The notes under the pieces were generated by a model that was not told the DNA's origin, made no database searches, and worked only from the letters and a program-made list of their open reading frames with translations. 64,000 bases of DNA. Source: Nymphaea colorata. Its lineage: Eukaryota; Streptophyta; Magnoliopsida; Nymphaeales; Nymphaeaceae. A program made the translations under genes and the position numbers. The stretch lies in the NCBI RefSeq assembly GCF_008831285.2, contig NC_045139.1:4190704-4254703 (forward strand), in the 5' to 3' direction. This document shows, piece by piece, positions 1 to 64,000 of this stretch. Numbering within the stretch: position 1 is the first letter of the stretch; each line of letters starts with the position of its first letter.

Positions 1-75
1 GTGTGTATGTCTTCTTCTGAAATTTGAATCCTTATATGGGTGTGAAAAAGTTGATGATGGCTGCTTAATTTACAG

Positions 76-141
76 AGTGATAAAGCCTCAATCCTAGCTG
101 ATGCAGTTGAGTATATACTATTCCTCCAGCTAAAACTTCAG
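76..141 (+). CDS. bHLH transcription factor, internal exon (loop/helix 2)
   Basis: This exon is preceded by an acceptor (tttacag) and followed by a donor (gtaagg) and is exactly 66 bp, read in phase 0. It encodes 22 residues beginning SDKASILADAVEYI and ending LKLQ. That is the loop/second-helix signature of plant bHLH factors of the PIF/SPATULA/ALCATRAZ type, in which a 66-bp exon carrying a DKAS...EAIEYL...LQ sequence is characteristic. Helix 2 mediates dimerisation of these nuclear DNA-binding proteins. The usual DEAIEYLK is here ADAVEYIL, so the copy is somewhat divergent. The basic region and helix 1 would lie upstream of the window. The match to family residues, the length and the splice sites together make this the strongest non-nsLTP call. 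The exact subfamily is inference. Confidence 0.72.
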
Positions 142-534
142 GTAAGGAATCACTCTTTTTTCAAGTTCATTATATATCAATTTCATTGGTTCATGCCCCA
201 AACCGTCCAGTTCCCTAATACCAGCTCATAACAAGTAGATAGAAGCAAAAAGAAAACATGTCACTAGTTGTTTAAACAATTACTTTTCTAATTATACAGA
301 TGTTTTTTCATGTCTACAACTATGAGAATCAATACAGAAGGCTAAAAAAATTCTTAGAATTGATTTCTATTCTTTTATGAAAAGTTCCTTACACACTTCA
401 AAAATATTGTAGCATATACTAATGTCAGCTGGGGAATTATCACAAAGCCACTGGCAGCAAGTGACTTGAGCTAAGTTTTAAGAATTGCTACGTAAATTTT
501 CTGCACTTCAATATTGTGTCATCCCCTTCAACAG
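142..534 (+). other. Probable bHLH intron
   Basis: AT-rich sequence between the 66-bp bHLH exon donor at 142 and a candidate acceptor (cttcaacag) ending at 534. No other coding signal is visible. It is an intron only if the next exon call is right. Confidence 0.4.
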
Positions 535-831
535 GCTTTTGGAATATGTAGCAACATGCACATACACCCATCCTCTGCAGCTACACAACTCCCGCCATCG
601 TATCAGTACTGCTGGGGGCAGATGGCGCCGGTTATCGGAAACCTTCCCCTTGGTAACGGCTCGCCTCCTTCATTTGTTCCAGCTGCTCCGTCACCATTGT
701 CGCTTGGGATGCCGCTTCTACAGAACTGCCGGCCTTTACATCAGCCTGAGCTCTATCAACATGCGCTTCAGGCAACTATCCCTCAGGGCTTCATATCTCT
801 AATCTCTCTCTCATTTGTGCGCAGGAATTGA
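535..831 (+). CDS. Possible last exon of the bHLH gene
   Basis: From the acceptor ending at 534 a frame stays open to a TGA at 829-831. The product (starting AFGICSNMHIHP) is rich in Pro, Ser, Leu, Gln and Met, with PPSYQYCWGQMAP and SLGMPLLQN segments. Low-complexity Pro/Met/Gln tails of this kind are common at the C-terminus of PIF-like bHLH proteins, and the phase matches the upstream exon, which also ends in phase 0. GC content and codon use are clearly more gene-like than the sequence on either side. No family motif is preserved here, so the link rests on position, phase and composition. A second acceptor-like site (gtgcgcag) at about 823 leaves open that the exon boundaries differ. Confidence 0.45.
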   Translation, partial: AFGICSNMHIHPSSAATQLPPSYQYCWGQMAPVIGNLPLGNGSPPSFVPAAPSPLSLGMPLLQNCRPLHQPELYQHALQATIPQGFISLISLSFVRRN

Positions 832-1039
832 AATCAACCAGGCAGTCTCTATGACCGGATGATTTTTTTTTTTAATATGTGAGGAATTGAAAACCGTCAC
901 AAATGGTGTATTCCACGACGACGGTTGATTGACCATAGTTTTTAGCTATAGAATGCACTATTTGTGACTGTTTTTAGCACCATAAAACAAAAAACCATCC
1001 TACTATAGATGTAATCGGCCGCTGATTTCAATTTTTTTA

Positions 1040-1395
1040 TCATAGTCACAAATAATGACTCATAGTTTTAAACAGGGAGGTTTTTTTCTGGTATAGTATG
1101 GCAGACTTGAAAAATAAGGAAAAAACAATATTTTAAAAAAATAAAAAACTAAAAATTAAGGAAAAATAAAATAAGTGAGAAAATAATAACACAAACATCA
1201 AAAGATAAAAGATAAGTAGATTTGCAACCAAAAAAAAATAGAAAATGAAAAATACTATTTGGCATTAAAAAGGTGAAAAAAAATGAAAAAGATCAAAAAA
1301 AGGGAAAAAACGTGTTCTTTTTAGTTTTAAACGGCATTTCATTTTCTCGCGTTTTTTCATGTTTTTTTTTTAAATAACGTGCTTTTTGTGACTAT
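1040..1395. repeat. AT-rich MITE-like element, family F1 copy 1
   Basis: Begins with catagtcacaaa and ends with tttgtgacta, an imperfect inverted terminal repeat. The interior is A-rich with a distinctive block around 1143-1225 (aaaataagtgagaaaataat, then acatcaaaagataag). The same block recurs at 12840-12910 and, inverted, at 15500-15560. It has no coding capacity. It is probably a non-autonomous DNA transposon; the superfamily is not determined. Confidence 0.55.
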
Positions 1396-4300
1396 TGAAT
1401 TTCTATATATGTGTATATCAATGCCAATATGGACGACCGTCCAGCATCCTCTTCACCTACCAGACAATTTTTGTAGATCCAACTTCATAAATCCTCTTCT
1501 CTCCCCCTTGCAAACTCAACCTCACAGATGAGATTTGAATGGCGATGTTGCATAATATATAAGAACATCGTTGGAGCCCTTGTATGAACTGATGTGGTTT
1601 TAGGAACCCCATATTTCCAAAAAATATAAAACACATTCAACCTTCAATATTGCTTGTAAACTTTGATATATATATCCATTGAATGCTTCATAAATTTGAA
1701 CATTTTGCTTACATTCAAATTGTTCTAGTAATAAGTTTGCTGGGTGTAGGCTCCGAACCTTTCCCATGCAACGCTGCTGCGCAATGAGTCTCTCCACCTT
1801 TTTGTTGCTAAAGAGTCAAAGAATACGATCTCAAACTTAATAAAAAAATATATGATACTGCATCAAAAATAATAATACCCAAGAATGGAGGAAGGCTTGT
1901 GGTTCAGTTTTAGAAGCCAAAAACCATGTTGGAAGCTTCGATTCCGTAGCTGTAACGCCTGCTCAAAGAAAAACAGCAAAGTCTTTGAGAAAGCACCAAA
2001 ACTTCAGAGAACATCAAAAGTAGTTGGGTAGCATGAACACTGTGAGTAGCCGACCCCAAAGATGAGGGTGAATTGATGACACACTTATTTTAATGTTTCA
2101 TAAATCTATCTTTCAATCTTTGGTGTACATTCATGGAACAGTCAGCTCACTCATAAGTATCGTTTGATTTATCGAGATGGATGGTTTAGATAAAAAAAAA
2201 TTGATGGGTATTTTCATCATGTAATATTAGTGAGCATGTTTCTTTTCAACCATTCATCAGAATAGATCAAACTTCCTTCGTGAATGAGTTGTAGTGGCTC
2301 AGGATAGCAAGAGTCACCGTTCTTTCACATACATACATATACATTCTCTCTCTCTTTTCATATATATATATATATATATAATTTACTAATTCCTCAACCT
2401 TTGAATAATTTTTTGCATGACATGCAGGACAAGACAAAGCAACGATAAAAGTGATTTGAATATTTGGAAGGTGTCATTCGCGTATCCGGGCAATGTACAG
2501 CTAGCTTGCACACCCTTGGCGGTGGTGTTTAATACAATATGCTCGACCTACCACAGCTTCTTCCTTGCCTTGTCTCTTGCCGCCACCTTTTCGCATGTTG
2601 CAATGCAACCTAGTTGTGCCTTGACTCGATATCTTTTCAACCTTGTTTTTTTCTTTCTTTTGGTACTTCCCTTTGCTTTCGAATGGTTTTCCAATAATCT
2701 AAATATATAAAATAATATGTACGGTTTTTTGGGTCTTTAAAGGAGAATTGTAATTCACAATCTTGGTGACATTATAAAGATATATAGAGACACACAACAA
2801 ACAGGTCAAAATTAGTTTAATTCTTTTTTAGAGTGGTTTTCAGGTGTCTTTCCCACCAATTTTGAAATAAAAGAGAAAGATTACAAAGGAGAGAGAAAGA
2901 CTATAAAATGGAAATGCATAATAAAATTTGAAGACAAAAGGTCCCCAAAATATAAGAACAAATCGCAAAAACAAAATAAAAAGACAAGTCAACAGCACCA
3001 TTATTAAAATGTTAATAATTAGTCTCAAAAGAGTGGAAAATGTTAATTATTAGTCTCAAAAGGAGAAAGTTCTTAAGAAAATGGATGTTTAGCTTCTTCT
3101 TTTTTTAATTTTAGCCAAATGAGGGTACTACTGATGCTCCAAGGCACTTATGCCTCTCCTCCCTCCACCTCGCCTTTAGAGTTCAGAGCTATTTTGAGAC
3201 CTAGGTGAGAGACATTATACCTGTTAATTAGAGTACCACGCTCATCACCATTTGCAGTTTGAGCGAAGAACTCCCTAAAAATTAAACGGTGACCCGACTT
3301 TCACCAGCTTGACCAGCAATGCTATCCTAGCACATCTTTTGACCGTAAGTCATCGAACACTGACCTCCTTTAAATTACATGTCTTTAAGACCAAATCGTG
3401 GCTATGGAGTTCAGTCAATATATTTAGAAAGGGCTTCCCCAGCATATATGGGAAGAAATTGGGAGCGATCAATATTTTGAGGGTAAATACAACGTTGAAA
3501 GTTATGTCACCACCTTCTTCTTTCTTTTCGTTGGTGTATATTTGTTGCAAGATGTGCACGCAACTCAATCTTCTCTACATGCAGCTGAGGCCCCAACCCC
3601 ACTTCAAAAAAGATATTTTAAAAAATTTACATGTAAATTTTAAAAAAATTTATGAAAAATGATATTTCGGCTGTGTCAAAATTTAGAAACTTTAATTCGT
3701 CCCCCTTTATGAAACATTTCTAACTCTGCCCCTACTGCCAAGTGAGGCACAAAATAGAAGAAACTCAAAATACTAGATATGAGCTGATCACTTTCTCAAA
3801 TGGGTGGTCGATTTATCATAGAGGCAAGCGCGCACATGCACACACACATATGTAATGAAAATACCACCCTTTTGAAGCTCTTTATCTTGTCTAGGCTCAA
3901 GCTTAGCCAAGCCGAGTTGAAGCTTCATTGATCGAGCTCGACCGAGCTGAGCTCGAGCCGCAAGGATCAAGCTCGGTCCGATTTACATCCAAGCCGAGAC
4001 GGGAATACCGTCAATAATAACTGAGGGCAGAGAGGCGCACCCAGATCATTCAACAAAAGTGAGTCTAGAAATTTCTTTTGACAGAATGGACGCACTTTTG
4101 TTAACCTGATCAGGTGCGCACAACTTTGACAAGCAGTGAAGATGACAAGCCGAAACCATTTTTGTTTACCTGCAGATAGAAGAAATCTTGTCATCATCTG
4201 CAATAAATTGTTGCCTGTAATAACAAAAATGGATTTACTGAGTTCAATGCAAGATGGTAGAAGGTTTACTGCCACCAGAATCGTCATGTCAAATGACACA

Positions 4301-4728
4301 GTCCTTTTACAAACCATGTGCAAAGAACATGACAAAAGATCAAGCGAGCGCGCGCACACACACACACATATAAGATAAAAATGAACTATGTAAATGTGTT
4401 TAACATGCCTAAAATTATGAATACCATTATAAAAAAAAATTGGACATATGAAATTCTGTAAGTTAAAAAGTTTCCAATAATTGAATACTAAAAGTCTACA
4501 AATTCTTATTTATTCAAGTAAAAAAAATAGTTTATATAAATATGTATATTAATTTGTAATATGTTGGTTTTGAAGATCCATTTGCATTGCAGATATTTAA
4601 GAAAACGAGTAAGAAATTAAACGTTGAAAATATGTTGTGTTATCTGAACTCTTTTTCTGAATATTTAAAAATCATTGCTAAAAACACCATGCAATGAATG
4701 CATACTAACAACAGTTTATAACACAGCG

Positions 4729-4734
<6 letters not shown>

Positions 4735-4817
<83 letters not shown>
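4735..4817. repeat. (TA)n microsatellite
   Basis: About 80 bp of nearly uninterrupted TA dinucleotide. It is typical of plant intergenic DNA and a likely site of length polymorphism. Confidence 0.95.
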
Positions 4818-4821
<4 letters not shown>

Positions 4822-5087
4822 ACATGTGTAGGCGAGCAAAATGTCATTTTGTCTTACAAACTATTTTGCAAATAAGAGCCATAAAACAATTTTTGGTTCG
4901 CTAAGAGATTATTGTCTTTTAGTTGTTTTGACGGTTTTACAGAGAGAAGCTTCTAGACTTTAACCCTTCTTTTTGTCTTTCCCTTTTTCCCAATCTTTAA
5001 AAGCTGGCCGCTTAATTTATTAAATTCTTCATTAAGACCTGAGTTTCGTAAAGACTTTTCAGTACTTTAAACTTCTAAAGCAACCGC

Positions 5088-5276
5088 CATGGGCAGAGGG
5101 AGGGGGGCCGCGAAGGCCATGGCCCCACCGTGGCAAATGGAAAAAAAATTACATTAAAAAATACTAATTTTTTAGTGCGCAATGTATTTTTTAGAGTTGA
5201 ATTCAATTTGGCCCTACTTAGATTCAGAGGTTGGACTGTCGGCCTACCCTTAAGAAAAATTCTCGCTCCGCTCCTG
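5088..5276. repeat. GC-rich hAT-like element remnant, family H2
   Basis: Starts catgggcagaggg, holds a GGCCATGGCCCCACC-type block and ends gctccgctcctg. It shares length (about 190 bp), a GGCCATGGCCCC-like block and end structure with the better-preserved element at 44494-44691. Target duplications are not clear here. Confidence 0.45.
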
Positions 5277-5879
5277 ACTCGCCGCCCATCCAAAAGGTGG
5301 ACCAAGTGGCCAAGAGTCCTACCCATTTATCTAGTAACTGCAAGGGGGCTCACTCTCAATTATGAGCTTGATTATCTTCACAAATCTTTCACTCACCATA
5401 ACCACCCACCAAACTACGGGTAAACCTACCAGGCAGCAATATATATACTCAGCTATTCTCTCATCTATGGTTACCTATTGATCGCCTTAACAGGAGGCTC
5501 GTAGAAGCAAACCTTGAAATCTACTTTTCTTCCTTCATCAATTGTGGTGGTTGCTTCCATCATTTTGTGACAAATATTTTACTTGTTTGTTTGTTTCAGA
5601 TGACCATGTTTGAACAATAATAGCAATTTCCTGGTGAAACGTTCACCTCAATGGATATTCCTTGATGAAGCTATATCATTTATATTCTGTAACAAAAGTT
5701 TAAAATGATAGAGAAGGTTTGACCGACCTTTTTGATATGATGTATAAAACATTGTTACAAATATTGTGAGAATTTCGAATAATCTAGTTATATTAATGAG
5801 AAAAACAAGTAAAACGAAAAAATTGGGACATTTCACGAAATTTCGAATAATTTATTTGAATGCTCTGCTAGTCTGCTTC

Positions 5880-6427
5880 GATTCAATTAATTTTGGCAAC
5901 AGAAGAGAAAAGCGTGATGGTCATTCCTGTTGCTGGAAACTGTGGGTGAAGCCAAATCAGAGCGTTGTTCTGTCAATGACTTAGAGAGAGAGAGAGAGTT
6001 AATGCCGAAAAACAGATTCACCAAATTTTGCACAGAAGGGATCTTCCTATCTTGATAAGTAGTGGAGAAGGTGATTACTCAAAGATCACAGTGCCTCCAC
6101 TAAGACACTTTCTGTGGCACTACCAGAATCCTCTAGGTCAAGTCATCATAACATACTATCTTCACTAGGACCTAAGGATTGCAGAGAGATTATTAGTTTA
6201 GCAGTCCAGAATCAGATCTCAACACCCACCACAGAAAACACGAACTTGCTCTTGCCAGTGAGACTTCAGAATTCAATTTGAGATTTAGTTCAAGGATGTT
6301 CCTAATCACTGGGCACAAGTTCGTGAAATTGGTGACATGGGTTTTCTGGAATTCTCATAATTGTTAAGCCTGTCAGGAATACACACCCAAATCTCTCTCT
6401 CTCTCTCTTTCTCTCTCTCTGATTTTC
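5880..6427 (+). promoter_or_regulatory. Duplicated upstream region of the first nsLTP2 gene
   Basis: This flank is repeated with many substitutions at about 9405-9922, upstream of the nsLTP2 pseudogene. Shared stretches include ggtcattcctgtt / cgtcattcctgtt and ctgtcaatgact. The duplicated unit therefore covered promoter and gene. A CT-rich run (about 6390-6420) sits directly upstream of the TATA box, as in many plant pyrimidine-patch promoters. Confidence 0.55.
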
Positions 6428-6434
6428 TATAAAT
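6428..6434 (+). promoter_or_regulatory. TATA box of nsLTP2 gene 1
   Basis: TATAAAT preceded by C (CTATAAATT), about 100 bp upstream of the ATG at 6529 and just downstream of a CT-repeat. The same core recurs before most nsLTP2 copies in the window. Confidence 0.65.
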
Positions 6435-6528
6435 TCCGGTGGGATGTGTTCTTGACATCATGTAATTTACATTCCACTTTCCAAGATTTCCTTTTCTTCT
6501 AGCTAGTGCATCTTTGGTAGTCCTGATA

Positions 6529-6816
6529 ATGGAGAAGTTCAAGTTCTTTGCTGTGGCTTTCCCTATCCTCGTAGTACTACTTCTTGGAAAAGCACTGCCC
6601 TGCTCATCAGTCACTTGTGATCCCACAAAGCTGAGCTCATGCTTGGCTGCAATTCAAGGCTCATCACCACCTAGCCATGCTTGTTGTTCTGGGCTTAAAG
6701 TCCAACGATCTTGCTTCTGCCTCTACATGAAAAACCCCACTCTCAGAATGATGATCATGTCACCAAAATCACGGAAAATTGCTTCCTACTGCAGGGTCCC
6801 CTTCCCCAGGTGTTAA
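6529..6816 (+). CDS. Type-2 non-specific lipid transfer protein (nsLTP2), gene 1
   Basis: Encodes 95 residues. The start is the first ATG of the frame, giving MEKFKFFAVAFPIL and a hydrophobic signal peptide to about residue 28; the codons upstream hold no ATG. The mature part has the eight-cysteine motif: C30-x7-C38-x13-C52C53-x8-C62-F-C64-x23-C88-x6-C95. This is the classical nsLTP2 spacing, with the hydrophobic residue (F) expected between C5 and C6. Family members are secreted to the cell wall space and bind fatty acids, lysolipids or sterols in a hydrophobic cavity closed by four disulphides. Residues 72-82 (LRMMIMSPKSR) are unlike the YKSYIYSSSG stretch of the other copies, and an extra Cys lies at the end of the signal peptide. 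An AATAAA lies at 6934-6939. There is no intron in the coding part. The specific ligand and expression cannot be read from sequence. Confidence 0.88.
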   Translation: MEKFKFFAVAFPILVVLLLGKALPCSSVTCDPTKLSSCLAAIQGSSPPSHACCSGLKVQRSCFCLYMKNPTLRMMIMSPKSRKIASYCRVPFPRC

Positions 6817-6841
6817 ATCAGATACTGACAGTACATATGTA

Positions 6842-6852
<11 letters not shown>

Positions 6853-6894
<42 letters not shown>

Positions 6895-6898
6895 CATA
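6853..6898. repeat. (CT)n/(TA)n microsatellite in the nsLTP2 3' region
   Basis: A CT run followed by TA/CATA repeats just after the stop codon of gene 1. The second tandem copy has a CT/GA run at the equivalent position (about 10673-10703), so the tract predates the duplication and has diverged. Confidence 0.75.
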
Positions 6899-6933
6899 TG
6901 TATGGTGCAAGTGACCGAAGTACTTGAAGTTCT

Positions 6934-6939
6934 AATAAA
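6934..6939 (+). terminator. Polyadenylation signal AATAAA of nsLTP2 gene 1
   Basis: AATAAATGAA about 118 bp after the stop. The sequence is conserved after the pseudogene copy (10721-10726). Confidence 0.5.
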
Positions 6940-7099
6940 TGAAATCTGATTAAGTTAGCTACTGTTCCATTTCTGTTGTTTGTTGATGTTGCAGAGCCAT
7001 TTTGAAGAAGACAGAAGCCATTTGTTTACCACCGTAACTTATTGAGGTCATGCACCAAGGCTTTCAATTCGTATACTGATTATCTTAATGGGAAAAACC

Positions 7100-9404
7100 T
7101 CAATGAGCTAGGGTGACCATATTCTTGCAAATCCCAAAACTGTATTCTAACTGCATCATAAGCATAGTTGCATATTACTACTGAAGTTTATGCTTTATAC
7201 AATCAGGTCCATCTAGTTTGAAATGAGTGAAATTAAATCATTTACAGCAAAATCATGTGATAGCATTGTGATTAGCAAAAGGGAATTCATGGGTCACTCT
7301 TAAAACTACAAAATATTGCTGGCAAGATATACAATTCGTGAATGCTGCTGTGGCAGCCCAGACGAGAAAGGAAAGTGGGGGGTGGAAAGGGCAAACCCAG
7401 TTTCCGATGATGGCGAGCACTGAACACGAGGAGAAGACCGTGGATCACTAGCAAGTAGAGGATGTCTCCAGATAGGAGAAAGTGGGAAGGAGTAGCACCA
7501 ACAGGAATCAAAAAGATACTTTTTTAATCTTACGCCCTTCACCCCGATCAGCTATGCTACACCTCTACAATGAATAAGAACTTTCTTTTCTATAAGTTGC
7601 ATTAGATCTTATGTCTGTTCCAGCAACCTGCCCATACAATATTGGCTTATAACATGATTTTCAGATACGATAACGAGAACAACACTGCCACCATCTGATA
7701 AAAAATTGTGAGCCTAAATCTCATGAATGTGGAGCACAACATAAAAATATATGTCCAAATGGTTGAGTTCCGGATCTGCCAAATACGAAAAAAATCACAT
7801 CTGCCAGAAAAAAAAAATAATCATCACAAGCAACATTGCCAATACATTGTGGAATTGGCAATGTCTTAATGCGCCTTAAATACCCATTAAATATCATCAG
7901 GTCTTTGAAATATCGAAACCACATAAACTATATGTGCTTCCAAACCAATCACACTACCGAATTTTCCCAGTGCTCTCCTTCATACAGCTTTCTTGATTAA
8001 ATCTGAATGAGTCCAAGGAAAACACATCGAATAGATTTGATATATATGGCGATCGGCAGTCATTGGAAAGGAGAAGCACCAAGAAATTGTATATGTCTAC
8101 TACAAAGATTCAATTTTTAACAATGACCAGTGCATTTCTGGTAGTGGCTGAGGCAAGGATAATTCATTAAGATCTTGTGCAAATTAAGCATTCTTCTGAC
8201 ATACGACTAAACAGGACTTGGTGAGCAAGAAGCGTAAAATCTCGAGATGCTTTGTCACATTGACAATCAAACAAAACATCTGAAATTCCCAAGGCTAGGG
8301 ACTCTCTTTTGAGGGCTTTTCCAGAAATTTGCATGATTTCCTTTGCTGTAAATGATAAATGAGAGCTTTCGTTTATTGGTTTTCTAGGTATGGCTCTCTA
8401 GTAGGGATTTAAGTCAAAAAATGTTCAAGAAGAAGATCAACTATGGTCACAAACAAGTGACGAGCTAGCATGCCATCATCTGAGTTGTGTCAGTTGTAAC
8501 AGGTGTTGCGAACTGTCATCATAAGATCTTTTGGGATATTGATGATGACAGAAGAAGTGCATAATTCAAAAGATCGTGAGATCATAGTTTAATATTGTTG
8601 GGGAGGATTGGAATTAGAAAAATCATCGCTTCATATATAGAGTGCGGTTTCTTTGCTATCAAAGGAAAAAAAGGTTTTCTCTTTTAAAAGGGGTGCTAAA
8701 GTTTCATTGAGCAAGAAAAATGACAGAGATGCAGACAGAAACTAAAAGATGATAGTAAGAGCTGGTACTTTTCATTGCAACTCATGCTGCATTATTTGTT
8801 TGGCATGATCAAACTGAGGATACTATTAAGTTTGGGCTTTAGACAAAGATCTTCTGTCCTGTTCATCAACTGAAACATGGTCCTGGATGGATCGTTGAAA
8901 TAGCTTCAGAGCTTGTTAATGCAACGTCCAAAGTTCCAAGGATTCTGTGATATGATGAGATTCAGTCAGCCACCTTGATTTCTATGGGCAACGATGATCT
9001 GACTTTTTGGGAAACTCCGGTGCTGAGGGGGCTGATTCTTCGATCAGTCAATGGGATTTAACTCAATTCAGATAATGAGAGATGGATACAACGCATTCGG
9101 GAAGCCATTAACAAGGCTATATCAGATCATATGGATTTTCTTAGGTGTAAAACGATCAGCAAAGTGAGAACCTATAATAGAATATCATCCAAAAAAGTTA
9201 TTAGACTTGGGCACACAGGCTCGTAATGTGTTGTCTTTTGATGGCTCTTCCTGGTTGACTCTGCATTTTCTTTCTGTTCCTTCCTTTTATTTTCTGTGTC
9301 CATGTAGTTTTTTATTTTTTTATTAAGAAAAGGGGATTTCCCAGCTTTTGAGAAAAACCTTATTGGGGTTTCAAAGCCTAGAAGTTCTTTTAAATGTCTG
9401 TTGG
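7100..9404. other. Gene-free interval between tandem nsLTP2 copies
   Basis: No ORF with recognisable family features on either strand. The short open frames at 7287-7542 and 7721-7924 are overlapping or compositionally random. A stretch near 8850-9130 has mixed composition that could be decayed coding sequence, but I could not assign it. Confidence 0.5.
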
Positions 9405-9922
9405 GTTCGATCAGTTAATGCAATATGGAGAAGAAGAGATTGATCGTCATTCCTGTTATTGGAAAATGGTGAAGTCAAAATCAAAGCATTGTGCTGTCAA
9501 TGACTGAGAAAGAGAAAGAGAGAGAGTTAATGCCCATCAAAAGATTGCCCAAAGGAAGATTTCCATATCTTGATAAGGGTAAGTGGTGGAGAAGGCGACT
9601 ATTTCAAAGATTTCACTTTTTGTCGCACTACCAAAATCCTCTAGGCTAGGTAATCAGAGCATGCTAGTGCTTCACTAGAACCTAAGTTCTGCAGAGAGAT
9701 TACTATAATGATCCTGCATTGAATCTCATAACCCACCACAGAAAACGTGAACTTCCTCTTGCCAGTGAGGATTCTAAATTGAATTTGAGACTTAGTTCAA
9801 GGATGTTCCCAATCATTAGGCACAAGTTCGCGAAATCAATGATATGGGTTTTCTGAAACTCTCATAATTGTTAAGCCTGTCAAGGATGTAGACCCAAAAT
9901 TCTCTCTTTCTCTCTGATTTCA

Positions 9923-9929
9923 TATAAAT
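9923..9929 (+). promoter_or_regulatory. TATA box of the nsLTP2 pseudogene
   Basis: TATAAAT in the context CATATAAATTG, 95 bp upstream of the ATG at 10018 and again directly downstream of a CT-rich run, mirroring gene 1. Confidence 0.5.
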
Positions 9930-10017
9930 TGTACTGGGATGTTCTTGTAAATCAAGTTCCACATTCCAAGATTTCCACTTCTTGCAGCTAACGCATGTCT
10001 CATTGGTAGTCCTGATA

Positions 10018-10646
10018 ATGGAGAAGAAGTTCAAGTTCTTTCCTGCTGTTCTCCCTATACTTGTAGTACTTCTGCTTGGAGAAGTGCTGCCAGGCTCATC
10101 AATTATTTGTGATCCCACAAAACTGGGCTCATGCTTGGCTGCATTTCAAGGCTCATCACCACCTAGCAGTGCATGCGTCTCCGGCCTTAAAGTCCAACTA
10201 CCTTGCTTCTGCCTCTACACGAAAACTCCTCCACTAGAAGGATACTCGTGCATAGTTGGCAAACCCGTGACTCGGACTCGGATTCGTTTCGGCTAAAAAC
10301 TGGGTCATTGGGTTGGTCATAAATTTTTGTAGTACTTTTTTTCTATAAATAGATGAAGATGGCAAATTGGTCAGAATTTCACATCTCATTTTTCCATCAA
10401 GTAAAACTGAATAATTAGTAATATGAGTATTTATGTATATTTAGTTAAGTTAAATAAGAAACTTTAGTAGTCAGCAAAAAAGAACATGTAATTGGTTGAT
10501 GATCACAACTGATTCGGTGAAACCTGACTCATGACAAGCAAATGGACGATCCTAGCAGACTTGAGAAACTTGCGACTCAGATCAGCGAGTTTGCCAACTA
10601 TGAATCAATCGTTTTCTAATGCAGGATTCCCTTCCTCAACTGTTAA
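10018..10646 (+). pseudogene. nsLTP2 gene 2, disrupted by an insertion
   Basis: The first part (ATG at 10018, MEKKFKFFPAVLPIL) closely parallels gene 1: signal peptide, then C31-x7-C39-x13-C53. The adjacent fourth cysteine is replaced by Val (ACVSG), and C63-F-C65 follows. After about residue 77 the homology stops at a 352-bp inserted segment (10251-10602), and that frame ends at 10294-10296. The true 3' end resumes after the insert: 10620-10646 reads C-RIPFLN-C-stop, exactly the C7-x6-C8-stop of the family. The downstream sequence then again matches the gene 1 3' flank, including AATAAATGAA. Loss of C4 and separation from C7/C8 would abolish at least two disulphides, so a functional nsLTP is unlikely. 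Whether the promoter still makes a transcript is unknown. Confidence 0.8.
10251..10602. mobile_element. Short inverted-repeat insertion in nsLTP2 gene 2
   Basis: Bounded by a perfect 14-bp inverted repeat: catagttggcaaac at 10251-10264 and gtttgccaactatg at 10589-10602. Similarity continues imperfectly inward (ccgtgactcgg / ctgatctgagtcg). The 352-bp interior has no coding capacity. Flanking sequence resumes nsLTP2 homology on the right. I could not define a clean target duplication, so the superfamily is left open; a MITE is the simplest reading. Confidence 0.65.
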
Positions 10647-10739
10647 ATTCAGATGCTACAGTCACTGTGTACTCTCTCTCTCTCTCTCTGAGAGAGAGAG
10701 AGAAAGGCTGATCAGGTTATAATAAATGAAAGCTGATCA

Positions 10740-11030
10740 GGTTACTTATTGTTTTATTTATGTTATCTTCTGAAGCAGCAAAGCTGCTATTTGCAAGAAG
10801 AAAGGCGCCGTTCTTTTAGAAGCATAGCTTGATTGACGCCATGCACCGCGGCTTTGAATTCATATGTTGATCATCTTGATGCAGGAAACTTTAATTTGGT
10901 TTACTATATTCTTGAAAATTCCAAAACTATATATATTCTTACTGTTCCATTTATGTTATCTTCTGAAGTCGCAAAGCTGCATTGCTGATCTTAGTGGAAC
11001 AAACCTCAATGTGGGTGACTATATTCTTAA
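10740..11030 (+). repeat. Local tandem duplication after the nsLTP2 pseudogene
   Basis: The stretch around 10752-10785 (tatgttatcttctgaag, then aaagctgc) recurs at about 10946-10980. It is followed in both copies by a related gactatattctt-type segment. This is a roughly 195-bp duplication of part of the 3' flank. Confidence 0.5.
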
Positions 11031-11733
11031 AAAACCCCCGTTTTTTTTTTCTATATTCCCGGTTTTTTTTTTCTATATTCTTAAAAAACAGGGGCGGATA
11101 ATGTGGGTGGCCTGTAAAGATAGTTATTGATGGAAATCCATTGCCAGATTTGAAAGTAAACTCTACCCACTATTCTTAGATATATTATTGTTTAAAGAAG
11201 CATATACATTTGAGCAATCTACTTTTTTTTATAATTTTATGATTCGTATTTTATATATTTTCTTTCTCGAGCTTAACCGAGCCCAGCCCACTTAACTCAA
11301 GCTCGACTTGTTTAGGTTGTTGAGTTCACTTCTTAACTCAAACTTGAGTAGCTTAAGAAACGAGTCAGGTTCATCGAGCAAGTTGAGTCGAGCTCGAGTC
11401 AGCTTGACTGATTGAACAGCCCCAGTGTGCGCCCTTTAAGCCTCTTTTTCAGGTAACTTCTTGCTTCCTCGAAGAACCAGGTGCAAATTAAATTATGAGA
11501 TCAATATGTTTTATTTTGCTTGAAAAGCTTTATTAACATCAAATATTGAATCGGGTAATTATCCTTTTATGCATTATTAATTGTTCCTTTCTCTTTTCTT
11601 GCTATGATATCTCAGATATCGTCTATAAATAGAAGAAACTATTGCTGAAGTGTGGTTGAAATGAATGAAAATTAAAGTTGTTTTACTTTACTTTAATTTT
11701 TCAGCTTTCCTAGCAATTTCAAGTCATTGCTAG

Positions 11734-12163
11734 TAGAGATGTCAACGCATCAGATTCAAATCAGACATATCCTTAATCATATATGCTTTTCCGGATATTC
11801 ACATATTCGGATTTAAATTCGAATTCAAATTCGAATAAAAAAAATTCATATCCGAATTTAAATCTGAAATCCGATTTTACAATCAGAATCTAAATTTTTT
11901 TGAACCGGAATTTGCCAATTTTCAAAATTTAATAGCATTAGATACAGTACATTGGTCAAAAAATGAATTCGATCCGAATCCGAATCTGAATCCAAATCCA
12001 ATCGGATATTTATGTATATCCAAATTCGAATCCAAATCCGAGCGATGCCATTTATTAAACCGAATCTGATCCTATTTCTTAATCGGATATCAATTCATAT
12101 CTGATTTTTTCGAATCGCATCGGTCGGATATCCAATTCAAATTTGGATATATTGACATTCCTA
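11734..12163. mobile_element. hAT-type MITE, family H1 copy 1
   Basis: Starts tagagatgtcaac and ends attgacattccta, an imperfect terminal inverted repeat. It is flanked by a perfect 8-bp target duplication attgctag (11726-11733 and 12164-12171). The 430-bp body is rich in ATTCGGAT/ATCCGAAT words and non-coding. An 8-bp duplication and TAGGGATG-like ends are typical of non-autonomous hAT elements. Confidence 0.8.
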
Positions 12164-12745
12164 ATTGCTAGTGGTAGTAGTGGGGCATACATGGCGTTGG
12201 GAGTGACAATATGATTATGAATCATTTAAGTATGCAAGGACCAATACTTTTAAAAAAGGTGAATGACAACAAGCACTTTAATTTTAGAAAGACGCCTTTA
12301 CATTAATTTAATACGTCAACGCATCAGATTTGGGTCTAATTCATCATTTAATAGATCAGTTGGCCTAATAATTGCATATTCAGATCCAAATTCAGGTGAA
12401 GAAAATTTTGGACTATATCATAATCTGATCTTAGAACTGTAATCGGACCCAATCCAAAATCCAAGTTTGATTGTAGATCGGCAAAATGGAATCCAAATTA
12501 ACCTCATTTGATAATGATGTCAATATCCAATTTTTAAAGTTGAATTCGATTTTGGTGTTCGCATTATACACATAAAATCAAAGACAAAGCCTAATCCCAA
12601 AAGACGTTTTCTATTGAAATTTCAGAACATTTTCCATGTCCAAACGATTTCAAATCCATGGAGCTGAGATCCTCCTTGATTTGAGTTCACCTAAAATTAC
12701 TTCCACACATATTAAAATTATAGTAGAAAATAAAGTTTTGGACTT

Positions 12746-13078
12746 TTAAACAGTGATGAGGTTTTTCTCGTGTATAATACAGCGACCTTGAAAAAAACAA
12801 AAAAAAAAAAAAGAAATATATGATAAATTTTTTTAAAGAAAAAAAACTAAAAATGAAGGAAAAATAAAATAAGTGAGAAACTAATAACACAGACATCAAA
12901 AGATAAGGAGATTTACAATAAATAAAAAATACAAAATAAAAAATGAAAAGGTGAAAAAACGAGAAAAAACACTTTTTTCATTTTTGACTTTTTTTTAAAA
13001 AAAACGTGTTCTTTATTTTTAAACATCAAATTAATTTATTGCATTTTTTTGAAAAAAAAAGTTTTTTTGTGACACTAT
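12746..13078. repeat. AT-rich MITE-like element, family F1 copy 2
   Basis: Contains the family block (gaaaaataaaataagtgag, then acatcaaaagataag) and ends ttttttgtgac. The left inverted end is degraded. Confidence 0.45.
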
Positions 13079-14057
13079 CTAAAACCACGGATCTGTGGTC
13101 AGAACACCTCCCCTAGTCTGTCAAAAATCCCTGGTTTTTACAACGCAACACGCATTTGATATTCTCAATTCAGAAATCCACTGTTTGTTTAAGCTGTGGA
13201 TTTACCCAAATGCGAATCCCAGATCCAAGGCTATCAAACACGACAGGAGTTTGACATGGTTGTATAATTACGCTAGTTCTTATCTTGATCTTATTGACCA
13301 ACAAAAGATGCAAAAATATTTGCAGTAAATTGAGAAAGAATTATCTATAATGCACATACCTAATCCTGTCTTAGCATTCACTGACTTGGAATTATTCCTG
13401 GTCCCAGTAGCGAAGACCACAAAATGAAGTGCTTTTCTTCTCCAATCATTGATTTAAAAAAGATTAACAATTGAAGCAACAGGAAAGAACAAACTTAAAC
13501 TTATAAGATAATGTTTGAAAGTTTACATTCCGATGCTGTTCATGGATTTTACTAATTTCAGGGGAAACTTTAACCTCTTAGAAAATAAGTCTCTATATTT
13601 TGACTCTCGCCCAGGGTGCCGGGGCCCTCGGACTTAATGTGTTGGACCTTTTTGGGCTCTCCTTCCTTTTGCCGTTTGGTTTGTAATTATTTATTATTTG
13701 TTCTTAATAAATAGGGATGGGAGCCCTCTCTTCTAGCAGGTTTGCATTGGAAAGTTCAAAGGACTTTTACACCGAGGCTTCGGCTTTTTACTAAGGTGAA
13801 ACTAGTTTAAACCTAGTTATATGTGTCATATTGGTGCATAAATTTTCGTTAGAAAGTATGGATAATGACTAAAATACCTTTAGTTCATACTCGAAAGAGA
13901 ATTTTTTGCAAAGACAAAAATGAAAATGAAAAAAAAAAAGTAAAAAGATTATACAAAACATTTTTTAATAAATTACCAAAATGTCCTTCCTTCCTTTATT
14001 GTGTATGCCCCTAGGCAGGCATGCAACTTTCTCTGCATTGAGGTGCACGAAAAAGTT

Positions 14058-14212
14058 GTGCATGGAAGGCTTAATGACCAGAATACCTCTCTTCAAGAAA
14101 AAAAAAACCCAGACAAGACCAATTAAAAAAGTTAAAAGTTAAAAAAAAAAAACATTTGTTTTGAAAAATCTCCATACTATCCCAACTTTTCCTATAAAAA
14201 AGTTAAAATTTT

Positions 14213-14267
<55 letters not shown>

Positions 14268-14453
14268 AATTATTATATTACACCAACTTCCACTTGTGCA
14301 TGGAAGGCTTAATGACCAGAATACCACTCTTCAACACAAGGAAAAAAAAACCCAGACAAGACCAATTAAAAAAGTTAAAAGCTAAAAAAAAAACATTTGT
14401 TTTGAAAAATCTCCATACTATCCCAACTTTTCCTATAAAAAAGTTAAAATTTT

Positions 14454-14490
<37 letters not shown>

Positions 14491-14519
14491 AAAAATTATT
14501 ATATTACACCAACTTCCAC
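14058..14519 (+). repeat. Tandem duplication of 238 bp including a (TA)n tract
   Basis: Two copies (14058-14295 and 14296-14519) start gtgcatggaaggcttaatga. Each runs through an A-rich segment, a (TA)n tract and a tail gaaaaattattatattacac. The copies differ mainly in TA tract length (about 48 against 34 bp) and a few A-run indels, so the duplication is recent. Confidence 0.9.
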
Positions 14520-15303
14520 CCTTTTTTCTGGTGCATAACTCAGTCTCGTATGAGGTCGACCATATGCACAACAGGATAAACCAGTGGGGCTAATACCCTA
14601 TTGAAAATAGTTTTTAATTATTGAAAAAAAAAATGTAGAGAAATGTCATCTACAATAATGAGATTTGAAAGATATGTTTAACCTATCTTCTATAATTATG
14701 ACTTACTAATCACGTCCTTTTGGCGCTCCTCGCAGTTTGCATTCACACTGGTAAGTTGATATTAGTTCCAGTCACAAAATATTAAAAAAACATTTTTAAA
14801 AAATAAATGAAATAAAAAAATAAAAAATAATTAAAAAGAAAATAAAATATTCAAAAAGTAATCAAAAGTTGACACATGACAATCTTAAATTGGCAATCAA
14901 CCAACCAATTACATTTATATTGATGGATTTAGGCCAATTTCGACAACATTTATGTAAGGTCAATAGAGACGCTGGTATAACATCACTTTCTTGGTGTTTT
15001 CCTAATGTTGGGTGGGTTCGAGGGACCCCCAAATGTGACCTTCTTGGTAATTGGACCAAATTATAGTTTCAAATTTTGGATCATGGCTCCTGCTGCATTT
15101 TGAATCCCTGTGGTTGTTGTCACACTCTAGTGTACTACTCGCATATATTCAAACTGTGGTAAGCATTACTCTGGAAGTAAATGGCGCAACCTTAAGTTCA
15201 CCCATTCCTAGTTTCGGCCTCCCTGGTGCTTACCCAACCCAAAATTATGATTAAAACATGCAAGTGCTCCATTTATATACTGCTTAAGGACTTCAGTTTC
15301 AAG

Positions 15304-15677
15304 CCATAGTCACAAAAAACGCGATAAATTAAATCATTGTTTAAAACTAAAAAAAACAGCATTTTTTTAAACGTTAAAATGAAGAAAACACATTGTTTTT
15401 TGAAAAAAAAATGTTAAAAAAAACACGTTTTTAAAGCTTTTTTTTTTTGCTTTTTTTTTTAATGCTGAACAGTTTTTTATTTTTTTTATTTTTTATTTGT
15501 TGCAAAATCTACTTATCTTTTGATGTTTGTGTTATTAGCTTCACACTTATTTTATTATTTTTTCATTTTTAGTTTTCTTTTTTATTTTTAAAAATTTACC
15601 TTTTTTTCAAGTTCGTTGTATTATACCCGCGAAAAAGCTCGCCGTTTAAAACTCAGAAATGTCATTTGTGACTATGG
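15304..15677. repeat. AT-rich MITE-like element, family F1 copy 3 (inverted)
   Basis: Perfect 13-bp terminal inverted repeat: ccatagtcacaaa (15304-15316) and tttgtgactatgg (15665-15677). The interior carries the reverse complement of the F1 block. At 374 bp it is the best-preserved member. No clear target duplication was found. Confidence 0.7.
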
Positions 15678-17826
15678 TACTTCCAAAAGAGATATAAAGT
15701 TCCATATATGGAGCTGGATGCATGTATTTCATCCCCAATAACACATACTGCATTATCATATTGTAATATTTCGGTAATTATACTCCCATTAGATTTGCAA
15801 TATTTAAATATACAAAATTAACAAACTCGATCAAAAATTTTGAGGGTAGAATCAAATGAGACTTAGTAAGAAAATGTCATCCACATCTGATTACTAATCA
15901 GATCTGAAGCATCCTACTACTTAAATTTTGGGGCAATCTAAGAGCTTCACACAGAAGCAACTAGAAGAAGACTATGAGATTAACTTCAAGAACCGGCAAT
16001 TCTAGTATGTGGACACAAAGTAGAGTTTAAAAATATTAAAGTCCTTTTTGGAAATATATTAAATTATTATGCAACAAAAGTTATGGATCTTGACCCGTTA
16101 ATGAATGATATCAGGTTACAGTTGGAAACCATTTCATCAGCAATTTGGTCGGTCATTAAATAGTTCCCAAGAAAGTCTTCAAAGAAAATGGATCTGGGTC
16201 CACTTCTTTAATACCAAACTCTACTCATAATTGAAGGGAAGAGACACTTCCTGTGTTCTATAACAATGAAACTTGGAGTCTGTGGACTAAAGGGTGGGCT
16301 CTCTTTGCACAAGTAGTGGTTGGATGTGCCCATCCCAACCACCAGACATATGGACTGGATCCATGCTCCATATATCCTATCCAAGATCCACCTACAAATA
16401 CAATCAATAGGGTCTGGATCTCGGATCTTATATGGTCGACCAAGTCTATGCGGATCGTCGGAAACAGGTCTAAAACCAAGCCGAACCGAGCCCGACTCGG
16501 TTCAAACACACACGACAAGCTATGGCCTAGGCTCGGTCGCGGAAGCTTGCCGGACCAATGCTCGTGATCCAACTAGTAATTAACATTTTCTCAGTACTGA
16601 AACAATACCATGTTTTGACATATCTGATCTTGTTGCCATCAATAGGTAGACACCATGGCTGATCAAAGTTGCTAGAGCCTGCTCTTGTGAAGCCCACTGC
16701 TTGAATAGGACCCCCCAGAAGCTTAAATATGAGGAAATGTCATCACAGACTTAGTCATTCTAACTACCAAAGATAATATATTAATGCTACCGCTTTGAGA
16801 GTTGGGGAGGGTAAGATTACTAAAGTTGGTGATCGAACCGAGCATCCAACCGAGCATATCAGGTCCAGCCTGCTTGTAGAGACCATTTTCATGTATACTA
16901 GAGGCCAATATATGTGTGTGTGTGTGTCTAGGCACGCCTATGCTTCTCAAGCATTACAAGAACTATTTTTCCACAAAACCAGCCATACGGGCAAATGTGA
17001 TTGTTTGATTCAAAAATATCACAATATCAGACACATAATTCAGGTTTTTTATAAGGTTTTAGAAGGAAATTCATGAGCTTAGCCTTCTAGGTTCATTAAA
17101 TCCGATCCAGTCGTCAGATTTTGATTGACTTTTATATATGTGTGTATGTGTGCGTGCACATGCATGCATGTGACGAAGCTATATTATGGCAGCTGCAGGA
17201 TAGGATGCCATGACTATTGATCAGAAATAGATATGGTAGCCACGGTTTCGTGTTTGCTTCACCATAGGTCAGAATCACTTCAAGAACTCTTATTAAATGT
17301 CACTTTTCTTGTAGTGAAACTAGTTAATTAAGAGAGGTTTAGCTCACAAACCTCTTCAATAGTTCAATGTCCTGAAGAGCATAGCGTAGGTAACATAGCT
17401 GGTCGAATTGACAGGTTGATGAAAGTCCGGTCTTGATTCTTATAGATGTTATTCTTTTATATTGCAAACAATGAATGCACGACACTTTAATTGACAGGTG
17501 TTCTGCTCTCTACCCAGGTGTTGAAGCAGCTCTCTACCAACCGATGTAGGGGAAAGGAGGAGAGGTTTCAGCCTCTTGAGGTAAGTTTTTCTAAAGGGCT
17601 TTCCGCGTGCTCATTTTGGGTTAGAAACTCTCATTGAAAACCACTATGGTAAATGTTACTTACATCCAAAGCATATTTCCAGTTCATTCTTTCTATATGA
17701 TATGAAACACTAAAGTCAAACTCCTTACTATATATACCCTTTCTACGTGTTAGATTCCAGTTGGCCATATTAAAAATATTTCTCCATCCTAATTATTGGC
17801 ACGGTTTCTAGGTAGACCTTGGTGCC

Positions 17827-17833
17827 TATAAAT
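17827..17833 (+). promoter_or_regulatory. TATA box of nsLTP2 gene 3
   Basis: TATAAAT in CTATAAATTG, 75 bp upstream of the ATG at 17902. Confidence 0.65.
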
Positions 17834-17901
17834 TGTGATCTAGAGCTCAAGCTCAACTCACTCCATTGCAGGCCAAACTGACCTCCTGGTATCACCTTGC
17901 C

Positions 17902-18192
17902 ATGGATTCCAAGAGCACTGCCAGTTCTCTCATGTGCTCCTTCATCTTGGTCCTGCTCCTTGGCAATGCGCTGCCGATCTCCTCCCAGTCTTGCAGCATT
18001 GCGGCACTGAGCCCTTGCCTGCCGGCGTACCAAGGCGGCGCGGAGCCGACCTCGGACTGCTGCGACCAGCTCCGCGGCCAGCTGCCTTGCTTCTGCTCTT
18101 ATGCTGCCAATCCTACCTATGGAGCGATCATCTACTCTACTACTGGGCAGAGGATTGCCAGCGCTTGCGGCCTCAGTATCCCGAGCTGCTGA
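17902..18192 (+). CDS. Type-2 nsLTP, gene 3
   Basis: Encodes 96 residues. The ATG at 17902 is the first in frame and sits in a favourable context (gccATGg), giving MDSKSTASSLMCSFILVLLL; earlier in-frame codons contain no ATG. The signal peptide runs to about residue 29 (cleavage after SSQ is plausible). The mature protein has C31-x7-C39-x13-C53C54-x8-C63-F-C65-x23-C89-x6-C96 with the nsLTP2 hallmarks LSPCLPAYQGG and YGAIIYS. It is the most GC-rich copy in the window. Its mature part is closest to the consensus form of the family, so it may be less derived than the others. The expected role is apoplastic lipid binding. A CAATAAGG signal lies about 40 bp after the stop. Its neighbours are repeats only; the nearest relatives are 7-11 kb away. 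Confidence 0.9.
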   Translation: MDSKSTASSLMCSFILVLLLGNALPISSQSCSIAALSPCLPAYQGGAEPTSDCCDQLRGQLPCFCSYAANPTYGAIIYSTTGQRIASACGLSIPSC

Positions 18193-18541
18193 TTACCAGC
18201 CGCGCTGTGATGCAGCGGCCAGTCCGTATTCAATAAGGCCTTTTGTGCCAAGATGATGTGTAGCTGGTGATCCTAGAGGGTGACCTTGCATCGCTTATAT
18301 CTCTCCTTTGTTAGATCTGCTTTATGTGGTTGAGCTAGTGATGTGCCTTTTACTTAATATATTTAACTTATTTCTACATAATATAAAGATTAGATAGATA
18401 ATATATTTGTGTTTCATATGCTAAGTTAATTAACCAGGCGGATTGATGTCGTTTGAGATGAGGCCCAACTGGATATGCTCCTTTGGAGAGGTACTCGGGG
18501 GACGCTTAAGTTGCTGTGAGGTACTCTCCACCTTTATCTTT

Positions 18542-18543
<2 letters not shown>

Positions 18544-18632
<89 letters not shown>
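18544..18632. repeat. (TA)n followed by (GA)n microsatellite
   Basis: About 68 bp of TA followed by about 20 bp of GA. It produces spurious YIYIYI reading frames on both strands. Confidence 0.95.
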
Positions 18633-20774
18633 TAGAAGTAAAATGTCCAACAAGCCCTTGAATTTGAGAAAAAGAAAAAAAAGCCTTCTTGTAAGTGCAA
18701 GGGCAGAAAAGAAAAAGAAAAAAAAAAGTGATTTTTGTAAAATACCCAAAATAGCCTTTTTCCCATAAATAATTAAAACAGAGTCGTAAATGCTTATTCG
18801 CGCATGGCCGGGCCCAAACGCAGATGTTATGCCCAAAATATCAAAATGAAAAGAAAAATTAATATAAATTGTTGTACCTGTAATCAAAATTCTTCTACAA
18901 TGTGGCGTTTGATTGCCCCTTGTCGAATTGAGATTTCAGATCAGATGTTGGGTGTCCGGTCCAGTACTCGATGGGTACCCAGTAGCCGGCTCGACTCGGA
19001 CCTAAAAAAAAGCATGAGGTTGGGGTGGGCTCCACTAAACTCAGTCCGACTTGATAAAAATTTTTTAATACATATTTTAGATTTTTATATATAATTATAA
19101 TATTTTATTACAATTGACTATACTTATATAAAAATATTTACTTAATTGGTGGGGCTTGGGCTTGGGTTTTAGGTGTGGAACACGATGCCCAAATTTGACA
19201 TTGTGTTAAAAGCAAAATAAGAATTTTAAGTGTGCATCTTATGACGTCTAACCTCAAATCTTTTAGTTTAATTTAATTTTAGTTTAATTTAATTTTTTGC
19301 CACATCGGCAAAAACATGTTATATCACATCAACATCAACATTATATTCGTAGATTTCATATATGAAGTATTTTCAAGTTAGTAATACATGTTGTATCGGA
19401 ACACATTATGATCTTCTAGCTATATTTGATTAGGAAAATTTTTGTTTAACGACAAAACCTCTTTATCTTATTCTATTTTAAATTTCCTGATAAGGGTCCC
19501 TAGCTTTTTACAAATTACCACATGAGTACCCGTGATTGCAATTATTGGTTCGTTTGTTCAACCGGTTAAGGCAATAGGAATTAAAATAGTACTTTTTCCC
19601 CCAAGGTAAACAGTGACTTTCAACTCCATGAAATTTTATTGGAATATGAGGGAAAAAACGCGTTTCGTAAAACGATGTGCTACAGCAATTTTCGTAAACT
19701 TGATGGTCCGTAAATTGAAAAAATGCAGATGCAATCTGTTTCTGCAAAATTAAAGCAGAATATTTAGTGCTTAATTTAAGAAATTTTGCTTTTCTGCTGA
19801 AATCTTAATCATCTTAAACCGGAATATTAATCACTCAAATTGATATGGTTAACAAGCATATTATGTTGTTCACCAATTGTATGTCCACTTGATCAAAATG
19901 CTCCAACGGTGACTTCCCCTTAAGTAGGGGTGGATCCGGGCCGTGCCCAGCCCAGGACTCGGTGTTCCCAGCCCGGATCTGCGCCCGACCGGTTCGAGTA
20001 CCCGCCGGCGGTCCGGCCCGACGCCCAGGCCTACCCTTAAGGCTTTTCTCAATCGTTATGGTTGGCGAGTCAATTCACTGCAGGAGTTATTATCCTTTGT
20101 TGAATATGATATTTTCGACTTAATTTACAATAGCTGTTTTAATTTGTTTATCCACTTTTTGTATTTATGAGGTATTCCTCTTTCAGATGAGCAAGATGCC
20201 AGTCCCACCACCTTCATGAATGTCGAGGTATCTCCTCTAAGGTCTAAGGTTGCTTTGTGGTACCTTGAGGTAGGCATGAACATCGAGTCAGTCGACACCT
20301 GAAACCCGATCCTAGGCCAGTCCAAAACCTGAGCCCGGGCCCAACCCATTTCAAATTAAAAAATATAGATATTTTTAATACAAAATAATATATATATAAT
20401 TAATCGTAATAAAAAATATTATAATTATATATAAAAACAATAAAAATAGTACTAAAAATTTCTTATTGAGCCGAACTTAGTGGGGCCCACTCGAGCAAAC
20501 TTAGTGGGGCCAGCCCGGTGCCTTTTTTTCGAGCCCGAGTTAGACCTAGTACATAACCTGATGTCCTTACTTACCTTGAGGTAGACACCCTATTATGCGC
20601 TATTTGCATATCGGTGTCCCGCCTAACAGGACACTGGCAGTTCTACCAATCTTTTTTAAGGTTTCCTTTACATTTTACCTTTTTACGCTTCAAGAGCATT
20701 TAGATTTGGATGCACTAAGTCTCTAAAGACACGGTTGTTCTGTTCCTCCCATGTCTTCCAAAAACAACTTGAAA

Positions 20775-20921
20775 TGTCAGGCCAGGAGCAGGGGCCTGGG
20801 CCATGGCCCGGGTGAGTGCAGGAAAAAAAATTTATTTATATTCAAAAAATCAAATTTTTTTAGTTTAGCCGAACCCGTCGCTCTTCTTGGCCCCTTTGAT
20901 CCATCCCTGAAAGAAATTCTG
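20775..20921. repeat. GC-rich hAT-like remnant, family H2
   Basis: Contains the family words caggggcctgggccatggcc on the left and attctggctcccg on the right, comparable to 5088-5276 and 44494-44691. The ends are too degraded for target duplications. Confidence 0.35.
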
Positions 20922-21767
20922 GCTCCCGTCTCTGTGTAATCATCCCAAAGCATAATTTACGACGTTGTGTCTTTCTTGCTCCTTTGGTTTGAAAATTCTT
21001 AAGGTACCCGATCAAAATTTTTGTCTCCATTAAAAAATGCACCTACCGCTCTGAAACAATTGAGAAAGGTACAAGATCTTCGTTTGTGTATACGCCAAGA
21101 TCAAGCTATATATTTTAATTCTTCTTCTCTTCCTTTTCTTGGAAGATTTTGCAAATTGCAGATTAACTTTTTCTCACCGTTCCAATTTTTTTTTATGCCA
21201 CCCGAAAATAGGAAAAAGGGGTTTAATATCTTTCATACTCAACGTTGACAGAGGAGTCGATGCTAACCCTGCAATTATAAGTTTATTTATTGCTACCCAA
21301 TTCCCTCATCTTGTATGCGAACCTTACAAACTCATCTTCAACGCTATTGAATTCAATCTATAGTTGAATTTGGCCTCACATTGAACTATGCTGAATCTCA
21401 TTATCGATGAGCTAGACTTGTTCATTAAACCCAGTTCTTGGTTGCATGAAAAATTGCCCATGGGAGTGTAAAATGACCAAAATGCCCTTATTAAAATACA
21501 AAAAAAAAAAAACTTTTTAAAAAGGTAATAAAGAAGGATTGTGAAAAAGTAAAAAAGTTTAAAATGTAATACTTGTTGCATGCACAAAGGTGTGCACACA
21601 ACTCAACGTCTCTTGATTATAACTAGTTGTATACATGCATTTTGGGTTACCTTGAAGCCCGCCTGCGCATGAAATTATATTTTGTATTTCAAATGAATAA
21701 GATCATGAGTTGCACCAGCTCAGGTATAGTGACAGGTGGGCCGCCGGTCACTTGTTCGAGTAGCATT

Positions 21768-21935
21768 GGCATCAGCTTTCTTGCACCAATAAAGTGAGGC
21801 TAGTGTTTTTGTCACACATTAGAAATGGCATCAGCTTTCTTGTACCAATAAAGTGAGACTAGTGTTTTTGACATATTAGAAATATTGGCTTTGGCATCAG
21901 CCTTCTTGTACCAATAAAGTGAGACTGGTGTTTTT
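21768..21935 (+). repeat. Three-copy tandem repeat, 59- and 66-bp periods
   Basis: The word ggcatcag(c/c)ttcttg begins copies at 21768, 21827 and 21893. Each continues caccaataaagtgag or tgtaccaataaagtgag and then tagtgttttt or tggtgttttt. The copies are nearly identical, so the expansion is recent. Function unknown. Confidence 0.85.
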
Positions 21936-24138
21936 TATTTGTTGCATCTTTGCATAAAATGTAAATTAAACGGCCCAATTCAAGTGTAAGCTTCGTTGGA
22001 TCTCATCTGCATCATAGCCAGCTCAAGTTGGCACTAGAAAAAATAATAAGGTAGTGTTTGGATGACGAGTTCGGAGAAGATGTTTTGTAAAAATCGGGTT
22101 TCAAACTTGGTTTTAACAAAGTTTGATTTATATGTTTGGATGACACACCGAAGAAAATACTCCCTTTTCTTCTTTTTTTTTTTCTTTTTGATAACAATTT
22201 GGTAGAGTCAGGTTATTCATTAACTTTTTAAAATAATTTTGATCATTGAAATATGATCTACAAGGAGATTTTGGAAGAAAATGAGCATTTTGGGGTGTCC
22301 AAACATCCCATAAAAAACAGAATAAGTAGCTAATCTTTTTATTGGTGAAGAGATGAAACTCTCACCCAACTTTTTACAACCTTAAGGTACAAGACCTACT
22401 TTTGGTGCTTCAGAGTGCCCTTCTGCTTCGTTTTAACTTACGCATCAATGGCTCGTTTTTTGCAGCACAGATAGTTGATGTCCTGAAGATTCAAAACAAA
22501 AACTGATTGCCTACCAACTCTGTCTCTGCATTGCGCCAACCCTCTCAGAGACAACACTCCACGCGCTTTAACCAGTAAGTACAATTCTCTTGCGCAATAA
22601 AAATATCATCCAATTAAGTGGCCGTCGTGCTGTTAACCTAAGTCGTCGTGCTGTATATTCAATCCTTATTAAAGAAAGACCATGGCTTAGTAACAGTAAA
22701 TGCATATCAGTGAAGACCATAGTACTACTTTTGTGGAAAGGGGTCACAGGGATTTGGGATTTTCCTTGATTCCTGCAAAATTTTGACAAAAACTTTTTGA
22801 ATACTCCAAGTTATGGGGGCCCTTCCTTTCATTCACCCACTGAGTCTTCATTGAATGTCTTTTCTTCCCTTTGTGATCATTCAAAAGGAAACTACCGTCA
22901 TGATTTCAAATCTTCTACATTGTTTATTCAAAAGAAATTCATGCCCCATCTTTAGATATGAGTATGAAAAAAACCTATCATTTTTAAAGTTCTTGGTATG
23001 GCTGCTGCTTTTCCTGACACTACCATCAATGTTTTTTTTTTTTTACCTTCACCCAGTGTGAAAATTCACTTTCTTCCGTTCACCCAATAGTACTATTTTC
23101 CCTTTCTTGTACAGGAGACATAATAGTGATTCAGCACAAATGGACAACAAGAAGTACAAATTCCATGTTCACGATGAATCCCCCCTCCTCCAGGTCCAGA
23201 TCTCCTCAAATTAGATTATCTAACACGATACTTCAATCTGTTTCTTAATTGCAAATGGGCATGCGAAAGTTACAAATTGTTATGAATCTTTCTGATCTTG
23301 AGCAAATGGTGATCCTCTAAATGAAAGAAATTCTATTCCTAAAAGCTGTAGTCAATTCCTCTAGAGCTTTTTCAGGTTCAATTTTTCAAGTTGTTTTCAT
23401 TTGGGACCAGGCGGCTAAAAGCTTGCTCAAATGATCGATAGTGGTTTCTCTTTTTCGACAGTTCTTGGCGGCTTCGTCCCTGAAATTAGACATCATGAAA
23501 TTTTTGTTTGTTTATAAGGCGTGCATCTTTCTGACGCTTTCTTTGTTTCCTTTTCCTTTCCACTTTTCTCATGTAGCAATTGGTGCACAATTCTTCTGGT
23601 TATCGTTTTGGACTTTCATCTTTACAGCATCAAATCTCTGTATCCGACTTTCTTCTGCATCAAGGCTAATCCGAATTCGACCCATTTGCACCCATACATC
23701 TAATAGTAGATTACCAGACTCTGTTTGTTGGAGGAAGGATTTTAAACTCAAAGCCGTGAATTCTTCAGAGGGAACCTTGAAACTGTGAACTGACCAATTA
23801 ATGGCTTCCAACCTTTCATCTTCAAATCAGCCGTTCTTTCTCTCTCACTTAACCAGAATCAGCAACCCAAGTGTCAAATTCTCAGTGAATGATAAAAAAG
23901 CCTCGGAAGCATATGCTGATGGTGGGAGCAACCATTAAGCCCATCGAGTGCAAAAAGACAAAGGAAGCTACAGAATTAGTCGACTTGATGTCCTTGTCCC
24001 TTAAGTAGGCGGCTTGTCTGACACTCCACCACGAAATTTATGGCAAAGAAGATGCAATCGACATTTCACCAAGGTGAAACTGGCTTTTACGAGACTGTAT
24101 TTTGATATTGACCATGGTTGTCGCCATGCAATGGAGTC

Positions 24139-24145
24139 TATAAAT
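24139..24145 (+). promoter_or_regulatory. TATA box of nsLTP2 gene 4
   Basis: TATAAAT in CTATAAATTG, 115 bp upstream of the ATG at 24254. Confidence 0.65.
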
Positions 24146-24253
24146 TGAAGTGGGGAGGCCACTAGTACACACCACAGTAGCAGCTAGCACCCAAGAAACT
24201 CTGTTTCCTTCCTTTCATTTCCTTGCCATCATTTTTCTTTACTTTTGGAGAAA

Positions 24254-24541
24254 ATGGCGATGAAGCTCAACTCTTCTGCTGTCACATGTTTCCTGGTCAT
24301 GGCTCTGCTCCTTGGCTCTATTGTGCCCAGTTCAGCCCAGGGCTGCAATCTCTCGGGATTGAATGCCTGCCTGCCTGCCTATCAAGGTGGGCCGGTGACC
24401 GGGGCTTGCTGCGGCGCACTCAGGTCTCTGGTGCCTTGCTTCTGCAGTTATGCAAGGAATCCTTCCTATAAATCAATCATTTATTCCGGTACTGCACAGA
24501 GGATTGCTTCTTCCTGTGGTATTCGTTATCCCCGGTGCTAA
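24254..24541 (+). CDS. Type-2 nsLTP, gene 4
   Basis: Encodes 95 residues from the first in-frame ATG (MAMKLNSSAVTCFLVMALLL). A signal peptide of about 29 residues ends SSAQ. Cysteines: C31-x7-C39-x12-C52C53-x8-C62-F-C64-x23-C88-x6-C95. One residue is missing between C2 and C3 compared with genes 1-3. All the - strand copies share this 12-residue spacing, so gene 4 may be closest to the ancestor of that group. The mature part contains NACLPAYQGG and YKSIIYSGTAQRIASSCG, matching the - strand proteins better than gene 1. It is predicted to be a secreted lipid-binding protein. A CCAATAAGG signal lies about 30 bp after the stop. An ATG two codons downstream (MKLNSS) is a possible alternative start with no effect on the mature protein. 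Confidence 0.9.
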   Translation: MAMKLNSSAVTCFLVMALLLGSIVPSSAQGCNLSGLNACLPAYQGGPVTGACCGALRSLVPCFCSYARNPSYKSIIYSGTAQRIASSCGIRYPRC

Positions 24542-24719
24542 TTCATGGTGTATTGCCCATAGGAAGTACCAATAAGGCTTTGCTACTCTGTGCCAAGATG
24601 CTGCTGCTGCTGTGAGATGCTGTAGTATTGCTTGTTTTTGCTTTTTGTTTCCTTCCTCCCTGAAGCAGCCTTTTTTGTTTTTCTGATACATACTGTAATA
24701 CATCTTCTCTTAAAGATGT

Positions 24720-27700
24720 AAGACATGAGTTGCTGCTCAGGAGGACTTAGTATGCTAAAAAATAATAAAAAAAGTTTTTTCTTTAGTGGTATTACTTGAT
24801 CAAGAACTCCACTGAATGTCTGGTATTGGGTTCTGAGTTGAATGCAAAGGAACAATGAAACTGACAGAAAAACTGGTGAACTTTTTTCTCTTTTTCTTTT
24901 CTGGGAGTTCTGCAATCTTCTCTTTGAATGGTGCTCAAAATCAAGAAAAATGAAAACTTGCTTGGGTAGCTGGAGATTTATTGCAGCCTATTGACAAATC
25001 AGATGGATGCAGAGTACTAGTTGTTCCATGGACAACAGCAGAGTTCAATCCCATTTTCAATTTTTCCGCTGCTATGTCAGATATGCTTGCTTTCAACAAC
25101 TTCAGCATCAATTTCTTTTGTTCACAGAGCCTACGATATTATCCCTTTTTCCCTGGTAGATGATGAGATGTGGAAACTGGAGATTGCCGGTTCTACCTAG
25201 TGAACTTGTCGGCAACATGATATCAGGAAACCAGAATTCCTAGATCTGTGATAAAAACAAGCAATTGGTCTCCTTATCATCATCCACTAGGATATTTAAT
25301 GGTGATGTGAGAGCAATTGTTGCATGTTAGAATGATTGGACATTAATAACAAGTATGCTTTCTTTCCACTTCTAATTATGCTTTCTACTTGATGCTTACA
25401 AGTGGTTCATGTAAGTCTATGGCGAAGTCTCTCTACAAGCATGAAGTTACAGGCATAGTCACTGGAGACCTGTAAATTATGCAGGAACTCATTTCTCTTG
25501 AAGCAGGGAACAGGATCGGTCAGGATTTCCTATTCCCAAACAAAGTTATAGTAACAGTCATGAGAGCAGAAACTTCCATGACATATTTTTATGTTTGGCC
25601 AGGATGACATTTTTTAGTTGTACCCATTACAAGGAACGCGCCTGCTGGATACAGAGGCAGTAAGTCTCGTTTTTCTGCCCGGATTCCGGCGACATTGAAC
25701 TATTGGAGCAGGGAAGGGAGAGTGGCTCCTGCCAGACCATTTAACCAGCTGGGAAAACACACAGATCAGAGTAGCAGGATGGGACTTGATCTAAGGCCTG
25801 TACCTCAACAGAACACTTCCCTTACAAAACTTCCAAAAAAAAAAAAAAGTTAATGTTCCCCTGAGTAGTCGATACTTCATATTATCTGTCATATTGCTTC
25901 CTAATGGATTCCCAATATCATTTTTACTTAGTCTTAACTTATTGAATCACCTAGAGATTTGCTTTTAGTACTTCCAGTTCTGATTTTGGCATTGTCTCCT
26001 GATTTATCAAAGATCTTTTGGAACCAAATTTGCAGACTTTTGCATTGTTTGGCTTGAGCAAATTGATGTGGAGAAATGGCACTGACATTTTCTGCTTCAC
26101 GCGATGTCATGATTTCCTAATGTCTGCTTCATTCTTCATGCACGTCACGGATGAGATCCACCTTTCATTTTACTGCAAGATTTGTTTTCTACAAGTACCA
26201 ATATGACCACAAATTTTCAATCGATTCAGATCCTCCTCTGTTACTGCAGAATGCAATCTTGCATCCTCTAGATCTAATCTGCTGAACATGTAGAACTCTG
26301 GTTGGACAGAGCTTGCCTAGCGTACAGATCATCAACAGCTTGATTGTGACACCTGAGATATGGCAACTGAGATTTATGAAAGGTCTATCTACCTTCAAGT
26401 TACAGCATAGATGTGATTTACATGTTTGATTTTGTAAGAAACAACAAAATCAATTATTGCATGTAGAAAAATTTTTATTGACCATTTAAAATTAACTGCC
26501 CAAGTTCTTCAGAATATTCCATATCCTAAAGTTTGTCTCTTTTCTTCCAAAGACACCTGTTGAAGTGTCTGTTCTTAGAGAATAGACTAGGAGATGTCTC
26601 TATAATGATAGATTTACCAGGAAAAGAATTACAGGTTCTAAAAGATTCCTGGTATATGTTTAGTAGTCATATTTTCAGTTGCTATAACTTCTACGGATTA
26701 GCTAATTATATCTAGTCATGAGAAGATACAATATTATAATGACAGCCAACTTCTACCTGCTATTTATGTCTGCAAATTTATGAAAATGTTGGTGGAAGTT
26801 GCAGGACCTCGAAAATTTCTCACCTTTTCAGCGTCAAATATCCAAGACAATCTCACATGATTTAGTTGGAGCGTTAAAAATGAGAATTAAATGTTGCCTA
26901 ATTTTGCACAACCCTTCATATATCGTTCTCGGAAAAATCTCCGCGAGATTTTTCTTGGGTATTGTTCGGTGAAGTTGTTCTTCTCGGGTAAATCTTGGGA
27001 AAATTTTGACAACTTTAAAAAAATTTAAAAACAATAAAAAATCATAAAAAGCCTTAAAAATTAAAAAAATATAAAAAAATCATTAAAAAAATCATGATAA
27101 GTTTGTCTAAGCATTCATGCATATATCGTAAGTGTGTTCTTAGATACATGTGATTTCCCCTATTTGTTTTTACTGAATTAGGTGAATGTTTTGCTTCTGC
27201 AACTTCCAAGAGCCCTTGGATTTTCAGCTGTTGTTTGTCAAACAGATCCAATTAACACCGGTTTGAAAAATCAGATTGAATTCAAATTTAAAAGAATGAC
27301 ATCGGGTTAGATTTGGATTCAGTTTTAAATAAATATCTGATAGGACTCAAAATTTGAATCCAGATTCAATTTCAAATAACTATCACATTTCCAGTATTCA
27401 TACTTTGAAAATTGGTTCTTAACATATCATAATGCAATTCAGATTCCATCGTGTCCTTAAAAACTGCACTAATATTCAGATATGAAAGTAAAGTTGAATC
27501 TAAATTGTAAATTTAAAAGTTGGATTCAAATATGGTACGGATATGAACATCTAATAAATTATTAGATACGACGTAAAAAGTCCATCCGTTCCGAATTCGA
27601 TCCGTTGACATTATTCAGTAGTAGGTGCAAAGTGTAACTTTTCCATTATATCAATTAAATTACTATATAACAATGAGCCATTTAAGTCATTATCAAACTT

Positions 27701-28150
27701 TCATAAATGACCACATCTCCACCACATGTGGGCCATTGAAAGTGAAAATGAATTTTCGCAATTTATAAACATGTTAAGGAAAATAACAGAACAAAACCGG
27801 TTAAAATAATGTGTTTTAACAAGTTGAAAAGACAAAGAACATCAACTTTGATAGCTCAGCAGAATGGACTATTCAGTGTGCCTATTAAATGCTCTGAGCG
27901 TTTATTTGATGCCGATTTTGTGAATGTGAAAACCGATTCGAATTTGTGGCCCATTCAAAAGTTGGTAAACTTTTTTTTTAAATTTATTTTTTATATACTT
28001 TTTAATTTATTTTATTTCAGCCAACTCACAATTTATTCACCCGAGTCGATGAATTGGCCGATCCACAGTCGAACCGGCAGCCTGCCGATTGGGTTAAGAA
28101 GCCGATTTTGTGTTTACATCGTTGTAAGAAAGTAATGGTAAAAAAACATG
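24720..28150. other. Interval with no confirmed gene
   Basis: Apart from the open frame at 25608-25853 I see no coding signal. The 27245-27615 stretch is a degraded relative of the H1 elements (ATTC/GGAT-rich, right end ttgacatta). Confidence 0.5.
25608..25853 (+). other. Open frame, possible decayed exon
   Basis: The frame is open for 81 codons but has no early ATG. The product includes APAGYRGSKSRFSARIPA, NYWSREGRVAPARPFN and MGLDLRPVPQQN. It is rich in Arg, Pro, Ser and Gln and looks protein-like compared with its AT-rich surroundings. It ends in a poly-A run (25835-25848, read as Lys codons) and a TAA. Upstream, 25518-25610 has another coding-looking stretch (SGFPIPKQSYSNSHESRN) in a different frame. 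It could be a degenerate gene or a retroposed fragment whose poly-A tail is still visible. I do not recognise the family. Confidence 0.3.
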
Positions 28151-28163
28151 ACTATGTTTGACA

Positions 28164-28799
28164 CAGGGGGCGGAGCCAGACATTTTTTGTCGCAGGTGCC
28201 ACCAAAACTATAGTTTCAAAATTTTAATAAGAGTCGAAATAAAAATTTTCAAAATATCTTTTATATGTATTAAACTAAATTTTTTTAAATTTAAATATAA
28301 GTTTTTAAAGTTTTTAAAATATGAAGGGGAGGCCAAGGCCCCTGCCTAGGGATGTCAACGGATAGCATTCGCATCAGATATATCTTTAATTATATCTGTT
28401 TTTTCGGATATTCACATATTTGGGTTTGAATTTAGATTCGAATAAAGAGAAGTCATATCTGAATCCGAAATCCGATTTTACAATCCGAATCCGATTTATA
28501 TATTTATATCTGAATCTGAATTTTGAACCCAATTTTGCCAATTTTTAAAATTTAATAGCATTAGATACGGGATATTTGTCTAAACATGAATCCCGGAATC
28601 GGATCGGATATTTATGTATATCTAAATCTGAATTCGATCGGATGCCATTTATTAAATCCGAATCCAATCCAGTTTCTTAATCGAATATTAAATTTTTTTT
28701 CATATCCGATTTTTTCGAATTGGATCGGTCGGATATCCGATTCAAATCGAATATATTGACATCCCTATCCCTGCCGACCCTCCCTTCCATCTACCCCTG
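28164..28799. mobile_element. H2 hAT-like element with an H1 element nested inside
   Basis: The outer element begins caggggg (28164) and ends ctacccctg (28799). It is flanked by gtttgaca (28156-28163) and gtttgata (28800-28807), an 8-bp target duplication with one mismatch. Inside it, the H1 element 28347-28767 is flanked by cccctgcc (28339-28346) and tccctgcc (28768-28775), again 7 of 8 matching. This is a clear nested insertion of two hAT-type non-autonomous elements. The right end of the pair is also seen at 47279-47316 in block B. Confidence 0.7.
28347..28767. mobile_element. hAT-type MITE, family H1 copy 2 (nested)
   Basis: Ends tagggatgtcaac and attgacatcccta form the terminal inverted repeat. 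The body is 421 bp with ATTCGGATAT words throughout, flanked by a 7/8 matching 8-bp duplication. It shares ends and body with 11734-12163, 31022-31267 and 49582-50008. Confidence 0.8.
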
Positions 28800-29819
28800 G
28801 TTTGATAGGATGTGACTCGTCTACTTCTATATACAAAAATTCACAGGATCAGTGGATTTTCGTAGTGTCTATTTCAAGCCATGAGTTTAGAAGGTTATAC
28901 CATTGCCCAGGCGAAAGCTGAAGCCTCTTCTTTCATTTGTCATTAGAGTTTAAAGTTGTGTCGGCACTAAGTGGAAAAATTTCTATGTACTTCAACTTGC
29001 ATGTAAGATTCACTCTTCTTACTCAGGGCGGCGATAGAAAACTAATTAGCGCAAAAAATGAAAAAGTTTTTTTTTTCCTTAAAAGATACAAGTAACCCTC
29101 GCATAATGTCGTGCAAGGGGTCCGACATGCCGGTGGGTGTTAGGGCCTCATATGGGAGGCCAGCATGGCAGGAAGGTATTCAGTACTCGGCCGTTCGGCC
29201 ACAGTTGTCTACTCTGATTTCCCTCAAATATTAGAACAGATTCATAAAACAATTACAAAACTATTTTGATTGCCAAATATACAAGTAAAATAAATTTTTT
29301 TATTTTGGAAAAAAATATTTTACCAAATTGATTTAAGTTTTAGTACTTGGGTCAGAAGCCTAAGTATCTTCTCTCACATTATTAGATTAATGTTATGTGT
29401 TCTTGGGGTTTGAAACGGCAGATGCTTTTAAGTTATTAGATTAGGTTGGGCACCGTCCGTCCATCTGTGTTGATGGACGGTGCCCCAATCAGCATAGCAT
29501 GTCTGGATATGGGGACAAGGACGCTAAGTTTGAGAAACCATGGAAAATTTAGGTCTCCACTGCATTTAAGAGCAAATAGCAAAAACAAGGAAGGGAAGTT
29601 AAATTAGCTTCAGCCGGCCATGCCTGTCGGCCACCGACAACCACCGTATTCGTAAGTTTCGTCCTTTTTCTGAAATCAATTAATGCGTTCCTTCTCTCTC
29701 TCTCTTTCTCAGCTTCTGCACTTGAGGTCAAGCACGGGTGAGCAATGGAGGTTTAGTACTGAAATGTGGGCTTCCAGGATAAGGGTTGTGGTTGCCCCCT
29801 ACCCCCTTCCCCTTTCCAT

Positions 29820-29825
<6 letters not shown>

Positions 29826-29874
<49 letters not shown>

Positions 29875-29876
29875 GT
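29826..29876. repeat. (CT)n(TA)n microsatellite
   Basis: A CT run followed by TA repeats. In block B the equivalent position near 48410-48430 keeps only a short TA run after a related flank. Confidence 0.85.
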
Positions 29877-30623
29877 GTGATCAGTGGATACCAAACCACT
29901 TAAATTCATGTTAAAAAGTGTTTTAAACAAAATGTGAACCTTCTTCTAATGTGTTTATGAGCAGTAATTTAATATAAATCATTGTTTAGTTCAAGTCATT
30001 TTTGTAAAAATTATTAATCTTTATACTATCAAAATCTTGTTGTTCTAAAAGGGTTTTATTTTTTTACGATTAAAAAAACATTATTTAAGTAAGAAAACTA
30101 TTAACTTAAGGTATGCTTCTCACCAAATCACTTAAATCATATCTATAAGGTTAGATTGTAAAATAACTATATTAATAATTAATTTTAATATGTTTGGTTT
30201 TTGTCTATTATTCAAGTGGTCTGGTATATATATATATATAGGGGTAGCTACTATATCTGTATATAGAAGCAAACACCAAGTTGAGTTGTGCGCATAGAAA
30301 AGCGCACACAACAAATATACACTCAAAATAAAAAGAAGGGGTGTTGGGTAATTTTAGAAATATTTAAAGATAGGGTATATTTTAGACTTTTAATTTTTTA
30401 AAATTCCGTTTTTGTTCTATTCTTTTTTTTTTTAAGGGTATTTTTGTTATCACACCCTCAAAGGGGTGTGCACTTAACCAGTTTCGATAGAAATCATCTA
30501 TATTATTGCTTTCAAGGAGATCAGATGGTAGAATTAAGTTGAAATATTCAAGTTAAATTGTTTTTAAGAGTTCAAAATACACCGACTCTTAACAAAAGAG
30601 TTTGACATTTTGCAACTAAATTT

Positions 30624-30851
30624 TCACGATCTAATCTCTTTCCAATAGATGTCTCCCATCAAAATCTGGTGCCTGAATACGTAGTAACCAGACCAAACCC
30701 ACGGCACAATTTGAGTCTTCGGTGTCCGGACAAAGGCCAGCCTTAGAATGACATAAGCTGCCTTTGGCTTGATGTGATGATATTGTTTAAAGTCTTTTGG
30801 ACACCGTTCGTATATATCTATAGCAGCATCATAATATAAGCATGATAACAA
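30624..30851 (-). CDS. Unidentified conserved ORF, block A copy
   Basis: A 75-codon frame whose core, from LYYDAAIDIYERCPKDFKQ through KAAYVILRLAFV to QIVPWVWSG, recurs almost unchanged at 49106-49402 and 53092-53415. Most differences between copies are single substitutions, and the core frame is open in all three. I recognise no domain. Another overlapping frame of this segment is also largely free of stops, so conservation of the frame may simply reflect recent duplication. It may be a fragment of a retroelement or a captured exon. Confidence 0.25.
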   Translation of the reverse strand: MLSCLYYDAAIDIYERCPKDFKQYHHIKPKAAYVILRLAFVRTPKTQIVPWVWSGYYVFRHQILMGDIYWKEIRS

Positions 30852-31021
30852 AATGACAAACTTTGTGACTTAGTATCTTATTGCCAGGATGAGATGTACA
30901 ACAAATAATGAACATCACAAAAATGGTTCATAAAAGGGATATGTATAATTCTCTCAAAAATGGTTAATACAATGGGATTCCTTTTTTCAAAAATCTGCTA
31001 ATGCACACTACACAGAATACT

Positions 31022-31267
31022 TAGGGATGCCAATATGTCCAATTTGAATCGAATATCCGACCGAACTGATTCGAAAAAAATCATATATGGAAAAAAAAAT
31101 TAACATCCGATTAAGAAATCAGATTGGATTGTATTTAGATTGTAATGGATTTCGGATTCAGATAAACATTTGATTTTTCTTTATTTGAATTTGGATATGT
31201 GAATATCTGAAAAAATAGATATGATTAAAGATATATCTGATCCGAATTCAATCTATTGACATCGTTA
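31022..31267. mobile_element. hAT-type MITE, family H1 copy 3 (internally deleted)
   Basis: Flanked by a perfect 8-bp duplication agaatact (31014-31021 and 31268-31275). It starts tagggatgcc and is 246 bp, shorter than the paralogous copy at 49582-50008, which sits at the same site in block B with the same duplication. The insertion therefore predates the A/B duplication and the deletion followed it. Confidence 0.85.
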
Positions 31268-31459
31268 AGAATACTTTATTTTTGTTGACTTATTTTGCGT
31301 GATGGTAGTCCTATAGGGCGACTATTCATCTCTTCAATATTGGGGTTCCCCTTAGTGGGAGTTGTGAGTGGGGCAATCTTCCTGGTGGTGGCTAAGCCAA
31401 TTGTAGAAGATTGATGGCCTGGTGATCTGTTGTACAGCTTGTTGCTGTTAACTGTTTTA

Positions 31460-31677
31460 ATAGGGGGCGTTTGATATACTTAGAATCATGGAATTTGAGA
31501 ATCAAAATGCTTATTTTTTAATAAATTGGAATTATTAAACAAACATGGTATTTTGTTTATGAAATTAAGAAACCAAAACCTAGAATTTTGATTTCATTCC
31601 AATTTGAGGAGGAATATTTATGATTCTGAAAATTTTCGTTCTTGAATCAATATTCCAAACAATCAAATACCCCCCTA
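31460..31677. repeat. Foldback MITE-like element (GGGGGCGTTTGATA ends)
   Basis: Left end tagggggcgtttgata and right end atcaaatacccccc(ct)a are inverted complements with few mismatches. The interior is AT-rich and non-coding. The same element lies at 50209-50424 in block B. Confidence 0.6.
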
Positions 31678-31984
31678 AGGAACGGGGACCTAACTCTTAG
31701 CAATTTGCATCGAAAAAGGGATATATATATAAGAAACCAATGCAATAGTACATGCACTATTAATAAGCTTTGATAGGAGAAAGAGCCCATGAAGAAGTCA
31801 AGAAGCCAGAAAAATTGGCTAGAGGGGCACTCGTCTAAAAATACTTATATCTGGTGGGGTTATATATATAAGGATAAATGTTTAAAGATGCCCATTTAAA
31901 AATAAAGAAAATTTAAGAGACTGGCTTAGGTAATTGCCTACACCAATCACCATGTGGCTCTGCCACTCGAAAGAGCTTTATAGA

Positions 31985-32985
31985 AAAATAACACCTTGCT
32001 ATGGGACATCCTTCTATTCTTATTGTTCGACATGTTCTTAATAAATTTTATTTGCTTATGTTTGAGAAGACTTTTAATAATAAAGTTTGCGAAGCACGTC
32101 AAATGGGCAAAAGTCCCTTTTTATCGTATGACAAAGCTTGTCAATGCAATTGGAAACCTTTAGAATCAATTATTCTTTTATGTTTGGGGTTCTTCACAAG
32201 TTCTTTGAATGGATGGACATCAATATTATAATTCCTTATAATATTTCTTATAAAGAACAAGTCTGACGTTCTTGGAGTAGCAAGCATCGACACATTATTG
32301 AAACAGGCCTCACCCTTCTTGCCCATGCTCACATTTCACGGATGTTTGGGATTTCACATTCCTAACCGCGGTATTTTTTATTAATGAATGCCTTCATTGG
32401 TCATGTAATCTCCTTTCCAATAATTGTTCAGCAAGGTCCAGATTATGCATTGGTTAAAGTATTTGGATGCATTGTTATCCATGTTTGCATCCCTCTAGTT
32501 CTCATAAGCTGGATTTTAAAAGCAAGTTATGTGCTTTTGTTAGATATAGTACGCACAACAAGGGCTATTTGTGTCTTGACGTGGAGAAATAGAAAATTGT
32601 CACTACAAGGATGTCCAAAGAAGATGAAGCCCCTTTTCTTTTCCCAATACCAGTTCGCTCCAATGGTACTTTGTGACCTGGGTGGAGAGCGAAGCACCAA
32701 TCAACTAGAACTTACTTCTGTAGACTCGAACCCACTGTATTGCCTTTCCTTGCATCCCCTCTCATGACCAATATCAAGCTCTTCTTAAAAACAATACTTG
32801 GAAATGCCTTTGAAGAAACACAATACCTCTTTATCTAAGGAAAGCACATGGTATCTCAGAAACGGCTTAATACAAAACATGGATTTTTCACCAATAAACG
32901 AAGAACCAAGAAGCCCCCTTCTGTTTCTCACATTTCGCTTCATAACTCCACATGTTTTGACTTATTTTCTAAAGCTTTAAATGGC
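31985..32985 (+). pseudogene. Ty1/copia polyprotein relic, block A
   Basis: Frames on the + strand carry, in order, a GAG-pre-integrase segment (GHPSILIVRHVLNKF, then NNKVCEARQMGKSPF with the Cys of the HHCC zinc site), a short piece of integrase core, and the post-integrase segment PDYALVKVFGC. The segments are in different frames and most of the integrase catalytic core is missing. It is a dead fragment of a copia-type retrotransposon pol gene. No LTRs are recognisable. The other two copies (blocks B and C) preserve complementary parts. Confidence 0.75.
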
Positions 32986-33423
32986 AATTCAAATTATTTT
33001 TTTCTTTTACGTGGGGTTCATTGCACACTTAACAAAGCATGACCTCATATTTTCAGATCAGGAAGTGAATTAAACGCAAAAGTTGAATGATAATTGCATA
33101 AGCTAAATCTGGTTCAACAGACGAAAAAATCATGCTAATTACATAGTTAATCAGTTTCATTATATTTCCATCCTATTTCATGTCCCTGTATTAGCAGTAC
33201 TGACCTGTAGTTGTTGTATTCATTAATTTACTTAAAGGTATACATCTATAGTTTCAGTAATATCCTTCTAGGACTTTATATGGACACTTTGGTGCATTTT
33301 CAAACTTATGAGTCATAATATCCCAACATGTCATAAAGAAGGAAAATAATATTGTGCAGGAGAAAGAAACCAAGAGCAACATGAACAAAGGTGCTTTTAT
33401 GCTGCCATGTGTGAGATTAACGA

Positions 33424-33579
33424 GTTGTTTGACATCAGAGACACTTTGTGAGTGTTTCATAAATGTGCCTCAAAGATTGGACAGGTTCATAGAATGGTAG
33501 AACTAGCGTTGCATGAATTTGACCCAATGTATGAGTAGATTCATGGACGCTCAAAAGTATCATTGCTACCAAACGACCC
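33424..33579. repeat. Foldback element 1 upstream of the nsLTP2 3' end
   Basis: Ends gttgtttgacatca and ctaccaaacgacc are imperfect inverted complements, and the body contains cataaatgtgcctc. It is present at the equivalent position in blocks B (from 51936) and C (from 55087). Confidence 0.5.
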
Positions 33580-33585
33580 TAATGA

Positions 33586-33732
33586 ACCGTTTGATATTAG
33601 AAATAACATGAGTGTTCCATAAATCTACCTCAAAATTGGGGTCAATTCATGGCTCAAGTGTTGCATGAATCTACTTTCATTTTGAGCTAGATTCATAAAA
33701 CATGCACACATTGTTTCTAATGTCAAACGGCC
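33586..33732. repeat. Foldback element 2 (CCGTTTGAYATTAGAAA ends)
   Basis: Left accgtttgatattagaaa and right tttctaatgtcaaacggcc are inverted complements with one or two mismatches. The 147-bp interior is non-coding. It is adjacent to foldback 1 and related to it in its outer words, and it is conserved in blocks B (ending 52202) and C (ending 55377). Confidence 0.6.
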
Positions 33733-34068
33733 TTTAGTGTGGTTTCCTAAAAACTTAAAAGGTATCACAATAAACTATGGATCGCTCTGCACATATGAAA
33801 TGCCTGCAGGCTGGAAACTTTTTGACAGAAATGTCACCAAAGTACAACCCTTCAAGTGTTTATCATTATTTAACAGGATGGGAAATTCATGACATCTATT
33901 AACAGAAGATGCATTTCCCCATTATTTGGAATAAAAGAAAGTGCTAGCTCTCCAACTAGCAGAGGAGAATAAAGCAAAGGCGTGCACACTAGATCATCTC
34001 CAGCAGCATCTTGGTAGACACAGACAATTCCTTATTGACTCAAGGCATAGGAAACTAGATGGAAAGGT

Positions 34069-34368
34069 TTAGCAGTGGGGATACTTCAGGCCACAAGACG
34101 AAGCAATCCTACGCCCAGAAGAAGAGTACAAGTACGATTTGTATGTAGAGTTTTTCGCGTAAGTGCAGAAGCAAGACGTCTGAGACTTGAGCTCTCTGCA
34201 GCAAGACGAAGTCGGCTTCTCACCTTCATATGCAGACAAGCAGGAACTTAGTGTTGAGAGGCTACAGTTCTTGGTCGACTTCTTGGTCGAGCTAGGTTGG
34301 ACACTGCCAATAAGCAGAACCAAGACTAAGAAGCATACGACCGAAGAAGCCCTGAGCTTCAGCCCCAT
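34069..34368 (-). CDS. Type-2 nsLTP, gene 5 (block A)
   Basis: Encodes 99 residues. The start MGLKLRASSVVCFLVLVLLI aligns with the starts of all other - strand copies, although the frame is open further upstream. The signal peptide ends around QPSST. Cysteines: C35-x7-C43-x12-C56C57-x8-C66-F-C68-x23-C92-x6-C99. It carries a four-residue insertion just before the mature domain (STKKSTKN, where gene 8 has STKN), produced by a 12-bp tandem duplication of ttcttggtcga at 34269-34292. It is otherwise nearly identical to gene 8, its duplication partner in block C. The predicted product is secreted and lipid-binding. A TATA box lies at 34444-34450 and an AATAAG signal about 40 bp past the stop. Confidence 0.9.
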   Translation of the reverse strand: MGLKLRASSVVCFLVLVLLIGSVQPSSTKKSTKNCSLSTLSSCLSAYEGEKPTSSCCRELKSQTSCFCTYAKNSTYKSYLYSSSGRRIASSCGLKYPHC

Positions 34369-34443
34369 CTTCAGAAACAAGCAGATGATGCAAGAAAAGA
34401 AGTGGGAGCAGGGAGTGAATTCTGCTAGTGCTTTCCCATTACA

Positions 34444-34450
34444 ATTTATA
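34444..34450 (-). promoter_or_regulatory. TATA box of nsLTP2 gene 5
   Basis: ATTTATA on +, TATAAAT on - in CCTATAAATTGTAATGG, 76 bp upstream of the start codon. The same 17-mer context occurs in block C. Confidence 0.65.
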
Positions 34451-34699
34451 GGCTCCAATTCATAGCCACAATGATGACATGTGTCACGATTGAACCAAGC
34501 AGTGCGGAGATACATGAGAGCTGGTGTCGGCCACTGCCCATAGAAAAATTCATTGAAAGAATCGAAATTAATATGCAACAACTCAAAAGATACATCAGGT
34601 GTCCACAGCAGACTTGGGCTGGTGACTTAAGTGCCAAAAAATCCTAGCTCCACCACTGGAAGCAAGGCATACATATATAACTACAACTAAAGATTCTCA

Positions 34700-37222
34700 T
34701 ACATGCAGTCGCGGTTCAGATCTCATGGGCATCATGCTCTTAATAAAAAACCAAAGCTCGGCGTAACCTACTGGGCTCGGCGAGGTACAGCTGATTGGTG
34801 CTAAGTGGGTCAAGGTCTGGACTTCCCTTTGGCTGGTTCAAAAACAATTCATGGTATGGAAAGAGAAGGTGGCGAATAAGTTTTAACAGTTGCAGTTTCT
34901 TGATTTCTTCTGTCTCAATCTCCTGTTGGAAGGTGTCACTTAGACCGCTACTGCATTGATAGGAAAAGATACTGAATAGCATCACTTGGGCATAACTCAT
35001 CACATTTACTTTGTCCTTACTCATTGTATGGCCTCACTAGTTGTTTCTATTGAGTGCCCATCGTCCAAAACAATGTGAAATTCGGTCACTAACTGCTTTC
35101 AGCATGTGCCATCGTTCAAAACAATGTAAAATCGATTCCAAGTGCATGAATCGGTCGGCTGAATTGAATTGAATATAATTGATATGATGCAGTTCAATAT
35201 TCTGAGTCAATTCTTCTCATTCTTTTCCAATGAACATAATTTAAGAACTGAATCTCTTGCAACTTTAGTGTCAGCATTCACTGGGAATGTTCTCATGCTT
35301 GCTAGAGGCCTGAACCTACCAGGAAAACAGAAAGAAATTCAAGCTGAACCCCATGAGTTGGTTAGCCTATAAAACTTTGACCCAAAATGGATCTTGAGTA
35401 AGTAAAAGTATCAGCATCCTATTAAAAATAATGAAATTTCAATTGGCAGGAGTGGCCAGGAGTTTTGGGGAATTTGTTTTAAATTGGCAACATATGACAG
35501 AACAACAAAAGTATGAATAAGTCTCACATCTTGAGTATGGCTTCTTCATGTTAGAGAGAAGTGGGGAGAGAGAGAGCGCGAGAAGGAGCCAACTTGCTCC
35601 CATAGACTTGATGTTCATGGGAATCGAACTGATAATAGACCCTTTACCTACTCATCAGCTCGACCAGCTATGCGAAGTCCGTGCTAACGGTGCCAACACA
35701 TTGGATTGCAAATTGAATGTTCAATACAAGCGGTACTCCAATTTCATTATCAAATTTCATTACCATCTTGAATAACTAGGTAGCCACTAATATCTATCAA
35801 TTTAACATCTTTATTGATAAACATCACCAACCCTTTGAAACATGAAAGCTGCCTTGAACCCGGAAGTTCCTTTCAGACATCTTGTAGAGTCCGTTAATTA
35901 TATTCCATTGATATGAAACCCATGCTTTACCCAGCTAACCCCAAACTCAACATTGGTTCTCTTTACAGTTAGATTTTCAGTTGAGGAGGGCACTCACATA
36001 CAAATATCAAAAAAGATTTCTTCACCTCCTGATGATCCTATTGCACTCTAAGTATCTAAAGGATGAGAACCAACTATTTCGCATCTATGTCACTTATTTA
36101 AGTATTTTGTATATCATTAGTGTCTGATCATTTGTAGCAAATGCTTGTGATGACAAACTTATAAAATGGATTTGTTTATCATAAGGAAATTTCTAAGGGC
36201 AGTGCCGAAAGACAGATAGCCCTAACTTGATAGATAGGTGGGGGTTATGTAGGGCATATGATTTACGGAGCTCATTCTATGAAAGCTAAAATTAGTGGTT
36301 GAACTTGAGTGGATCCAAGTTTGATTACATATGACAACCCCACAAGACCCGAGTCGCTGCTTCATATCCAATTGAAAATTAATTAACTATATGTTTAATA
36401 CTTCATAGAAAAAGCTCCACAACTACTGGAACCTCACATGGTTTAGGCCATAGATGGACAATGTGCAAAGTAAATTTGAATCGTAGCAACATAAACCACG
36501 TACTTAAAAAAATGCTTTAAAACGCTAATTGAGCTTTTGTGAAAAAAAAAAGAGTTTACAAATAGTATTTTTTAAAAAAACTGTAAAAATGAAAAAAACA
36601 ACCGTGAAAAAAGACGCGTTTTTTTTCCACTTTATTACTGGAAGCAAATTTTTTTATGGTGGCACGTCCTATGATACTTAAAAAGGTCACCGTGTTAAAA
36701 CTGGAACAAATTTTAAAAATGACGTCGACTTATCTTGAGTTTTTGGGGAAGACTCGCGAAGTCACACGGATACTGGTACGATATGGGTACGGGTACGGGG
36801 ATAAAGGTACGGATACAACAATTTTTAATTTTTTAGGATACGCGGATACGGCTAATTTTATATTATCAAATGAAAAAATGAAAAAAAAATCATTAAACTA
36901 AAACTAATAGTTCATCACAAAAAACATTAAACTATCTGCCATCTTTGCCCATCATAAACCCTAAAGGCACAGACCTCATGGGTGGAAGAGAAAAAGAAAG
37001 GTCGATAAAAAAGAAATCGGGTTTTCTTTAATGGGTTCGGATCGGGTTTGACCCAGACTCGATCCAAACGTATCCAAGGTATCAGGATTCAGGTATCAGA
37101 GTATAGATACGGATACGTGGGCCAAACCCAAGTATCCGTGTGACATAGCTTGGGCCTGAGTTTCTATTTGGAGAAGATAGATGTCTGCTTAGGAAGACGT
37201 CGGAGAGGCTTTCTGGTGCGAG
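34700..37222. repeat. Segmental duplication block D1
   Basis: Matches D2 (42370-45190) and D3 (56365-59230), beginning catgctcttaataaaaaac and ending ggaagacgtcggagaggctt. It lies upstream of nsLTP2 gene 5. It contains no convincing gene. It carries its own inserted element at 36761-37144 and lacks the sequence around 43090-43480 found in D2. Confidence 0.8.
36761..37144. mobile_element. Inverted-repeat element present only in D1
   Basis: A perfect 14-bp terminal inverted repeat (gtcacacggatact at 36761-36774, agtatccgtgtgac at 37131-37144) bounds 384 bp of non-coding sequence rich in GGTACGGGTACG words. Blocks D2 and D3 lack it, but D1 also lost about 45 bp at the site, so the insertion was accompanied by a deletion or later rearrangement. 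Confidence 0.6.
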
Positions 37223-37689
37223 CGTGTGCCTGTGACTGAACTTTGCAGTGTAGAGGGAGGGAACGGTTCGGGTTCTTGTGAGACCCTAAATGGGAGTGGA
37301 TCCATGAGTTTTCCTTTTCCGTATATGGATTTAAAATCAAATCCAAACTGCAACAAGATCGGATCAAATTTTCGCGAAATAGCGGGTCTCAGTGCATGGA
37401 CCATCGGGTGGATCAGATTCTGTCCATTTAGATGTATACGTGATTTGTTGTCCGAACCACTTGATTTAGATCCAAAGAGCCTACGTTTGTTTGTTTCAGA
37501 TCTTTACGTTCAGACCAAATGATTTGAGATCCTTGAGGTCCGACTTATAATAATAAATGTTGAAAATTATGACTGATTTAAATTGATGGCTTGTTTGTGA
37601 TTATAAAAACAGCAGGCTACCTTTGTGGCTGGATTAGTCTTATTTCCTTTTATTTATATAATTGAAAACCATCTGCAAAGAATATTTTG

Positions 37690-37693
<4 letters not shown>

Positions 37694-37769
<76 letters not shown>

Positions 37770-38030
37770 GTACGATTTGTAACAAATGGTGTTGGTGTGT
37801 CCAGAACCTTCCAAAACAGATTGCCTGCTCGCACGTTAATCTCTTTTAAATCACAGCCATTATGGCTGTTCAAAAGAGAGACGTCTCTCATTCTATCAAA
37901 AGTGTTCAAAAGCAAGAATGAGAGACGTCTCTCTTTTGAACAACCATAATGGCTGTGATTTAAAAGAGATTAACGTGCGAGCAGGCAATCTGTTTTGGAA
38001 GGTTCTGGACACATTTGTTACAAATCGTAC

Positions 38031-38074
<44 letters not shown>
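37694..38074. mobile_element. Foldback element between two (TA)n tracts
   Basis: A (TA)n tract (37694-37766) is followed by a left arm (37766-37893, starting tttggtacgatttgtaac), a 22-bp spacer, and a right arm (37916-38034) that is its reverse complement. A second (TA)n tract (38035-38074) closes the structure. The arms differ by one 9-bp indel and one substitution (GGCTGTTC against GGTTGTTC). It is non-coding. The layout resembles MITE families reported in plants that sit inside TA microsatellites, but it is an almost complete palindrome. Confidence 0.8.
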
Positions 38075-38078
<4 letters not shown>

Positions 38079-40263
38079 TTTGAAAAATAATATATGTTGG
38101 AAATTTTTGGTGGGTAATATTGATTGATTTGTCTTTTTTCAACAAATTGATTTGTCTTTTTTCAACAATCCATTAGGATGGATTGCCTTCATTAACTCTG
38201 AACACTGACAATGATATTATTAAACAAATAACGTTTTATACACTAACTCAAGTTCATGACTATAGTTGGAAGTTAGCATGGTAGCATGGCTAAAGTACTT
38301 TTTTGTTTTCTTTTATTATTTTCATTACTTGTAAACAATTCTATTGTTAATATTTGAAGATGCTGCATTTGAATCATTTCAGCGCATTGTTCAGAAAAAA
38401 CGTTTTCTTTTTAAAAAAAGGAACTCGTTTTATACGTAAAAAAATAAGCCAAAAAAAAAAGAACTGCAAAAACACCACTCTTTTATAAAACTTCAAAACG
38501 AAAATATTCTCCTCAAGAACGTGAAAAAGAAATATAGCTTTTTCGTGTTTTATGGCATTCTTTTACTACTGCACTTTTTGCTTTTAATTTTTTAAATTTA
38601 TTTTTTCGTTTAATTTTTCTCAAGATTTTCTTGAGAAAACAGCAGCTTTGCCTTATTGCACACTTACCTTTTAAAACCCTTAAAAAAAAGTTTGTGACAG
38701 TGTAAAACGATAACAGCTGGCTACTCTATACCTCTTAGAAGTTATGTTTTCTTGTACAACCCAACCGGCTACTCTATGTTATGTTTGAGTGTCCTTGATA
38801 AAAAAAAATATAATGCAAATTTTCCCTCACTATTTCACTGACAATTTATCTGAAAAAAGAAGTTGAAGACGTTATGAAAAGGGTTGAAAATAAATTAATT
38901 TTCATTACATGTTTATTCTATTAAACTAAAATTCTCAATAAGATGATAATGACTAAGATGACCTTTTATGGAAAAAATAGACTCTTCCTATGAGAACAAA
39001 AGGGACAAATTTTTTAGAATAACTAAAATACTTGTATGACAGCCGCTCGCGAAAGGTCAAGTACTAGTGCAAAGTGGATATGACATGCAAATCAAAGTTG
39101 ATTTTTTGCAATCTTTTTCTCTTTCCTTTGAAGGTATTTTTTTGTTTTACCAAAGGTAATTTCGCATTTCATAAAGCGGGTTGGACACGCCGAGCAGGGT
39201 GTGGACACTTCATAGGGGGAATAACCGGACATGGGTCTGGGTTTGTAAAGCAGGTTGGTCCGCTAATTTTGTAGAAACTGAGATCAAATGAGACCTGTAT
39301 CTGTTTGATTGGCGTGGGCAGTGGCCTACGCCAGCCTCTAAGATCTTGCATTGTGATTAAGAAATAGAATAGGATTCAAATTTAAAAAATGACATCTAAT
39401 TCAATTTGGATTTGGGTATACATAAATATCCAATCAGATTTGGATCAGACTTAGTTTTAAATAAATATTATATATCCAATGCCCTTACTTGGAAATTGGT
39501 CAAATTCAGTTCCAATTTCGGATTCGAATATGAATGTAAAAATCAAATTCAAATAGGATTTTTATTGTGAAATTGGGATTCAGATTCGGATCCTGATATG
39601 ACTTTTTTTTGTTCGTATTTGAATCCAAATTCAAATATGAATATGTAAATATCTGAAAAAATGGATACGGTTAAGAGTATATTTGATCCAAATCTAATCT
39701 ATTGTCATCCCTATCCATAGATCTGACCTGACATGCTTTTGCTAATGTAGCATAGGATACATGGTTAAATTTATGGTTCATCAAACTAAGGATCTTAGAT
39801 CAGATCTAGATTCATAGTGAACTTTTCATTTTATTTTTTTACATTGAGAAAGGGTTGAGGGTGTATTCATAAATGCTTGGCAGAAATCAGACGGAGAAAG
39901 ATGGAGTGAAAAACATGTCCCTCAAGAATGTAGCTTTGCCTTCAAAATGACATTTGGAATTTATAGAGAATTCTTGGTGCCAAATCTGGATCAGGTGCAG
40001 ATCTGGGTTCGAGAAAGCGCAGCTTCCAAATCATGCTGCCCCCACAGTAAGGATCCAATCCATTTGCCTGCTCATAAAAAATTGTTTAAAAATAATTTTT
40101 TTTAAAAAAGTGATAGAACATTGGTAAGTTATTGGTCACAATCAGATATCATATATGGGGCTTCAATGATAATCCACTGATGCTGTATGCTCACTCTACC
40201 TTACGACACTTCTATGGAAACATCCCAAAAGAAGTGTTTATTTCATTAATATAAAACTAAAAT

Positions 40264-40515
40264 TTCCAAATGAATGCTTGATAGTTCACTTTATTTTAAA
40301 ACATGTTTCCATAAAAAATGAATGCTCTGGGCGCGGGTTTTCATTTTTAAAATCAATTTAAAACATTCGAATTCAATTTTTACGCTCAAAAAATCGAAAT
40401 ATAGAAAAATAGTTATTTAAGCATGTTTCAACATCTTTTAGTTAATTAATTGTAATTTATTGAGTGCGAGAAACATTTTTTAAAATAAAGTGAACTATCA
40501 AGCATTCATTTGGAA
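40264..40515. mobile_element. MITE with 46-bp terminal inverted repeats
   Basis: The left arm 40264-40310 (ttccaaatgaatgcttgata and onward) and the right arm 40470-40515 are reverse complements, broken only near the inner end where right-arm A/T runs differ. The element is 252 bp and non-coding. A target duplication is not obvious. Confidence 0.75.
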
Positions 40516-41142
40516 TGTGGCTTGCCTTGGCAACAGATTGCCCGAGCCCGCCCAGTCCTTTAGTTTTAATTTTACTTCATTGGTTTGTCAAGCGAACACC
40601 ATCCTGTAAATTTAAGCCTGCCCACATAAAAGGGAAGGCATAGGTTCACGGATTGGAACTTGCAAAGAAGAAAAGGTGCACTAGCAATGCAACTGCATTC
40701 TTAAGACAACAAGTGCAAATCCAAAACCAATGAAGAAAAAAAACAAGACTAAAGCATGTGAGAGTGCATTCTTGAGACCATAAGTGCAGAATTGAAAGTG
40801 TAGGGTTGTTTTTGGTTCACCATAGATTCGAGATTCATTGTGATATGATAACTCTAATATCTCTAATCCATGGATTTAAGATCGAACATCTCCCCACAAA
40901 TCCGATCTTAAATTCATGGTTTTTAACATGTAGCATGAATTTGAAATTCACGCTATTAAGATCCTCATTTGTTTAAACTGAAGATCTCTCAAAACATGTC
41001 TTTTAATGCAACCTCGGATCAAACACAATCTAAAGGGAAAAACCAAGATGAAAGATAGGCAATTGATAATGAATGAGTTTTGAAAACACAGAAGAAGCAT
41101 TCATATAAAAAAAGAAGAAGAGAAAGTACAAAAAAAAGTTTG

Positions 41143-41247
<105 letters not shown>

Positions 41248-43544
41248 CCTTGGATTGGTCAAAGTTATTACTCGAGCATCTATATATACTTGCGATCTCT
41301 TTTACTGCACCTAGGGGTGAAGATGTCTTTGTTTTTTAGTATGTATTTTTTAATAAAATTATATTACGCCAAAGAGAAAATATTGTCTCTATTGCTGTAT
41401 TATTTATGAGAAAATGTGAGATTTTGGAAGATAATTATATCTATAAAAGATGTCATTTGTTGATATTTTAGGATATTGTGGATGCGACAGTCCATTTTGA
41501 ATAATAATTTACATAGAATCACACGATCAAATGATACTTTTAAGATATGTGATAATTTACAAGGAGTGTGGAATTTGCACTAGGCATCACCATACACATA
41601 AAACTATAAATAATTAGATGGATACTGATGAATAAAAGCTAGACGTCCTCTTATATATATTAGAGAATTGAACGGGTTCAAATGATCGACCTCATACCTC
41701 TTAATAAATCCTCCAGTTGGCCAGTGTTGGGACGTGGCCTTGAGTCATGCCCATGTCATCATCATGGAGGAGGTTTCACTAATCCATGATGATGTTAAAA
41801 GGGTCCATTCATCCTTTATAATAGCTGTTAGAAAGATTTCTTGTCAATACTTAGAAATTCAGATAGAAGTCAGAAGATTACAATGCCTTTAAATTTAAAA
41901 AGAAAAAAAAAACTTTTGGAAAAGTGAAAGGAAATTACTTTTGGCATGACTGCCTAGAAAATTTGTTTTTATACCTCAGCGGTACTCGTAACCTTAGATC
42001 AGTGACTAGACTACCTAAACAAGTAGTTTCTTAAATAACTATCTAGTAAAAAACCTGGCTTAGTAACTAAGGACCAGCAAATAAATACATTTCATCATTT
42101 GTGATAACTATTCTTTAGACATTGAACAAAAGCTTCATATGCACTATAATCAAACTTCAGCTTATATTGTTAACATGACGTCAATGACTGTCATGTCCGT
42201 ATCATCCCCAAAAGTTTCATTTGCATTCAAGTATCAACTCCATCATAGACTGCAGATGTCTGTTTTATAGATTTTCCAAACTTTTTCCTTTTTCTTTTGG
42301 TTTGACGACATGACACTAGGTATAACATCAGATTGAACGCAAAAGACTTGACCTTGATAATTTAGATTAATTCAGTCGCGATGGGCGCCATGCTCTTAAT
42401 AAAAAACTAAAGCGAGGAGTAACCTACTGGGCTCGGCGAGGTACAGCCAATTGGTGGTAAGGTCAAGGTCTGGACTTCCCTTTGGCTGGTTCAAAAACAA
42501 CTCATGTTATATAAAGAGAAGGTGGTGAATAGTTTTAACAGTTGCAGTTTCTTGCATCTCTTCTGTCTCAATCTCCTGTTGGAAGGTGTCACTTTGACAG
42601 CTACTGCATTGATGGGAACAGATACTGAATAGCATCACTTAGGCATAACTCATCACATTTCGTTTGTCCTTATCCATTGTATGGCCTCACTATTTGTTTC
42701 TATTGAGCGCCCGTCGTCCAAAACAATGTAAAATTCGTCACTACCTGCTTTCAGCATGTGCCCATCGTTCAAAACAATGTAAAATCGATTCCAAGTGCAT
42801 GAAACGGTCGGCTGAATTGAATTAAATATAATTGATCTGATGCAGTTCAATGTTCTGAGTCAATTCTTCTCATCTTTTCCAATGAACGTAATTTAAGAAC
42901 TGACTCTCTTGCAACTTTGGTGTCAAGCATTAACTTTTGTAATCATTCACCAAGAATGTTGTCATGCTTGCTAGAGGCCTGATCCTACCAGGGAAACAGA
43001 AATGAATTCAAGCTGAACCACATGAGTCGGTTAGCCTATAAAACTTTGGCCCAAAATGGATCTTGAGTAAGTAAAAATATCAGTATCTTATTAAAAATAA
43101 TTAAAAACGACCTGCATTCTTTTCATGTTCTCTAGATTTCAAATACTTTTTTGTATAAACAGTATGAAATTTCAATTGGCAGATGAATACTTAAAAAAAA
43201 CCAGCCCGATTTTTTATGCCCAAGAATTTTGGGGAATTTGATGGAAATTGGTAAAGGCTCAGTCCCCAAAAATGAGGTTGGAAAGAGGTTAGGACATACA
43301 AAACTTATTGCAATGAGAAATGTCATATTCAGATATAATGTCATTTATTTCATTTAAAACTGAATATATGAATATTGAATAATTGAATATGATATTGATC
43401 ACATTATCCAGATCCGTTGACATTCGTAAGGGCACTAGTCATGGGGTTTTAAAACGTATGTTCAAAGGAATATTGAGTTAGTAACGAGACTTCTTAACAA
43501 CAAAAGTATGAATAAGTCTCACAATTTGAGTATGGCTTCTTCAT

Positions 43545-43552
<8 letters not shown>

Positions 43553-43594
<42 letters not shown>
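43553..43594. repeat. (GA)n microsatellite
   Basis: About 42 bp of GA. The paralogous sites hold only a few units (near 35560 and 58038), showing independent expansion in D2. Confidence 0.9.
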
Positions 43595-43597
<3 letters not shown>

Positions 43598-44493
43598 AAC
43601 TTGCTCCCAGAGACTTGACGCTCATGGGAATCGAACTGATGATAAACCATCTACCTACTCAACAGTTCGACCAGCTATGTTAAGTCCTTTGGATTGAGGG
43701 TGCTAGCGGTGCCAACACATTGGATTGCAAATAGAATGTTCAATACAAGCGGTACTCCAATTTCATTATCACAATTCATTACCATCTTGAATAACTAGGT
43801 AGCCACTAATATCTGACAATTTAACAACTTTATTGATAAACATCACCAACTCTTTGAAACATGAAAGCTGCCTTGAAACCCAGATGTTGCTTTTAAACAC
43901 CTTGTAGAGTCCGTTAATTATATTCCATTGATGTGAAACTCATGCTTTACCCAGCTAACCGAAACTCAACCTTGGTTCTGTTTACAGTTAGATTTTAGTT
44001 GAAGGGGCACTCACATACAAATATATATAGTAACAAAAGAGATCTCTTCGTCTACTATGCTCCTATTGCACTCCAGTATCTAAAGGATGAGAACCAACTA
44101 TTTAGCATCTATATCACTTATTTAAGTATTGTATATGTCATTAGTCTGATAATTTGTAACAAATACTTGTAATGACAAACTTGCAAAATGGATCTGTTTA
44201 TCATAAAGAGATTTCTAAGGCACTGCCTCTCCAATGTCGAAAGATAGATAGCCCTAACTCGAACCCAGGGGCATAGATAGGTGACGGTTGTGTAGGGAAT
44301 ATGCTTCACGAAAACCATTCTATGAAAACTTAAATTAGTGGTTAAACTTGGGCAACTACAGGTTCAGCTGTATAGGACAACCCCACATGACCCAGGTCAT
44401 TGCTTTATATCCAATTAAAAATTTGTTAACTATATATATTTAGTGCCCATAAAAAAAAAATTGGCACCTACTCAAACCTCACATGGTTTACGC

Positions 44494-44691
44494 CAGGGGC
44501 GAGGGAGGGGGTGGGCCACCTAGGCTATGGCCCCACCCGAACTATTTGAAAAAAAAATACATAGAAAAAATTAAAAAATTTCAGTTGTAGAATGTGTTTT
44601 TCATATTGAAGTTCAGTTTGACCCTACCTATCTAAATTCGAGATTGAACTGTTTGACCCGCCCCTAAAACAAAATCCTATGTCCGCCCCTG
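44494..44691. mobile_element. hAT-like element H2, D2-specific insertion
   Basis: Starts caggggcg and ends cgcccctg. It is flanked by gtttacgc (44486-44493) and gtttaggc (44692-44699), an 8-bp duplication with one mismatch. D1 (near 36440) and D3 (near 58934) keep the uninterrupted site catggtttaggccata. This gives direct empty-site support for a 198-bp insertion after the D duplications. Confidence 0.85.
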
Positions 44692-45379
44692 GTTTAGGCC
44701 ATAGATACACAATGTACTCAGGAGTAGCCTAAGCCTCTTTTTTGAATTAGTACCTTGACCCTCAGAGTTGAAGTCCGGTTAAGCTCAAGTTTTTTGTGTA
44801 GGAAGTAAATTTGAATCAAAGCAACAAAAACCACGTATTTTTTAAAAAATGCGTTTAAAACGCTAAATGAGCTTCTGTGAAAAAAACAGTTTAAAAAGTC
44901 TTTTTTAAAAAACTGTAAAAATGAAAAAAATGCGAAAAAAGACGTTTTTTCCCAGGATGCAAATTTTGTTAATGGCGGCACGTCCAATAATACTAAAAAG
45001 TCACCGTGTTAAAACTGGAACAAATTTTAAAAACGACGTCGACTGATCTTGAGCTTTTGGGAAAGACTCAATAAAACGTCAATTCGATGTCGAGCTTTGG
45101 AAAAGAAGGACTTGGGCCTTAGAGTTTCGATTTGGAGAAGATACATGTCTGCTTAGGAAGACGTCGGAGAGGCTTTCTGCTGCGAGCTTGCCAGCCGGCG
45201 ACTGGTTTTGTTTTTCACTTTTCCCTAAACAAGATTGACCTCTTTTTCTCCCCACACACTTACCCACTGTTATCACAGGCTCACAGCAATTTCTGTTCCT
45301 GTTATTCAATTTCTTCATCAGTCGATCACTACATTTTGTTAGACAGAATCATTAATCTGTTTTGTTTTAGATAGATATA

Positions 45380-45712
45380 TTGGACATGTTCAATATATTC
45401 AACAAAAATTCATATCGATTTTGTTTTTCTAATATAAATAGACACATACACATACTCTTTATGCTGATGATTAGAAGGATCTGGTTGGTTCTTCTCCTCA
45501 TAACTCCCGTCTATGCTGAACTGGAAATAGGAATTGCAGCCGGACTGAACACCTGTGGCAGAGCTTCTGGTGCTTCGGATTTTGCTTTTGTAGATACTTT
45601 TTCCAGTTGCCAGTCTGCTTCCGTTTTCCTAATTCCTATTTGTTGCTTATATAGTTCTTTTTTATGTCATCTTATTAGTTTTCCCATTTGTTTTATTTTT
45701 TCCTATTTTTAG
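45380..45712 (+). CDS. Unidentified ORF in block E1
   Basis: A 110-codon frame. The segment MIRRIWLVLLLITPVYAELE looks like a signal peptide or membrane helix and is preserved in E2 at 59504-59740, followed by GLNTC. The two copies differ by an in-frame 12-bp indel (GIAAGLNTC against GIATAGAAGLNTC), a weak hint of coding constraint, but their 3' parts diverge with a frameshift and the tail is low-complexity. No family recognised. Confidence 0.2.
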   Translation: MDMFNIFNKNSYRFCFSNINRHIHILFMLMIRRIWLVLLLITPVYAELEIGIAAGLNTCGRASGASDFAFVDTFSSCQSASVFLIPICCLYSSFLCHLISFPICFIFSYF

Positions 45713-46519
45713 GATTTTTTTTAATTTCTTAAACGTTTTCCATTTCTTCTCGTTCTCTTCCCAAAAAAACAAGCTCGCCACATTATACCCAATGTAAAAC
45801 CTCACCGTTTAAAACAGAAAAACTATATTTATGGCTATGATTTGACTGTAGAAAATGAACATTAAGTGCTGAAGCTAAATCTGGTTCAAAAAACCATGCT
45901 AATTAGGTAGTCAGTCAGTTTTTGTGTTATCTTTCCATCTTATTATGAGCCTGACCATCGAGCTGCACTCACTGCATTTGATAAATTAACTTACAAGAAA
46001 TTAAATACTTTCAGTAATATAATTCCTAGAATTTACATAAATTTTAATGCATTTGAGCGCTTATGAATCCTAATGTCCCAATGTAATGGGAATCAAATCA
46101 ACACAGTAAAAAAATCTGAAGCAACAGTAAGAACGGGGTTTTTATGCTGCTGGGATATTGATTTAGTCTCACATTTCAGGTGCAGTTTGAAACGAAAACG
46201 GTATAACAGTAAGTTGGATGTTGTCATGATACGCTTATATATTTTCAGCGTGACCAGATTTCACCATCTTTCTGCACTCAAGTAAACTGAAATGTAAAAA
46301 GCCTGGAAATCTTGGACAGATATACGACCATAACAAAAAACCAAATCAAAGTGGGCAACATTTTTAACAGGAGATGTATTGCATCATTATAGAGAAAACA
46401 AGTACTAGTCCTCCAAGAGGAAAATAAAGCCAAAGACATGAACACTAGATCATCTCTAGCGGCATTTTGGCACACACAAGCATGTCCTTATTGCTTCGTG
46501 TTGCAGAAAAGATAGCAAG

Positions 46520-46807
46520 TTAACAGCTGGGATACTTAAGGCCACAAGCAGCAACAACCTTGTGCCCGGAAGAAGAGTATATGTATGATTTGTAGAGAGG
46601 ATTGCTTGCGAAGGAGCAGAAGCAAGACAACTGAGACTTGAGTGCAGCGCAGCATGACGAAGTCGGCTTTCCACCTTGATATGCAGGCAAGCAGGGAGTT
46701 AGTGATTCGAATTTACAGGTCCCAGCTGAGCTAGACTGGAGACTGACAGTAAGAAGAACCAAGAGTAAGGAGCATATGACAGAACAAGCCTTGGGCTTCA
46801 GCCCCAT
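46520..46807 (-). CDS. Type-2 nsLTP, gene 6 (block E1)
   Basis: Encodes 95 residues starting MGLKPKACSVICSLLLVLLT, with a signal peptide to about residue 29. Cysteines: C31-x7-C39-x12-C52C53-x8-C62-F-C64-x23-C88-x6-C95. The mature N-terminus is KFESLTPCLPAYQGG and the C-terminal half contains YKSYIYSSSGHK. It pairs with gene 9 in block E2 but differs at more positions than genes 5 and 8 do, so the E pair looks older or faster evolving. Several of its differences lie in the loop between C1 and C2 and just before C7 (VVAACG against IAADCG). It is predicted to be a secreted lipid-binding protein. The TATA box is at 46905-46911 and a CAATAAGG signal lies shortly after the stop. Confidence 0.9.
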   Translation of the reverse strand: MGLKPKACSVICSLLLVLLTVSLQSSSAGTCKFESLTPCLPAYQGGKPTSSCCAALKSQLSCFCSFASNPLYKSYIYSSSGHKVVAACGLKYPSC

Positions 46808-46904
46808 CTTCAGAAACTAGCAGATGATGCAAGGAAACAAAAGATGGAAAACAAGCTTTCCTTGTAGAAGCAGCGAGGGAGTCTGGTAGTCGCTTCCCAT
46901 TACA

Positions 46905-46911
46905 ATTTATA
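46905..46911 (-). promoter_or_regulatory. TATA box of nsLTP2 gene 6
   Basis: ATTTATA on + (TATAAAT on -) in CTATAAATTGTAATG, about 98 bp upstream of the start. Confidence 0.65.
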
Positions 46912-49105
46912 GACTCCATTTGTAGCCGCAATCATAACATGTGTTATGATTGAAATAAGGCATATCTCGTTTTTTTAGATATTCAAATAAAAAAGAAGTC
47001 ATATTGAATCTGATATTTGAAATTCTATTTTACAATCTAAAATCTGAATTTTGAACAGGATTTTGCTAATTTTCAAAATTTAATAGCATTAGATACAAGA
47101 TATTTAACTAAAAATGAATCCGATCTGAATCCGTATCAAAATCCGATCGGATATTTATGCACATTCGAATCCGAATCCGATTCGATTTCTTAATTGAATA
47201 TTAAATTTTTTCCTATATCTGGTTTTTTCAATTGGATCGGTCGGATGTCCGATTCAAATAGGATATATTGACATCTCTACCCTCTGCTGGCCCTTCCTTA
47301 CCTCCGCCCATGGTTTGAGAGGATGTGACTCGTCTCGTGCTGTATACAAAAATTGACAGAAGCAGTGGATTTTTGCATGTGTCTATTTCAAACCATGAGT
47401 TTAGGTGGCTCTCATTTCATAAAAGGTGAAAGAAAAACAGGTGAGTGTGAGGGTTATACCATCGCCCAAAGCGAAAGCCGAAGCGTCTTCTTTTGTTTGT
47501 CATCAGAGTTTAAAGTTGTGTCGGCACAAGTGGAAAATTTCTATGTACTTCAACTTGCATGTAGGATTCACTCTTCTTACTGAGGGCGGCGATAGAAAAC
47601 TAATGTTTTTTTTGTTTTTTCCTTAAAAGATACACGTAACCCTCACATAATGTCATGCAAGGGGTCCAACATGCCGGTGGGTGTTAGGGCCAACATAGCA
47701 GGTGGATATTCACCGCGATGGCTACTTGTTTGTTTTTTTTTATAAATTTATCTCAATTATTAGAACAAATCTATAAAATAATTAAATTTATTTCAAATAT
47801 TGGATCATATTCATAAATTAATTACAAAACTATTCAGATTGCCAACAGATATAAAAGAAAATTAACAAGGATGCCAAATATGAGAAATCATAGAAAATTT
47901 AGGTCCCACACTGCATTCAGCTGGCCATGCTTGTCGGCCACCAACTGCAATGCCTTTGGGCCACCGACAACCGTATTCGTGAGTTTCGTCCTTTTTTAAA
48001 AATCAATTAATGCGTTCCTTTTTTCTCTCTCTCTCTCATGCAGCTTCTGCACTAGAGGTCAAGCACGGGACGGGTCAGCAATGAAGGTTTAGTACTGAAA
48101 TGTGGGCTTTCAGAATAAAAGAAAGGGTTGTGGCTCCCCCTCCCCTCTCTTTTTCTCTTTCTTTCCGTCATGTGATGTGTGAATGGTGACTCTGCTTATT
48201 CAAAATCACTCAACTATCTAACCAAAACCGTTTATCTTATGCAGATAGATGATAGAGAGAAAGACATAAAAAATATATAAATTGATATTAGATGGGAAAA
48301 ATGTTAATCACCTTTTTTTCATTGTATTTATCTTAATTGTCCATCATGATGGATCAAATGACCTTGGTTAAATGGTTGGGTGACTATAAAAATAAACGTC
48401 ACCATTTAATATATATATATATGTGTGTGATCAGTGGATACCAGACCAATTGGGTGAGGGATAAAAACCAGACTTTTTAAATTCATGTTAAAAAGTGTTT
48501 TAAACAAGATGTGAACCTTCTTCTAATGTGTTCATAAATAGTAATTTAATATAAATTGTGGTTTAGTTCAAGTCATTTTATATTAATCTTTATAGTATCA
48601 AAATCTTGTTTTTGTAAGAGGGTTTAATTTTTTTACTATTAAAACAACATTATTTAAGTAAGGAAACGATTAACTTAAGGTATGCTTCTCATCAAATCAC
48701 TTAAATCATATCTATAAGGTTAGATTGTAAAATAAATATTTTAATAATTAATTTTAATATGTTTGGTTTTTGTCTCTTAGGTGGTCCGGTTTATATATAT
48801 ATATATAAAAGCAGACACAAAGTTGAGTTGTGCGCATAGAAAAGTGCACAAAACAAATATACACTCAAAAGAAAAAGAAGAGGGGTTAGGGTGTTTTAGA
48901 AATATTTAAAGATAGGGTATATTTAAGACTTTTAATTTTTTAGAATTCCGTTTTTGTTCTTTTTTTTTTATTTTTAAAGGTATTTTGGTTATGACACACT
49001 CACAGGCGTGTGCACTTAACCAGTTTCGATAGAAATCATCCATATTATTGCTTTCAAAGAGATAAGATGGTAGAATTAAGTTGAAATATTCCAGTTAAAT
49101 TGTTT

Positions 49106-49402
49106 TTAAGAGTTCAAAATACACCGACTCTTAACAAAAGAGTTTGACATGTTGCAACTAAATTTTCGCGACCTAATCTCATTCAAATTGATGTCTCCCA
49201 TCAAAATCTGGTGCCTGAATACGTAGTAACCAGACCAAACCCACGGCACAATTTGAGTCTTCAGTGTCCGGACAAAGGCCAGCCTTAGAATGACATAAGC
49301 TGCCTTTGGCTTGATGTGATGATATTGTTTAAAGTCTTTTGGACACCGTTCGTATATATCTATAGCAGCATCATAATATAAGTTATGATAACAAAAGGAC
49401 AA
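49106..49402 (-). CDS. Unidentified conserved ORF, block B copy
   Basis: A 98-codon frame with the same core as 30624-30851. An extra T near 49383 shifts the N-terminal residues, and the C-terminus differs from copies A and C. No domain recognised. Probably not a functional gene. Confidence 0.22.
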   Translation of the reverse strand: MSFCYHNLYYDAAIDIYERCPKDFKQYHHIKPKAAYVILRLAFVRTLKTQIVPWVWSGYYVFRHQILMGDINLNEIRSRKFSCNMSNSFVKSRCILNS

Positions 49403-49581
49403 ACTTTTTAACTTAGTATCTTATTGCTATGTACCTTTCTTGTGTCTGTAGATGAGATGTACACCAAATAATGTACATCACTGAAATGGTTTATAAAAGG
49501 GATATGTATAATTCTCTCAAAATGGTTAATACAATGAGATTCTTTTTTTGGGAAATCTTCTAATGCACATTCCAGAATACT

Positions 49582-50008
49582 TAAGGATGTCAATATATCC
49601 GATTTAAATCTGATATCCAACCGAACCGATTCGAAAAAATCGGATATGAAAAAAAAATATCGATTAAGAAATCGGATCGGATTCGGATTTAATAAATGGC
49701 ATCCGATTGGTTTCGGATTCGGATTCAGATTCAGATTTACATAAATATCTCGACTGGAATTCAAATTTGATTTATTTTTAAACAAATATCATGTACGTAA
49801 TGCTATTAAAATTCGAAAATGGAAAAATTTGGTTCAAATTCGCTTCAGATATAAATATAAAAATCAGGTTTGGATCAGATTCGGATTAGGATTCTTATTT
49901 GACTTTTCTTTATTCGAATGCGAATCCGAATTTTAATATGTGAATATCAGAAAAAGCATATATGATTAAAGATATATCCGATCCGAATCCGATCTGTTTA
50001 CATCCCTA
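49582..50008. mobile_element. hAT-type MITE, family H1 copy 4
   Basis: Starts taaggatgtcaa, ends tacatcccta, 427 bp. It has a perfect 8-bp duplication agaatact (49574-49581 and 50009-50016), identical to that of the block A copy at the same site. Confidence 0.88.
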
Positions 50009-50208
50009 AGAATACTTTGTTTTTGTCAAGTTATTTTGTTTGATGGTAGTCCTCAATCCTGATACGGCGACTATTCATCTCTTCAATACTGGGTTCCCCA
50101 TAGTGGGTGTTGTAAGTGGGACAATCTTCCTGGTGGTGGCTAAGCCAATAGTAAAAGATTGACGGCCTGGTGATCTGTTGTACAGCTTGCTGCTGTCAAC
50201 TGTTTTAA

Positions 50209-50424
50209 TAGGAGGCGTTTGATATACATAGAATCATGGAATTTGAGAATCAAAATGCTTATTTTTTAATAAATTGGAATTATTAAATAAACATGGTATT
50301 TTGTTTATGAAATTAGGAAACTAAAACCTAGAATGTTGATTCCATTCCAATTTGAGGAGGACTACTTATAATTCTGAAAATTTTCATTTTTGAATCAAAA
50401 TTCCAAACAATCAAACACCCCTTA
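50209..50424. repeat. Foldback MITE-like element, block B copy
   Basis: Paralogue of 31460-31677, with ends taggaggcgtttgata and atcaaacaccccttaa. Confidence 0.55.
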
Positions 50425-50689
50425 AGGGACGGGGGCCTCACTCCCAGCAATTTGCGTCAAAAAAGGATTATATATAAGAAACCAACTGCTCATGCAATAG
50501 TATTCACAATTAATAAGCCTTGATAGGAGAAAGAACCTGTGGCGGAGATAGAAAAATTGGCTGAAGGGGCATTCATTTAAAAATACTCATATTGGGGGGG
50601 GGAGGGGTATATATATATATAAGGATAAATGTTTAAAAATGTCGATTTAAAAATAAAGAAATTTTAAGAGACTGGTATTGAACATGAGT

Positions 50690-51420
50690 CACCATGTAGC
50701 TCCACCACTGGAGTTCATAGAAAAATATGGCACCTTGGTATGGGACATCCTTCTATTCTTATTGTTCAACATGTTCTTAATATATTTGGTTTGCTTATTT
50801 TTTATAAGACTTTTAATAATAATGTTTGCTAAGCATGTCAAATGGGCAAAAGTCTCTCTTTATCTATGACAAAGCTTCTCAATGCAATTGGAAACCTTTA
50901 GAATTAATTATTTATTCTTTTATGTATGGGGGTCTTCACAAGTTCTTTGAGTGGATGGACATCAATATTATAATTCTTTTGTGGATGTAACTTCTCATTG
51001 TTGCTGGATATTTCTTATAGAGAACAAGTCCGACGTTCTTGTACTAGTGAACACTTTTAAAAGGAATGCAGAGAATTTATTTGATGCAGAAACTAAATGT
51101 TCTTAAATATTTTCAAAGTGATTGGGGTGGTGAATTTTGAAATGTTGTCACTTATCTCAAAGATTGAGTTGTTGAGACCTGAGTGGAGAGCAGAACACCT
51201 ATCAACTAGAACCTACTTCTATAGACTTGAAGTCTCGAACCCACTGTATTGCCTCTTCCTTGCATCCTCTCTGATGACCGAGAACCTACCAATTATAGTG
51301 GAGCCTCTAGACAATAATGTTGGCAGTAAGCAATGGCAGATGAAATATCAAGCTCATCTTAAAAATAATACTTGGAAATGCCTTTGAAGAAAGAAAATAC
51401 CTTTTATCTCATAAAGGGAA
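50690..51420 (+). pseudogene. Ty1/copia polyprotein relic, block B
   Basis: Retains a GHPS-like start, QMGKSLSL-type residues after frame changes and a DWGG remnant of integrase. It is best preserved at its 3' end: NPLYCLFLASSLMTE, then EPLDNN and W-x8-HLKNNTWKCL, which resembles the EP...W..AM..E...L..N.TW start of the copia reverse-transcriptase domain. Frames are broken. No LTR seen. Confidence 0.72.
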
Positions 51421-51935
51421 ATCACAAAGTATCTCAGAAACACCTTAATACAAAACATGGAATTTTCACCAATAAATGAAAAATAAAGAACCAAGAAGCC
51501 TCCTTTCTTCCTTTTTTTCCAAGATATGGCTTGATTCCCTTTCTACTTCTCACATTTTCCTTCATAACTCCACATGTTTTGACTTATTTTCTAACGTTTT
51601 AAGTGGCAATTTAAATTAGCTTTTCTTTTATGTGGGGTTCATCGCACACTTAACAAAACATGACCTCATATTTTCCAGATCAGGAAGTGAACTGAACGTA
51701 TTAGCAGGACTGACCTGCAGTTGCTATATTCATTAATTTACTTATGATATATATCTATATTTTCAGTAATATCCTTCCAGGACTTCATATGGACACTTTG
51801 GTGCATTTTCAAACTTATGATCCTAATATCCCCCAATATGTAATAAGGAAGGAAAAAATCATATTGTTCAGGGGAAAAAGACCACGAGTAACAGAAACAA
51901 AGGTGTTTTTATGTTGCAATGTGTAAGATTAATGG

Positions 51936-52202
51936 GTTGTTTGACATCAGAGATACTTTGTGAGTGTTCCATAAATGTGTCTTAAAGATTGGACAGATTC
52001 ATGGAATGGTAAAACTAACGTTGCATGAATCTGCCCCAGTGTATGAGTAGATTCATGGGACACTCAAGAGTGTCTTTGCTACCAAACAACTTTAATAAAC
52101 CGTTTGATATTAAAAATAACATGAAAGTGTTGCATGAATCTACTTTCATTTTGGGGTGGATTCATAAAACATGTACACATGGTTTCTAATGTCAAACCGC
52201 CT
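51936..52202. repeat. Paired foldback elements, block B copy
   Basis: Equivalent to 33424-33732 in block A. Ends gttgtttgacatca and taatgtcaaaccgcc. About 40 bp present in A between cataaatctacctc and gctcaagtg is missing here. Confidence 0.5.
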
Positions 52203-52543
52203 CTTGTGCAGTTTTCTTGAAACTTAAAAGATATCACAATGAACTATGAATCTCTCGGTACATATGAAATGCCTGCAAAAAAAGCCTGGAAACTTTTTGA
52301 CAAAAATGTCACCAAAATAGAACCCTTCAAGTGTCTATCATTATTTAGCAGAATGGGAAATTCATGACATCTTTTAACAGGAGATGAATTTCCCCATTAT
52401 ATGGAAAAAAAGAAAATACTAGCTCTCCAAGCAACAGAGGAGAATAAAGCAAAGGTGCGCACACGAGATCATCTCCAGAAGCATCTTGGCAGACACAGGC
52501 AATTCCTTATTGACTCAAGACATGGGAAACTAGATGGCAAGGT

Positions 52544-52758
52544 TTAGCAGTGGGGATACTTCAGGCCACAAGAAGAAGCAATCCAACGCCCATAAGAATA
52601 GTACAAGTACGATTTGTAGGTAGAGTTTTTCATGTAAGTGCAGAAGCAAGACATTAGACATCTGAGACTTGAGCTATTTGCAGCATGACGAAGTCGGCTT
52701 TTCACCTTCATATGCAAACAAGCAGGAACTTAGTGTTGAGAGGCTACAGTTCTTGGTC
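52544..52758 (-). pseudogene. nsLTP2 gene 7, truncated relic
   Basis: Aligned with gene 8, the mature domain starts NCSLSTLSSCLFAYEGEKP and keeps C1-C4. It then shows a nonsense codon (TAG in place of GAG, KEL becoming K-stop-L) and a 7-bp insertion (extra aatgtct) just before the C5-F-C6 codons. The C7-x6-C8-stop end is still readable, with Gly-Trp in place of Gly-Arg. The signal peptide and promoter are absent: at 52758 the homology passes abruptly into sequence equivalent to block A near 30420. Three independent lesions make this a certain pseudogene. Confidence 0.88.
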
Positions 52759-53091
52759 ATGTTTTATCCATTTTTTATTATTATTTTTTAAGGTATTTTG
52801 ATCATTACACACTCAGGGGTGTGCAGGTAACCAGTTTCAATGGAAATCATCTATACTATTGCTTTCAAGGAGATAGATGGTAGAATCAAGTTGAAATATA
52901 CAAGTAAAATTGTTTTTTAACTGTCCAAAATACACTGACTCTTGCCAAAAGAGTTTGACATTTTGCAACTTAATTTTTACGATCTAATCTCCTTCAAATT
53001 GACGACCCGTATGTTTTCCATCAAAATCTAGTGTATGAATACATAGTTGCATAGTATAGTAGGGTTCCTGGCATTCAAGATGCACCTAACT

Positions 53092-53415
53092 TCATCCCCG
53101 GCCAGTTGTTTGCGCCACCAGTGGACAATGAATTGGTGAAACATACCTTTTGCACCATGCCCAACCAGACCAAACCCACGGCACAATTTGAGTTTTCATT
53201 GTCTGGACAAAGGCCAGCCTTAGAATGACATAAGCTGCCTTTGGCTTGATGTGATGATATTGTTTAAAGTCGTTTGGACACCGTTGGTATATATCTATAG
53301 CAGCATCATAATATAAGCACGATAACAAAAGGACAAACTTTGTATGGACACTTTGACCATGTGGCTCCACCACTGAAAGAGCTTCATAGATAAATGGCAC
53401 CTTGGTATGGCACAT
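53092..53415 (-). CDS. Unidentified conserved ORF, block C copy
   Basis: A 107-codon frame, the longest of the three copies. After PWVWSG it continues WAWCKRYVSPIHCPLVAQ, encoded by about 110 bp that blocks A and B lack at the site aaccagacc. Its N-terminal part runs across the block C deletion junction, so it is not ancestral. Not recognised. Confidence 0.22.
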   Translation of the reverse strand: MCHTKVPFIYEALSVVEPHGQSVHTKFVLLLSCLYYDAAIDIYQRCPNDFKQYHHIKPKAAYVILRLAFVQTMKTQIVPWVWSGWAWCKRYVSPIHCPLVAQTTGRG

Positions 53416-54640
53416 CCTTCTATTTTATTGTTCAGTATGTAAATAAATTTGGTTTACCGATGTTTGAGAAGACTTTTAATAATAATGTTTCTGAAGCATG
53501 TCAAATGGGCAAAAGTCCCTCTTTATCCAGTGACAAAGCTTTTCAATGCAATTGAAAACCTTTAGAATTAATTATTCTTTTATGTTTGGGGTTCTTCACA
53601 AGTTATTTGAATGGATGGACATCAATATTATAATTCCTTTGTGGATGTAACTTCTCATTGTTGCTGGACATTTCTCGCAAAGAACAAGTCTGACGTTCTT
53701 GGAGTAGTGCAGCATTTTAAAAGGAATGCAGAGAATTTATTTGATGCAAAAAATAAATATTCTTAAATATTTTCAAAGTGATTGGGGTGGTGGATTTTGA
53801 AATGTTTCCACTTATCTCAAAGATTTTGTTGTTGATTGTAGAATTGTTTGTCCTCATGCTCACTCTCAAAATGGGAGAGTTGAACGCAAGCGTCGACACA
53901 TTATCAAAATGGACCTCACCCTTCTTGCTCACATTTCACAATGTTTTGGGATTTCGCATTCCTAACCGTGGTATTTCTTATTAATGAATGCCTTCATTGG
54001 TCATGTAATCTCCTTTCCAATTATTGTTAAGCAAAGTCCAGATTATGCATTGGTCAAAGTATTTGGATGTGTTGTTATCCATGCTTGCATCCCTCTAATT
54101 CTCACAAGCTAGATTTTAAAAGCAAGTTATGTGCTTTTCTTGGATATAGTACACAACACAAGGGCTATTTGTGTCTTGACTTGGAGAACCAGAAAATTGT
54201 CACCAGGATATCCAAAGAGGCTGAAGCCGGATTACCGTCACTTTGAGACCTAAGTGGAAAGCAGAACACTCATCAACTAGAACTTACTTATATAGACTCA
54301 ACCCACTGTATTGCCTTTACCTTGCATCCTCTTTGATGACCGAGAACCTACCAATTATAGCCGAGCCTAACACCAATGTTGGTACCAAGCAATGGAAGAT
54401 GAAATATGAAGCTGTTCTTAAAAATAATACTTGGAAATGCCTTTGAAGAAAGACAATACCCCTTTATCTCATAAAGGGAAAGCACAAAGTGTCCATGGAA
54501 TTTTCACCAATAAACTAAAAATAAGGGAGAAAAAAGATGCCCCCCTCTCTTCCTTTCTTTCCAAGATATGGTGCGAGTCCCGTTCTGTTTCTCTCATTTT
54601 CCTTCATAACTCCACATGTTTTGACTTATTTTCAAACGTT
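53400..54640 (+). pseudogene. Ty1/copia polyprotein relic, block C
   Basis: The most informative copy. Read across frames it holds a GAG-pre-integrase remnant (HPS..., CQMGKSPSL), integrase core words SDWGG and CPHAHSQNGRVERKRRHI (the conserved stretch carrying the catalytic Glu), PDYALVKVFGC, and the reverse-transcriptase start W-KMKYEAVLKNNTWKCL. Several frameshifts and stops separate them. The integrase words firmly place it in the Ty1/copia class. No activity is expected. Confidence 0.8.
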
Positions 54641-55086
54641 GTAAATGGCAATTTAAATTATTTTTTCTTTTACGTGGGGTTCATCGCACACTTAACAAAA
54701 CATGACCTCATATTTTCTAGATCAGGAAGTGAAGTGAAAGTAAAAGATGAATGCTCAGTGCATAAGCTAAATCTGGTTCAACAGACGAAAAAATCATGCT
54801 AATTACATAGTTAATCAGTTACATTATTTTTCCATCCTATTATGATCCTGACCCTGTATTAGCAGTACCTGTAGTTGTTGCATTCATTAATTTACTTAAT
54901 GTATATATCTCTCTTTTCAGTAATATCCTTCCAGGACTTTATATGGACACTTTGATGCATTTTCAAACTTATCAGTCCTAATATCCCAACATGTAATAAG
55001 GAAGGAAAAACATATTGTGCAGTCGAAAGAAACCACAAGCAACAAAAACAAAGGTGCTTTTATGCTGCCATGTGTGAGATTAATGG

Positions 55087-55377
55087 GTTGTTTGGCATCA
55101 GTGACACTTTACAATTGTTCCATGAATGTACCTCAAAGATTGAACAGATTCATGGAATGGTAGAACTAGGATTGCATGAATCTGCCCCAATGCATGAGTA
55201 GATTTATGGTATACACAAGAATGTCTTTGCTACAAGACGACCCTACTAAACTGTTTGATATTAGAAATAACATGAGAGTGTTCCACGGAACGCAGCATGC
55301 TCAAGTGTTGCATGAATATACTTTCATTTTGGGAAGATTCATATAACATGCACATGTTTCTAACGCCAAACGACCCC
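55087..55377. repeat. Paired foldback elements, block C copy
   Basis: Equivalent to 33424-33732. The right end gccaaacgaccccta differs by substitutions. Confidence 0.5.
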
Positions 55378-55733
55378 TAGGTCTCACACCTCCAGTGCGG
55401 TTTCCTTAGAAACTTAAAAGATGTCACAATAAACTATGGATCACTCTGCACATATGAAATGCCTGCAAAAAAAGCCTGGAAACTTTTTGACAGAAATGTC
55501 ACCAAAGTAGAACCCTCAAATGTGTATCATTATTTAACAGAATGGGAAATTCATAACATCTTTTAACAGGAGATGCATTTACCCATTATTTGGAATAAAA
55601 GAAAGTGCTAGCTCTCCAACTAGCAGAGGAGAATAAAGCATAGGCGTGCACACTAGATCATCTCCAGCAGCATCTTGGCAGACACAAGCAATTCCTTATT
55701 GACTCAAAGACATAGGAAACTAGATGGCAAGGT

Positions 55734-56021
55734 TTAGCAGTGGGGATACTTCAGGCCACAGGAAGAAGCAATCCTACGCCCAGAAGAAGAGTACAAGTAC
55801 GATTTGTAGGTAGAGCTTTTCGCGTAAGTGCAGAAGCAAGACATCTGAGACTTGAGCTCTTTGCAGCATGACGAAGTCGGCTTTTCACCTTCATATGCAG
55901 ACAAGCAGGAACTTATTGTTGAGAGGCTACAGTTCTTGGTCGAGCTAGGTTGGACACTGCCAATAAGCAGAACCAAGACTAAGAAGCAGATGACAGAAGA
56001 AGCCTTGAGCTTCAGGCCCAT
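55734..56021 (-). CDS. Type-2 nsLTP, gene 8 (block C)
   Basis: Encodes 95 residues. The start MGLKLKASSVICFLVLVLLI is chosen by alignment with genes 5, 6 and 9; the longer upstream frame is 5' leader. Signal peptide of about 29 residues. Cysteines: C31-x7-C39-x12-C52C53-x8-C62-F-C64-x23-C88-x6-C95. Mature words: SSCLSAYEGEKPTSSCC, YKSYLYSSSGRRIASSCG. It is nearly identical to gene 5 except for the STKK insertion in gene 5 and a few substitutions, as expected of recent duplicates. It is predicted to be a secreted, four-disulphide lipid-binding protein. A TATA box lies at 56097-56103, and a CAATAAGG signal lies on the - strand about 35 bp beyond the stop. Confidence 0.9.
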   Translation of the reverse strand: MGLKLKASSVICFLVLVLLIGSVQPSSTKNCSLSTISSCLSAYEGEKPTSSCCKELKSQMSCFCTYAKSSTYKSYLYSSSGRRIASSCGLKYPHC

Positions 56022-56096
56022 CTTCAGAAACAAGCAGATGATGCAAGAAAATAGGTGGGAGCAGAGAGTGAATTCTGCTAGTGGTTTCCCATTACA

Positions 56097-56103
56097 ATTT
56101 ATA
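56097..56103 (-). promoter_or_regulatory. TATA box of nsLTP2 gene 8
   Basis: TATAAAT on - in CCTATAAATTGTAATGG, 76 bp upstream of the start, the same spacing as gene 5. Confidence 0.65.
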
Positions 56104-56364
56104 GGCTCCAATTCATAACCACAATGACAACACATGTCATGATCGAACCAAGCAGTGCGGAGATACATGGGAGCTGGTGCCGGCCACTGCCTACAAAAAA
56201 GATTCATTGGAAGAATCGAAATTACAATGTAACAACTCAAAAAATATTTCAGGTGTCCACAGCAGGCTTGGGCTGGTGACTCAAGTGCTCCTCAACCGAA
56301 AAAATCGTATCTCTGCCACTGAAAGCCACGCGTACATATATAACTACAACTAAAGATTGTCATA

Positions 56365-59230
56365 CATGCAGTCGCGGTTCAGATCTCATGGGCGCCATGC
56401 TCTTAATAAAAAACTAAAGCGAGGAGTAACCGACTGGGCTCGGCGAGGTACAGCCAATTGGTGGTAAGGTCAAGGTCTGGACTTCCCTTTGGCTGGTTCA
56501 AAAACAACTCATGGTATGGAAAGAGAAGGTGGTGAATAGTTTTAACAGTTGCAGTTTCTTGCATCTCTTCTGTCTCAATCTCCTGTTGGAAGGTGTCACT
56601 TAGACCGCTACAGCATTGATAGGAACAGATACTGAATAGCATCACTTAGGCATAACTCATCACATTTTGTTTGTCCTTATCCATTTTATGGCCTCACTAG
56701 TTGTTTCTATTGAGCGCCCATCGTCCAAAACAATGTAAAATTCGTCACTACCTGCTTTCAGCATGTGCCCATCGTTCAAAACAATGTAAAATCGATTCCA
56801 AGTGCATGAAACGGTCGGCTGAATTGAATTAAATATAATTGATCTGATGCAGTTCAATATTCTGAGTCAATTCTTCTCATCTTTTCCAATGAACCTAGTT
56901 TAAGAACTGACTCTCTTGCAACTTTGGTGTCAAGCATTAACTTTTGTAATCATTCACCAAGAATGTTGTCATGCTTGCTAGAGGCCTGATCCTACCAGGG
57001 AAACAGAAATGAATTCAAGCTGAACCACATGAGTCGGTTAGCCTATAAAACTTTGGCCCAAAATGGATCTTGAGTAAGTAAAAATATCAGTATCCTATTA
57101 AAAATAATTAAAAACGACATGCGTTCTTTTCATGTTCTCTAAATTTCAAATATTTTTTTGTATAAACAGTATGAAATTTCAATTGGCAGGTGAATACTAA
57201 AAAAACCAGCCCGATTTTTTATGCCCAAGAATTTTGGGGAATTTGATGGAAATTGGTAAAGGTTCAGTCCCCAAAAATGAGGTTGAAAAGAGGTTAGGAC
57301 ATAGAAAACTTTTTACAGTGAGAAAAATGTTATATGATATGATCAGAAATTAGTCTAAACAGATACAAAGTGACTTCAAGGAAAGAACAAAGTAGGTTGC
57401 TCTATATTTCACCATATCTCTGTGTCTTTCCTGTTACCTGCAGCAATTAGATGAGCCTGTCAAGTTTGCTTTGCTTCAACAATGGAGGAATTAGTTTGTC
57501 TCTGCTCTGCTCCTAAATTCATGGATTTGTGCGGTTTGTTTTTCTCAGGTGGTTGTGTAGGTGGCTGTGTAGAAGGCACATGGTTGGTTACATTTCTGTG
57601 GGTGCTACTCCTCTGGACTGTGGATAATGGAATTGATACACTTTAAGTTGATGGTGAACTGTACTGTACATAGGTCCCAATGCAGTCCAAGCAACCAAGG
57701 GCAGGGGGGATTGGGAGGGAGGTAGGGGCATTGGGGCAGTTTGAATTGGTTTGTGAATTTAAAGTTGGATTCTGATCGGATTTGCATTTTGAATTTAAAA
57801 ACCAGATTCATATATAATATCGTTTTTTTCACTTAAAACTGAATATATGAATATTCAATAATTGAATATGATAATGTGCACATTCAATTTGAATCCACAT
57901 CCATTGACATCTGCAAGGGCACTAGTCATAGGGTTTTAAAACGTGTGTCCAAAGGAATAATGACCTAGTAATGAGATTTCATAACAACAAAAGTATGAAT
58001 AAGTCTCACATTTTGAGTATGGCATCTTCATGTTAGAGAGAGAGAGAACCAACTTTATCCCAAAGACTTAGACACTCATAGGAATCAAACTGATGACAGA
58101 CCCTCTACCTACTCATCAGCTCGATCAGCTATACTGGGCCCGTGCTAACGGTGGCAAAACATTGGATTGCAAATAGAATGTTATACAAGCGGTCCTCCAA
58201 TTTCATTATCACAATTCATTACCATCTTGAATAACTAGGTAGCCACTACTATCTGACAGTTTAACTTCTTTATTGATAAATATCACCAACTCTTTGAAAC
58301 ATGAAAGCTCCCTTGAAACCCAAAGTTGCTTTCAAACACCTTGTAGAGTCCGTTAATTATATTCAGTTGATATGAAACCCATGTTTTACCCAGCTAACCC
58401 AAGCTCAACCTTGGTTCTCTTTACAGTAAGATTTTTAGTAGAGGGGGCACTCACATACAAATATCTATAGTAATAAAAGAGATCTCTTCGTCTCCCGATG
58501 CTCTTATTGCACTCCAGTATGTAAGGGATGAGAACCAACTATTTAGCATCTATGTCACTTATTTAAGTATTTTATATATCATTAGTCTGATCATTTGTAG
58601 CAAATGTTTGTAATGACAAACTTGCAAAATGGATCTCTTTATCATAAAGAGATTTCTAAGGCACTGCATCTACAATGCAGAAAGACAGATAGTCCTAACT
58701 CGAACCCAGGGGCATAGATAGGTGGGGGTCATGTGGGACGTATGTTTCACATAGCTCATTTTATGAAAGCTTAAAGTAGTGGTTGAACTTAGGTGGATCT
58801 GTGTTCAATTCAATTGTATAGGACAACCCTACAAGTCCCAAGTGGCTTCATATCTAATTGAAAATTTATTAACTATATGCTTAGTGCTTCATAAAAAGAA
58901 AATTTCTGGCTTGACAATTGCTCAAGCCAACATGGTTTAGGCCATATATGCACAATGTGCAAAGTAAATTTGAATCATAGCAACAGAAACCAGTCATTTA
59001 AAAAAAAAAAGCGTTTAAAACGCTAAATGAGCTTAGAGTGACCGTGTTAAAACTGGAACAAATTTTAAAAACGACGTCGACTGATCTTGAGCTTTTGGGA
59101 AAGACTCAATAAAACGTCAATTCGATGTCGAGCTTTGGAAAAGAAGGACTTGGGCCTTAGAGTTTCGATTTGGAGAAGATACATGTCTGCTTAGGAAGAC
59201 GTCGGAGAGGCTTTCTGCTGCGAGCTTGCC
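56365..59230. repeat. Segmental duplication block D3
   Basis: Matches D2 closely and D1 partly, from catgctcttaataaaaaact to gacgtcggagaggctttctg. It includes a segment (about 57310-57800) not seen in D2. It lacks the H2 element of D2. No convincing gene. Confidence 0.8.
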
Positions 59231-59503
59231 ACCAGGGAGACAAGGTTAGAAGTTGGTTTTGATTTTCACTTTTCCTAAATAAGATTGTCCTCTTTTTCTC
59301 CCCACATACTTACCCACTGTTATCACAGGCTCACAGCAATTTCTGTTCCTGTTATTCAATTTGTTCTTCAGTGGATCACTACATTTTGTTAGACAGAATC
59401 ATAGAAATAAAAAATATTGATTATTGAATGCGTTTTTTGTGTTTGTACTGTGTTAGTGCGTTTCCTATGAATCATTTAACCTGCTTTGTTTTAGATAGAT
59501 ATA

Positions 59504-59740
59504 TTGGACATGTTCAATATATTCAACAAAACATATCGATTTTGTTTTTTCAATATATATAGACACATACGCATACTCTTTATGCTGATGCTTAGAAGAA
59601 TCTGGTTGGTTCTTCTCCTCATAACTCCCGTCTATGCTGAACTGGAAATAGGAATTGCAACTGCCGGTGCAGCTGGACTGAACACCTGTGATAGTGCTTC
59701 TGGTGCTTCGAATTTTTTTTTTGTAGTCACTTTTTCCTAG
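59504..59740 (+). CDS. Unidentified ORF in block E2
   Basis: Partner of 45380-45712 with the shared hydrophobic segment RRIWLVLLLITPVYAELE. It is shortened by a frameshift in a T-run. Not recognised; probably non-functional. Confidence 0.18.
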   Translation: MDMFNIFNKTYRFCFFNIYRHIRILFMLMLRRIWLVLLLITPVYAELEIGIATAGAAGLNTCDSASGASNFFFVVTFS

Positions 59741-60695
59741 TTGCCAGTCTGCTTCCGTTTTTCTAATTTATATTTGTTGCTTATATAGTTATTTTTTATC
59801 TCATCTTATTAGTTTTCTCATTTATTTTATGTTTCCTATTTTTTAGTATTTTTTTAATTTCTGAAACGTTTTCCATTTCTTCTCCTTCTCTTCCCAAAAG
59901 AACAAGCACGCCTCATTATACCTATGTAAAACCTGGCCATTTAAACCGGAAAACGATATTTATGGCTATGATTTTACTGTAAAAAATGGACATTAAACTG
60001 TAAAAAATGAACATTAAGTGCTTAAGCTAAATGTGGTTCTATTTGAGAAAAAACCATGCTAATTAGGTAGTCAGTCAGTCTTTGTGTTATATTTCCATCT
60101 TATTATGAGCCTGACCCTGTGTTCACTGCATCGACCTGCACTCACTGCATTGATAAATTAACTTACAAGAAATTAAATACTTTCAGTAATACAATTCCCA
60201 GAATTTACATACATTTTGATGCATTCGAGCGCTTATGCATCCTAATATCCCAATGTAATGGGAAACAAATCAACACAGTAAAAAAATCCAAAGAAACAGT
60301 AAGAGCAGGGTTGTTATGCTGCTCCGATATTGATTTAGTCTCACATTTCAGGTGCAGTTTGAAACGAAAAAGATATAAGTTGGATGTTGTCATGATACGC
60401 CTATATATTTTCAGCGTCACCAGATTTCACCCTCTTTCTGTCATTCATGTTAACTGAAATGTAAAAAGCCTGGAAATCTTGGATAGAGATACCACCATAA
60501 CAAAAAACCAAATCAAAGTTGGCAACATTTTTAACAGGAGATGCATTGCATCATTATTGAGAAAACAAGTACTAGTCCTCCAAGAGGAAAATAAAGCCAA
60601 AAACATGCACACAGCACACTAGATCATCTCTAGCAGCATTTTGGCTCACACAAGCATGTCCTTATTGCTTCATATTGTAGAAAAGATAGCAAGAT

Positions 60696-60983
60696 TTAAC
60701 AGTTGGAATACTTAAGGCCACAATCAGCAGCAATCTTATGCCCAGAAGAAGAGTACATGTATGATTTGTAGCTAGGATTACTTGCATAGGAGCAGAAGCA
60801 AGACAACTGAGACTTGAGTGCACCGCAGCATGACGAAGTCGGCTTTCCACCTTCGTATGCAGGCAAGCAGGAACTTAGTGATGAGAGGCTACAAGTCCCA
60901 GCTGAGCTAGGCTGGACACTGACAATAAGAAGAACCAAGAGTAAGGGGCATATGACAGAACAAGCCTTGAGCTTCAGCCCCAT
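60696..60983 (-). CDS. Type-2 nsLTP, gene 9 (block E2)
   Basis: Encodes 95 residues beginning MGLKLKACSVICPLLLVLLI, with a signal peptide ending about SSAG. Cysteines: C31-x7-C39-x12-C52C53-x8-C62-F-C64-x23-C88-x6-C95. Mature words include SLSSLSSCLPAYEGGKP and YKSYMYSSSGHKIAADCG; it ends KYSNC where its relatives have KYP(S/H)C. It is the duplication partner of gene 6, yet its N-terminal mature part (SLSSLSSCL) is closer to genes 5 and 8, which may reflect gene conversion or slower change. It is predicted to be a secreted lipid-binding protein. The TATA box is at 61079-61085 and a CAATAAGG signal follows the stop. Confidence 0.9.
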   Translation of the reverse strand: MGLKLKACSVICPLLLVLLIVSVQPSSAGTCSLSSLSSCLPAYEGGKPTSSCCGALKSQLSCFCSYASNPSYKSYMYSSSGHKIAADCGLKYSNC

Positions 60984-61078
60984 CTTCAGAAACTAGCAGA
61001 TGATGCAAGGAAACATAAGAAGGAAAACAAGTTTCTTGTAGGAGCAGGGAGTGAGTCTGGTAGTCGCTTCTCATTACA

Positions 61079-61085
61079 ATTTATA
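61079..61085 (-). promoter_or_regulatory. TATA box of nsLTP2 gene 9
   Basis: TATAAAT on - in CTATAAATTGTAATG, about 96 bp upstream of the start, as in gene 6. Confidence 0.65.
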
Positions 61086-61164
61086 GACTCCATTTGTAGC
61101 CGCAATCTTAGCATGTGTTATGAGGAAATAAGGCATACCCATAATGGCTCTCACACAGACAATC

Positions 61165-61760
61165 ATGGTTCAGATCTCATGGTACTGCCTATTGGTGCTA
61201 AGTGGGTTAAAGTTTGGGTTTCTTTTTGAATGGTAAAAAAATAATTCATGGTAAGTATGAAAAGAGAGGGTGGTGAATTAGATTTAACACGTGCAGTATC
61301 TTGCATAATCTCTTGTTGGAAAGTGTCATTTAGGCTACATGGATAAGGACAGAACTGAACAGCATTTCTTGGATGTACCTCATCATACTTTTCTGTCCGT
61401 GTCCATTATATGGCCTCACTAATAGTTTCTATGATGTGCCCATAGTTCAAACAATGTAAAACCGATCTGAGCTGTTGGAATCGGCCCTGCCGACATTAAA
61501 TTAAATCTAATCAATTTGATGCATTTCAATTTTCTAAACCTCTTTCTTAGTCTCTTCTACAATGAATATAGTCTCACACAGACTTCATCAACATTGGTTC
61601 AAACAAATTTATAATCATTCGGTGGAAAGTTTTCTTGCAGACTGGAAATTGATCCTGCCAGGAGAACAGAAGAAACAGGTTCAACTCCATATCTGGTTAG
61701 CCTGTAAGTTTATGATCTAGACTGGTTCTGTAGCATGTGAAATTTATCATTTTCTAGTAA
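61165..61760. repeat. Diverged D-type block D4
   Basis: Words in the same order as in D1-D3: cagatctcatgg, gtgctaagtggg, tcttgttggaaagtgtca, atggcctcacta, gttcaaacaatgtaaaa. They carry many more substitutions and indels. It sits upstream of gene 9 as D1 and D3 sit upstream of genes 5 and 8, so D is an ancestral nsLTP2 upstream flank. Confidence 0.6.
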
Positions 61761-63530
61761 GAAAGAAATTAAGGAAGACAGAAAGTGATAGGGCATAGGC
61801 ATACATATGCATGCTTGCAAATGTGTGTGTACACTCATACATGACTAATTACTCAATTAGGTCTAATAATTGGGAGGTATCATTATGAAGTTGCCAGTTG
61901 GGTTGTCGAAGTTTCTAGCCGGACATTAGAATGACTGAAGCTGCAGACTGGTTTTATAATGATGCTCCAACTGTGTCACAAGGAATTTTAGGATGGAATG
62001 ACAAGAGCATTGAAACCTTATTTTGAGCACTGAACTAACTAGTTTGTCCACCAACCCACCATGGCTTATCCCAAACTTTTGTTCCTCAAATACAAGAAAT
62101 AGTTCTAGTCATGGACGCACATTGCCGATTACTTTTGAAAGATCTGCAGAATTTTTTTACCAGATTTCAAGTGTTTGATACAGCCAGAAGTGCAGGTACT
62201 GCTTTGTCCTGACAAGATTGTTTTGTCTGTGGTATTTTCACATTATGAATGTGATATGCATTCTTTGGGTACTTCTTCTCATAAACAAATTTATAATTTA
62301 ATTGCCCATCTAAGAATCTACTGAAAAATGAAAAAAGAAAATATTTACACCAGATTTTTGCCTTGCCAAGAAAGCCCTCCTGCTAAGGGGTTGCTTTACA
62401 TGCATCTTGTTATAGATCCCTCGAACCTCAACTTGGCAAGACATTCTCTAAGTATTGAATTCAATTCAAATGTGTTACATCAACCAACCTGCATAATGTA
62501 TTTTTATTATGAAATGCCTACTGTTCGTAAATGAGGTGAGTGGAAATCCAAACTGAAGAGCAAATCTAATATTTTTTTTGGTATACCTCTTTGATTTTGA
62601 ATGGGTATTTGTTTACCGCCCCTTTCACTTTCCCATATTGGTGACTGCAAATGTCCTTTCATTTTAGGTGTTAGTATACTTTCATTACATTTACAACTTT
62701 GTAGTACCAAGTGCCTGGTCTAAATTATTGGGCAACATATAGGCAGTGACCTGATCTCAATTCCTTCAATTATAGAAGCTACAGTTTGCTCTGGCTTTTG
62801 CAATAATTGACCCAACACCCTTGGGTCTAACCATGAGTTTATACCCTTTTTTCTAAAAAGACATGCGTTGACTCCAAAGCTAATAGGTTTTCAGTCTTTG
62901 ACAGAACTCGAGTGCCATTCAAATAGGACACTGACTGCCCCAGAAAATCAACAATTGTTTTTGATTTCTTTCTATGAAAACAGTGATGAAATTCAACAGT
63001 GTTTTCTATTTGTCTTTTAGAACCCCTCTAGAGACAGTTGATGTATTCTTCCTCACTAATTATGAATGGAAAACTTTGTTCATGAAATAAGAACAGAAAA
63101 GGACAAGGACTCCCACCAATTGATGATCAATTATTAAGAAACACCAATTATAGACGAGGATGAAAATGAAGCTAATAGTACAAAAAATTTCTTAGCTAAT
63201 TTGATCATGCTATTGACCTAGATTGTTGGATCCACATTTTGCATCTATCTTTGTGAGCTTTCATACTGAAAAAGTCAAGTAAATGATTAATATTTTTACA
63301 GTTGCCTAGAAGATTTCTATTCAACTAACCAACTTCGGTTAGACTTAATATTTTAAATGAAGAAAACCAATAATTAAACATATAACGTGTGTCCATGTGC
63401 CTAACTTTAGCTTACTTTTTATTGTAGAAAAATGCTATAATCGTTAATGTCATCAACTTTGTTCTAGCGAGATTAAGTTAATGACAGTATAGGCAACTCA
63501 AGAGCAAATTTGATTGCTTAGGTAACTCAT
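61760..63530. other. Gene-free interval
   Basis: AT-rich with no supported ORF. Frames at 62328-62534 and 62507-62710 lie on opposite strands and lack family features. Confidence 0.5.
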
Positions 63531-63533
63531 TTG

Positions 63534-63985
63534 GAGGGATGACAATAAATCAGACTTTGATATAGACTAAACAGTTTTAAAAAAAATGGATATGAAAAAA
63601 AAAACTTTAACATTTGATTAAAAGATCAGATGGAATTCAGATTTTGGAAACGACATCTGATCAGATTTGGTTTAAATAAATATCTGATTAGATTTGAATT
63701 CAGATTAAGATTGGATCTAATTTTAAATAAATATCTTATATCCAATGTCGTACATTTTGAAAATCGGTTCTTGACATATCATAAGGTTGTTCAAATTCAT
63801 CTTAGAAGTCGGATGCAGATTCAGATACAAATTTATATATTAGATTTAGACCGGATTTGGATTGTAAATTCAGTTTTTGATTTATGTATGGTATTAAATT
63901 TTTTCATTTGCATTTAAATGAAAAAAAGGCATATATGGTTAAGAGTAAATAAATCCTTTTCAAATCAGATCAATTGAGGCATCCC
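63534..63985. repeat. Degraded H1-type hAT MITE
   Basis: Left gagggatgacaat and right attgaggcatccc mimic the H1 ends, and the body is rich in GATTTGGATTC-like words. No target duplication could be read. Confidence 0.5.
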
Positions 63986-64000
63986 AGTTTATCTGTGAAG

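Follow-up and report, generated by a model that had tools for sequence, protein, structure and literature searches.

A foldback between TA tracts in Nymphaea colorata that looks more like a one-off inverted duplication than a member of a transposon family

Does a long palindrome set between TA microsatellites belong to a family of mobile elements that target such repeats, or did it form where it stands? The question is raised by one locus of Nymphaea colorata, located in a stretch of 64,000 nucleotides (the window; C2:4190704-4254703) that looks like plant nuclear DNA, as inferred from its genes. The locus consists, in this order, of a (TA)n tract, a 128-nt arm, a 20-nt spacer, a 119-nt arm, and an (AT)n tract, with 267 bp between the TA tracts (Table 1). 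A sequence-only reading had described a near-perfect, symmetric foldback between TA tracts with a 22-bp spacer; the foldback was confirmed, with arms of 128 and 119 nt, and the spacer was corrected to 20 nt. Alignment of the arms revealed identity at 118 of 119 bases, with a single mismatch, plus one 9-nt indel, exactly the two differences that had been reported. This degree of identity upholds the young look attributed to the structure. The ratio 1/119 gives a rough age of 0.6 My, a figure that presupposes arms evolving without conversion. The substitution rate used is 7e-9 per site per year.

Table 1. Positions of the foldback, its parts, and its flanks in the window
Feature	Positions	Strand	Remarks
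Left flank	37557-37693	.	Matches nothing else in the genome at E <= 0.001; homology to F not detectable
Left (TA)n tract	37694-37766	.	36.5 units
Left arm	37767-37894	+	128 nt; equal to outside copies at both arm differences
Piece A	37777-37835	+	Arm positions 11-69; 53/59 identical to C8:17579102-17579160
Piece B	37842-37908	+	Arm positions 76-142, 14 nt of it in spacer
Short internal palindromes ACAGCCATTATGGCTGT and GAGAGACGTCTCTC, near turn	37853-37889	.	
Spacer (loop)	37895-37914	.	20 nt; first 14 nt alignable to the single-armed sequences (2 mismatches, 1 gap)
Right arm	37915-38033	-	119-nt inverted copy; one base and 9-nt deletion versus left arm and outside copies
Right (AT)n tract	38034-38079	.	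20 perfect TA units in 38035-38074
Right flank start, interspersed repeat family F	38071-38128	+	Begins at TATAAATATTTG

Scanning of the window for complexity-filtered 18-mer inverted seeds located at most 600 bp apart identified two sites only, the foldback and positions 40264 to 40515, and when the window was simulated 50 times with a first-order Markov model, no simulation contained seeds of the same type. Thus, the foldback is not a chance arrangement. The site at 40264 to 40515 is MITE-like, with 46-nt terminal inverted repeats (98%), and a related sequence is present at L012:8128-8340. The RNA fold computed for positions 37767 to 38036 reached -209.7 kcal/mol, versus a mean of -59.1 (SD, 4.9) for 200 shuffles (z = -30.7), indicating that a hairpin longer than 110 bp, as previously suggested, could indeed form.

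The copy number of the structure was investigated by searching its own genome (408 Mb in 783 contigs) with a similarity search that passes over very common words, a gap that pattern searches cover in part. The foldback was detected only at its own place (four candidates, all scored), the other matches being to parts of the arms. A pattern search with the terminal 21-mer, allowing up to three mismatches, returned 22 matches, namely, the two arms (exact) and 20 sites with exactly three mismatches, and the reversed control returned 51, i.e., more than the real pattern. There was no second locus in the own genome matching this 21-mer with two or fewer mismatches. The genome searches revealed no multicopy family sharing the ends of the foldback and no larger element with those ends, no second copy or empty site was found within the window, and the viral contigs contained no match to the terminal 21-mer. 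At the sensitivity of the searches used, the foldback is therefore a single locus, as is the case for local inverted duplications, and it lacks the multicopy family sharing termini that is expected of MuTAnT-type elements. Many copies of the arm inside TA repeats, the outcome proposed in the sequence-only reading as support for a mobile element, were not observed; one copy of this foldback was found, and its end was unmatched elsewhere at up to two mismatches. The opposite outcome, a single-copy arm, largely holds: one copy of the foldback was found, although pieces of the arm recur elsewhere.

The layout has close precedents among (TA)n-associated Mutator-like elements. MuTAnT from Medicago is a foldback with a 292-bp founder and 144-bp near-identical terminal inverted repeats (TIRs), present in 218 copies mostly in (TA)n tracts; these tracts have a mean of 11.7 units, and 9-nt target site duplications appear where the site is not a perfect (TA)n (PMC4486113). 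The Nymphaea foldback is similar to MuTAnT in its size, its long inverted arms, which are nearly identical (118/119) and separated by only a short spacer (20 nt), its internal sub-repeats, and the presence of (TA)n on both sides (36.5 and 20 units). The sequence-only reading had pointed to the lack of the short TIRs usual for MITEs, but long arms do not argue against the TA-targeting class, in view of the 144-bp TIRs of MuTAnT itself. Any 9- to 10-bp target site duplication at the foldback is unreadable because it would be hidden by the TA tracts. In contrast to MuTAnT, no family of the foldback was seen here, and its ends are not repeated elsewhere at up to two mismatches. The SaTar elements of guayule and rice (PMC5907723) and the Ac-mMITEs of pineapple (PMC8449440) are also (TA)n-associated Mutator-like families. 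They similarly display short inverted-repeat elements inside (TA)n tracts, but they form large families, often clustered, whereas a single copy was found here. Thus, the likeness to TA-targeting MITEs holds for the layout and breaks down for the copy number.

The arms are, judging from sequence matches, a mosaic of two low-copy pieces, A and B, each single-armed elsewhere and together covering almost the whole arm. The copy number of piece A was deduced from genome similarity searches and that of piece B also from a 32-mer pattern search. In addition to the copy on C8, the inner 37 nt of piece A (arm positions 33 to 69) match C2:4382666-4382702 at 36 of 37 positions; the outside copies of A are thus on the contig of the foldback and on C8. 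Piece B shares an exact run of 56 nt with two single-armed copies, C2:4382936-4383003 and C2:4433108-4433175, located 154 and 204 kb from the foldback. The 32-mer search for B, with up to three mismatches, gave four matches at three loci of the own genome, all on C2, and none with the control. In L009 (the region of C2 at 4.383 Mb), A is followed by B in the same order and orientation as in the arm, at a distance of 233 bp. A simple intron between them was considered and rejected, as no GT was seen by eye at the A side. L009 and L010 (the region at 4.433 Mb) have in common a 148-bp segment (L009:4376-4523 and L010:4348-4495; 99.3% identical) that overruns B on both sides, and apart from the small palindromes of B, no self-complementary arm was found in the stretches tested at the outside B loci. 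Since the segment overruns B and the loci are not foldbacks there, the outside B loci do not read as remnants of the palindrome. Single-armed sequence that could be parental thus exists, as expected of local inverted duplications. The 148-bp segment reads as a small patch that moved recently. The other longest blocks common to L009 and L010 are about 85 to 92.5% identical and occupy other relative positions. Just before A, at L009:4101-4154 and nearby, short repeats match contig C782 at many places; C782 contains many short repeats, the matches reaching base 609,645, and the C782-like repeats in L009 are perhaps nuclear-inserted mitochondrial DNA.

Comparison of the arms with the outside copies provided the polarity of the two arm differences. 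Both outside copies of B carry the base of the left arm at the mismatch, and the C8 copy of A is in the left-arm state for the 9-nt indel. The right arm thus looks derived at two of two differences, two being all that the sequences offer. Given this polarity and the alignable start of the spacer, the left arm and the spacer look original, and the right arm looks like their inverted copy. The portion of B located in the arm is identical to the outside copies, yet the 14 bases located in the spacer show two mismatches and a gap, a divergence that an inverted duplication leaves unexplained.

The flanks were compared with the interspersed repeat family F. Matches extending across the start point of the window copy were obtained for at least five F copies among 42 listed matches, with 40 of the 65 candidates scored, and the three copies inspected in sequence, on C2, C8, and C3, run uninterrupted through TATAAATATTTG and continue upstream; the F copy next to the foldback therefore starts abruptly. 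Alignment of the final 100 nt on the left side with the upstream part of F in L048, L049, and L052 gave scores matched or exceeded by 487, 211, and 433 of 500 shuffles, respectively, in contrast to none of 500 for the right flank at each of the three loci. Since the right flank is F and the left flank is not, the palindrome lies where two sequences meet that do not adjoin each other in F. Fragmentary F-related matches are common in the genome, and F may have been truncated before the foldback formed. Farther out, the left-flank piece 37253-37556 matches C2:4444917-4445210 (minus strand), and, on the right, 38404-38703 corresponds to C2:4457479-4457771 (minus strand) and 38746-39274 matches L012. 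The paralogous pieces at C2:4.37-4.47 Mb were considered as an empty site and rejected, since they are not collinear and none extends across the palindrome. A match of positions 38001 to 38082 to L012:2044-2130 was likewise discarded, as it is carried by the TA tract. The Pfam profile LTP_2 (probable lipid transfer) scored above its cutoff in 3 of the 10 open frames of the window that were scanned, the nearest being 34069-34626 on the minus strand, 3.1 kb to the left of the foldback. Positions 28300 to 61500 of the window display complex tandem and shuffled duplications with lipid transfer protein frames, and further paralogous pieces of this region are found, in scrambled order, at C2:4.37-4.47 Mb. 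At positions 14056 to 14488, there are about two tandem copies of a 241-bp unit with a TA tract at its end.

Other foldbacks were sought in a nonrandom set of 34 sequences (258,292 bases), in which the foldback of the window was known beforehand and from which overlapping loci were left out. Two further foldbacks of comparable grade were found within 237 kb on C2. The first, C2:4464732-4465235 (L036:7032-7535), is an unrelated palindrome of 504 bp without TA flanks, in which the first 247 arm bases are identical and for which the genome search returned only the locus itself. The second, C2:4375692-4376102 (L012:7193-7603), is 411 bp long, 96% self-complementary, and also without TA flanks, and contains an internal motif whose repeats alternate in orientation. 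It has a relative on C9 (L066, C9:21252150-21252700), in which one arm runs from its middle straight into the outer end of its partner arm, on the same strand, this end abutting a short TA tract. The C9 sequence reads like a deleted copy of the C2 foldback. Four random 10-kb stretches (40 kb; 4 of 80 drawn positions) contained no foldback of such grade. Weaker foldbacks in the 34 sequences were L010:4488-4750 (76%), L059:1442-1766 (73%, TA on one side), L010:4284-4739 (88%, 50 nt), and the 40264-40515 site of the window (98%, 46 nt).

The foldback is more suggestive of a single, rather recent accident of copying than of membership in a jumping-gene family. The account that we favor, and that we consider just about probable, is a single in situ inverted duplication generated by fold-back or template-switch repair, in which the TA tract was copied too. 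The starting point would be a single-armed mosaic, (TA)n followed by A and B, that already stood at the site. During repair of a break or of a fork, the nascent strand would have folded back or switched template near the small palindromes of B. Copying would then have proceeded back through B' and A' into part of the TA tract, and the product would have been joined to repeat F via TA/TATA microhomology, with loss of the upstream part of F. Because TA would be part of the copied unit, symmetric TA tracts would not require a TA-targeting transposase. Piece B and the spacer, folded as DNA, gave -9.4 kcal/mol, and none of 200 shuffles was as good. In yeast, foldback templated insertions at DNA breaks have been explained by microhomology-guided fold-back or template switching (PMC11724301). 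The Nymphaea foldback is similar in that the inverted copy adjoins its template, but the local events in yeast are mostly about 5 to 34 bp, in comparison to about 120 nt plus a TA tract (PMC11724301). Young MIRNA and siRNA loci of plants are also known to derive from local inverted duplications, and, as in those cases, a near-perfect foldback is present at a single locus and arm-like sequence stands single elsewhere (PMC1790633). Unlike in those cases, the parental pieces are at most candidate protein-coding genes, the flanks are TA tracts, and the hairpin RNA is a prediction (PMC1790633). Several observations count against the one-off duplication: the layout is that of a MuTAnT-type foldback Mutator-like element (MULE), the C9 relative resembling a deleted copy lies beside a TA tract, no paralogous single-arm site corresponding to the foldback position was found in the own genome, nor an empty one, and F was maybe truncated earlier. 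The A-B junction is 233 bp shorter than in L009, so that an extra step, the joining of A to B, would be needed.

The best-surviving alternative is a nonautonomous foldback Mutator-like MITE (MuTAnT-, TAFT-, or SaTar-like) that inserted in a TA microsatellite, of which this is now the sole copy and whose arms took up the host pieces A and B. We regard this reading as possible but rather doubtful. The 267-bp size, the long near-identical arms, the internal sub-palindromes, and the TA tracts on both sides all suit such an element, as do the precedent of MuTAnT, the occurrence of a lipid transfer protein frame about 3 kb away, and maize elements reported to have short TA targets expanding on insertion (PMC5907723). 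The C9 sequence, if read as the deleted form of a foldback lying next to a short TA tract, favors this reading, and a low-copy family of TA-inserting foldbacks may exist in the Nymphaea genome. These points are opposed by the lack, in the genome searched, of a second copy or of a further locus sharing this end within two mismatches, by arms consisting almost wholly of low-copy sequence that is single-armed elsewhere, by flanks that are not contiguous parts of F, and by the L036 foldback, which has no TA flanks and for which only its own locus was retrieved.

A broader proposal can be made from the presence of three unrelated near-perfect foldbacks in a duplication-rich stretch of 237 kb. This stretch could be a hot spot of in-place fold-back repair, in which the TA tracts would be repair join sites, the products would serve as hairpin RNA genes acting on dispersed single-armed sources, and TA-flanked foldback "MITEs" would start without a transposase and become mobile later. 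We consider this proposal unlikely.

A role as an active hairpin locus of recent, MIRNA-like or siRNA type, transcribed and silencing loci that carry A or B, would be compatible with an origin by one-off inverted duplication and is, in our estimate, quite improbable. The very stable predicted fold, the exact 56-nt match to two other loci, and the contribution of recent inverted duplications to plant MIRNA genes (PMC1790633) are in line with such a role. One survey traced 68.5% of the MITE-derived miRNAs of eudicots to Mutator MITEs (PMC12550479). Against it, the locus is known from its sequence and a computed fold, the B loci are only putative genes, and the window has no Rfam match at gathering cutoffs. 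A transcript of the hairpin would offer Dicer-like enzymes a substrate, from which siRNAs with a 56-nt match to the two B loci could arise. Library or read errors can create near-perfect palindromes, but a false palindrome of this origin is hardly credible here, as the arms differ at one base and by a 9-nt indel, the outside copies side with the left arm, the flanks are unlike each other, and the start of the spacer aligns with outside copies.

Together, these results describe a foldback of a known kind, either a local inverted duplication or a foldback element of rare occurrence, whose setting between TA tracts is unusual. It has the look of a TA-targeting MITE and fails the copy number test, and a local inverted duplication fits better, which calls for caution in classifying foldbacks from layout alone. 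With a left arm resembling its source and a right arm that has changed, the locus offers an example of how a first palindrome may arise, such palindromes being the raw material for foldback transposons and young MIRNA genes.
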